Source: Medakamo hakoo
Lineage: Eukaryota > Chlorophyta > Trebouxiophyceae > Coccomyxaceae
Assembly: GCA_026636295.1 (NCBI GenBank)
Contig: CP089459.1
Coordinates: forward strand, 186,001 to 250,000
Direction of reading: 5' to 3'
Length of the DNA: 64,000 nt
How positions within the stretch are numbered: the first letter of the stretch is position 1; every line of letters begins with the position of its first letter. The notes beneath the pieces are model-generated. The model saw only the letters and a program-made list of their open reading frames with translations. It was not told where the DNA came from and ran no database searches. This document shows positions 1-64,000 of this stretch, piece after piece. Both the position numbers and the translations under genes were made by a program.

Positions 1-2
1 GG

Positions 3-473
3 GCGCAAAAGGGGTCCGGCCGGGCGCGCGCCGGATCGACCCGCTCCCCGCTCTGGGTGGGCGGCGGCAAAGCCCACCCGCCGGTGCCGCGCAGCCACGC
101 CATCGCCTGCAACAAGCGCGTCCGCCGGGCGGCGTTGGCGACCGCGCTGAGCGCGCGCGCGGCAGAGGGCCGCCTGTTTGTCGCTGAGTCCCTGGCCGGG
201 TGGGGCGGCGGCAAGGCCAAGGCGCTGGCGGCGGGCCTGGCGGCGAGCCTGCCGGCCGGTGCGCGGCCGTCCGTGTTGCTGGCCGACGGTGGGCCGGGCG
301 CGGCCGACGGCGGGGACGACCTGCGGCGCGCGGCGGCCAACCTGCCGCTGGCGGAAGTGCTGCCGCCGGGCGGGCTGAACGTCGCGTCCATCCTGCGGCG
401 GGACGCGCTGCTGATGACGCGCGGGGCCGTGGACGCGGTGGTGGCGCGGTTGAGGCGGCCGATCGTGCGGTGA
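3..473 (+). CDS. Ribosomal protein uL4, bacterial/organellar type (5' partial)
   Basis: C-terminal part of a large-subunit ribosomal protein of the bacterial L4 family, so a nuclear-encoded mitochondrial or plastid protein rather than cytosolic L4. The frame is open from base 3 and the start lies outside the window. It shows the L4 loop signature QKGSGRARAGSTRSPLW followed by GGGKAHPP. After that come the usual AL-ALS helix, the switch-like segment RLFVAES, and the C-terminal PPGGLNVASILRRDALL block. The TGA stop ends at 473. I cannot tell mitochondrion from plastid because the targeting peptide is missing. The family call is firm. Confidence 0.88.
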   Translation, partial: AQKGSGRARAGSTRSPLWVGGGKAHPPVPRSHAIACNKRVRRAALATALSARAAEGRLFVAESLAGWGGGKAKALAAGLAASLPAGARPSVLLADGGPGAADGGDDLRRAAANLPLAEVLPPGGLNVASILRRDALLMTRGAVDAVVARLRRPIVR

Positions 474-608
474 GGGAAAAGTGTGTGTAGAAAGGAAAAA
501 ACCGAAAACGGAGAGAGAACGCTCCTTGAAACACACATGCCCCTCCCCCCTGGGGGGAGGACGCCCCTCCCTCACCCCCACCCCACCTCCATGTGTGGTG
601 TGTGTGCG

Positions 609-2494
609 TCACCTCAGCCCAAAGTGCGACGCGTACGGCCCCGCAAACTGGAATTGGACCACCACCTGCCGCCCCGCAAACCAGCGGCCGTGCAGCGCCG
701 CCTGCGCCGCCTGGGCTCCGGCCGCCGCGTCGGGCCCGGCGAACCGGGCGTACACAAAGCCGGGCGATGCCGGGTCGGCGCGCACGTGGTCGACGGCCCC
801 AAACCGGCCGCACTCCTCCCGCACGTCCGCCTCGATCTCCGGCACCCAGGCGCCCGTGTCGGGGCCCTCCGCCGCCGGGTCAAACATGTTTTTCAGGAGG
901 AGGCAGGGCGTGGGGATGGGGGAGGCGGGGCCGAGGGCGCCCTGGGCCAGGGCGAGCGCCTCGTCTTGGGCGGCGGAGCGGGCGCCGCCCCCGCCTCCCA
1001 CGGGCGCGAGGCTCACGCCGATCTCGCCCGCCGCCACGCCGCCGCCCAGCTTGGCCATGAGAGCGGCCCGCCCATCCGCGTCCAGCCGCCCGCCAGCAGG
1101 GCGGCCGGGCGGCGGCGGCGGCGGCGGCGGCAGCGCGGTCCCTGGCAGGGGCGGAGGCGGCGGCAACTCCGCCCCACCGCCGCCACCACCGCCTTCCGCC
1201 GACGGCGGGGTGGGCACGCCCGACACGGTGCGCCAGCCCGGGAGCAGTGCAGCCGGCAGCGGCGGCGGCGCGACCGGGCGGACCACCAGCGTCGCCGGGC
1301 CGACGGCCAGGCCGTGCAGCGCGCCGACCGCCGCCTTTGCCGCGTCTGGGTCGGCAAACTTGACGCGCCCAAACCCGGCCGGCCGGGGCGGCCGCCCGTC
1401 CGCCGGCGCGTCCACCTCCAGCCGGACGAGCTCCAGCCTGCCAAATGGCTCAAACATTTCGCGGACGTCGTCCTCGGAGACGGCCGCGGGCAGCGAGCCG
1501 ACAAAGAGGGTCGTGGGGTCGGCCGCAGCCGCGGGCGGCCCGCCGACCGCCGCGATCCGTGCCGCGGCCGCCGCGACGGCATCCGGCGCCGCGGACGCGG
1601 TCGGCGGGCCGGCGGCGCCGCCCTCCTCCTCGGCCGCCGCGCCGGCCAGCCCGGCCGCGGCGGCAGCCAGCGCGGGGTTGGACGACCGCTCCGCCTCCCA
1701 CGCCAGGTTTTTCTCGGCTTGCGAGGCTTGGACGAGCGCCGGCTGGCCCAGCAAGGGTTCGCCCGCCAGGGCGAGGGCGGCCACCGCGCCCTCCCGCGTC
1801 CCCATCTCCACGTACGCCAGGCCCTTGGACCGGCGGGAGCCGCGGTCCGTGATCAGCCGCACGTCCTTGACGGGGCCCGCGCGCGAGAAGAAGTCGAACA
1901 GCTCGCGCTCGCCCGCCTTCAGGGACAGGTTGGACACGAAGACGGTGCGGATGTCGCGGTCCAGGGCGGCCAGCTCTCGTTCGGCGGCGCGGGCGGCGGC
2001 GTCGAGCGGCGGGGAGGGCGGGCGGCGGGACCTGGGGAGGCGGTGGTGGCCGGTGGTGGGAGCGTGAGGGGATGGACGGGAAAGCAGTGGAATGAGGGTG
2101 GTGGTGGGAAAGGAAGGGTGCCACACCACCCATCAACTCACCGCGTCCGCCGCCCCTCCCGCGGCGACCGGGACCGCGACCGGGATCGCCGGCGGCGGCG
2201 GGAGCGGTCGTCGCGGCCGGTGCGGTCGTCGTCCTCAGGCAGCGGCGGAGGTGGGGGGAGGGCGGTGGTGGCTGCGGGTTGTGTGGGAGCGGAGCCGGCG
2301 CCGCTGCCGCCGACGTCGCCGCCGCCGGCCGCCACCTGGCGCTCCAGCTCGGCGTAGCTGATGGTGTGAGGGGGTGTGGGAGGGGGGGCGGGCGTGGGGC
2401 GTGAGAAGAAGGTGATGAATGCGTTGTTGCGGCGGGGTGGGGAGAAAGGAGCCGCCAGGCGATCACAGCAAACGCACTCGTCAAAGTCGGCCAT
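609..2494 (-). CDS. RBM39: RBM39/CAPER-like splicing factor, three exons
   Basis: Nuclear SR-like splicing factor of the RBM39 (CAPER alpha, CC1) family. Exons are 2494-2478, 2357-2142 and 2031-609, giving 551 residues with all phases agreeing. Exon 1 is only 17 bases and makes the family start MADFDDYAELE when joined to exon 2. Exon 2 is an arginine/serine-rich tract. Exon 3 carries RRM1 (RTVFVSNLSLKAGE), RRM2 (TTLFVGSLPAAV) and a C-terminal U2AF-homology domain with the GRWFAGR (R-x-F) signature that grips tryptophan-bearing ligand motifs. A Gly/Pro-rich linker separates RRM2 from the UHM. It is head-to-head with RPS27, with 207 bases between the start codons. Confidence 0.87.
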
Positions 2495-2701
2495 GGCTGC
2501 GGGGTGAGACACGTCCGTGCGTGCTTGCGGCTGGGCTTGGATTGGGGAACCAACCGGCTCCCACAAGGCCCGTGTGGGGACGGCCGCAAAGGCAGAGAGG
2601 TGTTCAGTGTTTTGGTCTGCGTTTTCGCCTCGCCCCCCGCCGTTGGTCACTCTAGTGTTCTTTGTAGGAGCCGAGCCGCCGGTCGCCGTCGTCTCGCAAC
2701 C
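2495..2701. promoter_or_regulatory. Shared promoter region RBM39 / RPS27
   Basis: This 207-base spacer lies between two start codons that point away from each other. No TATA-like element is obvious. It is a candidate bidirectional promoter by position only. Confidence 0.4.
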
Positions 2702-3731
2702 ATGGTGCGTGCGCCCCATCCTTATCGCTTTCTGAGTCCTCTGGCCGCCTGCACGGCGCGGTGGAGGCGGCCTGGCCGCCGCCCGCGGACGCGGCGCGCG
2801 GAGCAGAAGGAAAGAGGTGTCCCCCTCTCTCCAGCCTCCAGCCGCCGGGGTGCCTGCCGCGCCCCGGGCCCACCACACCCTCCACCCCGCTGTGAGAGGG
2901 TGGAACACATGCCGCTCAAGCCTCGACCGCGGTGTATGGCGCGTACGGGCGCGTGGGCGGCGCCCGGCTGCCCAATCGGGAGAGCCTGCGGCGCGGCGGC
3001 CGTGCGCGCCCGGGCGCCCGGCAAGGCTCGCGTGCACGCGCCTCCCGTCGCGGTGGCCGCACGCCCGGCCCTCCTGCTGCCCACATGAGCGGTTGGACAC
3101 GCCCACACGTCCCGGTGACGGGGTCCCGGGCCGGCCGTGCGCACGCACCGCCAGGCGTGCGAGCGCGTCTCTCAAACAGCGGCGAGAGGCGGCTCCGATC
3201 GATGGAAAGGCCGGGGCGACTTTCCACCAGCGTGCGGCGCCCTTCCGCCGGGAGTCCCGCGCGCTGTCCACCCCAGGCGATTGGAGGGCGCGCTGGGCCG
3301 TCCCAGACGCGGGCCCAGCCTCGCATCGCGGCGCCGTCGCCCCGCACGGCCGCGGGCTTCCTGGACGCGTGTGCCGCGCGCCCGCGCCTCTCCCCCCCAC
3401 TCCCGCCTCGGCCCTCCTCTCACCTCCCCTCTCCTCCCGTCCATCATCCCGACCCACCCCCAAACACGCGCAGACGCTCTCCTACGACATCGACCTCCTC
3501 CACCCGCCGGCCGCCCTGGAGGCCCGCCGCCACAAGCTCAAGCGTTTAGTCCAGTCGCCCAACTCTTACTTCATGGATGTGAAGTGCCAGGGCTGCTTCC
3601 AGATCACGACCGTCTTTTCGCACTCGCAGACGGTGGTGACCTGCTCGTCGTGCAGCGCGACGCTGTGCCAGCCCACGGGCGGGAAAGCGCGCCTGACGGA
3701 AGGGTGCTCGTTCCGGCGTAAAGGGGACTGA
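2702..3731 (+). CDS. RPS27: 40S ribosomal protein eS27, ATG-only first exon
   Basis: Small-subunit zinc-ribbon protein eS27. Exon 2 (3474-3731) is unmistakable: [18 protein letters not shown], then CSSC and the C-terminal [15 protein letters not shown]. The four zinc cysteines are present. The best start is an ATG at 2702 followed at once by a GTGCGT donor, so exon 1 would be three bases. Splicing to the CAG at 3471-3473 is in phase and gives 86 residues, the usual family length. The 769-base intron is long for this window. TGTAA, a polyadenylation signal in green algae, lies about 100 bases after the stop. The exon 1 choice is an inference; exon 2 is certain. Confidence 0.85.
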
Positions 3732-4055
3732 GGAGACGGTGGCGGGGTGGGTTTTGGCGCGCCTTTTTTATTGCGCGCGCCGCTCCTGCCCTCACACCGC
3801 GCTCCCGCGCACCTTGCATCAACTGACTGTAATGTCGAACCCTTCCTGTTTTCTGTTTCTACGCAAAAAAATTGAGAAAGCGGCGTGGTGTTTTCTGTTT
3901 GGATGGATGGATATGGATGGATGGATGGATGGAGAAGGCAGCACACGAGAGTTTTCTTTCCGCGGCCGCAGCGCCTTCTCTCGCACAAGAAACAGCCACG
4001 CCTCCCCGCTTTATTGTAGCTTCCCAAGCAGCCAGAGCCCGGCCCCACCCACACG

Positions 4056-5232
4056 ATGTCGGTGCGTTGGTGACACGATCGAACGCGGCGTCGCGCCTTC
4101 CGTTTTTTCTGCTCGATGCGAGGCAGCGCGCTGACGGCTTTGCACCCTTGCGCTCACATTCAATCCTCCACGCACACACTCCCAACAGGGCGAGGATGTC
4201 GCCGCCGCCACGGCCGCCCTGAACGACATGCAAGGTGTGTGTGTGGAGGGTAGCATGGGAGGAGGGCTGCGTCGAGCTTCCTTGTGCGCGCCGTCGCCGC
4301 GCCGCCTGCGCACCTCCCGCCCTCACAATCCTCCGCCCACACTCACACATCCTCCCACGCGCACAGTCGCGGACGAGCTGTCCCTGGAGCTGGGCGACAA
4401 GAAAAAGAAGAAGAAGAAGAAGGAGGGCGGCGAGGGCGAGGTGCGTCTTTTTTTTTGGGCTCGGCCCGATCCCTTCCCCGACCACACGGCCCCTCCTCCT
4501 CCGTCCTCATTTTCTCTCACGCCCACCACGCACCACCGCCCGCCCTCTCACCACTCAACACAGGTCGACATCTCCGCCATCGTCGGCGACCTGACGGGTA
4601 AAAAGAAAAAGAAGAAGAAAGTGCGGGCTCCCGGCGACGACTTTGGGGAGGGCGGCGACGACGACGGCGGGTTGGGCACGTCCGGCGCTGGGGACGACGG
4701 CGCGGGCGGGCCCGCCGCCGGAGCCGGCAACCCGTGGGACGGCACGGACCGGGACTACACGTACGAGGAACTGCTGGACCGCGTGTTCGGCATCCTGCGC
4801 GCCCACAACCCGGCGCTGACGGGCGAGAAGCGGCGCACGCTGCTCAAGCCGCCGCAGGTTGCACGCGAGGGCACGAAAAAAACCGTGTTCACCAACTTCG
4901 CGGAGCTGTGCCGGGCTATGAACCGGCCGCACGAGCACGTCCAGGCCTTCCTCCTCGCCGAACTGGGCACGTCCGGCAACCTGGACGGCGACTTGGAGCG
5001 CCTCATCGTCAAAGGCCGGTTCCTGCCGAAAGCCTTTGAGGGCGTCCTGCGCCGGTACGCCAACGAGTACGTCCTGTGCGGCGCGTGCAAGGCGTCCGAC
5101 ACGCTGCTGGACCGCGATGCCGCCACGCGCGTGACGTCGCTACGCTGCCAGCAGTGCGGCGCGTCCCGGACGGTGGCCGCGATCAAAGCCGGGTTTGTCG
5201 CGCGGACGACGCGCCGGCCCAAGGTCGGGTGA
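4056..5232 (+). CDS. EIF2S2: Translation initiation factor eIF2 beta, four exons
   Basis: Beta subunit of eIF2, which brings initiator Met-tRNA to the 40S subunit. Exons are 4056-4061, 4189-4234, 4367-4440 and 4564-5232, giving 264 residues in phase. Exon 1 is just ATG TCG, and joining it to exon 2 gives the family start MSGED. Two lysine runs (eight and seven K) form K-boxes that bind eIF5 and eIF2B epsilon; animals have three. The core domain follows (YTYEELLDRVF, LKPPQVAREGTKKTVFTNF). The C-terminal zinc ribbon has CGAC and CQQC pairs. The gene ends close to a long GT repeat. Confidence 0.92.
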
Positions 5233-5312
5233 AGGGGGATGGTGGTGGTGGGGGGCGTGGAATGGAGCGGGGGTGTCTGGGGGCCCGCACAGAGAGAGAG
5301 AGAATGCAGAGA

Positions 5313-5313
<1 letters not shown>

Positions 5314-5370
<57 letters not shown>
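5314..5370. repeat. (GT)n microsatellite
   Basis: About 25 near-perfect GT units just after the eIF2 beta stop, preceded by a short AG run. Confidence 0.95.
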
Positions 5371-5464
5371 GGTTTGTTTTGCTTCGGCGCCTCTCTTGTC
5401 TTGTTCCATTCTCGTGTTGCCCTCCATCCATCCCCGCCCGCGCATTTTTCCATCCGCTTTCCTC

Positions 5465-5465
<1 letters not shown>

Positions 5466-5497
<32 letters not shown>
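5466..5497. repeat. Poly-C tract
   Basis: An uninterrupted run of 32 C, followed by CT repeats, immediately past the stop of the minus-strand MFS gene. It lies in its 3' UTR, where the RNA would carry poly-G. Confidence 0.95.
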
Positions 5498-5498
<1 letters not shown>

Positions 5499-5508
5499 TC
5501 TCTCCCTC

Positions 5509-7454
5509 TCACACCGCGCCCGCGCCGCCCGCCGCCTCCCGCGCCTCCTTCTGCGAGTAGGACGGCGCGGCGACGAGCGGCAGCATGAGCAGGACCACCA
5601 CGCCGCAGCAGGCGGCGAGGGAGGCGAAGTACGCGTCCCAGCCCTTGGACTGCACGATCGCGGCCAGGGGCACGCCCGCATTGGCCGCGCCCAGGTACGA
5701 CACCCAGCCCAGGAAGCCCTGGGCAGCGGACACGGCGGCTTTGGGCACGGCCTCGGCGCCGCACAGGCCGATGAGCATTTGCGGGCCGTAGAGGGCGAGG
5801 CCGACGCCCGCGACGGCCGCCCAGACGGCGGCCGGGTGCGCGGCCGCGGGCAGCGCCCACACGCCGGCCAGCGCGGCGGCCGTGGCCAGGCTGTACGCGA
5901 TAACGACGCGGACGCGGATGCCCAGGGAGCCCGCCGACCCGCCCGCCGCTTTGGCGCGGCGGAGCAGGGCGTCGGACAGCGCGCCCGCGGACAGGGAGCC
6001 GGCGAGCCCGCCCAGCTCCAGCCCCGACACCGCCACGGCCGGGTTGGGCACGCCGCGCGATTTGAGGTAGAAGACAAACCAGGACGTGACGCCCTGGCGG
6101 ACGACGTAGACGAAGAAGTAGGACAGGGCGAGCAGCCAGACGGCGGGCGAGCGCAGGCAGTCTTGGGTGAGGCTTTCCATCATCGTTTTTTTCTTGGACG
6201 CGGCCGGGGCCGCGGCCTTGGCCGCCGCCGCGGGCTTGCCCGGCTCCGTGATCGGCGGGTAGCCCGCCGCTTCGGGCGACTCCTTCATGAACAGGGCGAC
6301 CAGGATGGAGACGGCGGCGGCGACGGCGGCGGGCGCGAACATGCCCGCGCGCCACCCGGCCGCGCGCGCGGCCGTGCCCGCCAGGATCGGCGCGGCGAAG
6401 CCGCCCACGTTGTTGGACGCCGTCCAAAAGCCCCAGAACGTGCCGCGCAGGGATTCGGGGTACCAGGAGGTCAGGGTGCGGGCGCAGGCGGGCGCGCCCA
6501 GGCCCTGCAGCAGGCCGTTGAGGCCCCAGAACAGCGCGAGCAGGCCAAAGCTGGAGGACGCGCCAAACGCGGCGTTCGCGGCAGCGGTGGCGAGCAGCCC
6601 GCCCGCCAGGAGGGCGGTGGGCGGCGTCCGCGCGCCCAGGACGCCCGACGCGAACTTGGAGAAGCCGTACATGACGGGCAGGATGGAGGTCAGGGCGCCG
6701 ATGGCCTGGGCGTGGGATGGGGACGACGGGGACACGGGGAGATGGGGGGTGGGGGGGCGGGTGAGAAACAGGGGGATGGGATGCAAAAGCAAGCGGGCGC
6801 GCGCCCGCGCCCTCCTCCCCTCCACCCCTCACCTTCAAATCCAGGCCCAGCGCTTTGTCCTCCAGCATGAACGGCGCCGTGAACGCCAGCGAATTGCGCG
6901 TCAGGTAAAAGGCGCCGTACCCCAGGAACATCGCACCAAAGCTGACCCAGCGCGCCGCCTCAAAGGACAGGCGCGGCGCCTTGGAGGGAGGAGGCACAGG
7001 AGACGGGAGGCCGGACGCGCCTGCCGCTTCGGCGTGCGGAGGAGGTGGGATGCGGCGGCGGAGGGAGGACGGCGCCGTGGTCGCCGGGCGGCTGGGGGGT
7101 GATAGGAGGCGGGTTGAGATGGTGAGAGACGCGGCGAGTTGGAAAGAGCACCGGTGGGGCGCGCGGCCGCGGGGCCGGCTTTCGGCGTTCTGCTTGCAGT
7201 GTCAGGGCAGGAAGCCTCTGCACGCCCGCCTGCACGCAACCCAGCATTGGGCAGGCGCCACGGACGCGCGCGCCGCGAGCGTTTTTTCGAAGAGTGAGGG
7301 CGCACCTGTCGACGATGGAGCGCCGCGTTGCCGGCGGCAGCGCCGGCCGGGCAGACCCGCCAGGGCGCAGGCCGCCCACTGTCCCGGCCGGGCGGCGGGG
7401 CGGGCCTGCGCTCACCGGGCAGGCCTGGCCGCGCGGCAGGGTCGCAGCCCGCAT
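5509..7454 (-). CDS. MFS transporter, organophosphate:phosphate antiporter family
   Basis: A 12-TM major facilitator resembling the GlpT/UhpC family, which exchanges glycerol-3-phosphate or sugar phosphates for phosphate. Supported exons are 6979-6833 (GYGAFYLTRNSLAF, the family N-terminal signature) and 6705-5509 (PVMYGFSKFASG, ACARTLTSWYPESLRG, then TM 7-12). The first exon is less sure. An ATG at 7454 with a GTGAGC donor after 39 bases joins in phase and gives 460 residues with no clear presequence, but the intron would be 436 bases. The substrate cannot be read from sequence. Head-to-head with the otubain gene. Confidence 0.78.
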
Positions 7455-7622
7455 GGTTGACCGGGGGGTGTTTTTGTTCTTCGGCTGCCGCGTGCGCGCG
7501 CCCTCCGAGCACGTGTGTGAAGACAAAGCGATGCCCTGCTGCTCACACACTCTTCCGTTGTCCTCCCGTCACGGAGGCAAGGGGCGCACGGCCGTGCCGC
7601 CCTGCCCCCCTGGACCGACCAG

Positions 7623-8801
7623 ATGCCTGCCTCTGGCGACAGCGGCGCCGCCCCGGCCCCCGCGGCGGCGGCGGGTGACGCGCCCGCTGCAGCCGAAACA
7701 AACGCCACACTGGCCGACACCGCTGCAACCACGACCGCCGAGCCGTCCTTCGAGGACATGGTCCGCTACGAGAACGCGATCCGGTGCGTGTGGTAGGGTG
7801 GGCGCGCGGGTGCGCCGGAGGCGCGCACGTAGCGTCGGTTGGATGATGGCGCGGAGAGGCATTCGCACCCGCGTCGCAACCCACCCCCACCCCCACCCTC
7901 TCCATCCCTCCCCCACCCACACACGCACAGCGAGGAAGTCGCGGCGTCCGCCCCCCTCATCGGCGACATCACCCCTCTGTCCTCCTTGGAAGCCGAGTAC
8001 GCGGCCGCCGGCCCCGCGGGCGCCGTCTTCGTGACCAAAATCAGGGGCCTGGCCCCGACATACGCCGCCCTGCGCCGGGCGCGCGGGGACGGCAACTGCT
8101 TTTACCGCGCCCTCCTCTTCGCCCACGCCGAGGGCTGCGTCGCCCGCGCCGACACGGCCGAACGCAACCGGTTCGTCACGCGCTTGAGGCAGGCCGCCGC
8201 CAAGCTGGGCGCGGCGGGGTACGAGCCGCTCGTCTACGAGGACGCGCTGGAGTGTTACGCCGACCTGCTCAACCGCCTGGGCGCGCCCGCCGGCGCCGCG
8301 GCGGACGGGCCGCTGACGCTGCCGGCCCTGGAGGCGGCGGCCCGGGAGGACGCGGTCGCCAACATGTACGTCATGCTGCTGCGGCTGCTGGTCGCGGCCG
8401 AGGTGCGGGCCGGGTGGGAGGAACGGTACGCGCCGTTTGCGATGGGCCTGCACGACGACGTCGCCGACGCGGCCGCGCCCCTGGACGCGTACGTCCGCCG
8501 CCACGTGGAACCGCTGGGCGAGGACGCGGACCACGTGGTCGCGGTCGCGGCGGCGGCCGCCCTGGGCCTGCCCATCACGGTCGTGTACCTGGACCGGTCA
8601 CAGGGCGGCGGTGGCGGCGGCGGGGACGGCGCGGGTGGCGCGGGCGGCGACGAGTCGTCCGCCAACGCGTTCGCGTTCGACCCCGACCCTCCGCCGTCTG
8701 GTGGTGGACCGGTGCCGCCGCGCGTCACGCTGCTCTACCGCCCGGGGCATTACGACATCCTGTACCCGGCGGGCGATGCGGCGCTGGGGCAGCACGGATG
8801 A
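7623..8801 (+). CDS. OTUB1: Otubain-like deubiquitinase (peptidase C65)
   Basis: Cysteine protease that removes ubiquitin, OTUB1/otubain family. Exons 7623-7783 and 7931-8801 give 343 residues in phase. The N-terminal 50 residues are Ala/Pro-rich. The family block PLSSLEAEY leads to the catalytic DGNCFYRA, with Asp and Cys (Cys about residue 110). The catalytic His is in YRPGHYDILYP near residue 327. A Gly-rich insertion sits just before the last strands. The gene is convergent with STT3; only 88 bases separate the two stops. The active site looks complete. Confidence 0.9.
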
Positions 8802-8889
8802 AAAAACGGATGAAAAAAAAACACTTGTCTCTCTCTTTGCACAACACTCGGTCTCCCCAACCGCTCCCTCACCCCCCCTCCCCATCCAC

Positions 8890-11644
8890 TCAAGCCGCTT
8901 TCCCCGCCCGCCGCCGCGGGTTGGGCAGGCGGGCCTCCCGGTCGGGCGCGTCCTTCACTTTGTACACGCGCATCATCCAGTGCTGGGACGTGAAGGCTTC
9001 CTCGAAGTACTTCAGGCTGAAATCTTTCAGCCCGATCTCGGTGCCGCGCACGCGGTCCATGCCAGCGCCCGGCGCGCTCGCGCCGCCCGGCCCGCGCGCC
9101 GTCGCTTCCGCAAACCGGTAGTAGGACAGGCGGTACATGGTGCTGGCCAGCATGGCGGGCGTCGCGTCCTTGTCCACCTTGTACCCCTTGTCCGACACGA
9201 AATCGGATTCCTTGATGTCCGGGAACACGCCGCCGCCGATGCGCACCATCCACAGAAACTTGTTGATGTCGTCCGACGGGTAGCCGATGAAGCCGCCGAA
9301 GACGACGAAGACGTAGTCGACGTCCAGCGACTTGAATACCTGCCAGGCCTGCTTCTCGGGCAGGGCCATGGCCCGCCCGACCGTCGCGATGTGCGTGTTG
9401 TTCCACGTGTTGTTGTCGACGATGACGGTGCGGTTGGCCATGGCCGTCGTCTGGTACCCGTAATCCCACCAGGACGCGACCTTGGCGTCGGGCGCCGTGT
9501 TGTGGGCCAGCCAGGCGTACGCTTCGCGGAAGTCGTCGAAGACGTGCACGCCGCCGTCGGCCGTGCGGGTCTGCATGACGATGGACGGGGCGGAGTACAT
9601 CTCCGACGCGACGTAGATGGAGTGGAACAGGAAGGCGACGAGCATGGAGGCCAGCAGGACGGCGCCGCACCCGGCGACGTCGGCGGGCAGGCGTCCGACC
9701 GGGCGGGCGGCAAACGACCGCAGCCGGGCCAAGGGCCCGCCGGCCGACCCGGCCGTCGCGGCGCCGGCGGCCGCCCGCCCGCCGGCGGCCTTGCGGCCCG
9801 CGCGCGGCGGCGTGCTGCCGGACGAGGCGGGGCGGGCGTCGGCGGAGACGGACGGGGTGGCGGGCGACGCGCCGGACGCGCCCCCACCAAACGCGGCCCG
9901 CAGGGAGGAGCCCAGCACGGCGAACGCGTCGGAAAAGGCGATGCCGCCCAGGCAGCAGGCGGCGGGCGCGAGCACGAGCATGAGGCGGACCATAACACCG
10001 GAGAAGTAGACGGCCGTGACGCCGTACAGGGCCAGGAACAGGGACGCGTCGGTGGACCGCAGGATGCACGCAATCAGCCCGGCCGGCGCCAGCAGCACGG
10101 CCGCGTGCAGGTCCGTGAAGTAGCTCGACCACGTCGGCGGCTGGTGCTCCGACACGGACGCGATGATCGGGATGTACTTGGACGCGTACGTCGGGTCGAG
10201 CAGAGACAGGGACCGCCCCGTCCAGCCAAAGGTGGGGGAGGCGGCCACGTACGCGGCCAGGGACGCGAGCACGGCGACGGAGGCGACGGACCCGGCCGTG
10301 ACCAGCAGGCGCAGGGCGGCCGCGTACGCCCGGGGCGGGAGCAGGGCCCGGAGCGCGCGCGCGCCCAGGGCGCCGTGCAGCACGGCAAACGTGAAGAACG
10401 CGCCAAAGTGTTCCGACATGAGGACGGCGTTGAAGCCGACGACGGGCAGGGCCGCGGCTTCCAGGGTGCCGATGATGACGAGCGGGGCAAAGGCGATGTA
10501 CAGCCGGGACGAGGCGCGGCCGGACACGATCAGGGCCAGGGCGTGGATGGGCAGCAGGTTGATGATGAAGGTGTACCCGCCCCACGACGCGACCATGTAG
10601 GCGTACGCCGCGGCCGTGCCCGCCGCCCAGGCCAGCGACCCGGTGTTGAGGGTCTTGACGTAGAAGAAAAAGACGTTGACGAGGGCGAAGATGGCGACGC
10701 CCTCGTTGTCGAAGGACCCGGCGACGGAGCGGGAGACGTACGAGGGGACGACGGACACGAGCGCGGCGGCGACCAGGCCGGCGCCGCGGCCGCGCACTTC
10801 GCGGACCAGGAGGAAGGTGGCCAGCGCGCAGAAGGCGGAGAAGAGGGGTGCGGTGAGCACGCAGACTTCTTGGACGGGGACGGGGATGTTGAGGGCATGG
10901 AGGACGCGGTACATGGTGCCGGCCGTCCAGATCAGGCCCTGTGGTTTTTGGCGTGTGTGCGTGTGTGGATGTGGAGTGAGCGGCGGGAGGGTTGGTTTTT
11001 TTCGATTTTGCGGGCAGGAGTGCAGAAAGAACGCGTGCCGGCCGCTGTCCCCAGCTTTTCCCGTCCTCCCTCCTGCATTCTGACTCACCGGGTAGACCGT
11101 GCCACCGATGACGCGGCCGAGCGGGTACCTGGGAGGGCGTGAGTTGGTTCCGTGAGAGCGCGCACAGCACGAGTGCGAGCGAAGAAAAAACAAAAGCAAG
11201 ATCGCTAGCGCGCCACGCGCTGGTGCTCACGCGCCGCACCGCCCCTCCCCCCCACCCCCTCTGCCTGCCTCACCAGGTGCGGTCGTCAAACCAGTTCCAC
11301 AGGCGGTACAGGTCGTTGTCCGCCAGGAATTGGGTCACGCCTGCGGTTTTGAGAGGGACGCGTGAGAAGCGATGGGCATGGAAAAGAGGCGCTCGTCCAA
11401 ACAAACGCCCGCCCAAACAAAACTCACGGTAGTTGAAGTACGGGTCGAACTCGTGGATGACACTCTCATACTTGATGATGGACGCCAGGCGGGCGGCCAC
11501 GGCCAGGACGCAGGTGACGAGCAGGGCGGCGGCCGCGGTGATGGACGCGGCCGCTTCGCGCTTTGCAGACTTGGCTCCGGCGCCGGCCGCCGCCGCCGCG
11601 CCGGCGGACGCCGCCTTGGTCAGCGTGGCGTCCTTGGCCGGCAT
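8890..11644 (-). CDS. STT3: Oligosaccharyltransferase catalytic subunit STT3, four exons
   Basis: Catalytic subunit of the ER oligosaccharyltransferase, which moves the dolichol-linked glycan to Asn in N-x-S/T. Exons are 11644-11428, 11340-11274, 11128-11089 and 10938-8890, giving 790 residues in phase. The first luminal acidic motif [10 protein letters not shown] is intact across the exon 1-2 junction. The acceptor-binding WWDYG is near residue 599, followed by [15 protein letters not shown]. About eleven to thirteen membrane segments fill the N-terminal two thirds. A low-complexity Ala/Pro/Ser insertion precedes the soluble domain. The short N-terminal tail is Ala/Lys-rich. Confidence 0.93.
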
Positions 11645-12183
11645 GGGGCGCGCGCTTATGACGAGGTGTGGGTGTGCCGGAGGCGAAAAGAGAGAGGACG
11701 CCTGTTTCTTCCTCCCCTCTTGTCGAATAGGTCTGTGGAGGCTCGGCTCGTTTTCACCATACGCGCGCCTCTCTCCAACCTCTCGCCTCATCACTCGCCC
11801 GCTACTTCGGAGCACACACACACACGCCGCCGCACCATGCACATAAATAAAACGCTGCGATCTCCCACCTAGGAGTCTTTCGGGAAGGAGGGACGCGGAA
11901 GGAGGTGGGGGAAGGAAACGGACGGGTTTCCCAACTCCTGTGGCGCCCCACGCCGCCACCCACTCCCTCCCGTTCGGTCTGAGAAAACACAAAAAAAGCC
12001 GGGCGGGAGGACTCTTCACGCCCAAAAACAAAATGCAAAAGACAAGGGGTTGATGCAAGAAAGGCGAAGGCCAGCCTGGGCGCGCCGCGCGGCGCATCAG
12101 CGCCACCAGCAGCAGGGGGTCACAGCCCCCCCCCCCCCCCCCCCCCCCGGCGTGTGCGCCGCGCGCGCGCCACAAAAAAAAAC
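11645..12183. other. Intergenic region upstream of STT3 with poly-C run
   Basis: This 539-base gap holds the STT3 promoter side and the 3' UTR of the protease gene. An AT-rich patch (ATAAATAAAA, about 11841) and an uninterrupted run of 23 C (12126-12148) are visible. I see no coding exon. Confidence 0.5.
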
Positions 12184-12322
12184 TCACCGCCCAGGCGCGG
12201 GCGCGGGCGGCGCGCCGGCGGCGGCCGCCGACGCGGCCGCCACCTTGTCATCCGTCGGTACAGGGGACGGCGACGCGGCGACGGCCCCTCCAGGCGGCAG
12301 CAGGCCCAGGGTGTTGGCCTGG

Positions 12323-12353
<31 letters not shown>

Positions 12354-15300
12354 TCTGCTCCGGCGCGGGTGCAGGCGCCGCGACTGGAGGCGCCGCGGGC
12401 GCGGGCGCGGGCGCGGCCGCCGCCACCGTGGGCGCGGGCGCGGGCGGCAGGGCCACCGCCGGCGCCGGCTTCGCGCCGCGCGCCAGGAGCTTGACTTCCT
12501 CCGGCGCGGCGGGCGTGGGCGGCAGCGTCGGGTCGGGCGGCAGGCCGCCGCGCGCCGCCAGGCGGCCCGGGTCGACGCCGTCGTCCGCCATCCACCGCAC
12601 CAGCTGGGCGGCCGTCGTCCCGTCGATCGCGACCGCACTGGCCTGCAGCGCGTCCGACGTGCCGTACGTGGACGCGAAGGCGTCCACCCAGCCGGACGCG
12701 TCGGCCGGGTCCAGGCGGGACGCGACCGCCCAGACGGCTTGGAGCGTGGACTGGACGCCGACCAGGTGGCGGCGGCCCGACGCGCCCGGGCCCGCCTCGT
12801 CCGCCTGCCAGAGCGGGCCGCCGGAGTCGCCCACCGCGACTTCGCAGCCCGTGAACAGGACGTGACGCCCTGCCATGGGGTCGTCCGCCGCGCCCGGGAC
12901 GGAGGTGTCGCCCGTCGGCGAGCCGGGCGCGGCCTTGCGCGGCGCGCGCGCCGAGGGGCCGGGCGCGCGCGCGGGCGCCGGCGCGCCAGGCGCCGCGGTG
13001 CCCAGCGGCCCGGGCGCGGGGCCGGGCGCCACCGCGCCCGCCGCTGCCGCCGCCACGCCGGCCGCTTCACGCGCCAGGGCCAGCGTGTCGGACGGCAGGA
13101 TGGTGCACCGGGACAGGGACAGGACTTTGGTGCCGTTGGCGGCCGCGCCGCCGTACCCCGCGACCGTGACCGTCGAGTTGACGGGCGGCAGGCCCGCCGC
13201 CGTCGGCGCGGGCGCCTGTTTCTTGGCTTTCGCCTTGTCGCCTTTGGTCGCCGCTGCCACAGCCCGGGGCGGCGGGCCCAGGGCGAAGAAGCCCAGGTCG
13301 TCGCCGGGCGAGCCGTCCAGTTCGAGCAGGGCGTAGTCGAGGCCCAGCAGCGCGTCGCAGTCCGACTTGGCGGCGCGTTCCAGGGCCTTGGTCGGGTCGC
13401 CCGCCAGGTCTTCCAGGCAGCCTTCGAACTGGGGCAGGGCGCGCAGCGACTTGACGCGCACGGGCGCGCCCGGCGACTTGGAGCCGGGCGTGCCGCCGCA
13501 CCCCGCCCCCGCCGCGGGGTAAAACACCATCGTGGCCGGCTCCCGGTTCCGCCGGCCCGTCGTGTTGAAGACGCAGTGGTGGGCGGTCAGCACGTGGCGC
13601 GGGCCCACGAGCGCGGTCGCGCAGTTTTTCTGGGCTTTGGGCGCGGGCGGGCGGGGCGGGCCGCCGATCGCGGGCACGCCCGCGGCCGCCGCGTCGGCCG
13701 CGTCCGACGCGTTGGCGTACATGCGCAGCGCGCCGATGGCGGAGTACGGGAACGAGCCGCGGAAGCGTTGGGGCAGGGGGACGTGGCGGCCGAACAGGGG
13801 GGGGTCGCCCAGGCCGGCGTCGGCCGTGAGCTTGGCTTCCGTGCCGTCGGCCGGCGCGGCCGCAGCGCTGTGCCCCGGCGGGGCGGGGCACACGTCGGGC
13901 AGGGCCGTCAACGCGATGGCCGCCGCGCCCGGCCGGCCGGACGCGGCGCCAGGCGTCCGGGCAATGCGCCGGGCCTGGTCGGCCGCGTCCAAGGCCGAGA
14001 GGGCGGGCGTCCGGGCGGACGGCGCGCCGGCCGGGGTGGCGGCGACAGACGCGGCCTGGCCGGCCGCCGCGGTCTCGCCCCCGCCCAGCAGCGGCGGCCG
14101 CGGGTCGGCCGACCGCGCGCCGGGCGGCGGCCCCGCCCGCTTCAGGTCGTCAGCCGTCACGCCGTCCTCCGCCATCCAGCCCCGCAGCCGTTCCACCGCC
14201 GCGCCGTCGATGGCCGTCGCCAGGCCCTGCGCGGCCGGCTCGCTGTTGGCCAGCGTCGCGTTGACGCGCCGCAGGTGGGCCGCCGCGCCCTTGGCGTCCA
14301 GCGCCACGTACGCGTGCCAGTAATCCATGGACGCCGTCTGCAGGGCCAGCACGGACCGGGGGCCGCCCAGCTTGGGCGGGATCCACAGCGGCGCGCCGCG
14401 CGTGCCGGGGTACATCGCGCACCCGGCCACCAGCGCGGGCGGCGCGCCGCCGTCCACGGGGCCGACGTCGTCGACGAGCGGGCAGACGCTGAACGTCGGC
14501 ATGTTGGCCTCGATGGACGGGCCGCCGTACGCGAGGCGGGACAGGTTGGTGCCGGGCGACGGCAGGGCGGACCCCGGCAGGCCCGACCCCAGGCCAAACC
14601 AGCCGGACGCCTCGCCCGCGGGCCGGTCGAGCGTGAGCAGCGCGTAATTGAAGTCGACGGTCGACCCGGCGCGCGCCCGGTCCGCGGCCGGGCCGTCGGT
14701 GGCGTTTGCGAAGGCGGTGTCCCACGCCTCCCACTCCGGCGCGATGCGGACGCCCGTCACGGCGGCCGTGCCGTTGCGGGAGCAGGTGCCGAAGAGGCCG
14801 GGCACGACCTCGAAGTCGGCCCAGCCCGACGGCGCCGCGCCGCCCTTGGGCGAGTCGTCCCGCCACGTCAGCTCGAAGGTCGGGCGGGAGACGCAGGACG
14901 CGGCCGTGAGCGCGTGGCGGGGGGAGACCATGACGGCCGTGCAGGTCAGGAGCGGGGCCGGGCCGCCGGAGCCGCCGCCGCCCCGGCCGCCGCCCCGCCC
15001 CGTCTCCGCGTACGCCAGCAGCGCGGCGACGGCCGAGTAGGGGTAGCGCGACGGGTCGGCGACGGGGTGGTTTTTGCCGGTGGCGGAGAAGCCGGCGGCG
15101 CCGATGCCGACGCCGTGGTCGCCGAGGGACGCCTCGTCCAGGTTGCCGTAGAGCAAGTCCCAGACGCCGGCCTGGAGGAGGTGTGGATGGGAGGGGAGGG
15201 GGAGAGGATGGGAAACGAGTGGTGCGGGCGCGCGCGAGGGGGTGGGCTCCTCCGCATGCTGTAGCAAGGGGCGGCGACCCGGCACGTAACCCTCGCATTC

Positions 15301-16105
15301 TCACACGGCGGGCTAGACCGGACACCGAGCGTCCTGGCCAGGTGAGTGGCGTGGCCGGGGACCCCGGGTCTGCGCACGCGACGGCGTGTCGAAGGCGGGG
15401 AGGGAGGGAGCGCCGGCGCGGACGCACGCAGGCGCTCTCCCCCTTCGCGCAAACACAAGGTCCCACGCCGCCGGGCCTCGCCAGCGGGTGCGGACGCGCT
15501 GCCACCCACGCCCACCCCCACCAGGCCCATGCCGAGTGCCTGGACAACATAGTCCGGCAGGCGGTCGGGGCGTGCACCGCTCGCCCGCCCTGCCTAGCGT
15601 GTCGTTTCTGGACCTTGTGGGTCCCGCTCTTTTTTCCGCCGCCCTTTCCTTCCATCACCGTTCCGCCTCGCACAGCGCAGCCACCGTCCTCCCTCACGCT
15701 CACCTGCTGTCGCCAGGAGTCGATGACTTCCTGGCCGCACACGGCCCGGCCCAGGCGCTCGTCGGCGGAGCCTGTTGAGGTGGGTGGGGAGAGGAGACGC
15801 AGGGAATTGAGCGCGAGTCTTTGCTTCTGGTTTTTCTGGAAAACGTGCAACGCCCGGCTGTCGCACAGCCAGACGTCGCGCCCGCCCGGCAGGCGCTGAG
15901 CATCGTCACCCATCCAGCCTTTCACAGGGCGCGTGCGGCGAAAGGGGATGGGTCTAAGCGGTCGAAAAACAAACAAGGCGCTCGTTCTTCACGCCTCGCA
16001 ACAAACAAAGAACACACCTGCCGCCACGGCGGCTGCCAGCCACAACACCACCACAGCCCGACAGGCACGCCGCGCGGGTGCTCGCACCCCTGTGGGGTGC
16101 GGCAT
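12184..16105 (-). CDS. Secreted double trypsin-like (S1) protein; N-terminal domain inactive
   Basis: Exons 16105-16018, 15771-15704 and 15171-12184 give 1047 residues in phase. Exon 1 encodes a signal peptide (basic start, then [12 protein letters not shown]). Two chymotrypsin-fold domains follow. The C-terminal one has a full triad: LTAHHC (about residue 581), LDYALLELD (about 662) and GDSGGP (about 832). In the N-terminal domain the same places read [15 protein letters not shown] and GTRGAP, so His, Asp and Ser are all replaced. Each domain ends with a similar helix ([16 protein letters not shown]). The tail is Pro/Ala-rich. The TGA stop lies inside a GGTGAGT string, so a further 3' exon is possible. 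Substrate unknown. Confidence 0.8.
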
Positions 16106-16444
16106 TTCGGCGGGCGGTTGCGTTTGGAAGGTCGGGCGAGGTGCCGTGGTTTAAGAGTGAGGGGTGTGAGGGCGGTGGTTTTGCCGGCCTGCAACCTCCC
16201 ATCCCTCCCACCTCCCCTCTCTTTCACGGCTTTCTTTCACGAGAAGTCGACAGCCGGCCGTGCCCCCGGGCGTGTGTGCGTGCGTGCGTGCGCACAGCGT
16301 TTTCATCTTGCCTTCGCGGGTCTAACCAGCACTCTGTCCTAACAACCGCCACGCCTTTCCGTCTCACGCCCCCCCCCCACCCCCCCCCACCCCCCACCCC
16401 CCCACCCACCCACCCACCCACACACACACACACACACTCCCAAC
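16106..16444. other. Spacer with C/CA-rich simple repeat
   Basis: 339 bases between the protease start and array gene A. Positions 16371-16438 are a C-run/CCCA/CA repeat directly beside the stop of gene A. No exon seen. Confidence 0.6.
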
Positions 16445-17631
16445 TCACCCGCCCCCGCCGCCCGCGCCTCGCTGCATCGCTTCCCACGCCGTCGCGGTCG
16501 CGGCGCCCCCGCCACAGCACGGCGGCCGGGGCAGCAGCACGGCCAGGCCCACCCACGTCACCAGGGCAGCCGCGGCCGCTGCTAGGCCGCCGGCCAGTGC
16601 GGCGTCTAGGGCGTCGGCGGACCAGCGGGTGACCGCCGCGGCGCCGCCGCCGCGGGCGCGCCCGCCGCCCGCACGCGGCGCGAGCAGCCAGGTCAGCCCG
16701 CCGACGCCCATGTACAGCAGGGTCATGACAAAGTGGCAGGCGTGCGTCGCGCACTCAGCCTGGGCGGACGGCGGGAGGGGGGCGGGCGCAGTGGCCCCGC
16801 CCCGCGCGTCCGCCGGCGGCGGCGGCAGAAACGCCGGGCCGAGCTCGCCGTCGCCGCCGTTCCAGCCTCCCAGGATGGCGATGAGGGCCGCCCGGCCGAC
16901 GGCGCCCCACACGTCGACCAGGCGGGAGTAGAAGTAGGCCAGGAGCGGGTAGGCGCGCAGCAGGTGGGCGCACGCGACCTGTTGCGTGAGCGCGACGGCG
17001 GCGGCCTGGCCGGCGAGCATGGCGGCCAAGGCCCGGCCGCGCGGGAGGCCGGTGGAGGCGGAGAGGATGAAGACGTTCATGGGCCCGGTGCGAGCTGTGC
17101 GCGGGGTGTGAAGGGGTGGGTGGGTGGTGAGCATGGCGGGGCCCCCTTCCATGAGCCGCGCGCGGCGTGTGGGTGCGACACACCGCCCCCACCCACACAA
17201 AAAAACGCACTCTTCCAAAACCAGGCCCAGCTCGGGACGGGCTGGCCTTTCCGCGGGCCTTGCGACAGGACGATGGCGACGTTGTGCAAGGCCACAAAGG
17301 CGATGCGCAAGGCCACGGTCAGCGGCGTGCGCACGCGGGCGTACGCGCGGCCGCCCCGGGCAGCGAGCACGGCCGCGCACCCATACACGACCGCGATCGT
17401 CGCGCAGACGGCGTACGCGCCCGCGCCCGTGACGCGGGCCAGGGCGCCCAGGGCGATGGCGGTGATGAGGGTGTAGGCCAGCGCGTTGGCGCGGTCGAGA
17501 GTCGAGGAAGGCGTCGTGCGCGGCATGGTGCGGGACGTCGTCGACGGGCCGGGGTGCGGGGAGGGGGTGGGCAGCGACGGCGGCGGTCGCGCCGCTGACG
17601 GGCCGGCGGCCACGGCCGCGGACGGGCACAT
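16445..17631 (-). CDS. Array gene A: tandem 7-TM cysteine-motif family, two exons
   Basis: First (lowest-coordinate) member of a seven-gene tandem family that I do not recognise. Exons 17631-17211 and 17094-16445 give 356 residues. A second ATG at 17526 would remove 35 Pro/Ser-rich residues. The intron falls just before the family block TRTGPMNVFILSAS; the other six copies have no intron there. Conserved features are GRAYARVR, a His-Asn in the third hydrophobic segment (VALHNVAIV), TQQVAC, FYSRLVDVWG, CATHAC and LLPRPPCC. About seven hydrophobic segments suggest a membrane protein. Function unknown. The TGA stop lies in GGGTGAGT next to a simple repeat, so a short 3' exon is possible. Confidence 0.8.
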
Positions 17632-18092
17632 GGCGCGCCGCCTGTCGTCTCCTTCCGATTGCAGCTCCGCCTCTCTGGATTGCGTTGCCACGGGCCCTGG
17701 CCTGCCGCTACTCTGAGGTTTGGGGACGGGGAGCAGGGCCGGCGGGCGGCGGCGGGCCTCCCAAATGCGCGCGCTGGCACCGCGGGCCCGCGCGGACGAG
17801 CGAGAAGGTGAAATGGTAGAAAAGAGAAAAAATGTGTAACATAACAACAGGCTTGAAAGCCTGTCTGTAAAAACAAGCCAGCGGCGGCGCCAGACTCGGC
17901 GCGCGGCCTCCCACACACGCGCAGGAGAGCAGGGCACAGATGCTCCCCCGCCCTGCGCGCTGGGGAGACACGCCGCGAGTCTGGCGCCAGCGGCCAACCC
18001 ACACCCCCCCTAGTAAAGGAAGAAAAAAAAAGAAGCTGCGCGGCCAGCACGACCCGCAGGTTGGTCGAAAGACCGGTCGCCAACGGCCGCGC
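17632..18092. other. Spacer A-B containing a long imperfect inverted repeat
   Basis: 461 bases with no exon. It contains an 8-bp stem with a 2-base loop (17848-17865) and a larger foldback: GGCGCCAGACTCG at 17886-17898 is the exact reverse complement of 17976-17988. A smaller pair, GCAGGGC/GCCCTGC, lies inside (17929-17935 and 17950-17956). Confidence 0.7.
17886..17988. repeat. Inverted repeat / foldback (13-nt perfect outer arms)
   Basis: Arms 17886-17898 and 17976-17988 are perfect reverse complements, and partial pairing extends outward (AAGCCAGCGG against CCGCTGG) and inward. On the minus strand it would lie about 100-200 bases after the stop of gene B. Confidence 0.7.
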
Positions 18093-19070
18093 TCACTGCC
18101 CGCCACGCAGGGCCGCGACGAGCGGCCAGGCCGCGGCAGCGGCCGCCGCCTCACAGCCCGGCGGCCGGGGCAGGAGGATTGCGATGGCGGCCCAGGCCGC
18201 CAGCGCCGCGGCGGCCGAGCCCAGCACCGCCGCGATGACGCGGTCGGGCCGGGTGGCGGCGCCCGGGTGGCCGCCGTCCCAGCCGCCGCGGTGGCCGGGC
18301 GGCGGGCGCCGCCGCACGTCCGGGCGGGCCCACAGGTACGCGCCGAGCGCGGCCAGGGCGTACAAGTGGCCCTGGACGGCCCGGCACGCGTGCAGGTTGC
18401 ATGCCGCGGCGGGCGGTGCGGCCGCCAGCGGCGCCCGCCGGCCCGCGCCGCCGACCCGCCCGCCGTCCGCGCCGCCCACGACGGCCGTCCACGCCAGGCG
18501 GGCCGCACCGGTCCAGGCGTCCGCCAGCGCGTTGTAGTAGTACGCGATGGCGGGGTAGTTGGCGTTCATGGTCGCGCACGTCCCCGCCTGGGTGAGGGCG
18601 GCGGCCGCCAGCTGGGAGCCCAGCATGATCGCCAGCGGCCGCCCGCGCAGGCAGGGCGCCGGCGCGGCCAGGTTGAAGAAGAGCGTGATCAGCGGGCCCG
18701 TCCGGCCCGCGAAGAAGATGGGCCACGACACGGCCTTGAGCGGGCGTTGCGGGCCGACGTTGGCCGCGACGATCAGGTTGTGCGCGGCCGTCAGGGCGAC
18801 GCGCGTGCCGACGGCCAGGGCGACGCGGGCGCGCGGCGAGCGCGGGCGGCCGGCCACGGCCGCGGCCGTGACCAGGGCAAAGGCGGCCGCGACGGCGGCG
18901 CACCAGAAGCGCGCGGCCAGCGTCACAACGCGGGCCGCGCCAAAGGCCGTGAGGGCGGCCATGAGGGCGTACGGTCCGGCGGCGCTCGTGCCACCGCCGT
19001 CGCCGCCGCCGGGGGCGGCGGTCCGGGTGCGTGGCGGCATGGAACAGGACGCGGGTTGGGCCCAGGCCAT
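18093..19070 (-). CDS. Array gene B: tandem 7-TM cysteine-motif family
   Basis: Single-exon member, 325 residues from ATG 19070 (a second ATG at 19040 gives 315). Same order of parts as its neighbours: Ala-rich N-terminal segments, TAAHNLIVAAN, GRTGPLITLFFNLAAP, TQAGTC, YYYNALADAWTG, CNLHACRAVQG, LPRPPGC. It is intronless where gene A has its intron. The RL-D-W motif is altered (NALADAW). About seven hydrophobic segments. Function unknown; placed by clear similarity to the adjacent copies. Confidence 0.8.
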   Translation of the reverse strand: MAWAQPASCSMPPRTRTAAPGGGDGGGTSAAGPYALMAALTAFGAARVVTLAARFWCAAVAAAFALVTAAAVAGRPRSPRARVALAVGTRVALTAAHNLIVAANVGPQRPLKAVSWPIFFAGRTGPLITLFFNLAAPAPCLRGRPLAIMLGSQLAAAALTQAGTCATMNANYPAIAYYYNALADAWTGAARLAWTAVVGGADGGRVGGAGRRAPLAAAPPAAACNLHACRAVQGHLYALAALGAYLWARPDVRRRPPPGHRGGWDGGHPGAATRPDRVIAAVLGSAAAALAAWAAIAILLPRPPGCEAAAAAAAWPLVAALRGGQ

Positions 19071-19518
19071 GAAAGGGTGTGGAGAGGGTGTGGTGCCGCG
19101 GGTCGAGCGCGCGCGCGAATAGAGGAACAAGCCGTGCGCCGCGCGCGCTCCTCACCGCCGATTGCCCGCTCCCTGACGTCTCCGCCAGAGTGGAGCAAAG
19201 CGCCGCCAGAATGTCACGCACGTGCGGGTGTGGGTGGGGCTGCCATGGCCTGGCCGAGGGATCGCGCGCGAGTTGAGGCGCGGCGGCAAAACGGAAAACA
19301 AGACAAGGACGCGCCTATGGATGATGAGTAAGGCAGCAACGAATACTTGGTTTACTTGGTCACACACACCACACACCAAAACAACCGAAACAGGCCGTAG
19401 CTGCGTGCAAACAGCTACCGCCCGTGCTTTTGAAGACCACGCCCACACTCTCTCTTGATCTCACTTGAATTGACTCTGTCACTGCATGAGACAGGGAAAG
19501 ATAAAAAAACACTCTCAC
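19071..19518. other. Spacer B-C
   Basis: 448 bases, more AT-rich than its surroundings, with CACACACCA repeats. I see no conserved exon or structural RNA. Confidence 0.4.
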
Positions 19519-20760
19519 TCACCCGCCGCTTGCTTCCAGGGCGGCCCACCCCGCCGTCGCGGCGGTCGCCGGGCACCAGGCCGGCCGGGGCATGGCCGCC
19601 GCGCCCACCGTCCACGCCGCGCCCGCGAAAAAGGCGGACGTGAGGGAGGCGGCGGCCGCGGCCTCCACCTTGGCCAGCAGGCTGCGTTGAACGGGCGGCG
19701 CATCTTCTTCTTCTGTTGGCGGCCGGCGCGGCCGCCGGGGCGCGGCCTGGTAACAGGACACGGCGCTGATGGCGTAGAGGGCGCCCAAGACCAAGCGGCA
19801 CGAGTGGATGGTGCAGGCGTTGAGGGCTGGGCGGGCCAGGGCTGGCGCGGTGGCGGCGGCGGCGGCGGCCGCTTCCTCTGGCTGCCCGCCACAACAGCTC
19901 CCGCGCCCGCCTCCGCCTCCGCCGCCGCCCAAGACCGCCACCCAGCCGAGCGCGGACGCGCGGTCGACCACGTCCACCAGGCGGTTGTAGAAGAAGGCGT
20001 AGTCCAGCGTCCACCCGGCCTGGCTGGAGCAGGCGCCGCGCTGCGTCAGGGCCAGAAGGAGCCACTGCGCGGCCAGCAGCGCGCCCAAGCCCGGGCCGCG
20101 GCGGAACCCGGCGGACAGGTTCAGGACGGTGAACATCAGCGGCCCCGTCCGCGCCATGAAAAAGGCCGGCCACGTCCGGACCGGCATGGCCAGCTTGTAG
20201 TGCCGGTTTTTCCAGACGACGATGTTGTGCAGGCCGGCAAAGACGGCGCGGAGCAGCACGGCCAGCGCGGCGCGGTGGCGGGCGTACGCCCGCCCGCCGC
20301 GCGCGGCCCACAGCGCGCCGACCATGTACACCAGGCCAATCACCGCGCACATCCGTGACGACTCCGCCGTCGACGTCTGGCGCGTGGCCAGCATGCAAAA
20401 GGCGGCGGTGACGCCGTAGGTCGCGAGGTCGACGGTCGCCTGGCTGGGCGGCGGGCGTGGCCGGCGGCGGCCGGGCCGGCCCGTCGAGGGCGCGGCAGCC
20501 GCCGCGGCCGCCTTGCCCTTGCCATCGCGTCCCGTCCACGGGCGGGCGGCGGTGGCAGCCGGGTCAGCCTTGCCGGGCGGGCAGGGCGAGGGAGTGGAGG
20601 TCGGCGTGGTCGGTGGACTGCCGTGGCTGTCGGCGGGACGGCCCAGGACCGTTCTTCCCGCGGCCGCCGCGTCTTTCGCACCACTCCACGCCGCCTGGGC
20701 GCACTCCACATGCCGGCTTCTGGTTGAAGGACCGCAGGCGTCGGCGCCTACGCCGCCCAT
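19519..20760 (-). CDS. Array gene C: tandem 7-TM cysteine-motif family, long N-tail
   Basis: Single-exon member, 413 residues from ATG 20760; the longest copy because of a roughly 110-residue Pro/Ala/Ser N-terminal tail. Family marks are GRAYARHRAALAVLLR, AGLHNIVVWKN, ARTGPLMFTVLNLSAG, TQRGAC, FFYNRLVDVVD, CTIHSCRLV and MPRPAWC. The N-tail may be partly untranslated, because several in-frame starts would trim it, although no later ATG is especially well placed. Function unknown. Confidence 0.78.
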   Translation of the reverse strand: MGGVGADACGPSTRSRHVECAQAAWSGAKDAAAAGRTVLGRPADSHGSPPTTPTSTPSPCPPGKADPAATAARPWTGRDGKGKAAAAAAAPSTGRPGRRRPRPPPSQATVDLATYGVTAAFCMLATRQTSTAESSRMCAVIGLVYMVGALWAARGGRAYARHRAALAVLLRAVFAGLHNIVVWKNRHYKLAMPVRTWPAFFMARTGPLMFTVLNLSAGFRRGPGLGALLAAQWLLLALTQRGACSSQAGWTLDYAFFYNRLVDVVDRASALGWVAVLGGGGGGGGRGSCCGGQPEEAAAAAAATAPALARPALNACTIHSCRLVLGALYAISAVSCYQAAPRRPRRPPTEEEDAPPVQRSLLAKVEAAAAASLTSAFFAGAAWTVGAAAMPRPAWCPATAATAGWAALEASGG

Positions 20761-21079
20761 GGCGACGAAAAACAAAAAAAAACGAAACAGGGGTGCACAG
20801 CGGGCGCAGGACGATGCGAGCAGCGGCGAGCGCGTGCGGTCTGTTCGGGTCGCTCACGCCCGTGCCCGCGCGCCAATTCCGCGGGCGCAGGCGTCGGTGG
20901 AAGCCTCAATCTTGTGGGTGACGCGGGCAACGCGGGCGGACAGCCGCGGCAGGCGGGGGCGCTGCCCCAGGGGCGCGGCGGCCAACAAGGGCCGCCAAAC
21001 AGAGTGTGTGGGCGGAAAACATTCCCCACCCCGGCGACGGGGTGTCCCACCTCCCCTGACTACACACGACGCCTGTCTC
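20761..21079. other. Spacer C-D
   Basis: 319 bases of GC-rich sequence. I see no exon, RNA gene or repeat. Confidence 0.4.
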
Positions 21080-22051
21080 TCACCCACCGCCCGCAGCCAC
21101 CACGTGCGCCCACTCGGCCGCCGCCGCTGCCTGTGCACACCCGTGCGGCCGGGGCAAGGCCACCGCCAGCCCACCCCACGCGGCGGCTGCTGCCGCGAGG
21201 GTCGCCAGCCCCGCCGCAGCAGCCGCCTCGACCAGAGGGGCAGGCTGGCGCGCCCGCCCCCGCCGGCCCGGCGGTGGCGGCGCGAGCGCGTACGTCGCGG
21301 CCGCGACGACCAGGTACATGCCCAGCGTGACGGCGGTGCAATCGCGGGCGACGCACGCCGCCGTCCAACCGTTTGGGCAGGCGGCCGGGTCGGGCGCTTG
21401 GCTGCCGGCACCACCACCACCGCCGCGACTGCCGCCGCCGCTGCCACCACCGCCGCCGCCCAACACGGCGCGCGCCGCCATCCCCGCCCAGGCGTCCCAC
21501 ACGTCGACCAGGCGGCAGAAGTAGTAGCCGACGACGGGGAAGGCGCGGGCCATGCCGCCGCACCCGGCCCGCTGCGTCGCCGCGGCGGCGGCGACCTTGG
21601 CGGCCAGCAGGCCGGCCAGGGCGCGGCCGCGCGGCCACTGCGTCGCCGCGTTGAGCAGCGCCAGCAGTAGCGGCCCGAACCGGCTCGCCCAGAACAGTCC
21701 CCACGTCGGCGGCGGCATCGGCCGCCTCGGCCTGGCGCTCCACACGAAGAGGAGGTTGTGCGCGATGATGAAGCCCAGGCGCAGGGAGACGGCCAACGGG
21801 CTGCGGAGCCTGTCATAGGCCGGCCCGCCCCGGGTCGCCGCGGCCGCGGCGGCCGCAAACGCGGCCGCGCAGGCCGCCAGCCCCCATTCGGCCGCCGCGC
21901 CCGTGACGGTGTTGATGGAGGTGACGGAGATGCAGGCCATCGTGCCGTACGTGACCGCGTCGACGGCCGCCGCAGTGTGCGGCGCAGACCGCTGGCGTTG
22001 TTCAATGACTGGGAGCGCAGTCGATGATCTAGCTCCTACCTCATCAGGCAT
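21080..22051 (-). CDS. Array gene D: tandem 7-TM cysteine-motif family, variant His motif
   Basis: Single-exon member, 323 residues from ATG 22051. It has the full set of hydrophobic segments and TSINTVTG, RGGPAYDRLRSPLAVSLR, IIAHNLLFVW, SRFGPLLLALLN, TQRAGC, YYFCRLVDVWDAW and LPRPHGC. It is the only copy whose C-x2-H-x-C motif is changed: CVARDC, with His replaced by Arg. Both cysteines remain. Function unknown. Confidence 0.8.
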   Translation of the reverse strand: MPDEVGARSSTALPVIEQRQRSAPHTAAAVDAVTYGTMACISVTSINTVTGAAAEWGLAACAAAFAAAAAAATRGGPAYDRLRSPLAVSLRLGFIIAHNLLFVWSARPRRPMPPPTWGLFWASRFGPLLLALLNAATQWPRGRALAGLLAAKVAAAAATQRAGCGGMARAFPVVGYYFCRLVDVWDAWAGMAARAVLGGGGGGSGGGSRGGGGGAGSQAPDPAACPNGWTAACVARDCTAVTLGMYLVVAAATYALAPPPPGRRGRARQPAPLVEAAAAAGLATLAAAAAAWGGLAVALPRPHGCAQAAAAAEWAHVVAAGGG

Positions 22052-22575
22052 TTTTAGCTGCACGCTCTAATGCACAAGAGTGGTAGGCGTGCGCCCCAGC
22101 ATGGAGAGGGAGAGAGGGAGGAGAGAGAGAGAGAGAGAGAGCCAGAGAGAGCGGCGTGTTGCTCGACGGCGGCAACGAAATAGAAAACGCGCGACCAGCG
22201 CGACAGTGGCGGACCGTGTCTGCCCTCCGCACTAGCTCATCAAGGTTTTTGATCAGCAGTGAACCGACGTTGAAAGTGCAGCGCGGAGTGGGCGCCTGCT
22301 GGCGGCGTGGTGGCTCTCACGTGAGAGCCACGTCAAAACGCGCGACGAAACCTCTCTGTCCCTCAGTCATCCATGTCTCATTTTTGTTTTCGTTTCACAC
22401 CCCGAATACACGGCAATCAACCCACGCACAATCGTGCCGTCCCCTCTCCCACCCATGATCTAATACAAAATGCGGCAGCAGCACAGCGCTCGGGTCAAAT
22501 GTCCCCGGCAGCAGCGCTCGCCCGAAAGCGCCACAGCAAACAAAAAAACATTTCTCTCTCCCGCGCCTGGGTCGC
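22052..22575. other. Spacer D-E with GA repeat and palindrome
   Basis: 524 bases between D and E, AT-richer than the coding sequence. It has a GA-rich simple repeat (about 22103-22150) and a perfect 22-bp palindrome at 22310-22331. No exon seen. Confidence 0.5.
22310..22331. promoter_or_regulatory. 22-bp perfect palindrome centred on CACGTG
   Basis: GTGGCTCTCAC followed directly by its reverse complement. The centre is the G-box/E-box hexamer CACGTG. It lies about 260 bases upstream of the D start codon on the minus strand, so it could be a bHLH or bZIP site for gene D. That role is inferred. Confidence 0.5.
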
Positions 22576-23535
22576 TCACGGGCGACTCAAGGTTTGGACG
22601 GACCCCACATCGCCCAGCCAGTGCGCCGCGCTGGCGGCCGCGCTACCCACACAACCCTCCGGCCGCGGCAGCGCCGCGCCCAGCCCCAACCAGGCCAGCG
22701 TGCCAAACGTCGCGGCCGCGCCGAGGCCGCCTGTTGCCGCATGCAGCAGCGCGACCGGCCACGGTCGCCGCGGTGGGCGCCGTCGTTGGGCGTGTGCGGG
22801 GGCTGCGCCAGGTGGCGCGGCCGCCCAAGTCAGGGCCAAGACCGCCAAATACAGGCCGTCCGTGACTTTGACGCACGCGTGCTGGCCGCACGCGGCGGCG
22901 AGGGGTTCCGGGAGTGGGGAGGCGGACGGGGCACGGCCACCACTGCCGTCAGCCACGCCCGCGCCAAGCGTCGCGGCCAGGGCCGCGCGCGCGCCCGCCG
23001 ACCACAAGTCTTCCAGTCGGCCGTAGAAGAAGCGCAGGACAGGGTAGGTGGACAGGGAGCCGCGGCAGCCCGCGGGCGTGGTGACGGCGACGAGGACGGC
23101 CTGGGCGACAAGGCTGGCCGCCAGGCGGGGCCCCCGCCCGCCCACGGCCGCGTTGGTCGACAGGTTGAGGAACAGGAGCATGGACTGGCCGTGGCGCGTC
23201 AACCAAAAGTGCGGCCACGCCACGGCCGGCGGCAGGTCGTGGCGGCGGCCGTCCGACAGGGCGAAGCAGGCCGAGTGCGCGCCGGCAAAGAGGGTGCGCA
23301 GCGCGACGGCGAGCGTGGCGCGGTTGCGCGGGCCGTACGCCCGCGGGCCGCCCGTGCGCGCCAGGGACGCGACCAGCAAGAAGAGCGCGCCCCACGCAGT
23401 GCAGTAGGCGATGGCGTGGGTCCCCGTGATCAGGTTGATGCCGGCGCAGCACATGACGGCGGCGAGCGTGTATGTCCACGCGTCGTTGGTGTGCGAGGAG
23501 GCGGCCGCCCGCCGCGCCGGCGGTGGTGGCACCAT
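22576..23535 (-). CDS. Array gene E: tandem 7-TM cysteine-motif family
   Basis: Single-exon member, 319 residues from ATG 23535. Marks are INLITGTHAIAYC, GPRAYGPRNRATLAVALR, AGAHSACFAL, RHGQSMLLFLNLS, TTPAGC, RFFYGRLEDLWS, CGQHACVKVTDGLY and LPRPEGC. It shares TTPAGC and the VT-LY pattern with F and G rather than the TQ form of A-D. The invariant HN of segment 3 is HS here. Function unknown. Confidence 0.8.
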   Translation of the reverse strand: MVPPPPARRAAASSHTNDAWTYTLAAVMCCAGINLITGTHAIAYCTAWGALFLLVASLARTGGPRAYGPRNRATLAVALRTLFAGAHSACFALSDGRRHDLPPAVAWPHFWLTRHGQSMLLFLNLSTNAAVGGRGPRLAASLVAQAVLVAVTTPAGCRGSLSTYPVLRFFYGRLEDLWSAGARAALAATLGAGVADGSGGRAPSASPLPEPLAAACGQHACVKVTDGLYLAVLALTWAAAPPGAAPAHAQRRRPPRRPWPVALLHAATGGLGAAATFGTLAWLGLGAALPRPEGCVGSAAASAAHWLGDVGSVQTLSRP

Positions 23536-24023
23536 CTTTTTTTTTCTCCCGCCGCGCTCCAGGGGGGTAAGAGAGAGGGGGGAGCCTCTGCAACAGTCGC
23601 CCGCCGTCTCAGAGAAAAGACACACAGAGAGAGGACAGACGACCCGCAATCTCACCTGCTTCTTCTCCCTGTCTCGCAGAAGAAGCAGGGGTTGAGGATG
23701 GGGATGGGGTGTCGGGGGCCGTCACGCGAGGCGGCTAGAAAATGCGGCTTTGCAGCAACGAAAAACGACCACGCCCAAACCCAGTGCTACCGTTTCACTG
23801 CTTCACAAGGCTTCAGGCCGAAGCTTATAAATACCAGTCACGTAAATAGCAAGGATTCAGCCATGGCGGGTGGGTGGGAAGGGCCTGGGCCGCGGCCGGA
23901 AAGAGGGCGAGCGAGCGCGCCCCTTTTTTTTCGTCGTCGCTCTGTCACTGTACTCATTTTTTTCGTCTGGACAAAATAAACACTCCTTTGGATTCAACAA
24001 GCAACAAAATAGAAACTCTCCTG
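23536..24023. other. Spacer E-F
   Basis: 488 bases with AT-rich stretches. TATAAATA occurs at 23826-23833 (TATTTATA on the minus strand, 291 bases upstream of the E start). I see no supported exon; a 38-codon plus-strand ORF after it has no recognisable content. Confidence 0.4.
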
Positions 24024-24917
24024 CTATATCACGCCCGCATCCCACCGCTCTAAGTAATGCCACGTCGCCGCGGCCGCCGCGCCTGCACAGCCGGCAGGCC
24101 GAGGGTTGAGCCGCGGCAGGCCGGCCCACGTCGCGACCGACACGCCCGCCACCACGGCCGCCACGCCCAGCCGCCCACGCCCACTCCCCCGGGGAGCGAC
24201 CGCCCAGGACAGAGCGGCCACCAGGGCGTAGAGCGCGAGCGTGACTTGCACGCACGCGTGCCGAGCGCACGCGGCCGCGTCGGCGGGCGGGAGGTCGGGC
24301 GCCGCGGCCGCACGCGCGGCGCCTCCCCACAGGTCCACCACCCGGCTGAACAGGGGCTGCAGGGCCCGGTACGCCAGGACGCTTTTGCAACCGGCGGGCG
24401 TGGTCGCCGCCGCCACCACCGCCTGCGCGCCCAGCACGGCCGCGAGGCGCGGCCCGGCCGGCCACGCGACCGCCAGGTTGAGCAGGAAGACGAGGACCGG
24501 CCCGAACCGGCTGGTCCAGAAGGCGGGCCAGGGGTGGGCGCCGACAGCGGCGGGCACGCCGTGGCGGAAGCCCTGGGAGAGGGCCAGGATGGAGTTGTTG
24601 ACGCCCGCGAGGAGGACGGCCAGGGCGGCGGCCAGCCGCGCGCGCGCCGCGGGCGACAGGCGGCCGGACAGGACGCTGTGGGCCGCCGTCGCAAAGAGGG
24701 CGGTGCAGGCCGCGCAGTACGCGAGCGCAGCCGTCCCCGTCGTGGTGTTGAAGGCTGCGATGTGCGCCAGGGAGATGAGGGCGTACGCCGCCGCGTCCGT
24801 CGCGGGCGCGGTCAGGTGGTGGTGGCGGCGGCAGTGGGGCGGCCACGCGGCGGGCGTCGGCGCGCGCGCATCACTCGCCGCCTCGCGTCCGCCACGCCGC
24901 GCCAGGTCAGCGCTCAT
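24024..24917 (-). CDS. Array gene F: tandem 7-TM cysteine-motif family
   Basis: Single-exon member, 297 residues from ATG 24917. Marks are FNTTTGTAALAYCAAC, NNSILALSQGFRHG, SRFGPVLVFLLNLA, TTPAGC, FSRVVDLWGG, CARHACVQVTLALYALV and NPRPAGC. It is most like gene G, especially in the LALYALVAxLSWAVAP segment. Only 160 bases separate its start from the stop of G, the shortest gap in the array. Function unknown. Confidence 0.8.
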   Translation of the reverse strand: MSADLARRGGREAASDARAPTPAAWPPHCRRHHHLTAPATDAAAYALISLAHIAAFNTTTGTAALAYCAACTALFATAAHSVLSGRLSPAARARLAAALAVLLAGVNNSILALSQGFRHGVPAAVGAHPWPAFWTSRFGPVLVFLLNLAVAWPAGPRLAAVLGAQAVVAAATTPAGCKSVLAYRALQPLFSRVVDLWGGAARAAAAPDLPPADAAACARHACVQVTLALYALVAALSWAVAPRGSGRGRLGVAAVVAGVSVATWAGLPRLNPRPAGCAGAAAAATWHYLERWDAGVI

Positions 24918-25077
24918 GAGCGATGCCGACGATTAGGCAGGACAGGCAAGCTACGACCTGGGCCGCGCCATGGTCGATCGGGGCGGGGCGGATTTTGACG
25001 GGCAAACGAGCCGGCAAAGGAAAAGGGGAGAGCGCTTTCGGTGTGTGACTAACCGCCCCAGCGCGCCCGGCCTCCCG

Positions 25078-26037
25078 TCACGCCCGCCCAACACACTCGC
25101 CCGGCCGCGGCAGCAGGCGGGGTAGGCCCGTCCACACTGCACCCGCCACAGCCACCGGCACCCACCAGCCGCCCAGGCGGCCGTGTCGCCGCCGCGTGCC
25201 GCCCGGCAGCGACGCGGGCGCGGGCGCGACGGCCCAGGAGAGGCCGGCCACCAGGGCGTAGAGCGCGAGCGTGACGACGACGCACGCGTGGTCGCCGCAG
25301 GCGGGCGGGGCGGGGTGCGGCGGCGGGGCGCCCGGCACGGCGGCCGCATCCCCCAGCGCCGCCCGCGCCGCCGCCCGCCAGCCCGCGCCCCACACATCCG
25401 CCAGGCGCGTGAAGAAAGGGGCCATGACCTCGTACGCGGCGAGGGACTTGCGACAGCCCGCCGGCGTGGTGGCGGCGGCGACGACGCCCTGCACGGTCAG
25501 CAGGGCAAGCAGGCGCCGGCCGCGCGGGAAGCCGGCCGCCAAGTTGAGCAGCAGCACGTGGAGCGGGCCAAACCGGGTGGACCAAAAAAACGTCCACGGC
25601 CGGGTCGTGGCCGAGCCGGGGACGCGCCTGAAGCCTTCCGACAGCGCCAGCACCGTGTTGTGCAGGAACCCGGCCAGGATGCAGAGCGCGGCGGCCAGCC
25701 CGTCCCGCCGCGCGGGCGTGAAGCCGGCCTCGCCAAAGGCCGCGGTCCAGGCCGCGCACAGGAAGACGGCCGCGCACCCGACGCAGTACGCGACGGCGGC
25801 CGTGCCCGTCGTCATGTTGATGCCCGCCAGGTCGACGGCCGCGGCCAGGACGTACGCCGCGGCGTCCATGGTGGCTCTGTGAGCGTGGGAGCCGGCGGCG
25901 CACGCGTCGGGCGTCGTCAGGGCGGGGGCGGCGGCGGTCGCAGCGGCGGTGGTGGCTGGGTTGGGGCGCGTCGCCCCCGTCCGAGCCGGCAGCGCAGAGG
26001 AGGCAATTGGCGGTTCGCTCCCGCTCCGGGACGCCAT
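25078..26037 (-). CDS. Array gene G: tandem 7-TM cysteine-motif family
   Basis: Last member, single exon, 319 residues from ATG 26037. A later ATG at 25869 starts right at the conserved DAAAYVLAAAV. Marks are INMTTGTAAVAYC, LHNTVLALSEGF, TRFGPLHVLLLNLAAG, TTPAGC, FFTRLADVWG, CGDHACVVVTLALYALV and LPRPGEC. It ends shortly after PRPxxC. A glycosyltransferase gene in the same orientation follows upstream. Function unknown. Confidence 0.8.
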   Translation of the reverse strand: MASRSGSEPPIASSALPARTGATRPNPATTAAATAAAPALTTPDACAAGSHAHRATMDAAAYVLAAAVDLAGINMTTGTAAVAYCVGCAAVFLCAAWTAAFGEAGFTPARRDGLAAALCILAGFLHNTVLALSEGFRRVPGSATTRPWTFFWSTRFGPLHVLLLNLAAGFPRGRRLLALLTVQGVVAAATTPAGCRKSLAAYEVMAPFFTRLADVWGAGWRAAARAALGDAAAVPGAPPPHPAPPACGDHACVVVTLALYALVAGLSWAVAPAPASLPGGTRRRHGRLGGWWVPVAVAGAVWTGLPRLLPRPGECVGRA

Positions 26038-26272
26038 CCGCCCCCTCGCGTTGCGGTGCTGAGTGTCCCTAGCACGCAGCAGGAAAGGCGTGGCCGGTGT
26101 TCACGCCATGGCCTGGCGGCGGCGGCGGAGGATGAAGCAAGAGAAGGCAAGGACCGAAAGAGTGAGAACCGGCGACGGGGACGGTCCTGCGGCTCTCCCA
26201 CACACACAAACATGCTCAGACGAAGAAAACAAAAACACTCGCTCTGCACTCTCTCTCTCTCTCATCATCAGA

Positions 26273-26375
<103 letters not shown>

Positions 26376-26377
<2 letters not shown>

Positions 26378-28576
26378 ACCCAAAGGACGCCCCCACCTTT
26401 TTGTTCAGCTCGCGGAACGCCAGGCCGATCTCCTTGCCGTTGATGACGCCGCTCGCGCCCTGCACCGGGTTGAAGTCTTTGATGGTCCACACCAGGCCGA
26501 CGGCGGCGAGGGCCGAGCCGGCGGAGACGAGCTGGGCCAGGCGGCAGGCCAGGTGCAGCAGGATGCCGGGGCCGCCGACCGCGGCGTACGCGAGCAGCAA
26601 AAACGGTGGCACGGCCGCGTGCGCGGCCCACAGCACGGAAATGAGCAGCGGCGACAGCACGGCCGCGCCGGCGACCAGCTGCCAGATGGCGACGGCGATG
26701 GTGACGGCCAGCACGAACAGGAAGACGGCGTGCAACCAGACGTCGCCGACGATGGACGGGTTGGACAGCTTGCCCTTGCCCTTGGCCGTCGCCTTGAAGG
26801 AGACGGAGGAACAGCAGAAGAAGATGCGCGCCCACAGCATGCGCCAGGCGGCTTTGACGTACGCCCACCACAGGATGGAGTTGGCGATGTCGGCAAACCA
26901 CAGGGCCTCGACGTGGCGCGGCGTGCGCACGTAAAACTGGAGGAGCGTCGTCGCCGCGGTGTACGCCGTCAGCGCGCCCGCAAACCAGCGGTCGATGATG
27001 CACGGGAAGATGCCCGCCCAGATGGTGATGAGCGGGATGGCGGTGTAGGTGGGGATGGTGAGCGCCGACACCAGGTAGCACCAGACGCCGGAGCAGTAGA
27101 GCAAGCGGTCGCGGAGGGGGAGGCCGGCCTGGACGAGCGGGTTGCGGCGCGGGTGGAAGACGATCTTTTCGTTTTTTTTTGTTGTTGGTTGGTTGGAGAG
27201 GGTTTGTGTGAGCGTCCTTTGTTTGCGCCGCAACAAAAGACCGCGTGTGGCGTCAACACCCCCTCAAACAACTCACCTGGAAGTGGCCTTTGGCCCAGCG
27301 CGAGCGCTGCTGGAAACAGTTGCGCACGCCGGACGGCGCTTCGCCGACGGCCAGGTAGGCTTGCACGTACCGACAGTGCCAGCCCCGCTTTTTCAGCTCC
27401 ATGCCCAGGGCGTAGTCTTCGGTGAGCGTGTACTCGGGCGACCAGCCGGCGTCGCGGAACTGGTGTTTTGTGGGTGGTGTGGGTGGTGGTTGGAGAGGAA
27501 TGGGATGGAAAAACCAACTAAGGCTTGCCGCCCGCCCATGTTCACCACACGCACAAACTCACCGCTTTCGCCCGGACTAAAAAGTTGGTCCCGGTGCAGG
27601 AAATGAAGCCGACGGCGTCGTACCCGGGCTGGGCGTACTCCCAAAAGTGGATGTTGGAGTGGTTGAAGATGTCGGAGTGCAGGTCGAGGTTGTGGAAGCA
27701 CTGTGTGTATGACAAAGGCGGGTGGGGGTGGACGGATGGACGGGCGGGGTGGACGGGACGGGGTTGGCGCGCGGCTTGGCGCGCGCGCACCTCCCACCCT
27801 CCCTCTCGCTCCTCCTCCTCCTCCTCCATCGTCCGCCGCACCTGGGGCGACAACACCATGGCCACGTCGTCGCCGCCGTCGAACAGGGGCAGCGTGCGGG
27901 CGAAGAACTCGGACGTCGCGACCTGGTCCGCGTCAAAGACGCACACCAGCTCATTGCCCGGGATCTCGACGCCGTCGGGGTAGAGCTGGCGGCACACGTT
28001 GTTCAGGTTGCCCGACTTGCCGTTCATTTCGCCTGGGGGGCGGGACCGGCCGGACACGTAGACAAAGCCGGGTCCCAGCCCGCGCACCCAGGCCTTTTTG
28101 GCCTTGTCCCGGCCGTCGTCGCACAGGTACACAGTCCGCGCGCACCCGGCCGGCAGGGGCGCCGCCGCCGCGGCCAGGATGGTGCGCTGCACGATGTCCA
28201 GGTCTTCCTTGTAGCACGGCACGAGCACGCGGACGTGGTACGGCAGCGCGACGGCCGGCATGCCGGGGACGGGGTGGCCCGGGTCCGGCCGCGCCCGCTC
28301 GTGCAGGGGGATGAAGAGCAGGTTGTACGCGTACAGCGCCACCGTGGTCGCGCCCACGGCTTCGACGGCCAGGACGAACCAGCCGTACCCGGCGTACGCG
28401 CCCGTGAGCCCCTTGAGCGTGCGGGCGATGCGGACGTACAGGTAAAAGGCCAGGGACGCCAGCCAGAGCAGGGTCAGGGCCCACGCGGTCGGGTTGGGGC
28501 GGGACGACCGCGCAAAGGCGTAGCCCAACGCCCCCCGGCCGACGGCCGTGGGCGGCAGGCGGGAGTGGGACGGCGT

Positions 28577-28609
<33 letters not shown>

Positions 28610-29086
28610 GCCAGCCGCAGTCCCGGCTTCCATCGTGGCCGCGACGTCTGGCGCCGCGCCGGGCGCGACGGACCCGGACGTCGCCCAGGCGGCCGGCGGC
28701 GGCGCGGGCTGGTAGGGCGCGGGGCGCGGGGAGGAGGGCGGCGGCGCGGCGGCCGCGGCCGTCGGTTCGGGCACGACGCCGACGCGGGAGTCGTCAAAGG
28801 CGGGCGCACCCGTTTCCGAAGACCGGCGGTGACTGGGCGGCGGCGCGGGCGCGACGGTGCCGGAGGTGCGGCGGGAGGAGGGCGGGCCTGCGGGCGCGGG
28901 GTGGGGAGAGGGAAGGGGTCGCCGTCAGTTTCGGCCACCCACACAAAACCGCCACGCACACCCCCCCCCCTGCCCACCTCCTCTCTCACCTGGTGGCGCC
29001 TGGTCCGCGGTCGCACGAGCCGAGCCCAGCGGCGAAAAGGCTTCCACGCCGCCCGGGCGTGGAGACGGGTCGGGCGTGGGCGCCAT
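26376..29086 (-). CDS. Processive family-2 glycosyltransferase (cellulose synthase-like)
   Basis: Membrane polysaccharide synthase of the GT2 family. Exons are 29086-28990, 28887-27842, 27700-27563, 27459-27277 and 27164-26376, giving 750 residues in phase. After a Pro/Ala-rich N-tail come two TM helices. The catalytic domain has YLCDDG (about residue 289), VFDADQVA (about 349), LTEDYALGMELKKRG (about 441) and QQRSRWAKGHFQ (about 478), the D,D,D,QxxRW set of cellulose, hyaluronan and mannan synthases. Five or six TM helices follow. The product cannot be told from motifs. It lies beside the 7-TM array in the same direction, and its promoter faces a PhyH gene. Confidence 0.88.
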
Positions 29087-29394
29087 GGCTTGTGTTGTGT
29101 GTGTGCCTGGGGAGGAGGTCGGAGAGAGGAGCGTGAGCCGATGCCTGCCAAAAAAAAAAAGGGGCCGCAGCAGCAGGGGCGGTCGCGCCACTCTCCCCTG
29201 CTGTCGCACACCCCGACAGAAATGTGTGAAGCCTGCACAACGCACTGGGAATATGCCCGAGTCGAAAAACCAGGCGGCGCCTCTGTCCAGCCGCGTCCAG
29301 GCGAGTGGGCGCGGGCGCGCGCTTGCTCCCCTTGCCGCGAGGAAAAACGAGTGAGAAGGCCCCACACATTCGTTTCGTTTGTCGTCGCCCAGCC
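29087..29394. promoter_or_regulatory. Shared promoter region GT2 / PhyH
   Basis: 308 bases between two diverging start codons. No TATA box is seen. Candidate bidirectional promoter by position. Confidence 0.35.
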
Positions 29395-30306
29395 ATGCCG
29401 CCTCCCACGCCCGCCGACAAGGCGGCTGAGGGCGGCGCCGCCAGCACCTCCCTCACCGACCCTTACCCGCTCACGGCCGAGCAACGCGCGTCCTTCACAC
29501 GCGACGGCTTCGTCCGCCTGCCGGACTTTTTCTCCCCTGCCAACCTCGAGACCGCCCGGTCCGCCGTCCTCCCGGCCATCGCCTCCACCCCGCCGCCTGC
29601 GCCGCTCGAAGACGACGCCGCCTACGCAGCCGCTTTCACGCAGCTCATGAACCTGTGGGAAGGCCACCCGGCCGTCGCGGCGTTTGCGTTCTGCCCCCGC
29701 CTGGCCGGCACCGCCGCGCGCCTGCTGGGCGCCCGCGCCGTCCGCGTCTACCACGACCAGGCCCTGTTCAAGGCGCCGGGGGCGGGGCCGACCGGCTGGC
29801 ACGCCGACGGGTTTTACTGGCCGCTGCGCTCGCGGGACGGCGGCGACGTGCGCGCGTGCACGGCGTGGGTGCCCCTGGACCCCGACGGCTGCCCGGCCGC
29901 GCGCGGCCCGCTGCAGTTTGCGGCCGGGTCGCACGCCCCGCCCCTCGCCTCCACCCGGTCCTCCGGCATCAGCAGCACGTCGGACGGCGCCATCGCGGCG
30001 GAGGTGGAGGGGCGGGGGTGTGACGTCGTGGGCGGCGGGTTTGGGGTGGGGGAGGTGTCCTTCCACGCCGCGTGGACGGCCCACCGCGCGGACGGCAATG
30101 GGTCGGACACCGCCCGCCGAGTGTTCACGGTGATTTTCGTGGACGCGGACGCGGTCGCCGCCCCGCCCGCCCACGCCAACCACGAAGCCGACTACCAAAG
30201 GTGGTTGCCGGGCGTGCGGCCGGGCGACGGCCTGGGCGGGTGCGCGAAGACGCCGGTGGTGTTTAGTGAGGACGGCGGCGGTGGTGGTGGCGGGCCGGCA
30301 GCGTAG
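29395..30306 (+). CDS. Phytanoyl-CoA dioxygenase (PhyH) family protein
   Basis: Fe(II)/2-oxoglutarate oxygenase of the PhyH family, single exon, 303 residues. The family opening is LTAEQRASFTRDGFVRLPDFF. The iron ligands are His and Asp in TGWHADGFYW and a distal His in the FHAAWTAHRADGN segment. The 2-oxoglutarate arginine is in ARRVFTVIFVD. FAAGSH precedes the distal His as usual. No signal or transit peptide is clear. The substrate is unknown; algal PhyH proteins act on varied lipids and metabolites. Confidence 0.88.
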   Translation: MPPPTPADKAAEGGAASTSLTDPYPLTAEQRASFTRDGFVRLPDFFSPANLETARSAVLPAIASTPPPAPLEDDAAYAAAFTQLMNLWEGHPAVAAFAFCPRLAGTAARLLGARAVRVYHDQALFKAPGAGPTGWHADGFYWPLRSRDGGDVRACTAWVPLDPDGCPAARGPLQFAAGSHAPPLASTRSSGISSTSDGAIAAEVEGRGCDVVGGGFGVGEVSFHAAWTAHRADGNGSDTARRVFTVIFVDADAVAAPPAHANHEADYQRWLPGVRPGDGLGGCAKTPVVFSEDGGGGGGGPAA

Positions 30307-30526
30307 AGCATAGAGGGATGGACAGGCGGGGCGGCGAGCGCGTGCGGGCGGGGAATGAGAGGACGCAAAAAAAAAAAAAAACGTGCAAGCGAGGAAGCCA
30401 CTCGACCTGCCCTTTTTTTTTTGATTGCAGAAAACGTCCCCGCAGAAAAAAACACGCATTCCCCCCCGAGTCTCTCTCGCCCTCTCCCACTCTCTCCGCC
30501 GTCCAAAGCTCAATCAAGGGCGCCCA

Positions 30527-31823
30527 TCAAGCCTTGGGCTTGACGGCCGACCCGCCCGACCGCAGGGACCGGGCCAGGCCAACCTTGGACAGCTTGCGGC
30601 GCGCGCCCGCGCCGTCGACGGCCACGCCCGCGCCCGGCACGGCCTCCTCCTTCTCCGTCAGCGTCAGCTCGACGTGGCAGGGCGAGGACAGGTACGGGCC
30701 GATGCGGCCGTGGGCCCGGTACGTGCGCCGCCGCTGCTTCATGGCCTGGTTGACCTGGATGTGGGAAATGTACAGGCGGTCGGTGTCGAGGCCCTTCACC
30801 TCGGCGTTGGCTTCCGCGTTGCGGAGCAGGCCCAGGAGCAGTTCCACCGACTTGGTCGGCCAGCGGCCCTGGCCGGTGGTGGAACCCTCGTTCTTGGCCT
30901 GGGCGGTGCGGCCGACGCCGCCGCAGAAGCGGCGGAAGGGGATGACGCGCGTCTTGGCGAGCACGGCCTCCAGGTAGGACTTGGCCTTGCCCAGCTCCAT
31001 CTTGCGCAGGGCGTGCGCGGCTTCCCGCGTGTTCTTGAAGTGGGTGCGGAGGTCGCTGTTGGAGTGGTCGAGGGGTCGGGTGATGGGCGGGTGAGAGTGG
31101 CAGCGGGCGGGTGCGTGGGGGGAGGTGGTGGTGGTGGTGGGTCGAGCAAGGGGTGCGGGGCGAGCACCGATCTCTGCCCGCGTTTTGATGGGACACACGG
31201 CCGCGGGGCGGCGAGGGCCGCGGGGCGAGTGTCACCCATGCCGGTGCTGTCAAGATGGGCGTCGCCATCTATTCAGCATGGCGTGGCTCGTTCAGCGGGG
31301 CGGCTTGCCGCCGGCGGCGGCGCGGAAAAGAGGGCCAGAGCGGCGGCGCGCGGGCCCGACGGCGGCCGCCGCGGGTCGAGTTGACGCCCGGCAGGCCGCT
31401 CGTGCGTTATCCGTCCACGCCCACGCATCGCCAGTGTGTCGCGGATAAGTTGTGCGCCTCCTTCAAGGCGGCGGCCGGGTGAAAGCAGTCACCGGTGGCT
31501 CCAGAGCCGCCTCGACGCGACTCTGGCGCGCACTCGCGGCGGCGCACTCGCATCGCGTGCGAACGCGGACAGCGTCCTGGATCGACCAGGGACCGCCCAT
31601 GCCCACGCCCAATTTCACACGATGCTCGGGTGTTTGGACCACGAGCGGGAAGCGACGTGTTCGAGACAGCGCCCGGCCTCGCACCGTGGCCGGCCTGCAC
31701 ACCGATCGGAGGCCGGGTGCCGCCACCAACAAAACACTCCACCTCCCGCCTCGTCCGCCCCTCTCACCTGCCGCGAGCCTTGGCCGACTTCTCGGGGTTG
31801 GGGTCCTGGGCGTACTTCACCAT
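30527..31823 (-). CDS. RPL17: 60S ribosomal protein uL22 (L17)
   Basis: Cytosolic large-subunit protein uL22. Exon 1 (31823-31768) gives [18 protein letters not shown]. It joins exon 2 (31055-30527) in phase to give 194 residues. Exon 2 has [34 protein letters not shown] and [20 protein letters not shown], all diagnostic. The C-terminal extension is basic and Gly/Ala-rich. The 712-base intron is much longer than most here. Head-to-head with NMD3, with 276 bases between the start codons. Confidence 0.93.
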
Positions 31824-32099
31824 CGCGCGTTGCTGTCTCTGTTTTTCCTTCGTGAAAAACGAACGGGAGAGTGAGGCAGCGGGGGAGAGTGTGGCAGCAG
31901 CAGGAGTTTTTTTTTTTGTCGCTCACTCGTCACATTCTCGCACTCCCGCGGCCGCACTAGTACACAGCGTGTGCGGGCCGCCGCGCCGCTTCGCACGGGC
32001 CCGCCCACCCCAGCCGCCAATCCCAGCGGACACCCAGACATCTCTAGGTGCACTGTACTCCCTACACTTCCGCTCTGCACCCGCCAAACCCCGCGCCGC

Positions 32100-34085
32100 A
32101 TGGACGCGTTTTCCGCCCCGGCCGCCGCCGGCGCGCCGCCCGCGTTCGCGCCCGTCCCGGGCGGCGGCATGGCGGGCGCGGCCGGCCCGCCCCCGGCCGA
32201 ACAGACGTTTGTGGTCCAGCACACGCCCGGGCACATGTGAGTTTGCGTGGTGGGGCCTGGTTGGCGTGCCCGCCGCCGCCCGTCTCCCTCCCGGGGCCAT
32301 GCGCGCCTCACGCCTCACCTCCCCAACCTCCCCCACTCCACTCCGCACCAGTCTGTGCTGCCTGTGCGGGACGACCATCGCGCCCAACCCGTCCAACATG
32401 TGCGTGACCTGCATCCGGTCCCAGGTCGACATCACGGAAGGCCTGCAGAAACAGGTGGGTTGGACATGGGTGGTGCGGGCGGGTGGGTTTTGCGCACGCG
32501 TGGTGCGCGTCCTCTCTCCTCCCTCTCATTTTGGTTGTTCCGCGCCCGTCCACCCGCGCCACAGATCACGCTCCTCTGGTGCCCGACCTGCGGCCGCTAC
32601 CTCCAGCCCCCCAAACACTGGACGCCCGCGCCGCCCGAATCCAAGGAACTGCTGGCCCTGTGCCTGAAGCGCGTGCGCGGGCTGGGCCGCGTCCGCCTGG
32701 TCGACGCGGGCTTCATCTGGACGGAGCCGCACTCCCGGCGGTTGAAGCTGAAGCTGACCGTCCAGGCCGAGGTCCTGGGCGGCGCCATCCTCCAGCAGAC
32801 GACGGGCGTGGAAGCGGTGGTCGAACCGCACCAGTGCATCGACTGCACGCGGGCCGCCACCAACGCGGCGGGCTGGACCGCGTGCGTCCAGGTGCGCCAG
32901 CACGTCGGCCACAAGCGCACGTTCCTGTACCTGGAGCAGGTCATCCTGCGCACGCGGGCGGACGCGTCCTGCCTGGCCGTCCGCGACGTCCACGGCGGCC
33001 TGGACTTCTACTTTGGCGGGCGGGCGGCGGGGACGCGGTTCGTCGAGTTTGTGGAGGGCGCCGTGCCCGCGCGCCACCGCGGCGACAAGCAGCTCGTCTC
33101 CCACAACGTCCACACCTCGTCGTACCGTTACAAGTACACGTTCTCCGTGGAGATCGCGCCCATCTGCCGGGATGACCTGGTGTGCCTGCCGCCCAAGGTG
33201 TCGGCGGCGCTGGGCGGGCTGGGCCCGGTCTGCCTCGTCACGCGCGTCACGTCCGGCATCACACTCACCGACCCGGCGACGCTGCGGGAGGCCGTCCTGG
33301 ACGCGGGCCAGTTCTGGCGGGCGCCCTTCCGGCCGTTGATGGGCGCGCGCGCCCTGGTCGAGTACGCCATCCTGGACGTGGAGCCGGCGGGCCCGGCGTC
33401 CAAGCGGTGGGCCCTGGCCGACGTCCAGTGCTGCCGCGCGGCCGACCTCGGCCGCCCCGACCGCGTCATCCACACGCGCACGCACCTGGGCGCCGTCCTG
33501 CGCCCGGGCGACGCCGCCCTGGGCTACGACACCGGCGGCGCCGCCCTCGCCGAACCCGACCTGGACGCGGCCCTGGCCAAGGGCCTGACCATGCCGGACG
33601 CGGTGCTGGTGCGCAAGTCGTACGAAGAGGCGCGGCGCCGGCGCCGCGCCAAGGGCGAGCGCCGGCCGTGGGTGCTCAAGCGCCTCGCCACCGCCGGCGC
33701 CCCGCTGCCCGACGGCGACGCGCCCATGGACGATGAAGACGCGGCGGCGGCCGGCGCGGCCGAAGGCGCCAAGGGCAAGCGCGGCCGGGCGGCGGCGGCG
33801 GCGGCGGCGGCCGCGACCGCGGCGGGGGAAGCCGACCTGGAGCGTTTCATGGAAGACTTGGAAGAGGACGCGGAGCTGCGGTCCCGGGTCGCGCTCTTCC
33901 GGCGTGAGGGTGGTGGCGGTGGGGGCGGGCCGGCCCCGCCGCCGGCCGGCGGCCCGACCGCCATGTCGGATGAAGACGAGGAGGAGGACGAGGTCCCGGC
34001 CGTGCCGCTGGACGAGCTGCTGGACGATTTGGAGGCCCTGGAACTCAATGAAGAAGGGGGCGCCGCGGCGGGGCCGAGCGGTTGA
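32100..34085 (+). CDS. NMD3: 60S export adaptor NMD3, three exons
   Basis: Adaptor that links nascent 60S subunits to the Crm1 export receptor. Exons 32100-32236, 32352-32454 and 32565-34085 give 586 residues in phase. The exon 1-2 junction builds ILCCLCGTTIAPNPSNMC, the first Cys pair of the zinc region. VDITEGLQKQ and WCPTCGRYLQPPKHW follow, then the family core with HVGHKRTFLYLEQ. An N-terminal Ala/Pro-rich leader of about 40 residues and a C-terminal acidic, Ala-rich tail are additions; the tail likely holds the export signal. A TGTAA element lies 36 bases after the stop. Confidence 0.93.
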
Positions 34086-34424
34086 GCGCGTCCTTTTTCT
34101 TGCCGGCCTCCTCCCCGGCCTGTAAAAACACACAAACCAGTCGGTGCAAACACGCGCCTTGCTTCTCTTGCGTTGTGGCTGACGCCCGTCTCAGGGTTGC
34201 TCGCGTGTTTTTCTTTTCTTTTTTTTTGCACCGCCGACCACCACCCCACGCGCCCTCCCCTCCCTCCCTCCCTCCCTCCCGTCGCCGCCGCCTCCCGCCC
34301 GCACACGCATGCCCCGCCCCGCCCCTCGTGCCCGCACCACGACGCAGTGCAGCAGGCGGGGCGCGCCCATGCCGCCGACCGAGGAAAACGGCGGCCCCCC
34401 ACCCCACACCCACCCACACCCCGC
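34086..34424. other. Convergent spacer NMD3 / plastid translocator
   Basis: 339 bases holding both 3' UTRs, TGTAA at 34121-34125, a T-run and a CCCT repeat near 34256. No exon seen. Confidence 0.5.
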
Positions 34425-35918
34425 CTACGCCGCCGCCGCCTTGGCCGCGTTCTGGCCCCGCTTCACCTGCGAGTACAGGAACACGCCGGCCAGGGCGATG
34501 CCGGTGCCCACCATGTTTTGCGTGCCCATCGGGTTGCGGAAGAACAGGACGGACGCGACGATGACGATCACCCGCTTCAGGCAGTTGCCGATGGAGTGGG
34601 AGACGGGCGAGACGCGCGCGAGGATCATGTAGGAGACCTGCTGGTACGCGTGGAAGCAGACCGCGGCCGCCAGGGCCTGGCGCACGACGGCCTCACCCAC
34701 GCCCGCAGCCTTGAGGGCGGACGGCGTCAGCAGGAAGCCGTCCTTCACCAGGACGACGGGCGTGAGCAGGATGAACGACAGGATGGTGATGACGGAGAAC
34801 AGGTTGATGTTGTCGAGCGCGCCCTTGCCCTTGCCCATGAACTTCTTGGACAGGACGTTGCGGGACTGGAAGGTCAGGTTGGAGCCCATGGCCGCCAGGA
34901 AGCCGGGCCAGTTGAACGACATTTCGGTGGCGGAGGCCAGGGCGACGCCGCCGACGATGGGGACCATGGACGCGAGGACGGCGCCGGACGGCCGCTCCCC
35001 CAGGAAGATGGCCGACAGGAGCACGGAGAAGAAGGGTTCCATGGCTTTGATGGTGTGGGTGAAGGAGACGGCGACGGCGCCCAGGGACACGTTGGTCAGC
35101 AGGTTGCCGAGCGTGTGGACGCCCGCCAGCGGCGCGATGGACTTGACGGTCTCCTCGTCGAGCGACGGGCGCGGGTGCAGCTTGAGCGTCCACATCGCCA
35201 GCGCGAGGACGGCGCCGACGCCGAATTGGAGCCAGGTGCAGGTCAGCGGGTGCGGGAAGGCCTTGAGGACCTGCTTGTTGAAACTGTGCGGGTGTGCGTG
35301 TGTGTGTGTGTGTGGAAGGGGCGGGATGCATGAGACAGGTGGATGGACGGGTGGGGTCCATGAGCGCGGGTGGGAAAAAACACCGCCATTCAAACCACGC
35401 CCCGTCCCCCCCACAGAAACACTCGGCGGGCCCACGAAACGACTCACATGTTGAAGTAGATGTTGAACGCGTACCAGGCCGCGAACAGGCCGCCCAGGAC
35501 GAGCGGGTTGCGGTCCTTGACCTCGCCGGCTAGGCGAGAGGTGGAGAGGGTGTGTGGGATGGGGGGTGGTAGTGGTGAGGTCGGGCGCAGGAAAATTGCT
35601 TGGCCCGCCCTCTCCCCCTAGTCCCTCCGCGCACGCGCTGCGGACGCCCCCTTTTTGTGCTCCACCACATTCCAAGATTAGCCACCATCACGTACGTTTC
35701 GCGACAGCAGAGCAGGTGATCGTGCGGCGAGGGGCGGCGACGCCAGCGCGGCCGGAGCGGGCCGGCGCAGCCGTGGCCAGCGCGGGCACAGGTGCGAGGG
35801 CGGGCACGGCGACGCGGGCGGCCACGCGAGCCGGCATGGGACGGGCGGTGGACGCCAGCGCGGCCTGGGTCGTCCGCGACTGGCGGACGGCCGGACGGGT
35901 GCACAGGGACGCGGCCAT
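34425..35918 (-). CDS. Plastid triose-phosphate/phosphate translocator family
   Basis: Inner-envelope sugar-phosphate/phosphate antiporter of the TPT/GPT/PPT group. Exons 35918-35696, 35529-35448 and 35283-34425 give 387 residues in phase. The first 70 residues are Ser/Ala/Arg-rich with few acids and end in TITCSAVAK, a typical plastid transit peptide with no signal peptide before it. The mature part has [51 protein letters not shown] and the C-terminal [10 protein letters not shown], all diagnostic. The substrate class among TPT, PPT and GPT was not resolved. Confidence 0.92.
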
Positions 35919-36453
35919 CGTCGTGTTTTTTTGGGATAGCAAGAGAGCGCGACCGGGCGTGCCTTTCGTTTGTGGCTTCCACACCCTCCTCCACGACCAA
36001 AACCACACCCCCAAAATGTGAGCGGCCCTTCCCGCGCACGCGCGCGGTCCCTCCAGCACAGTTTACACACTCCACCGCGCGTGCGCGACCAGGCTCGCCT
36101 CTTTTTGTCTCTGGATTGCTCATTGTTCGTCTCTCTTCCTCTCCCATGCCACCACCACCACCACCACAACCGCTCCAGGTCGAAAGCACACCCGCCACCG
36201 CCGCCGCCTTCTAGCTGCCATTGCGCAAAAGGCTCAATTGCGCAAATACGCACAGCAAGAAAGAAAAAACGGCGGCGGCGGCGACAGGGCAGAGAGAGCG
36301 ACGCACGCGGTCACTGCGGTCCCACACCCCCCATCTCCCTCCAGTCTCAAAAAACAAAGTTTGCTGGCGAACGGAAAAACACACACGCACACACACAGGC
36401 CCGCGACGACCGAACACGACACACCCTACGACACACACAGGACACAGGACACC
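35919..36453. other. Intergenic region with paired TTGCGCAA
   Basis: 535 bases between the translocator start and the next minus-strand gene end. Two copies of the palindromic octamer TTGCGCAA lie at 36221-36228 and 36238-36245. Short CA repeats are present. No exon seen. Confidence 0.5.
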
Positions 36454-37609
36454 TCACCGGGTCGGCATCTCATTCTGGCCCGTCGGGCCCTTGGGCTTGG
36501 GTTTCGCGCCGCGTTTCGCAGCCGCGCCCGCTCCACCGCGGGCTTTGGCTTTGGCGGCCTTGGCCGCGGCCAGCTTGCGTGCTAAGGCGGCTTTGGCGGC
36601 AGCCGCGTCGACTGGAGCGCCAGCGTCATCCTCGTCATCGTCGTCGCCCGCCGTGGATGGCGCGGCCGTGGACGGCGCGGCCGACGCGCCGGCCGCAGCA
36701 GCCGCGGCCGCGCGCTCCTTCTTCGCCCGCCGTTTGGCGGCCGCCTCCGACTCGCCGGCTTTGCCGTTGCCATTGGCGGCCGACTCCAGCCCCATCTCGG
36801 CCAGCATGGCGTCCAAGTCCGCCAGTTCCTTGGCTTTTTGCTCTTTCTTAGAGAGGCGCGGCGCGGCCGGCGTCGCCGGCGCGGGCGTGGGCGAGGTCGG
36901 CGCGGCCGCTGGCGCCTCCCCTTCTCCTTCACTGGAGCTTTCCTCCTCGTCGTCCGTCACGGCGATTTCGATGCCCAGCTCGGCCGCGATGGCGGCGTGC
37001 GCGTCCAGCGGGGCGGGCTGCGTTGTGGGGGTGGGAGCGTTGTGTCGTGAGATAGAAGGGATGGTTGGTCGAGGGGAGGCGCGCGCCTCCCCACCCTCCG
37101 TCTTCCTTACCTTGTCCTCCGCGCTCGGCGCTTCGTCCGCCGCGTCCACCGCGCCCGCACTGGACGGGGAGCCGCCGGCCGAGGGCACGTCGTCTCCGAC
37201 CTCCTAGTGGGTTTGTGTGCGAGGGGGGTGAGGCCTCGGGATTGTGAGACAAAGTCTGGAGCGCGGCCGATGGAAAAAAAAAACGCCGGCGGCCCAATTG
37301 CGTGGCCGGGGCGCTCCCGCCGGCCAAACCACGCCCATTCCGCTCCCCACCCATCGCATCAGGTGGCGCGATGCGGACACATTCTATCAACCCCACCTCA
37401 TCTGCCCAGGACGGCGCGGCGTGGAAGCCGCCGTCGTCGTCGCTGTGGTCCGCCCAGTCGCCGACGTTGAGGCGCGACGACGCGGTCGACAGGCCGCCTT
37501 TGCGCGGCGGGGCGGCCGGGCCGGCCGGTTCCTCGTCCTTGGAGGACGGTTTGGAGCCCTTGGGCTTGGACAACGCCTCGAACACGTTGGTGGACGCGAC
37601 GCGGCTCAT
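36454..37609 (-). CDS. Uncharacterised charged, Ala-rich protein, three exons
   Basis: I do not recognise this gene with confidence. Exons 37609-37397, 37203-37111 and 37017-36454 give 289 residues in phase. It starts MSRVASTNVFEALSKPKGSK. An acidic middle follows (VTDDEEESSSEGE), then a helix RLSKKEQKAKELADLDAMLA, then Ala/Lys-rich helices, ending GQNEMPTR. There is no TM segment or signal peptide. The KKEQKAKELxDLDxML helix and the basic tail suggest an RNA- or ribosome-associated protein, which is only a guess. Confidence 0.7.
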
Positions 37610-37970
37610 GGTTTTTTTTTCTCGAGGGAAAAAGAAACTCCGGCTAGGAAGGAGGCGCAGACGGCGGCCGATGCGCGAAGCAGAAAGAAACGAAGAATGG
37701 ACTGTCGAGAAGAGCGGCCAGTCGCGTGTGCACCTCGGGGCAGCGAGGAGTACACGGGCACGCCTAGGTCAGGGAGTGTTGCGTGGGTGAGTTGGTTGGG
37801 CCGTGCGAGGCAGTGGTGAACCGGGGGGGAGCGCGGCGCGTTTTATTTGCACTCTTCGGGCCGAGGAGGCCGGTCGCGCTCGCCCTCCACCCCACCCCTC
37901 TCTCTCTCCCACGTCCATCCCCGCCCCCGCCGCCACCGCCGCCGCCGCCACGTGCCGCCGCGCGCGCATG
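37610..37970. other. Intergenic region
   Basis: 361 bases holding a promoter and the 3' end of the next gene. No exon, RNA or clear repeat seen. Confidence 0.4.
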
Positions 37971-38843
37971 TCACGCCCGCTTCACGACGCCAGGCGGCTT
38001 GAACCCGCCGCTGCACCCTTGTGCACCCTTGCGCAGCCCCGGCGCCCGGAACTTGGTCCCACCGACGAGGGAGGCCGCCGGGTTGGCGGCCGACGGACCA
38101 GCGGCACCACCCCCACCCCCACCCCCACCCCCCACCGCTTTGGCCACCGCCGCTTTGGCCTTGGCCGCCACCGCGCCCGCCGCCGCCACGGCCGCGGCGG
38201 TGGCGGCCTTGACACCTCCGGCGGCGGCCACGGGAGCCGAGGGCTGCGGCTGCGGCGCGGCGTGCTTGGGTTTGGGCGGGTGCAGGGGCGCGCGCACGGG
38301 CGCGACGGCCGCTGCGCCCCCCCCAAGACAGCCAAGGCTCTTGGCTTTCTTTTGCGGGGGCGGGGCGGCCGCGGCCGCGGCCGCCACCTCGGCCGTCTTG
38401 GGCGGTTCGGCGGGCTTGGCCGAGACCGGTTTGGGCGCGGCGGCGGGCTTGGGCGGCTGGGCCGAGGGCGCTTTCTTCTTGGCGGGCGCCACTCGCTTCA
38501 CGTGCTCGTCCGGTGGTGGCGTGCCGCTCACGTCGTCCGAGGAGTCGCCCTCGGACGAGTCGGATTCCGACCCCAGGGACCCCAGGGACGCGTCGTAGTC
38601 GTCTTCACTGTCCTCGTCTTCCAGGTCTTCATCGGACGACGCGCCCGCGCCGCGGGACGTGAGGGCAGACGCGGTGCGCGCGCGCGCCGTCGCGGCCGCC
38701 GCGCGTTTCGGGCGGCCGCCACCACCGCCGCCGGCAGCAGGAGCTTCCTGTTGCTCCAGCTGGGCGACGATGACAGCGGAACCGGGCGGGGCGGTGGCTA
38801 GATGGGCCAAGGCCCGGTCTTTGAGGGCGTCGTCGGCGGACAT
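37971..38843 (-). CDS. Uncharacterised Ser/Asp- and Lys/Ala-rich protein
   Basis: Single exon, 290 residues, not recognised. The first 35 residues form a soluble helix region (MSADDALKDRALAHLATA). They are followed by Gly and basic residues, an acidic serine patch (SSDEDLEDEDSEDDYD) like a CK2 target, and a long Pro/Ala/Lys stretch. Two short F-x-x-PG elements (KFRAPG, FKPPG) sit near the end, before VVKRA. Composition fits a nuclear, disordered protein. No catalytic motif is seen. Confidence 0.6.
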   Translation of the reverse strand: MSADDALKDRALAHLATAPPGSAVIVAQLEQQEAPAAGGGGGGRPKRAAAATARARTASALTSRGAGASSDEDLEDEDSEDDYDASLGSLGSESDSSEGDSSDDVSGTPPPDEHVKRVAPAKKKAPSAQPPKPAAAPKPVSAKPAEPPKTAEVAAAAAAAPPPQKKAKSLGCLGGGAAAVAPVRAPLHPPKPKHAAPQPQPSAPVAAAGGVKAATAAAVAAAGAVAAKAKAAVAKAVGGGGGGGGGAAGPSAANPAASLVGGTKFRAPGLRKGAQGCSGGFKPPGVVKRA

Positions 38844-38961
38844 TGTGTTTTTGTTTTTGGTGGTGGACAGTGTGTGGTTGTGGGAATGGAGAGAATGGAA
38901 GGCAAGGGGGGAACAGTGTTTTGCTACCTCTACTAAAAAAGACTCTCACGCCGCCCACTCT

Positions 38962-40292
38962 CTACCCATAGGCCAAGTCGCCGGCCACGGCGTGGCGGCC
39001 TCCACCCCCACCCCACCCGGCCTGAGCCGGCGGACCGGGCGCCCCGCCCCAGCCACCACGGCCCCCGCCCCCACCAAACTGGTGGGGGAAGAGCTCGGCC
39101 GCGGCCGCGTCTTCGACCACCACGCCCCTCGCCCGGGCGTCGGCGATCAGCGCCGCCCACACGGGCGACGCGGACAGGGTGGCCGCGTTGCCCAGGATCC
39201 AGAGCGCGCGGCGGGCCCGGGTGATGGCGACGTTCAGGCGGCGGACGTCGGCCACGAAGCCGACGGAGCGGTGGAGGGAGGCCGGCGCGGGCGGCGGCCC
39301 GCACCCGCACCCACCACCCCCACCACCCCCGCCCGCCCGCGCCCGCACGCACGACAGAATGGCCACGTCCACTTCCTTGCCCTGGAACGCGTCCACGGTC
39401 TCCACGCGCACCGACTCGATGCCCGCCGGCAGACCCAGCCGGGCGAACGCGTCGCGCAGCGCGTCTGCCTGGCGGCGGTACGGTGTGATGACGCCGACGC
39501 TCAGGCGGCGGGGCGGCGGCGGCGGCGGCGGGGGCGGGGCCGGGGGGTGGTGGGGCCCGCACCGCGCGGCGGTGGCGGCGGCGGCGGTCGCCGCCCCGCC
39601 CACCGCCGCGCCCAGCTCTTTGAACAGGGCGACCGCCAGGTCGACCTCCGCCTGGTTGGACAGGGACTGGGCGGCGGCCGGGGCGGCGGCCGCGGGGCCG
39701 AGCCCGCCGCCGCCGCCGCCACCGCCGCCGCCGCCCCGCCCGGCGCCGCGGCCGCGCCCCTCCCGCCCGCGCGCGACGTCAAAGAAAGCGTACGGCACCA
39801 GCAGGGCGTGCGCATAGAACGGTTCGGGCGGGCGGGCCAGCACGGACGGCGCGTCGCGCAGCGCGCCGCCGTAAAAGTGCGCGCTGGGGAAGGACCGCAC
39901 GGCCGGGTGCATGCGGTATTGCGTCGTCAGCACGTGGACGGGGCAGCCCGCGCCGGCCAGGCGCTCAAAGAGGGAGCGGTCCAGGGCCGCGGCCCGCGCG
40001 GACGCCGACAGCACGGTGGCCGGCAGCTGGCAGGGGTCGCCCACGAGCACGGCGCGGCGCGCGCCGCACCCGACCGCGAGCGCTTGCAGGCACTGCAGCT
40101 CGGACGCCTGGGCGGCCTCATCCACCAGCACGGTGTCGAAGCCGAGCGCGCCGCCGCCGCCGCCGTCGGACGCGGACCGGGAGAAGGCGTGCCGCCCCGT
40201 CGACGACAGCGTCGAAAACACGATCTCCGCGTCCGCGGTGAGCGAGGCCTCCAGCGCGCCGCGCGCCGCGCGCAGGTCCGCGTCGTCGCGCC

Positions 40293-40328
<36 letters not shown>

Positions 40329-42840
40329 GGCCGCGCATGACAAAGGGTTCGACGATGTCCAGGCGGTCGATTTCCGCTTGGGCGGTGGCGACCGCGTCAA
40401 CCGCCGCCGCCAGCGCCGCCGCCGCGCGGGTCCAGGCGGCCGCGGCCGCGCGGCGCAGGGCGGCGCCGGTCGCGCCGCCGTTTTCCCCGCCGCCGCCGCC
40501 CTCGTCGTCTTCAGCGACTTCGCACGCGTCGGCCAGTTCCACGCGCGCGACGGCCGCCGCGCGCGTGGCTTCGGCCAGCGACCGGCGGGCGGCCTGGGAC
40601 GCCGCCGCGAACGCGCCCGGCTCCAGGCCCAGGTACCGATCGACGAGGGCGTCCACCCACACGCCGCGGGCCGTGGCCGACAGCGGGGCGGCGTCCGACC
40701 CGACGCGCACGACGCGCGGGGTGTACGCCCCGCCCGTGCCGTCCGTGAAGCCGGACGTCACCACGCGTTCCAGCAGCTCGTCCACGGCCGCGTTGGAGGG
40801 GGTGAGCACAAGCAGGCGGGGCCGGCCGGGCAGGGCGGCGGCGGCGCGCGGCGGCGGCGGCGGAGCGGGCGGCGGGCCGCCCCCGCCGCCGCCGGCCAGC
40901 ATGGCCGCACTCACGGCCGCGCCGCGCGCGCCGCCCCCGCCCCCGCCCCCGCGCGCCGCCGCCGCCGCCCGGGCTTCCACGGCCGCGGCCGCGACGCGGG
41001 CGTCGTACCAGCGCTGGTACGCGACCAGGTGCCACGTGTTGAGGACGCCCGTGACGGTGTGCGTCTTGCCCGTGCCCGGCGGGCCCTGGATGAGGACAAA
41101 CGGCGCGCCCGCCGCCGGCGGCGCGGGGGCGGCGGGCGACGGCGGGTGCGGGTGCGGACCGCCCGCCGCCGGCGGCAGGCCCAGGTGGCACGCCGCCACC
41201 TCGATCGCCGCCAGCTGGGACTCGTTGTACCGGCCGCGCAGGAAGGACAGGTACGGCGGCGACCGGGCTTCGGCCGGCCAAGCCCCGCGCACGGCCTCCC
41301 TGTCGACGGACGCGTACGCGGGCGAGGCCAGGTCCGCGGGGTGGAGCAGCCAGCGCAGGAGGGGGGACGGGCGGGCGGCGGCCGTGGCGGCGGCGGCGGC
41401 GGCGGCGGGTGGGGACGGGCCTCCCACCGGCACGCCCGTCACGCGCGACAGGGCTGCCGCTTCGCGGGCGTGGGTGACGAGGGCCGGCCCCGCCGGCGTC
41501 GCGTGCCACCCGGCCGGCCGGTCTTCCAGGCTGGCCAGGGCGTGCGCGCACGGCGGGCGGGGGCTGCTGCCCGCCGCGCCGCCGTCGTCGCACCGCTCGT
41601 GGCGCGGGCAGGGCGGCGCCAGGGCCACCCTGAACGCGCCCCGCCCGCACCCGGGCCCGCACCCGCCCATGCGGACGACGCCGGCGAGGGGACACGCGTC
41701 CGCGGCCGGCGGGCGGCGGTGGGAGTGGCGGTGGGGCCCGCCGCCCACCTCGCCCTCCTCTTCTTCTTCCTCCCCTCCTCCGCCTCCGCCCCCCTCTTCT
41801 TCTTCCGCGCCCGCCACGGGCGCCAGATCCGAGCACGCGTCGCCCGCCCAGGCCAGCGGGTCGTCGGGCGGCGGGCGCCCCCGCGTCAGGACGACGACGC
41901 CGCCGTCGCGCGGGTAAAAGCCGCCGCCGGCGCGCCCGTGCGGGGCGGCGGCGGGGCGGAGCACGGCCTCCCGCGCGGCCGTGTCCACCCGGACGACGAC
42001 GACGTCAAACCCCCGCCCCGCGGCGACGCCTTCCGCGAAGCCGGTCCGCACGCTTTCCCGGGCTTCGTCCAGCAGGAGGGGCGTGAACGCGGCCGCGTAC
42101 GCGCCGGCGGACGGGAATTCGGTCGGCAGGCGGGCGGCGCCGCCGGCGCCGCGCGCGTCGGGCCGCCCCCCACCGCACGCCGCGTGCCACAGCCGCCCGT
42201 CCGTGGCCTGGGTCTCCACCCACTCCGCCGCGGCCGCCGCGGCGGCGGCGGCCCGGTCGCCTGGCGCCGCGCCTCCTCCTCCTCCTCCTCCCCGGCGCTG
42301 GTGGTGGTGGCGGCGTGGCGGCGACGGCGACCGCCGGGCGAGCGAGGGAGGTGGTGGCGGAGCGGTGGACGGCCCCCGGCCAGCGCGCGCCGTCGGCAGG
42401 ACGCGCCCACTCCCGCCCAGCTCTGGCCGGGCCGGCACCAGGACGGGCTGGGGCGGCGGGACGGCGGCCGGCCGGGCCAGCCTGGGCGAGACGACCTTTA
42501 CTTTTTTGGGCGGGGGAGGCTTCCCGCCGCCGGGCTGGCCGCGCCCAGGCTGCGGCGGCGGCGGCGGCGGAGGAGTGCGGCGTTTCGAGCGCCCGGCCGC
42601 CGTGCTGGCCGTCGGTCCGCCGCCGGGGCGTGGCGCCGGCTTTTTCAGCATGGAGGCGAGGCGGGCGGCAGCGGCCGCGCCCGGGCGGAGGCCGGCGCCA
42701 TAGGTCGCCGGGGCGGCCCCGGGTTGCTGCGGCGCCGCGGCCGGTCGCCCGGACGCCCGTCCGCCGGCTCCATTTTGCGGGTGGCCGGGGCCTCGCGTGC
42801 CATCGCGCCGCCCGCTGGGCGGCGGGCCGTCGCCGGCCAT
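38962..42840 (-). CDS. Upf1-like SF1 helicase (SEN1/senataxin/IGHMBP2 group)
   Basis: Large single-exon helicase, 1292 residues from ATG 42840; an in-frame ATG at 42930 would add 30. The N-terminal 400 residues are Pro/Gly/Ala-rich. Helicase motifs are complete: GPPGTGKT (about 585), LTPSNAAVDE, VDEAAQ (about 905), GDPCQLPATV, TQYRMHP, VDAFQGKEVD and RRLNVAITRARRALWI. Poly-Gly insertions break the spacing between motifs. Family relatives unwind RNA:DNA hybrids in termination and repair. Which Upf1-like branch is unclear because the N-terminal domain is low complexity. The start was chosen at 42840 because a gene on the other strand begins at 42997. Confidence 0.87.
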
Positions 42841-42996
42841 GGCGCCCTGGGGTCGTCGGCGCTTTGCGCACGCAGTTGAGGCGTTTTGTTGTTCAATTGT
42901 GGGCCGATGGCTCTCAGTCAGTCTCTCCATCACCCCACGCGCGCGCGCCAACTTTTTCCTTCTCGTCTTCCGCTCAAGCAAAAACTCTCGCCCGCC

Positions 42997-43956
42997 ATGA
43001 ACATGGACACGGTTAAAAAAGTGCGTGACAGCTCCTGGAGTCTGCACATTGCTCCAGTGTGAAGTGCAGGGCGGGAGGGCGCATGCGGACGGCCGAAAAC
43101 GGGCGCGACGTGGGTGGTGCTCGGCCAGGCCCCGCGTGCCACCCATGCGCTTTCGCATCCACGCCGGCGGCGGGCCCTTCCGACCCGCACACGCCTCTTC
43201 TGTCCACATGGATGCGTAGCTGAGATTGCGTGTCCTCATCCACGAGCGGCGGGAAAGAATTGGGGGACACAGGCGCCCCGTGCGGAGCGCCTCTCGCGAC
43301 CCACAGCGCCCCGACCCGCGCGCGCCTGTTGCTCGCACGCACCAACGCCGCCGCCCCCTCTCCCATCAACCACGCGCTCGCTCGCTCGCCACGCTCGCTC
43401 GCCCGTGACCCCGCCCGCTCGTCCGCGGGCCTGGCTCACACCCCCTCACCAAACCCACTCTCACCACTCACCACTCACCACTCACCACCCCCACCCCCAC
43501 ACCCATGCCTTTTTTTGCGCGCGCAGGTCGAGGAACAGGTGGAGAAAGCGGTCCGGGCCCAGTTTGGCGACGCGGCGGCCGACATGGTCCACAAGGCGGC
43601 CGAGGGCGTGAACAAGAAGATCGAGGCGGAGGCGCCGCACCTGGCGGAGCAAGCGAAAGCGTTCGCGGACAAGGCTTTGGCCAAAGCGAAAGAGGTGCGC
43701 GGAGTGTGTTTGAGGGCGGCAAAAAGCATGGGGGGGTAGTTGTTGAGGGGGCGGCTGGGGCCGGCTGTCTCTCCCTCTCACCCCCGCCCATGCCACCCAC
43801 ACGCACACCACCACCCACGCGCAGGCCGCCAACGACCCGGCCATGCGCGAGAAGGCCAAGGAGCTGCTGGCCCAGGCCAAAGAAAAGATCTCCGACCCGG
43901 AGGTGCAGAAAAAGCTCAAGGACGCGGCGACCAAGCTGGCCGAGTACGCAAAGTGA
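42997..43956 (+). CDS. Small amphipathic LEA-like protein, three short exons
   Basis: Exons 42997-43020, 43527-43694 and 43825-43956 give 107 residues in phase. Exon 1 is 24 bases (MNMDTVKK) with a GTGCGT donor; its intron is 506 bases. The whole protein is Ala/Lys/Glu-rich and predicted helical, with LEA-3-like or apolipoprotein-like repeats such as HLAEQAKAFADKALAKAKE and LAQAKEKISDPEVQKK. No Cys or TM segment. Such proteins protect membranes or proteins under stress in other species; that role is inferred. Its start faces the helicase start 156 bases away. Confidence 0.75.
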
Positions 43957-44156
43957 GGCCCTCCTCACGCTTCGTCGTCGGGCCCGGTCGGTTGTGTACA
44001 TACAAGGCTGCGCCGCGCGCGCGCCGCAATGATGAGAGAGCCCCTCGCTGCGCGACGGGTGTAGAGAACGGGGGGGGAGGGGTGACGGTTTTTGCAAAGA
44101 CTCAACACCTCTCCCCACGCCTCTTCCAAACCTTTCCCCACATCCATTCTCTCTCA

Positions 44157-45752
<1,596 letters not shown>

Positions 45753-46018
45753 GTGGGCGCAGTCTGAGGAAGGGGCGCGCGTGGTTTCGGGAGGGCGTGG
45801 CGCGTGGCGGAGCACGCTTCCTTTCTGCTCGCTGGGACACGGAACACGCGAGTGGGCGGGCCGGGGCTCGGACGTCCCCGACCCACCCTCCAAAATCCGC
45901 AGGCGAAAAAATAAAGGAACAAACGACTGCACTTTTCACACAGGCACCCGCACACACACCCGCCTCTAAACACGCACCCCCGCCCCTCTTCCTCCTCCCT
46001 CCTCTCCCTCCCCCCCAC

Positions 46019-47147
46019 TCAGTCCATCCGCCCCTTGAGCGTGCGCGCGGTCGTCCCGGACGGCGTGATGACATACACGACGGCGCCCCAGCCCGCCAGG
46101 GCGTCCCGGTCAATGCCGGACAGCAGGCACTGGGAGACGGTCTCAAACAGGGCGTCGGCGTCCTGGTGGGGGTGGGTGTGTGGTGTGGAGAGAGGGGAAG
46201 GGACGGTGTGAGGGGGGCAGGGGTCGTCGTCGGCGTGCCCCCACCCCAACCCCCCACTCGCACCCCCCTGCCGCTGCCCGCCGCCGCCTCACCATGTCCG
46301 GCCGCCACATGGACTCGCACATGCCGTACAGCGAGTCGGGCGCGGTGCCCGCGACCATGAAGTCCTTGGCGGTCTCAATGGCGCCGATGGAGTCCATGCC
46401 GCACAGGTAGGGCGCGTCGCCGTCCGACGCGTCGAGGCCCGCGATGACCGGCGAGACAAAGTATGGCCCAAACCGCTTTTCGTACAGGGTGGCGGACACC
46501 AGGGCGCCGAAGGTGGCGGGCCGCATGTCCCGCTCCTCGCGCAGGCGGTACAGGTTGTGCTTGAAGACGAAGCGCTGGTGGCTGTGGGGGATGGGCGGGG
46601 GGGAGGGGGCGGGGGGGGGGTGAGGGATGGTCGGTTGGGGGGGAGGGGGTGTCGGTCGAGCGCGCGCGAGCGCGCCTCCGTCCCACCCAAAAACAAAAAC
46701 GCACAGCGTCTGCGCGTCCGTCCCCAAGCCGGCCAGGCCCATGTACAGCTTGTCGTGGATCTTGTAGACCTGTTGAGATGCGGAGGGAGGGGGAGTGAGA
46801 CGCCGTGTGCGCCACGTCGTCGAAGGAAAAAAACAAAAAGGCATGGCTTTTTTTTCGTCGTCCGCACCTTTTTGTAGTCCGTCGCCAGCGTCTGGAATTG
46901 GACGCCGAACCGCAGGTCGGACCCGATGGCCACGCAGTTCTTGCCGGCCATGGCCACGATGGCGGAGCCGTTGTACTCGAAGATCTGGGTGGGGGTGGGA
47001 CGGTGGAGAAAGTGAGGGAGCAGGGGCATCGATCGGGTGTGCGCTGTCTCGCAGCGAGGGACGGGGGGCTGGGGCGCGGAAGAGGGTGGCTGGGCGGGTG
47101 CGGCGCGGCTGTGGGTGCGTGAGACGCCTCGCGCGACGCACCGACAT
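46019..47147 (-). CDS. PSMB3: 20S proteasome subunit beta3, five exons
   Basis: Non-catalytic beta3 ring subunit of the 20S proteasome. Exons 47147-47142, 46984-46868, 46769-46705, 46581-46293 and 46162-46019 give 206 residues in phase, the family length. Exon 1 is only ATG TCG and joins to give MSIFEYNGSAIVAMAGKNC. Further family marks are DKLYMGLAGLGTDAQT, LYEKRFGPYF, LYGMCESMW and the end TTARTLKGRMD. As in other beta3 subunits, the start is not processed to an active Thr. Five exons in just over 1.1 kb make this the most intron-dense gene here. Confidence 0.94.
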
Positions 47148-47587
47148 GGCGAGGAGGGAAGCCCGCCGCGGTGCGTGACGGGGGAGAGGCGGGCGCGCAC
47201 GCGAACGAAGGGAGCGCGAGCGCGGAATGAACAGAGGCTGCGAAGACGGCGACGTTTTCTTCTCGTTTTTTTTTTTCAAGAGAGCATCCCACACGCCCCC
47301 ACGCGCGCACGCGCGCGGCGGGAGGGGACACAGACGGGCTCAGATTACACGCACACCGCCTGGCAGGAGACAAAAAGCAGGCAAGGCGCGCGGGATAATG
47401 CCCGCGGCGCGCACAACCTCACTCCTGCCTCCAGGCGCGGGCAGGTGTGGCTCTCTCTCTCCCCCGTCCCATGCCTCGCCCCACGCCCCGCACCGTGCAC
47501 GCACAGACCACGCGCGCAGCTCACACACAGACACACACACCCCACTGAACAAGAAACAAAAGGCAGGCCAGAGCGCGCGGCCTCTCC
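47148..47587. other. Intergenic region PSMB3 / RPS18
   Basis: 440 bases with the PSMB3 promoter side and the RPS18 3' UTR. A T-run near 47266 and CA-rich patches are seen. No exon. Confidence 0.4.
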
Positions 47588-48467
47588 TCACTTCTTGCGC
47601 GCGACGCCGACCGTCCGCCCGCGGCGGCCCGTCGTCTTGGTGTGCTGGCCCTTGACGCGCAGGTTCCAGTAGTGGCGCAGGCCGCGGTGGTTGCGGATCT
47701 TCTTCAGGCGTTCCAGGTCGTCGCGCAGCTTGCCGTCGATCTGGGACGACGTGATCTGGGCCGTCGTCCCGTCCTTCGGGTCGCGCTGCCGGTTGAGGAA
47801 CCAGTCGGGCACCTTGAAGGTGCGCGGGTTGGCGACGATGACCATGAGCTGCTCCAGCTCGGCGGCGGACAGCTCGCCCGCCCGCTTGTGCAGGTCGACT
47901 TCGGCCTTCTTGCACGCCAGGATGGCGAACCGGCGGCCGACACCACTGGGAGAGGGAGGGAGAGAAGGGGGGGGGAGGTGCATGGGAGGAGGGGGGGGTG
48001 AGTGAGGTGGGGAAAGAAAAAAGGAGGGCGCGCGCTCGCCGTGCGACACCTCCACCGCTCTTCAACTCACCGCACGGCCGTCAGCGCGAACGGCGTCTTG
48101 ACGGTGCCCTGCAAGTTGGTGTTCTGTGGGGTGGACGGGTGGACGGGCGGGAGGGAGAAAAGCGGTGAGCAAAACACGGCGCGTCGATCGAGTGTCAAGC
48201 AGACGGGACGGGGCGCCGTTCCAGGCAGCGCCAGCAGGCCGGGCACGTCCCCTACTGGGCTGCCACATGCCCACTACAGTCTGGGATGGACTGCGCGCCG
48301 GGATGGCGGGCACAAGGCGGCGGGCGACGCCGGCCAAGAGGGCTTGCCGCCGGCGGCGCGCGACGGCCGGGCCTGCAGCGCCGCGGCCGACGCCACGTCC
48401 CCGTCCAACCACCGCCACACAAACTCACCAGCACACGGATGATGTGCTGGAACGACTCGGACTGCAT
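47588..48467 (-). CDS. RPS18: 40S ribosomal protein uS13 (S18)
   Basis: Exons 48467-48429, 48123-48071 and 47945-47588 give 149 residues in phase. Marks are [57 protein letters not shown] and the C-terminal [16 protein letters not shown]. The AGELSAAEL and IVANPR stretches match plant and green algal S18. An acceptor CAG lies just upstream of exon 1, with SL(M) in frame, so a mini exon carrying an earlier ATG may exist. I could not find a convincing one and used the internal ATG at 48467. Confidence 0.9.
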
Positions 48468-49003
48468 CAAAGAACCCTGTGAGGAGAGGGAGGGAGGGGG
48501 AGAGAGACGGGGCGTGAGTGCAACGCGAACACAGCCGATCGAAGCCGCCGTGAGTTTTTCGTCGCACGGCCTGGGCGTGCACCGCATCTGCGGCTCGTCG
48601 GGCGCGTGCACATGCAAGCATGGACACAACCCGTCACTGTGAGGTGACGGGCGGGCCAGGCAGGGCGGGCGCGACGCGGTGGCGAGGCGGCGGCGAGGGG
48701 CCTGTGCCGCCGCCGCTGGGGGGGGGGGGGGGGGGTGCGACTGCCTCTTGTTTTGGCTTCCCGCGCGGCGCGGCCGCGGGCCGCGCCGCACAGCCCGGCC
48801 ATCACATGGGGAGGCAGGCGAAAGAGCGCAGGGTGCCTCCCACAGCATTTCAAAGACAAAACGGACCATGGTGGCCACTGTGCGAGCGAGGCAAGCGCGC
48901 ACAGCAACAAGAGAGACGGTGGTGTGTGTGTCGGAAGGGGTGCGGGCGAGCGCGCTCGCTCTCGCCCTCTCAGTGCGGCGTTTCACGCTCGCTGGGTGTT
49001 TCG
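48468..49003. other. Upstream region RPS18 / small ORF, with poly-G run
   Basis: 536 bases between diverging genes. It contains an 18-base G run at 48718-48735 and may hide a first exon of RPS18. No other content seen. Confidence 0.45.
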
Positions 49004-49222
49004 ATGCCTCCACCGCCACTCCGCAAGCAGCCGCCCGCCTCCCAGCCCCGCGTCTTCCTGGGCGTCGCCGCCCTGTGTGCTCTGTGCTCCATCCCCTTTT
49101 TCTCCAAGCGCGTCCGCGACCGTGAAGCCGCGGTGGCGGCGATGCGCGATGCAAGCTATGCGAAAGATGAAGCCCGGGCCGCACGCTTGTCAGTCCGCAA
49201 AGCGGGCGAGGGCGGGCGGTAG
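49004..49222 (+). CDS. Small single-pass membrane protein, overlaps AlkB ORF
   Basis: 72-residue ORF from ATG 49004 to TAG 49222. A short basic start is followed by one hydrophobic helix (VFLGVAALCALCSIPFF). A long charged helix then reads RVRDREAAVAAMRDASYAKD. The layout, a Nin-type anchor with a soluble helix, is that of small mitochondrial inner-membrane assembly factors, but I cannot assign a family. Its 3' end overlaps the likely start of the AlkB frame by about 74 bases. It could be the first cistron of a two-gene mRNA or a chance ORF. Confidence 0.5.
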   Translation: MPPPPLRKQPPASQPRVFLGVAALCALCSIPFFSKRVRDREAAVAAMRDASYAKDEARAARLSVRKAGEGGR

Positions 49223-49991
49223 TGATGAGGCCAGCCTGGGGAACGAGGAGGGGCGGAGCGGTGCCCTCCGCCAGGCCACCCTGGCCTTTGGCCAGGGGCC
49301 ACCAGCCCGTCGTCCGCCGACGAGCACAAGCACAGCACGGAACGGCCGCCCCGCCGCCCTCCTCCGCCCGCCGCCCGGCCGATGCGACCTCTCGCCCGGC
49401 GCGCACGTCCTCTACCTGCCATCCCACTTCAGCCCCGGCGCGTCGGCGTCCCTCTTCACCGCCCTGCAAGCCGAAGTCCACTGGTTGCAGCGCGACGTCA
49501 CGGTCTGGGGCCGGACGGTCCCGCAGCGGCGCCTCGTCGCGTACCAGGCGGACCGCGGCGCCCGGCCCTACACCTACTCCGGCCTCACCCTGGCCCCGGC
49601 TGGGTGGAGCCCGGCGGTGGCGTCCATTCGGGCGGCCGTCGAGGCCGCCGCCGGCGGCGCGCGCTTCGACACGTGCCTGCTCAACCTGTACCGGGACGGC
49701 ACCGACTGCATGGGCTGGCACGCGGACAACGAGGCCCTGTACGGCGGGGCGGACGCCCCCAAAACCATCGCGAGCGCGTCGTTTGGGGCGGGGCGGGCGT
49801 TCCAGCTGCGCCCCACGCCCGGCGGGCGGGCGGACGGGCGCGCCAAGCTGGAGTTCGAGCTCGGCGGCGGCGACCTCCTGCTGATGTGCGGGACGACGCA
49901 GCGGGACTGGCAGCACGCCGTCCCCGCGCGGGCCAAGGTTGGCGGGGTGCGCATAAATTTAACTTTCAGAAAGACGGCGGACGGTGGGTGA
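49149..49991 (+). CDS. AlkB-like 2OG-Fe(II) dioxygenase (ALKBH2/3 type)
   Basis: Oxidative demethylase of the AlkB family, likely for alkylated DNA or RNA bases. From ATG 49149 it is 280 residues; in-frame ATGs at 49158 and 49167 are alternatives. LLNLYRDGTDCMGWHADNE holds the iron His and Asp, WQHAVP the distal His, and RINLTFR the two 2-oxoglutarate arginines. PYTYSGLTL and SFGAGRAFQLR match the ALKBH2/3 nucleotide-recognition region. RQATLAFGQ near the N-terminus is a weak PCNA-box resemblance. The 5' end overlaps a small upstream ORF in another frame. Confidence 0.88.
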   Translation: MQAMRKMKPGPHACQSAKRARAGGSDEASLGNEEGRSGALRQATLAFGQGPPARRPPTSTSTARNGRPAALLRPPPGRCDLSPGAHVLYLPSHFSPGASASLFTALQAEVHWLQRDVTVWGRTVPQRRLVAYQADRGARPYTYSGLTLAPAGWSPAVASIRAAVEAAAGGARFDTCLLNLYRDGTDCMGWHADNEALYGGADAPKTIASASFGAGRAFQLRPTPGGRADGRAKLEFELGGGDLLLMCGTTQRDWQHAVPARAKVGGVRINLTFRKTADGG

Positions 49992-50095
49992 TGTGTAGAG
50001 GCGACGACCTTAGTTTTTTTTTTTTTTTCGCCTGGAAACACGCGAAAGGGCGTGAGGAGGTCGCAGACCCCTGACGCAACGCACGCGCAAAAAGC

Positions 50096-52009
50096 ATGCG
50101 CCCGCCCGACGACCCGCCCGTCGTCCAGGGCCGCCTCCAAAAAGCGCTGGACGCCCTGGTGGCAGCCAGTTCACCTCTTCCCGGCACAAAACCGGCCCCC
50201 ACTGCCTCGCCACCGCACCCCAAAAATGCGCCGCGCCCCGTCCGGCCGTGGGACCGCGGCGACTTGTTCCGCCGGTTGCAGACCTTTCGCGCGTCCACCT
50301 GGTTTGCCAAGCCGCCCGGGGCTGGGCCTGTACCATGTGCTCGCCGTGGGTGGATAAATTCAGGGGTGGACGCGCTGACGTGCGAGGTACGATGGGACGG
50401 ACAGAGAAAAAAAGCGAGGCATCGGTCGCGCTCCCTGCCATCAACCTCCAGCGACGGGAAAAAAAAAAAAAAAAAAACTCACCGCTCCCATCCATGCCTA
50501 CAGGCGTGCCGCCACAAGCTCCACTTCCCGCTCCCACCGGACCTGCCGCTGGAAGAAGTCACGGCCGCGGCCACTGACTTCGCGGCCCGCTTGATCACCG
50601 CCCACCGCTCGGACTGCGGCTGGCGGGCGGGGGCCGCCGACCTGGGCGCGCTCGCGTTTCCGCCGCTCCCCGCCGACGAGGTGGTGAAGGAGTGGCGGAC
50701 CCGCGCCGACAGCGGGTTGGAGTTGGACTGCTTGCCGGTCATTGAGGGCGTGGACGACATCGCGGCGGCCTACCCAGCCAGGCTCGCGGCGCTGTTGCAG
50801 CGTGGCGTGGACGACGAAGGAAGCGCCGCCACGGCCGTCCTGCCGCCGCCGCCGCCCCTCCCGACCACGCTGGAGTCGTCCACGCCTTTGGCCCGGGCCT
50901 CCACGCCCGCCTTCCACGCCCGCCGCCGCTTGCTGGCCCTCCTGGGGTGGGAGGTCCGCGTGGTCAACCCAGCGGCGGTGAAGCTGAGGGCTGCGGCTGC
51001 GGCCGCCGCCGCCGACGCGGCCGCCGCGGCCGCCGCGCGCGCGTCGCTCGCGGCCGGCCCCGACGCGCCCTTGCCCCCCCTGAAACTGGCGCCGCCCCGG
51101 GACCCGCGGGCGCCTGTGCTGCCGCCGGGAAGCCTGCGTGCCTGTGACGCGCTCTTGGCCTGCGACATGTGCGGCGCGAGCGTGGGGTTGTGGTCCCACG
51201 TCCCGCCGAGCGCGTGTTCGGGCGGGGGCGGGGGCGGCGGCGCGCCGGCCCCACCCCCACCCTCGCTCGCGCTCTCCACCCTCGGCCGGCGGGGCTCCTC
51301 CCTGGAGGTCGGCGCCCGGCCACGCTCCGCGTCGCTGGACGCGCTCGCGTCCACGCCCCTGTCTGCCGGCCTCACCATCGCCGGCGGCTTGTTGGAGTCG
51401 CCCGGCGGCGGCGGCGACGACGCCGGGCCGGGGTCGCCCGGCCCGCCCGCCCACCCGGCGCCCGCCCCGATCTTTGGCCTGGCCGCGTTTCGCCGCCGGT
51501 CCATGTCGTCTGGTGGCTCGCCGACGCCCGCGCCCGTCCCGCCGCCCGCCAAGCGGACGCGCAGGGGCCTGCGCAGCGGAGGGCCGCCCGCCGCGGCAGC
51601 CGAACCGCCGCCGCCGCCCGACCCGCCGACCGGGCCGTCGCCAGCCCTCCTCGCCGCGACCGTCGGCGCCGCCGCGTCCGTCGCCTGGCCGCCCGCCGGG
51701 GCTGGCGTCGCGGCGGAAGTCACCCCACTGGACCCGGTCGCCGCCCACCGGCGGTGGTGCCCCTGGGTCAACACCGCGGCGGCCGGGGCGGGAGGGGCGG
51801 CCGCCCCACTGCCGCGGACGGGCTGGCGGTGGACGCTCCCGCTCCTCGTCCCCGTGCCCGGGCCCGAAGAAGACTTGGGTAAAAAAGTGGTGGACGCAGA
51901 GGCGGCGGCGGCAGCAGGTGAGGACGACGACGAGCCGGTCGGCGGGGAGGGGGGCGGCGCGGACCCGGCGGCCCGGTTGCGGGCGGCGATGGTGCAGGCC
52001 GGGCTGTAG
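50096..52009 (+). CDS. ZC3HC1: C3HC zinc-finger protein, NIPA/ZC3HC1-like
   Basis: Relative of NIPA (ZC3HC1) and fungal Pml39/Rsm1, which sit at the nuclear basket. Exons 50096-50386 and 50504-52009 give 598 residues. The first BIR-like C3HC module reads RPWDRGDLFRRLQTF, ARRGWINSG, LTCEACRHKL and then HRSDCGW; the intron splits the CE/AC pair. A second Rsm1-like module has LACDMCGASVGLWSH and, after a long Pro/Ala/Ser linker, DPVAAHRRWCPWVN. The linker is disordered and may be a phosphorylation region as in NIPA. The C-terminal tail is acidic. Confidence 0.85.
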   Translation: MRPPDDPPVVQGRLQKALDALVAASSPLPGTKPAPTASPPHPKNAPRPVRPWDRGDLFRRLQTFRASTWFAKPPGAGPVPCARRGWINSGVDALTCEVRWDGQRKKARHRSRSLPSTSSDGKKKKKKTHRSHPCLQACRHKLHFPLPPDLPLEEVTAAATDFAARLITAHRSDCGWRAGAADLGALAFPPLPADEVVKEWRTRADSGLELDCLPVIEGVDDIAAAYPARLAALLQRGVDDEGSAATAVLPPPPPLPTTLESSTPLARASTPAFHARRRLLALLGWEVRVVNPAAVKLRAAAAAAAADAAAAAAARASLAAGPDAPLPPLKLAPPRDPRAPVLPPGSLRACDALLACDMCGASVGLWSHVPPSACSGGGGGGGAPAPPPPSLALSTLGRRGSSLEVGARPRSASLDALASTPLSAGLTIAGGLLESPGGGGDDAGPGSPGPPAHPAPAPIFGLAAFRRRSMSSGGSPTPAPVPPPAKRTRRGLRSGGPPAAAAEPPPPPDPPTGPSPALLAATVGAAASVAWPPAGAGVAAEVTPLDPVAAHRRWCPWVNTAAAGAGGAAAPLPRTGWRWTLPLLVPVPGPEEDLGKKVVDAEAAAAAGEDDDEPVGGEGGGADPAARLRAAMVQAGL

Positions 52010-52120
52010 GCAGCAAAAAATGCATGGGATGGATGGATGGGATGGATGGAAACAAAAAAAAAGCTTGAGGGAAAACAACTTTGATCTATACAGAAAACAA
52101 CAACGCCTGCACACCCTTCC

Positions 52121-52349
52121 TTACGCACTCCCACCACCCACGCGGCGGACGACCGCCGCGATGAGGCCACTGCTGCTCGCGGACCCGCCCGACGACGGCC
52201 GCAACGGAGACGGCGGCCCGCCCTTTTTGTCCAGCAGGCGGGCCGTCTCCGGGTCGGCGGGCGCCGGCGCGCCGCCGCCCGCCGCCGACGTGGACAGGGC
52301 CACACTCCCACCGGCGCCGGCTTTGGCCGGGGAGGGCGCCGCCGCACTC

Positions 52350-52381
<32 letters not shown>

Positions 52382-53431
52382 CGCCGCCGCGGCTTGCATG
52401 GCTTTGAGCCGGGTGTAATTGTACACACACACGCCCGCCAGCGCGACGCCGTACCCGCCCAGGTTCAGGGGCGAGACGGGCGCGCCAAAGAGGCTGGCGG
52501 ACAGGCCGATGAGCAGCCAGTCCTTCAGCACGCCCGCCACGTTCATGGTCAGGGCGGACGTCCGGCCGATGAGCAGGAAGACGGCCAGGTTGAGGGCGAC
52601 GGCCGCGGCCGCGTTGGAGCCCAGGACGGCCGGGTTGAGGGGGACGGTGCCCGCCCGGATGCCCGCCACCAGGGGCCGGGCTTCCAGCGCCGCCCACGGC
52701 CCGGCGAGCGCGACCAGGGAGGCGGGCGCGACGTGGTAGAGCGTCGTCACCGGGTTCAGGCTCAGCCCCCGGCGCTGGAGCAGGACCTGGACGAGCGTCA
52801 GGCGGGCGGCCTCCGTGCAAACGGACGCCAGCTGGAGCGCGACGCCGATGGAGGAGAAGGCCAGCTCGCCGGCGGACGCCAGGGCCACGCCCGCCGTGAT
52901 GACGGCCATGTTGGCGGCCGTGCCCGCCTTGAAGGCTTCCAAGCCCGCGGCGCACCCGACGCCGTACACGGCCACCGGCATGAGCGCTTTCAGCATTTGG
53001 ATGAAGGAGACGGACAGCCACAGGTAGGCGGCGTTGCCCAGCCAGAGCGTGCCGGCGAACAGGGCGCCGATGGGCGCGACCGCGCGCCAGTAGGTGCGGG
53101 GCGGGATGGCGGGCGAGGGCACGACGCCGCACCGCACCAGCGCGGTCGCGAGGACCGTGGACGCGGCCATGTGGCCGGCCGTCAGGGTGATGGGGAAGGC
53201 GAAGCCGTGCACGGCCAGGATCCACTTGTTGTACAGGATGACGGCGGCGGACAGGGCGATCCAGAGGAGGACGCAGCCGGCGTTGGCGGCGGCCGTGGCC
53301 AGGAGGGAGGGGGGGTGCGTCGGCGGCGAGGGGGCAGCGACCGCCTGCGCCGCCGGCGCGGGCGCGGCGCTTGCCGCCTTGCCGCCGCCGCCGGGCACCG
53401 TGCGGGCCAGGGTCGCGGGCAGGCCGGCCAT
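52121..53431 (-). CDS. Sugar-phosphate/phosphate translocator homologue (DMT, KVAG group)
   Basis: Single exon, 436 residues from ATG 53431. A ten-TM drug/metabolite transporter of the TPT-like superfamily, close to the plant Golgi/secretory group with LWLGNAAYLWLSVSFIQMLK, MPVAVYGVG, GELAFSSIGV, SVCTEAARL and RTSALTMNVAGVLKDWLL. Unlike the gene at 35 kb it has no plastid transit peptide; the N-tail is Ala/Pro-rich. The C-tail carries a poly-Gly run and DKKGG. The substrate is not known for most of this group. Head-to-head with the PNUTS-like gene. Confidence 0.87.
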
Positions 53432-53831
53432 GGGTGCGTGCGCCTCCTGTGTCCTCACACGCGCGTGTGTGGGGAGGCTGGACAGGGCGTCCCCTCCGTG
53501 CCCCGCGGTGTTTTTGTTGGGCGCCCGGCGATGGTGTTTGTGCGCGTTTCGGCGCCGGGCTCCGCTCTCACTCCCTTTTTTTTTTCCTCTCCCGGCGGCA
53601 GGGGGCGGGGAGAGAGGACAAGCAGCAGCAGCAGCGCGTCGGGCCCCAACCCCCTTCCCCTCGCGCCCAACCGCCCGCCCCGCCCCTCCACACCCTGGCC
53701 CACCTGCTGTGGGCCAGGGACGGACGGGCGCGGTTTTTTTTTCTCCCCGTCTCTGTCTCTTCACCCCCTGCGATATCGCATTTTGCGGCCAGAAGCAAGC
53801 CGCTGCACACACACACACCCGCGCTTCTTTC
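53432..53831. promoter_or_regulatory. Shared promoter region DMT / PNUTS-like
   Basis: 400 bases between two diverging start codons, with a T-run near 53576 and a second near 53733. Candidate bidirectional promoter by position. Confidence 0.35.
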
Positions 53832-56800
53832 ATGCCAGGCACGACCGCAGCGCCTGAGGGTGGCGGCGGCGGGGCCCCGAGGGCGCCCAGCGGCGGCCGA
53901 GGCGGGGCCAAGCGGGCACCCAGCGGCGGCCGAGGCGGCGGCAGCAGCGAGGGCGAGGTACGAACCAGTGTGAATGTGTGGGGGTTCGAGGCAGGACCAA
54001 AAAATGCGTCGGCGGCGGGCACGTGTTTCAGCACGGCGCGGCGATGGACGCAGGACGGACGGACGGAACGTACAGGCTGTGAGGGTGGCCAGACAAACGA
54101 GGGCAGGCGCGCGGGAGGGGCGCAGAGCATCTGGGCGTGGCTCTAAGATTGGCACCCGTTGGCGCGCACTCCAGAGCGCTCACCTTGCCTGCCTCCTTGC
54201 CCACCCATCCACCCACACAGCCGGCCCCCAAGAAACGGCCGCCCTCCGCCGGCGCCTCCGCCTCGGCGGCCACGCCCGCGGGCCTGGCCGACCGCTTGAA
54301 GCCCCTGCTCGCCCGGTCGGGCGGGCTGGGCAGTCCGGCCGACGCGCCGGCGCTGGTGCGCGAGATGGAGCGCGCGGTGCGGCGGGGCGAGCGTGACGTC
54401 CTCCTGGCCGTCCTCGCCCAGACGCCGCCGCCCGCCCGGGCCGCGGCCGTCGAGGGCGGCGGCCTGCGCACCCTGCTGGCCTGGCTGGACCACGCCGTGG
54501 AAGCCGCGGGCGTCGCCCAGTCCCTGGCGCCCGACGACCCGGCCGCGGGCGAGGCCGCGCGCGGCCTGGCCGGCCGCGTCCTGCACTGCCTGGCCCTGGA
54601 CGGCCCGCCGCCGGCGGCGGGCGTGCTGGCGTCCACGAGCGCCGTCGCCGCATTGGAGAAGCTGGCCGCCAAGGCGCCCACGGAGGCGTTGCAGGCGGCC
54701 GCGGCGTCCCTGGCGGACAGGTGGAGGGCGAGCGAAGGACCGGCGGTTGCGGCGAACGGCGGCGGTGGCGGGGGTGCCGGCCCGGCGCCACCGCCGCCCG
54801 CGAGCGTGCCGCCACCGCCCGCCGCCGCGCCTCCCCAGCAGCCCACGCCGCAGCCCAAGGCTGTGGGCCGGGCCCACGCCCAGGCCGGCCGGCCGTCCCG
54901 GTCGCCGTCCGTGCCGAGGCCGTCCCGGTCACCGTCCGTGGCGAGGGGCGCGCCGGCGCGCAAGCAGCCCCACCCCTCTCCCTCCTCGTCTTCGTCCAGC
55001 GAGGGCGGCAGCGGCGGTGCGCCCTCTCCCTCGTCTTCGTCCAGCGAGGGCGGCAGCGGCGGTGCGCCCTCTCCCTCCTCGTCTTCCAGCGAGGGCGGAA
55101 GCGGCGGTGCACCCTCTCCCTCGTCGTCTTCCGGCCAGGGCGGAAGCGGCCGTGCGCCCTCGTCCCCTCCTCCCTCTTCGCCTTCCTCTTCATCTGACTC
55201 GGAAGGCGACGTCCCGCTCGGCGCCCGCGTCCGGAAGGTCGGCGCCGAGGCGGCGGCCGCGGCCGCGGCCGCCGCCGCGGCCGCGGAGGCGGGGTGGGGT
55301 CCCACCACCCGCAGCCGCACCACCCGCGGCCGCACCCGCACAGCCGGCTCGGGCGCGACGGCGACAGCGGCGGCGGCAGGCAAGCCGTCCGACGCCTCAG
55401 ACAGCAAAGACGAAAGCGGGGGCGGCCCACCCGCAGACACGAGCGACGCGAGCGGCAGCATGGGCGGCGGCGGCGACGACGAGTTCGTCGTCGAAGCCAT
55501 CCTGTACGAAGCGCCGGCCGCGGGCAGGTTTGGCGAGACCGCCTACCGCGTCAAGTGGCGGGGCTTCCCGCACAGCGCCAACACGTTTGAGCCGGAGGGC
55601 CGCCGCCCCGACGGCCGGCTGCACAGCGGGGCGCTCGGCCTGACGGAAGCGTTCCAGGAGTACGTGGCGTGGCGGGGCGGCGCGACCCCGGCCGACCGCG
55701 CGGCCAGGGAAGCCAGGTGGAAGGCGGCCGAGGCCGCCGCCCGCGCGCCGGCCAAGACCATGCAGCGCGCCGGCCACGCAGACGGCGCGCGGGCGGACGG
55801 CGGGCCACCGGACAGGGCCGCTGGCGGCGCGGCGGCGACCACCACTGCCGCCACCACCACTGCCACCACCACCACCACCCGGCCCGGCAGCGGCACTGGT
55901 GAGCTGGCCGCGCGCAAGGCCTCACAGCCGCGCGCGGCCGGCGGTTGTGGTGGCGGCGCGCCGGACGGCCCGCCCGACAAGAAGCGCAAAGCCGACGGCG
56001 ACGGCGCCAGCCCGAGCAACAAGCCGCGCACGGGCCGCCTGCGCAAGGTCGGCGACGGCCCGGCCGCGCGCAAGAAAGTGCCGCCGGGCGCCGTGGGCTC
56101 GCCACCGGCCTCGCCCGCCGCCTCCCCGCCGCCCGGCCCGGCCACCGACCCGGCCGCGCCCGGTGCGGTGGTCGGACCGCAGCCCGCCCCAAAACCGGCC
56201 CCGCTCAAACCCGCGGTGAAGAAAAAATCGGCGCTGCCCACCAGGCCAGCCGAGAACAGGAAACCGGCGGGGCCGCCTGGCCCGGCGCCGCGCCCGCCGC
56301 CGCCGCCTGTCGACGCCCGCCCACCGGGCCAGGTCAAGGCGCCCCAGCAGGCGCCCTCCATGCCGCCGCCCCCCAAAATCTCGCGCATCGATTTGGCGAT
56401 GGACAAGAAGGCGGCGACCGCGCGCGCGGCCAAGCCCGCCGCCGCGCCGCCGCCCGGACAGGGAGGAGGAGGGGCCAGCGCGCCGGCGGTCGCCCGCCCT
56501 CGGCCGTCGACGTCTCCCCCACCCGCACCCCCCGTCGAAGACGCGTTTGAGCACGAAGCGCGCGAGCGGGCCGGCGGCGGCGGGGAGGGCGACGACGACG
56601 GGCCGGACTCGCCGCGCCTGCCGCGCGCGCCGTCCACGCGCGGCGGCGCGGGCGTGCACGGCGCCTTCCCCATCCCGCAGGGCAACGCGCCCCCGCCCAT
56701 GCACATCCGCCTGGCGGAAGCCGAAGCGCGCGCGGCCGCCGAGATGGCCGGCCTGGCGGGCGCGCGCTGGGCGCCCGCCAAGCCGTCCGCCCGCGCCGCG

Positions 56801-58147
56801 GCGGGGTTCCGCCCGCGCTTCGCGCCGACCGGCGCCCGGGCCGACGCGCGGGAGGCGGTGCAGCTGTGCTACTTCGAGGCCGACGAGTGGGAGGGCGGCC
56901 GCCTGGTGTACCGGGGCCGGCTCCTGCGCCCGACGCACGGGGCCAGCGGTGCCGCGCCCGCCGCCGCCGCGTCCGCCGCCGCTGCCACGGGCGCGCCACC
57001 GCCCTGGCACGCGGCTGCCCGCCCGCCCGCCCGCCCGTCGCGCGGGCCGGGCCCCTCGCCCATGCACCTCCAAGAACGGGCGGCCCGGGAGGCGGAGGGC
57101 CAGGCCCTGCACGCGCGTGGCGGCCTGGGGCCGGGCGCGCCGGGCGGCGGCGGTCGCGGCGGAGCCGGCGGCCCGCCCGCTGGCGGCGGCGCCTCACTCG
57201 CCGAAATTCTCGCGGGCGTCCACGCGGCGGCCGCCTCGAACCGGGCGGCCTGGCCGGCCGGCGGCCCGCCGCCCGCCCCGCCGCCCGACTTCAGCCTGTA
57301 CCCGCCGGGCGTGGAGCTGCCCCACCCGCCGCTGGCCAGCGGCGAACGCTCGGTTGAGGGCCCGGCCCAGGCGCGCCGCCGGGCGGCGCTCGCGCAGCAG
57401 GGCGTCCCGTGCGTGGGCACCGTCCTCCCCGGGCTGCCGTCCCGCCCGGCCCCGCGCACGCCCGCCGACCCGGCCGCGCCCGTGGACGCGGGCCGGCTGC
57501 CGCCGCTGGCGCCGCCGCGCGAGTGGCGGTGGCGGTCCGAGGCGGAGGACGCGGCCGCGCTCGCCGCGGCTGGCTCGGCGCCGGCCGGGCCGCACGGCGC
57601 GGCCGGGGGCGCGCCCTCCCTCGCGGCCGCGGGCGGGGTGGCGCTGCCGTACGCCCCGGCGGCGCCGGCGGGCGCGCACCACCACCACCACCCGGCCGGC
57701 GCCGCCGACGGCGGTCCCCCGCCACCCCCGCCCCCGCCCGCCGTCCGGCGCGTTGTCCAGGACCTGGACGCCCTGCCCTCCCTCGGCATGGCGGACGGCA
57801 GCCGGGACCGCCCCCGCCGCCGGAGCCTGTGCAAGTTTTACCTGGACAGGGCGCGCGGGTGCGAGCGCGGCGCGGCGTGCACCTTCATCCACCGCGGCCA
57901 CGGCTGGTTTGTGGCCCGCACCAGTGACGGCCGCCTGCGGCACGGCGTCACGGAAGCGGTGTGGACGGACCAGCGGACGGCGGGCGAGGAGGACGGCGCG
58001 CCCGGCCGGCGGTGGCTCCACAGCCGCAGCCACTCGTCGCACCATCACCACGCACACCAGATGCGCGGCGGTGGTGGTGGGCGGGGTGGGCACCGCGGGT
58101 ACGATCGCGTGGCGGGCGTGCACGGGCGGCAGCACGACCGGCGATGA
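53832..58147 (+). CDS. PNUTS-like protein with TFIIS-N, chromodomain and CCCH finger
   Basis: Exons 53832-53957 and 54221-58147 give 1350 residues in phase. An N-terminal TFIIS-type LW domain (about 67-209, with GGLRTLLAWLDHAVE) is followed by acidic Ser/Gly repeats (about 293-352). A chromodomain lies at about 461-520 (EFVVEAILYE, YRVKWRGFPHSANTFEPE). A long Pro/Ala linker and a C-terminal CCCH finger (about 1244-1270, CKFYLDRARGCERGAACTFIH) complete it. LW plus C-terminal CCCH is the layout of PNUTS, the PP1 regulator in RNA polymerase II termination. The chromodomain is extra. The only RVxW-like string is inside the chromodomain, so PP1 binding is unproven. Confidence 0.82.
54978..55150 (+). 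repeat. In-frame tandem repeat, four degenerate units
   Basis: About four units of 42-50 bases encoding SSSSEGGSGGAPSP-like repeats inside the PNUTS-like gene, in an acidic Ser/Gly linker before the chromodomain. Confidence 0.85.
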
Positions 58148-58435
58148 GAGAGCGACAGCACCAAACAAAAAAAACGAACAACCCAAACCCCCCTTTTTCT
58201 GGAGAGCAGAGCGCAGGTGAGAGAGCATTCCCCCCCTAGTCCCGGCCCGTCGTCTTCCCCCCTTTTCTGTAGTGTGCCTGTCCAGTGTTTGCCTGACAAT
58301 CAACACTCTGCCTCCCTCTCTCTCTGTGTCTCTCCCCCTTGCGACCGAAAAAAAGAATGCGTGCCAAAAAAGAATGAAACCACCGCTCGCCTGCCTACCC
58401 AGCCCCGCGACGCGAAGATGTTTTGGTGGGCAGCC

Positions 58436-60142
58436 TCACTGTTCCGGCCCGCCGGCCAGGGACCGGAACTCCACGACAAACCCGTCCAGCGGCAGCGGCA
58501 GGCCGTTGGGCGGCTTTTGCAGCGGCGTGTCCGGCGCCGCGACGGTCCACTCCAGGCGGCGCAGCACGGTCGCGCCGATGCACAAGAGCTCGCTGAGTGC
58601 GAGGCGGTAGCCCACACACATCCTCGCCCCGCTGGCAAAGGGGATGAAGGCGCCCTCCCGCTTCAGCGCGTCCGCGTCGGCCGGGTTGCCGGGGGTGTCC
58701 GCCATCCAGCGGTCCGGGTTGAAGGCGGACGGGGCCAGGGCCGAGTCCGGGCCCAGCCCCGCCCACCGCCCGTCCGTCTCCAGCGTGTGCGCCAGGTCCA
58801 GGACGAGCGTCTCGCCCCGACGCACCTCGTACCCGCCGACGTCCAGCGACGGCACGGTGACGGTGCGGAAGACCTGGCCGACGACCGGCACGGTGCGCGC
58901 CTGCTCCTTGATCGACGCGGCCAGCAGGGGCATGGCGTCCAGGGCGGCCGCGGACAGGGACGGGCCGTGCGCCGCCACGGCGGCCGCCTGCTCCGCGCGC
59001 AGGCGGGCCGTCAGGGCCGGGTGCGCGGCCAGCGAGCGCAGCAGGAGCGTCAGCACGGTCGACGACGTGTCCGTGCCGGCAAACAGCAGGTTGAGGCAGA
59101 TGTCCGCGGCGGGCGGCAGGATGGCGGCCGCCGCGGCGTCCACGCTGTCGCCCGCCTCCACCCGGTCGGCCAGCAGGGCGTCGACGACGCGGTCCATGAC
59201 GTGCGCGGGCGGCGCGCCCTTACCCTCCCCGCCGCCGCCGCCCTGACCCAGCAGGGCCGCGCGCGCGGCAATCATGGGCACCAGCGTCTCGCGGATCATG
59301 GCCAGCAGCGACGCCCGGGCGCGGCGGGCCCGCCACAGCTTGCCGCCGGGCAGGCCCGACCCCAGCGGGTGGAAGCCGCCCAGCCAGTCGGCGAACAGGG
59401 CGTTGGCCCGGGCCCGCGCGGCGGGACCCGCCCAGTGGCCGCCGTCGTGGAAGCCCAGGACGTGCGTGATGACGTGGAAGGTGAAGGCTTTAGACGCGGA
59501 CGCGCCAGACAGGCCCGGGCCGGCGGCGGCCCAGGACGACACGTGCTCGTCGCACACGCGCTCCATGAGCGGGATGTAGCCCGCGACGGCGGCAGGGCCG
59601 AAGGCGGGCGCGAGCACCTTGCGCAGGGCGGTGTGCGCGGCGCCGTGCGTGGTGGAGATGGAGTGCGGGCCGAGCAGCTCGCGCACGCGCCACGGCCACT
59701 GCGTCTCGACCGTCAGGTGCTCGGCTTGCAGCAGCTTGCGCACGAGCTTTTCCCCGCGGACGGACGTGTACTTGTTGCCCAGGAACCACGCCGAAAAGAC
59801 GGGGCCGTGCGCCGCGTGCCGGGCGTCGCGCGTGGCCTTGGCGTCGGACAGGGCTTTGGGGTCGCCGAAGAAGAAGGGCCCGACGCTGGGTGGGCGGGGC
59901 AGGGCGGGCGACGCCGGCTTGTTGGGCGGGGCGACGAGCGGCAGCCACAGCGAGACCAGGACGGCAGCCAAGGCGAAGCCGACCGCGTGTGGGGAGAGGG
60001 ACGGCGGGATGAGGGCGGCGATGGCCGGCGCCGTGGCGGGCGTGGCCAGGCCGGCGAGGAGGAGCGCGGTCGCAGACGCGGCCACGCCAGCCGCAACAAT
60101 TTGCGCGGTGCCGCCGGCGGGCGGCGCGGAGGAGGGCGCCAT
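58436..60142 (-). CDS. Cytochrome P450 monooxygenase
   Basis: Single exon, 568 residues from ATG 60142. Two N-terminal hydrophobic segments anchor it in a membrane. I-helix FAGTDTSS (AGxDT), K-helix EQAR (ExxR), FNPDRW (the PERF-like element) and heme-binding FASGARMCVG with the ligand Cys near residue 508 are all present. The sequence between the K-helix and the heme loop, and the C-helix WPWRVRELLG, recall the CYP120/CYP26/CYP85-clan type seen in algae, but the clan is not settled. Substrate unknown. Head-to-head with ATG11. Confidence 0.9.
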   Translation of the reverse strand: MAPSSAPPAGGTAQIVAAGVAASATALLLAGLATPATAPAIAALIPPSLSPHAVGFALAAVLVSLWLPLVAPPNKPASPALPRPPSVGPFFFGDPKALSDAKATRDARHAAHGPVFSAWFLGNKYTSVRGEKLVRKLLQAEHLTVETQWPWRVRELLGPHSISTTHGAAHTALRKVLAPAFGPAAVAGYIPLMERVCDEHVSSWAAAGPGLSGASASKAFTFHVITHVLGFHDGGHWAGPAARARANALFADWLGGFHPLGSGLPGGKLWRARRARASLLAMIRETLVPMIAARAALLGQGGGGGEGKGAPPAHVMDRVVDALLADRVEAGDSVDAAAAAILPPAADICLNLLFAGTDTSSTVLTLLLRSLAAHPALTARLRAEQAAAVAAHGPSLSAAALDAMPLLAASIKEQARTVPVVGQVFRTVTVPSLDVGGYEVRRGETLVLDLAHTLETDGRWAGLGPDSALAPSAFNPDRWMADTPGNPADADALKREGAFIPFASGARMCVGYRLALSELLCIGATVLRRLEWTVAAPDTPLQKPPNGLPLPLDGFVVEFRSLAGGPEQ

Positions 60143-60407
60143 CCTGGCTTTTTTTGTCTGGGCCTTGAGGCTGGGTGTGTGTGTGCTGCGACTACGGGGT
60201 CTGGGTGGGCGGCACGCCAGGCCGGTGTGTGTGGGCGGCGCGCGCGCGGCAAAAGAGTGCTATGTGGGGGGTTTTGTGTGCTGTGGGAGCGCACCGAGCG
60301 GAACAAGAGAGAGGGACCTTGCCACACTCTCTCTCACTTCTTCTTCTTTTTTTTTCGTGCGGAACGGGGCGCGTGTCGCGCGCGGGCGCCCGGCCCTCCG
60401 CGCCGCC
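60143..60407. promoter_or_regulatory. Shared promoter region P450 / ATG11
   Basis: 265 bases between diverging start codons, with a T-run near 60347. Candidate bidirectional promoter by position. Confidence 0.35.
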
Positions 60408-62676
60408 ATGATCGTGGTGGCTTCCGCCCACGACGGGCGAGAGCTGGAGGTCGACGTGGACGGCGGGACGAGGTGAGGGGGGCGGGGCCAAAGCTCAATG
60501 CCCTGGCGTCGGTTTTTGTTCGCCCCCACCGTCCACCTCAACCATCTGTCCCACCCCCCACCCCCACCCCCATCATCCCCCGCCGCACAGCATCGCCGCC
60601 CTCCAAGCCGCCATCGCCTCCGCCACCGCCATCCCCGTGGCCGACCAAGTCCTCCTGTGCCGGGGCGTCTACCTGGACCGCCCCGCCTCCACCCTGGCGG
60701 ACGCGGGCCTGCCGCCGCCGCCGCACGGCGCGCCGCGCGGGGCGCTGGACGACGCGGTCTTCCTCTACGCCCGGCCCCTGCTCCGGCCGGACGCCCCGCC
60801 GCCCGACCCGCCCGCGCTTTCGTCGTCGTCGACGGCGGTGGCGGCGGCGGGCGGCAGTGCGCCGCCTCCCCCGCCGCAACCCGCGCCCCGGCCGCACGCC
60901 CTGGACGCGTCGCCATGTGCGGCGGCGCGCGCGCTGCCCGCGCTGGAGCGCGCGGCGGCCGCCAACCTGGCCACGGCCGCCGCGCTGTGGGATGCGGGCG
61001 CGGCCGCCCGGGCGGACGCGGCCAGGCTGGCACGGGCCGCCACCGTCCAGGCCGCCGCGGCGGACGCGGCCCGGGCAAACGTGGAACGGCACTACGCGTC
61101 GACGGCGGCCGGCCTGGCCGCGCTCGCCGCCCGCGTGGGCGGGGGCGGCGGCGACGCGGCCGACCCGGTCGGCGCCCTGCGCCGGGACGTCGTGGCGTTG
61201 GCGGCCATGCCACTGCACCCCGCCGCGTGCCGGGTGGGCGCGCCCGGCGCACCGCCGCCGGCCACCCTGGCCGACCTCCTGCCCCTGGAAGACCTGCAGG
61301 CCTGGGCGGCCCGCCTGGCGGCCGCGCGCGCCGCCCTGGAAGCCCGCACCGCCGCCCTCAGCGACGGCTTGGCGGCCCTGGCCGCCGACATTGAAGCCCT
61401 GCTCTTGCAAGGCCCGCCCCTGGACGTCGGCTCCCTCTCCGCGTCCGCGGCGGCCTCGTGCGACGCGGCGGCCGACGAACAAGGCGCCGTCGTTGCGGCC
61501 CTGTCCTCCGACCTGGCCGCCGCCCGTCGCGCGGTGGAGGCCGCTGTCGCGGCGGGCGCGGCCGGCGGCCGGGCCGCCCTCTTCGCCGCCACCGAAGCAG
61601 CGGCCGCCCGCTTGGCCGCGGCCGTCCGCCGCCAGGAGGAGGTTCTGCTCCCGTCGGCCCGCGCCGCGGGCGGCGCGCTCGCCGCCGCCGCCGCCGACGC
61701 GGCGGCCGCCCAGCACGCGGTGTCCCTCGACGTCGCGGGCCAGCTGCGCCGCGTCGCCGCCCACCAGTCGTCCCTGCGGGAGGCGCGCGCCCAGCTCGCC
61801 CTCCTGACCCGCGCCGCCGAAAAACAGGCCGCCGCGGGCGCGGCCCTCGCCCGCGTCCGCCGGCTGCCGGCGGCGTATCGGTCCTGCCTGGCCGAGCGCG
61901 TCCGCCGCGACGCCTGGCTGGACTCGTACGCGGGCCGTGCTGCGGGCGCGGCCGCCGCCCTCACCGCCGCCGCCGCCCGGGAAGCCGACCGCCGGGCGGC
62001 CTGGGTCGGGCGGGCGGGCGGCCTGGTCCCGCCCCACGTCCTGGAGTCTCTGGGCCTGGGCGTGGCGGGCCCGCCCGCGGCGAGGCTCACCGTGCCGGAC
62101 GAGGGCGGGGACGGCGGCCCTGCCGTCACCCTGGACGACGTGCGCGGCGTGCCGGGCGTGGAGGAGGGCGAGGACGGCGGCGGCGGCGGGTGGGAGGGCG
62201 TCGCGGGCGAAGCGTGGGCGTCGCGGACGGCGCCGCCGCCGCCGCCGCCCCCGCCCGCGCCAGCCGCCCTGCCGACGCCGCCTGACCCTCTCGCCTTAGA
62301 AAACGCGCGCTTGCGGGCGGAAGTCGCGGCGTTGCGTGCGGCCGACGCCGTGCGGGTCGCGACCGCCGCCGCGGCCGTCTCGCCTCCACCTCCACCGCCT
62401 CCGCGCCCGACCCCACCGCCCTCGCCCAAACCGCCGCGGTCCACGACCGGCGCGCGCCCCACCCCGAGCCCGGCCGCCAGTGGCAGCAGCGAGGGTGGGA
62501 GCGGTGCGTTAGCGGCCGCGACGGCCGCTTTCTCCGACGCCCTGAGGGAGCGCGACGGCCTGATCGCTGAACTCCAGGCCGCGTTGGCAGCCGCGCGCCT
62601 CGGCGGCCGGCCGGAAGGCGGCGGTGGCGGGTCCGCCGCCTCCATTCGCGTGCGCCTGGAGGTCGTGGACGGCTGA
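60408..62676 (+). CDS. ATG11: ATG11/FIP200-like autophagy scaffold, short form
   Basis: Exons 60408-60472 and 60591-62676 give 716 residues in phase. The start is a ubiquitin-like domain (MIVVASAHDGRELEVDVDGG, VADQVLLCRGVYLDRP, FLYARPLL) as in plant ATG11. A long Ala-rich helical coiled region follows. The family block LPAAYRSCLAERVRRDAWLD leads to SYAGRAAG and GGLVPPHVLESLGLG. The scaffold recruits the ATG1 kinase and cargo in autophagy. The C-terminal claw domain seen in relatives of over 1000 residues is not visible: the protein ends in a Pro/Ser linker and a short coiled coil. Confidence 0.75.
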
Positions 62677-62788
62677 GCGACACAGTTTTGCATTCTTACC
62701 CTTTTTTTCGCGTTGAACGGCCCCGCACACGAACTGCCTTGTTTCTTTTTTTTGTGACCCCCCATCATTCTTTGCGTTTCCTTGAACC

Positions 62789-62790
<2 letters not shown>

Positions 62791-62826
<36 letters not shown>
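62791..62826. repeat. (CA)n microsatellite
   Basis: About 18 CA units in the convergent gap between ATG11 and Rpn3. Confidence 0.95.
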
Positions 62827-62828
<2 letters not shown>

Positions 62829-62902
62829 CGCCCCTCTCTCTCACCCGCGTGCAGAAGAACCCTGCGATCCACCCCCCACGCGCTCACGGCTCCCGCACCT
62901 CC

Positions 62903-64000
62903 TCAAATGAAATCGTCCATGCCGCCGTCCTCCCCGTCCGTGTCGTCCCCGCCCTCGGCCAGGGCGCGCGCCATCTCTTCTTCGGCCCGCGCCCGTTCCC
63001 GGGCTTGTTCGTCCGTCTCGCGCTGGCGGGGCTTGTGCGCGTTGGGCTCGAAGCGCAGGGCGCGGACGGCCTCGTTGTGGATGTCCAGACAGAAGGCGGT
63101 GCGGGCGTGGAAGGCGGCGCGCGGCGCGGCGTCGCCGCCGCCGCCCTCCCCGCCGCCGCCGCCCTCGCCATCGCCAACGGACGACGCCATCCAGCCGCCG
63201 TCCCGGTCCAGGGTCGCGTCCAGCGCGCCGTCCGCGATGGCTTTGGCCGCGACGGCGGCCGCGTCGTCGGACGAGGCCAGGCCCAGGCGGGCCGCGACGT
63301 CGGCCAGGGGGATGCGCGCGTACGCGGCCGCGAGGCGGGCGAGGCCGGCGCGGATGACGGCGTGGCGCAGCCGGCCGACCAGCGGGGCCGTGCCGTCGGC
63401 CGCGTAGGCCGCGCCGTGGCGGGCCGCCACGTCGGCGAAGGCGCCCAGGTCGCCCGACCGCACGGCACGGGCGAGGTCCAGGTAGGGGCCCAGCGCCGCG
63501 GCCGCGCCGGGGCCCGCGCGCGCGTCGGCGGCCAGCTCCCGCAGCGGCGGCACCTCGCCCAGCAGCAGGCGGACGACGGTCAGCCACTGGGCGACGGTGG
63601 CGCGGAAGCCGACCGCGCCCGTGGGGGCCTTGCGGGACGCGGCCAGCAGCGCGTCCCGGGCGTCGGAGTATTGTAGGCGCGCGGCGGCCAGGCGGCCCGT
63701 GTAGAACGCGGTGCGCGCGGCCTGGGCGCCCGACCGCGGCGGGTCCGGGCGCTGGGCTTTGGCGCGCAACGCGTCGGCGGCGGCGACCAGGCCCTCACCC
63801 AGGTAGGACCGCAGGAGCAGGTTGAGCAGCACCTCCTGGCCCGCCCCGTCGTGGCGGAGGCACGCGGCGCGGTGGGCGGCGAGCAGGGCCGGGCGGAGCG
63901 TCGCCCCGCCCGCCGCGCCCGCGCCGGCGCGCTCAGCCGCCAGGGCCCAGTAAAAGGCGAGGCGGGCGCCGACGACGTCCAGGGTGCGGCGGTTCAAGGA
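62903..64000 (-). CDS. PSMD3: 26S proteasome regulatory subunit Rpn3/PSMD3 (5' partial)
   Basis: C-terminal 365 residues of the lid subunit Rpn3. The gene runs off the right edge, where the frame is still open at SLNRRTLD. Family blocks are LRHDGAGQEVLLNLLLRSYL, LQYSDARDALLAASRKAP, VRLLLGEVP and, in the PCI domain, LVGRLRHAVIRAGLARLA, IPLADVAARLGL, DGALDATLDRDGGWM and FCLDIHNEAVRALRF. The C-terminal tail is charged, as in relatives. A poly-Gly insertion interrupts the region after GWM. Confidence 0.93.
   Translation of the reverse strand, partial: SLNRRTLDVVGARLAFYWALAAERAGAGAAGGATLRPALLAAHRAACLRHDGAGQEVLLNLLLRSYLGEGLVAAADALRAKAQRPDPPRSGAQAARTAFYTGRLAAARLQYSDARDALLAASRKAPTGAVGFRATVAQWLTVVRLLLGEVPPLRELAADARAGPGAAAALGPYLDLARAVRSGDLGAFADVAARHGAAYAADGTAPLVGRLRHAVIRAGLARLAAAYARIPLADVAARLGLASSDDAAAVAAKAIADGALDATLDRDGGWMASSVGDGEGGGGGEGGGGDAAPRAAFHARTAFCLDIHNEAVRALRFEPNAHKPRQRETDEQARERARAEEEMARALAEGGDDTDGEDGGMDDFI

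What the first reader, a model, noticed from the sequence alone, without database searches (positions are those of the whole stretch)
16445..26037. Seven-gene tandem array of an unrecognised 7-TM protein family
Seven adjacent minus-strand genes encode proteins of about 300-410 residues with the same order of hydrophobic segments and short motifs. I cannot match them to a named family. They are strongly diverged outside the motifs, which argues for old duplication kept under selection. Tandem membrane families of this kind often serve surface sensing, defence or transport; that role is inference. This is the best candidate for an undescribed system in the window.
Basis: partly seen in the sequence, partly recalled or inferred. 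Interest (0 to 1): 0.85.

Follow-up and report, generated by a model that had tools for sequence, protein, structure and literature searches.

The report
Undescribed algal seven-helix membrane protein family
A tiny green alga carries a row of seven related, strongly diverged genes for seven-helix membrane proteins that match no family in the databases searched; the family looks real and old, but what it does is still a guess.

Summary
Seven minus-strand genes lie at 16445-26037; pairwise identity is 32-54% and all 21 pairs score far above shuffles. G1 is spliced. The genome (15.64 Mb, 16 contigs) fits the green alga Medakamo hakoo; that identity is inferred. Five relatives came from the 5.8-billion-protein set, unnamed or only 'hypothetical protein'. 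A tree puts P0001 beside G7 (95/91), so duplication predates at least one species split. No Pfam or NCBIfam model matched above its cut-off, and PDB sequence searches gave only noise. Two AlphaFold2 models are confident (pLDDT 85-86, pTM 0.81), yet Foldseek finds no PDB match at E<=0.001. Anatomy: seven membrane helices, an extra helix in the 5-6 loop, four conserved cysteines, conserved Arg/Asn/Gln. Best reading: an undescribed surface or endomembrane carrier or receptor family; function unproven.

The parts
16445..17631 (-). G1, two exons (17631-17211 and 17094-16445), 356 aa
   Evidence: frame and homology continue across a GT...AG intron
17095..17210 (-). Intron of G1 (116 bases; donor gtgcgt)
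   Evidence: read from sequence, no RNA data
18093..19070 (-). G2, 325 aa from the ATG at 19070
19519..20760 (-). G3, about 413 aa from the ATG at 20760; long unconserved N-terminal tail
21080..22051 (-). G4, about 323 aa from the ATG at 22051; AlphaFold2 model 2 covers 21083-21979
22576..23535 (-). G5, 319 aa from the ATG at 23535
   Evidence: closest array gene to P0006
24024..24917 (-). G6, 297 aa
25078..26037 (-). G7, 319 aa (conserved core 263 aa from 25869); AlphaFold2 model 1 covers 25081-25869
25453..25455 (-). G7 conserved cysteine C139, in the last part of helix 5
   Evidence: 13 of 13 rows; helix
25282..25299 (-). G7 conserved cysteines C191 and C196, at the start of the second-last membrane helix
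   Evidence: 13 of 13 rows each
25093..25095 (-). G7 C-terminal cysteine C259 of LPRPxxC
   Evidence: 7 of 7 rows of A5; C8- and C4-type members have a Cys just before the shared Pro instead

Best explanation
SHOWN: the seven genes are an old tandem expansion of a multi-span membrane protein family with at least nine members in this algal genome (seven in the array, one on C8, one more distant on C4) and relatives in other samples; no curated family model used here covers it. PREDICTED: seven membrane helices plus one helix in the helix 5-6 loop, amphipathic in the array-type rows. INFERRED: N-terminus inside, C-terminus outside; the four conserved cysteines then lie on one non-cytosolic side and probably form two disulfides that tie the helix 5-6 loop and the C-terminal tail over the bundle; conserved polar residues in or at the edge of the bundle (Arg55, Asn71, Arg99, Gln127 in G7-core numbering) form a shared central site. 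No other domain was found, so the proteins most likely act on their own in the plasma membrane or an endomembrane as small-molecule carriers (somewhat preferred) or as receptor or channel subunits, each copy tuned to a different ligand. My estimates: genuine undescribed family 0.9; seven-helix, disulfide-braced anatomy 0.7; carrier-like function 0.3; receptor- or channel-like 0.25; something else 0.45.
For: Homology of all seven. C8-type against array 98.0% and C4 against C8-type 97.5% by hhalign; eight reversed controls 0.1-1.7%. Five relatives. Tree: P0001 beside G7 (95/91), C8-type clade 100/100. Twelve columns identical in 13 of 13 rows. Models at pLDDT 85.2 and 85.7, both pTM 0.81, same helix order. 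Loop before the last membrane helix net positive in 13 of 13 rows (+1 to +7); the 5-6 loop helix has the highest hydrophobic moment of its protein in 9 of 9 array-type rows (0.27-0.49). No other domain in Pfam.
Against: The helix 3-4 loop, which this topology puts outside, is positive in 12 of 13 rows (0 to +4), and the other inside loops are only weakly positive. In the four C8-type rows the 5-6 loop helix is no more amphipathic than others (0.17-0.24), so eight spans are possible there. The C4 member is weak by pairwise search (E 0.0067), and its own genome search returned only itself. No expression, location, ligand or mutant data. Ala/Ser/Pro/Arg-rich N-terminal tails could be organelle targeting peptides. 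No shared neighbour hints at a pathway: GT2 and trypsin-like genes flank the array, an inositol monophosphatase gene C8, a chlorophyll-binding-like gene C4.
Confidence: 0.5

Rival explanations
1. Ligand-gated channels or chemoreceptors: a green-algal branch of the insect-receptor-like seven-TM ion channels (7TMIC/GRL/DUF3537), kept as a diversified repertoire.
For: Seven predicted spans, inferred N-in/C-out, strong divergence; inclusion in that superfamily relies mainly on seven TM and an intracellular N-terminus, and it has members in unicellular eukaryotes and plants (passages and abstract of PMC9998090).
Against: Longest predicted helix is 28 residues; helix 4 is a 12-13 residue helix after a short one, not a long projecting TM4. 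The last helix is continuous in the G4 model, but broken at residue 235 in the G7 model. No odorant-receptor chain among the listed Foldseek matches, which does not exclude one.
Confidence: 0.07
2. Free-standing relatives of the membrane domain of membrane adenylyl cyclases, acting as receptors or as partners of a separate cyclase.
Against: Both Z lie under the level of about 13 that the tool gives as caution for helical bundles. The aligned range runs across both membrane halves of the cyclase. Foldseek gives AC9 E 3.9, prob 0.16 in one search and lists no cyclase at E<=10 in the other. No catalytic domain in the family; cyclases have six TM per half.
Confidence: 0.06
3. Plastid membrane proteins (envelope or thylakoid) with cleaved N-terminal targeting peptides, for example metabolite or ion carriers.
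For: Long basic Ala/Ser/Pro-rich N-terminal tails in several members (sequences).
Against: Tails are unconserved and very different in length (about 1 to 110 residues before helix 1, depending on the start chosen). Such composition is general in a 73% GC genome (paper on amino acid content). No targeting predictor was available.
Confidence: 0.15
4. A lineage-specific structural or assembly membrane family (cell wall, secretion) without a transport or sensing role.
For: Neighbouring glycosyltransferase gene on the same strand; published thick cell wall.
Against: The neighbourhood is not shared by the C8 and C4 copies. Conserved polar residues suggest more than a scaffold.
Confidence: 0.2

Closest known systems
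7TM ion channels (insect Or/Gr, GRL, plant DUF3537)
   Same: Seven predicted spans; inferred N-in/C-out; very divergent.
   Different: No long TM4-6 projection in the models; four conserved cysteines; small core (about 263 aa); no Pfam match.
Membrane domain of adenylyl cyclases (AC5, AC9)
   Same: First in VIA-align ranking for both models.
SWEET / MtN3 sugar carriers
   Same: Seven TM and similar length (recalled).
   Different: No MtN3 match in Pfam at E<=10; no internal repeat by profile comparison of the halves.
Seven-TM G-protein coupled receptors
   Same: Seven spans.

Membership tests
7TMIC / GRL | Seven TM and intracellular N-terminus | tested here: inconclusive
   Seven spans predicted; N-in only by charge counts, with one contrary loop
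7TMIC / GRL | Long TM4, TM5, TM6 projecting below the bundle (anchor domain) | tested here: not met
   In predicted models only: helix 4 is 12-13 residues, longest helix 28; criterion from passages of PMC9998090
7TMIC / GRL | TM7 split into TM7a and TM7b | tested here: inconclusive
   Continuous 249-274 in the G4 model; 231-234 and 236-252 in the G7 model
Adenylyl cyclase membrane domain | Cyclase TM1-5 / TM7-11 bundle fold | tested here: inconclusive
Adenylyl cyclase membrane domain | Attached class III cyclase catalytic domain | tested here: not met
   No such Pfam match in array, C8 or C4 proteins; the one genome match to PF00211 lies elsewhere on C6
SWEET / MtN3 | MtN3 repeats | tested here: not met
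   No Pfam match at E<=10; halves compared by hhalign 0.2%
GPCR | 7tm sequence profile | tested here: not met
   No Pfam 7tm match at E<=10
GPCR | N-out / C-in and G-protein coupling | not testable with these tools
   Topology only inferred

The most novel reading that the evidence does not exclude
A new superfamily of eukaryotic seven-helix membrane proteins with a fold not yet solved and at least three deep branches (array, C8, C4), which in picoplanktonic green algae forms a diversified cell-surface receptor or carrier repertoire, possibly descended from the same bundle as the adenylyl-cyclase membrane domain.
Probability: 0.12. Interest if true: 0.75.

Novelty: new variant of a known kind. 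Interest (0 to 1): 0.42.

Why it matters
A streamlined alga with 7,629 predicted nuclear genes (PMC9871001; species inferred) keeps at least nine copies of one membrane protein family that no library used here recognises. If the fold is really unsolved, one structure would add a new membrane fold. If it is a carrier or receptor family, it would bear on how a cell of about 1 micrometre samples its surroundings. Undescribed tandem families are common in algal genomes (recalled), so the surprise is moderate until a function is known.

Tried and rejected
No relative was found by viral-contig scans with P0001, P0004 and G4, a GTDB genome-contig scan with P0003 or a phage tblastn with P0003. PDB sequence searches gave 12 and 26 rows, nearly all antibody chains matching the Gly-rich loop, best E 0.095 and 0.02. 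Weak family-library rows, all below cut-off and judged noise: PsbT 3.8 and DUF6455 0.28, 2TM_P5A-ATPase 0.27, GVDTG_CTERM 0.02. Foldseek against viral models: best E 1.9. No library of predicted cellular structures was on hand, so a known fold there is not excluded.

Weak extra genome matches: C3:355666 (E 2e-5) reads, in its own frame, as part of a 638-residue soluble-looking frame with a nucleotidyltransferase-like motif (recalled) and a poly-Gly run, so it is not a member (my first reading was in the wrong frame). C8:411704 has a poly-Gly start and no family anchors. Seven further rows (E 0.007-0.12) and four (E 0.004-9.5), beyond the array, C8, C4 and the two above, were not followed.

Internal repeat: none. 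Shared exact 8-mers between intergenic stretches: only two simple ones, in four of eight stretches. The three protein searches scored only the 7,993-7,998 candidates sharing most words, so relatives may be missed.

Papers: 'Medakamo hakoo' search, 6 papers; a five-term family search, listing only. Of PMC9871001 I saw the outline and abstract, Results parts 1-2 of 3, and two found passages; 'tandem', 'duplicat' and 'transmembrane' occur 0 times in its main text. Of PMC12868012, the start of the abstract and a term search with 0 occurrences. Of PMC9998090 and PMC9433096, starts of abstracts and passages. Supplementary tables were not read.

Full report
OBSERVATION. Seven minus-strand frames occupy 16445-26037. 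Six are single open frames; G1 needs an intron at 17210-17095 with GT...AG ends, after which frame and homology continue. Local pairwise identities are 32-54%. Against 100 shuffles per pair, all 21 array pairs give z between 19 and 54, so Ala/Gly-rich composition does not explain the similarity. GC at third positions is 0.86-0.95, and 35-50% of identical residues use different codons. The seven are real, old paralogues.

ORGANISM. The genome has 15,638,232 bases in 16 contigs and the window is C6:186001-250000. GC of the 2-kb stretches of the window is 64-82%. Medakamo hakoo is published with 16 nuclear contigs flanked by telomere repeats, 72.7% GC and 15.8 Mb including two organelle contigs (Results). 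I infer that species or a very near one. Neighbouring genes are ordinary nuclear genes: STT3, trypsin-like, PhyH, TPT, NMD3, MFS and an AAA-domain protein, with a GT2 glycosyltransferase just upstream.

EXTENT OF THE FAMILY. I searched the genome with G7, P0001, G4, P0006, G2, P0005, G3 and the C4 protein. The C8 match (240620-241303, E 1.1e-7 with G4) also came with P0006 and P0005, not with G7, P0001, G2 or G3. The C8 gene has a short first exon with the same gtgcgt donor as G1 (exons read by eye). P0005 also showed C4 (E 0.0067), a 378-residue intronless frame. C4's own genome search found only itself, so its membership rests on profiles: C4 against C8-type 97.5% (E 7e-12), against the array 90.1%, against both together 97.9%; array against C8-type 98.0% (E 2e-13); eight reversed controls 0.1-1.7%. 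The C8 protein scores z 8.9-18.9 against the seven array proteins, and its reverse -0.7 to 2.8. Nine members is a lower bound, because only the best candidates are scored.

RELATIVES ELSEWHERE. Three searches of 5.8 billion proteins, each limited to about 8,000 candidates, gave P0001, P0003-P0005 and P0006 on a 560-kb contig. Sources name them 'hypothetical protein' or not at all. In a maximum-likelihood tree of 13 rows (C4 not included) the C8-type is one clade (100/100), P0001 pairs with G7 (95/91), G6 joins them (100/98), then G5 (80/83) and P0006 (89/89); G1, G4, G2 and G3 lie deeper, with two open forks. Tree order follows array order for G7-G6-G5 and roughly beyond, with G1 as the exception, as stepwise tandem duplication would give. 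The G6/G7 duplication predates the split from the P0001 source; the place of P0006 is only moderately supported.

STRUCTURE. Model 1 (G7 core, 263 aa, 13 rows): pLDDT 85.2, pTM 0.81. Model 2 (G4, 299 aa, 14 rows): pLDDT 85.7, pTM 0.81. Both show helices 1-3, a short helix and then helix 4 around the FWxxRxGP motif, helix 5, a further helix in the 5-6 loop, and two more membrane helices. The loop helix has moments of 0.27-0.49 in array-type rows, the highest of its protein in 9 of 9, but 0.17-0.24 in the four C8-type rows. I read it as a surface helix in the array genes and leave an eighth span open for the C8-type. Twelve residues are identical in 13 of 13 rows: R55, F95, R99, G117, L120, C139, C191, C196, V199, Y204, W246, P256. 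In a 10-row alignment with C4, 11 columns are invariant, among them R131, R195, C234, C281, C286, V289, W351 and P364 in C4 numbering. A fourth cysteine follows the last helix in all 14 sequences (read by eye), after the shared proline in array-type rows and before it in C8- and C4-type rows.

HOW IT MIGHT WORK. The loop before the last helix is net positive in 13 of 13 rows (+1 to +7), which suggests inside; the helix 5-6 loop (-3 to +2) suggests outside; the helix 3-4 loop (0 to +4, positive in 12 of 13) disagrees. With N-in/C-out all four cysteines face one non-cytosolic side, so two disulfides are plausible. Conserved Arg55, Asn71 (12 of 13), Arg99 and Gln127 (12 of 13) would line or edge the bundle. 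With no other domain found, a carrier or a receptor or channel subunit is the likeliest class; I put carrier at 0.3 and receptor or channel at 0.25. None of this is shown.

COMPARISON AND NOVELTY. Pfam gives nothing above cut-off for the array genes (G1 as its two exon frames), C8, C4 or the five relatives. NCBIfam was run on eight proteins (six array genes, P0006, P0004) and gives nothing above cut-off. PDB sequence profiles, whose rows held six and four array genes (A1, A9), give noise. SWEET and GPCR are not met by profile; 7TMIC is not met on helix length in the predicted models. As far as these searches reach, the family is genuine and unnamed. Undescribed tandem membrane families are a familiar kind of object, so I rate it a new variant of a known kind, of moderate interest.

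Noticed in passing
L025:3973-5020 (C8:240473-241520): Single family member on C8 with a short first exon, divergently placed next to an inositol monophosphatase family gene.
   Followed up: yes
L036:1289-2422 (C4:1154289-1155422): Third, most diverged branch of the family, intronless, near a gene with a chlorophyll a/b-binding match (E 5.9e-6).
   Followed up: yes
window 26275-26377: Long CT/GA dinucleotide run (51.5 copies, 98% matches) between the array and the glycosyltransferase gene.
   Followed up: no
window 12187-15285 (-): 1,033-residue frame with a trypsin match (E 1.2e-8) and, by eye, two protease-like halves.
   Followed up: no
window 26379-28774 (-): Apparently multi-exon glycosyltransferase family 2 gene directly upstream of the array on the same strand (exons by eye).
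   Followed up: partly
G000:C6:572028-572402: The one match to the class III cyclase domain PF00211 in the genome, E 2.2e-6, two candidates scored.
   Followed up: no
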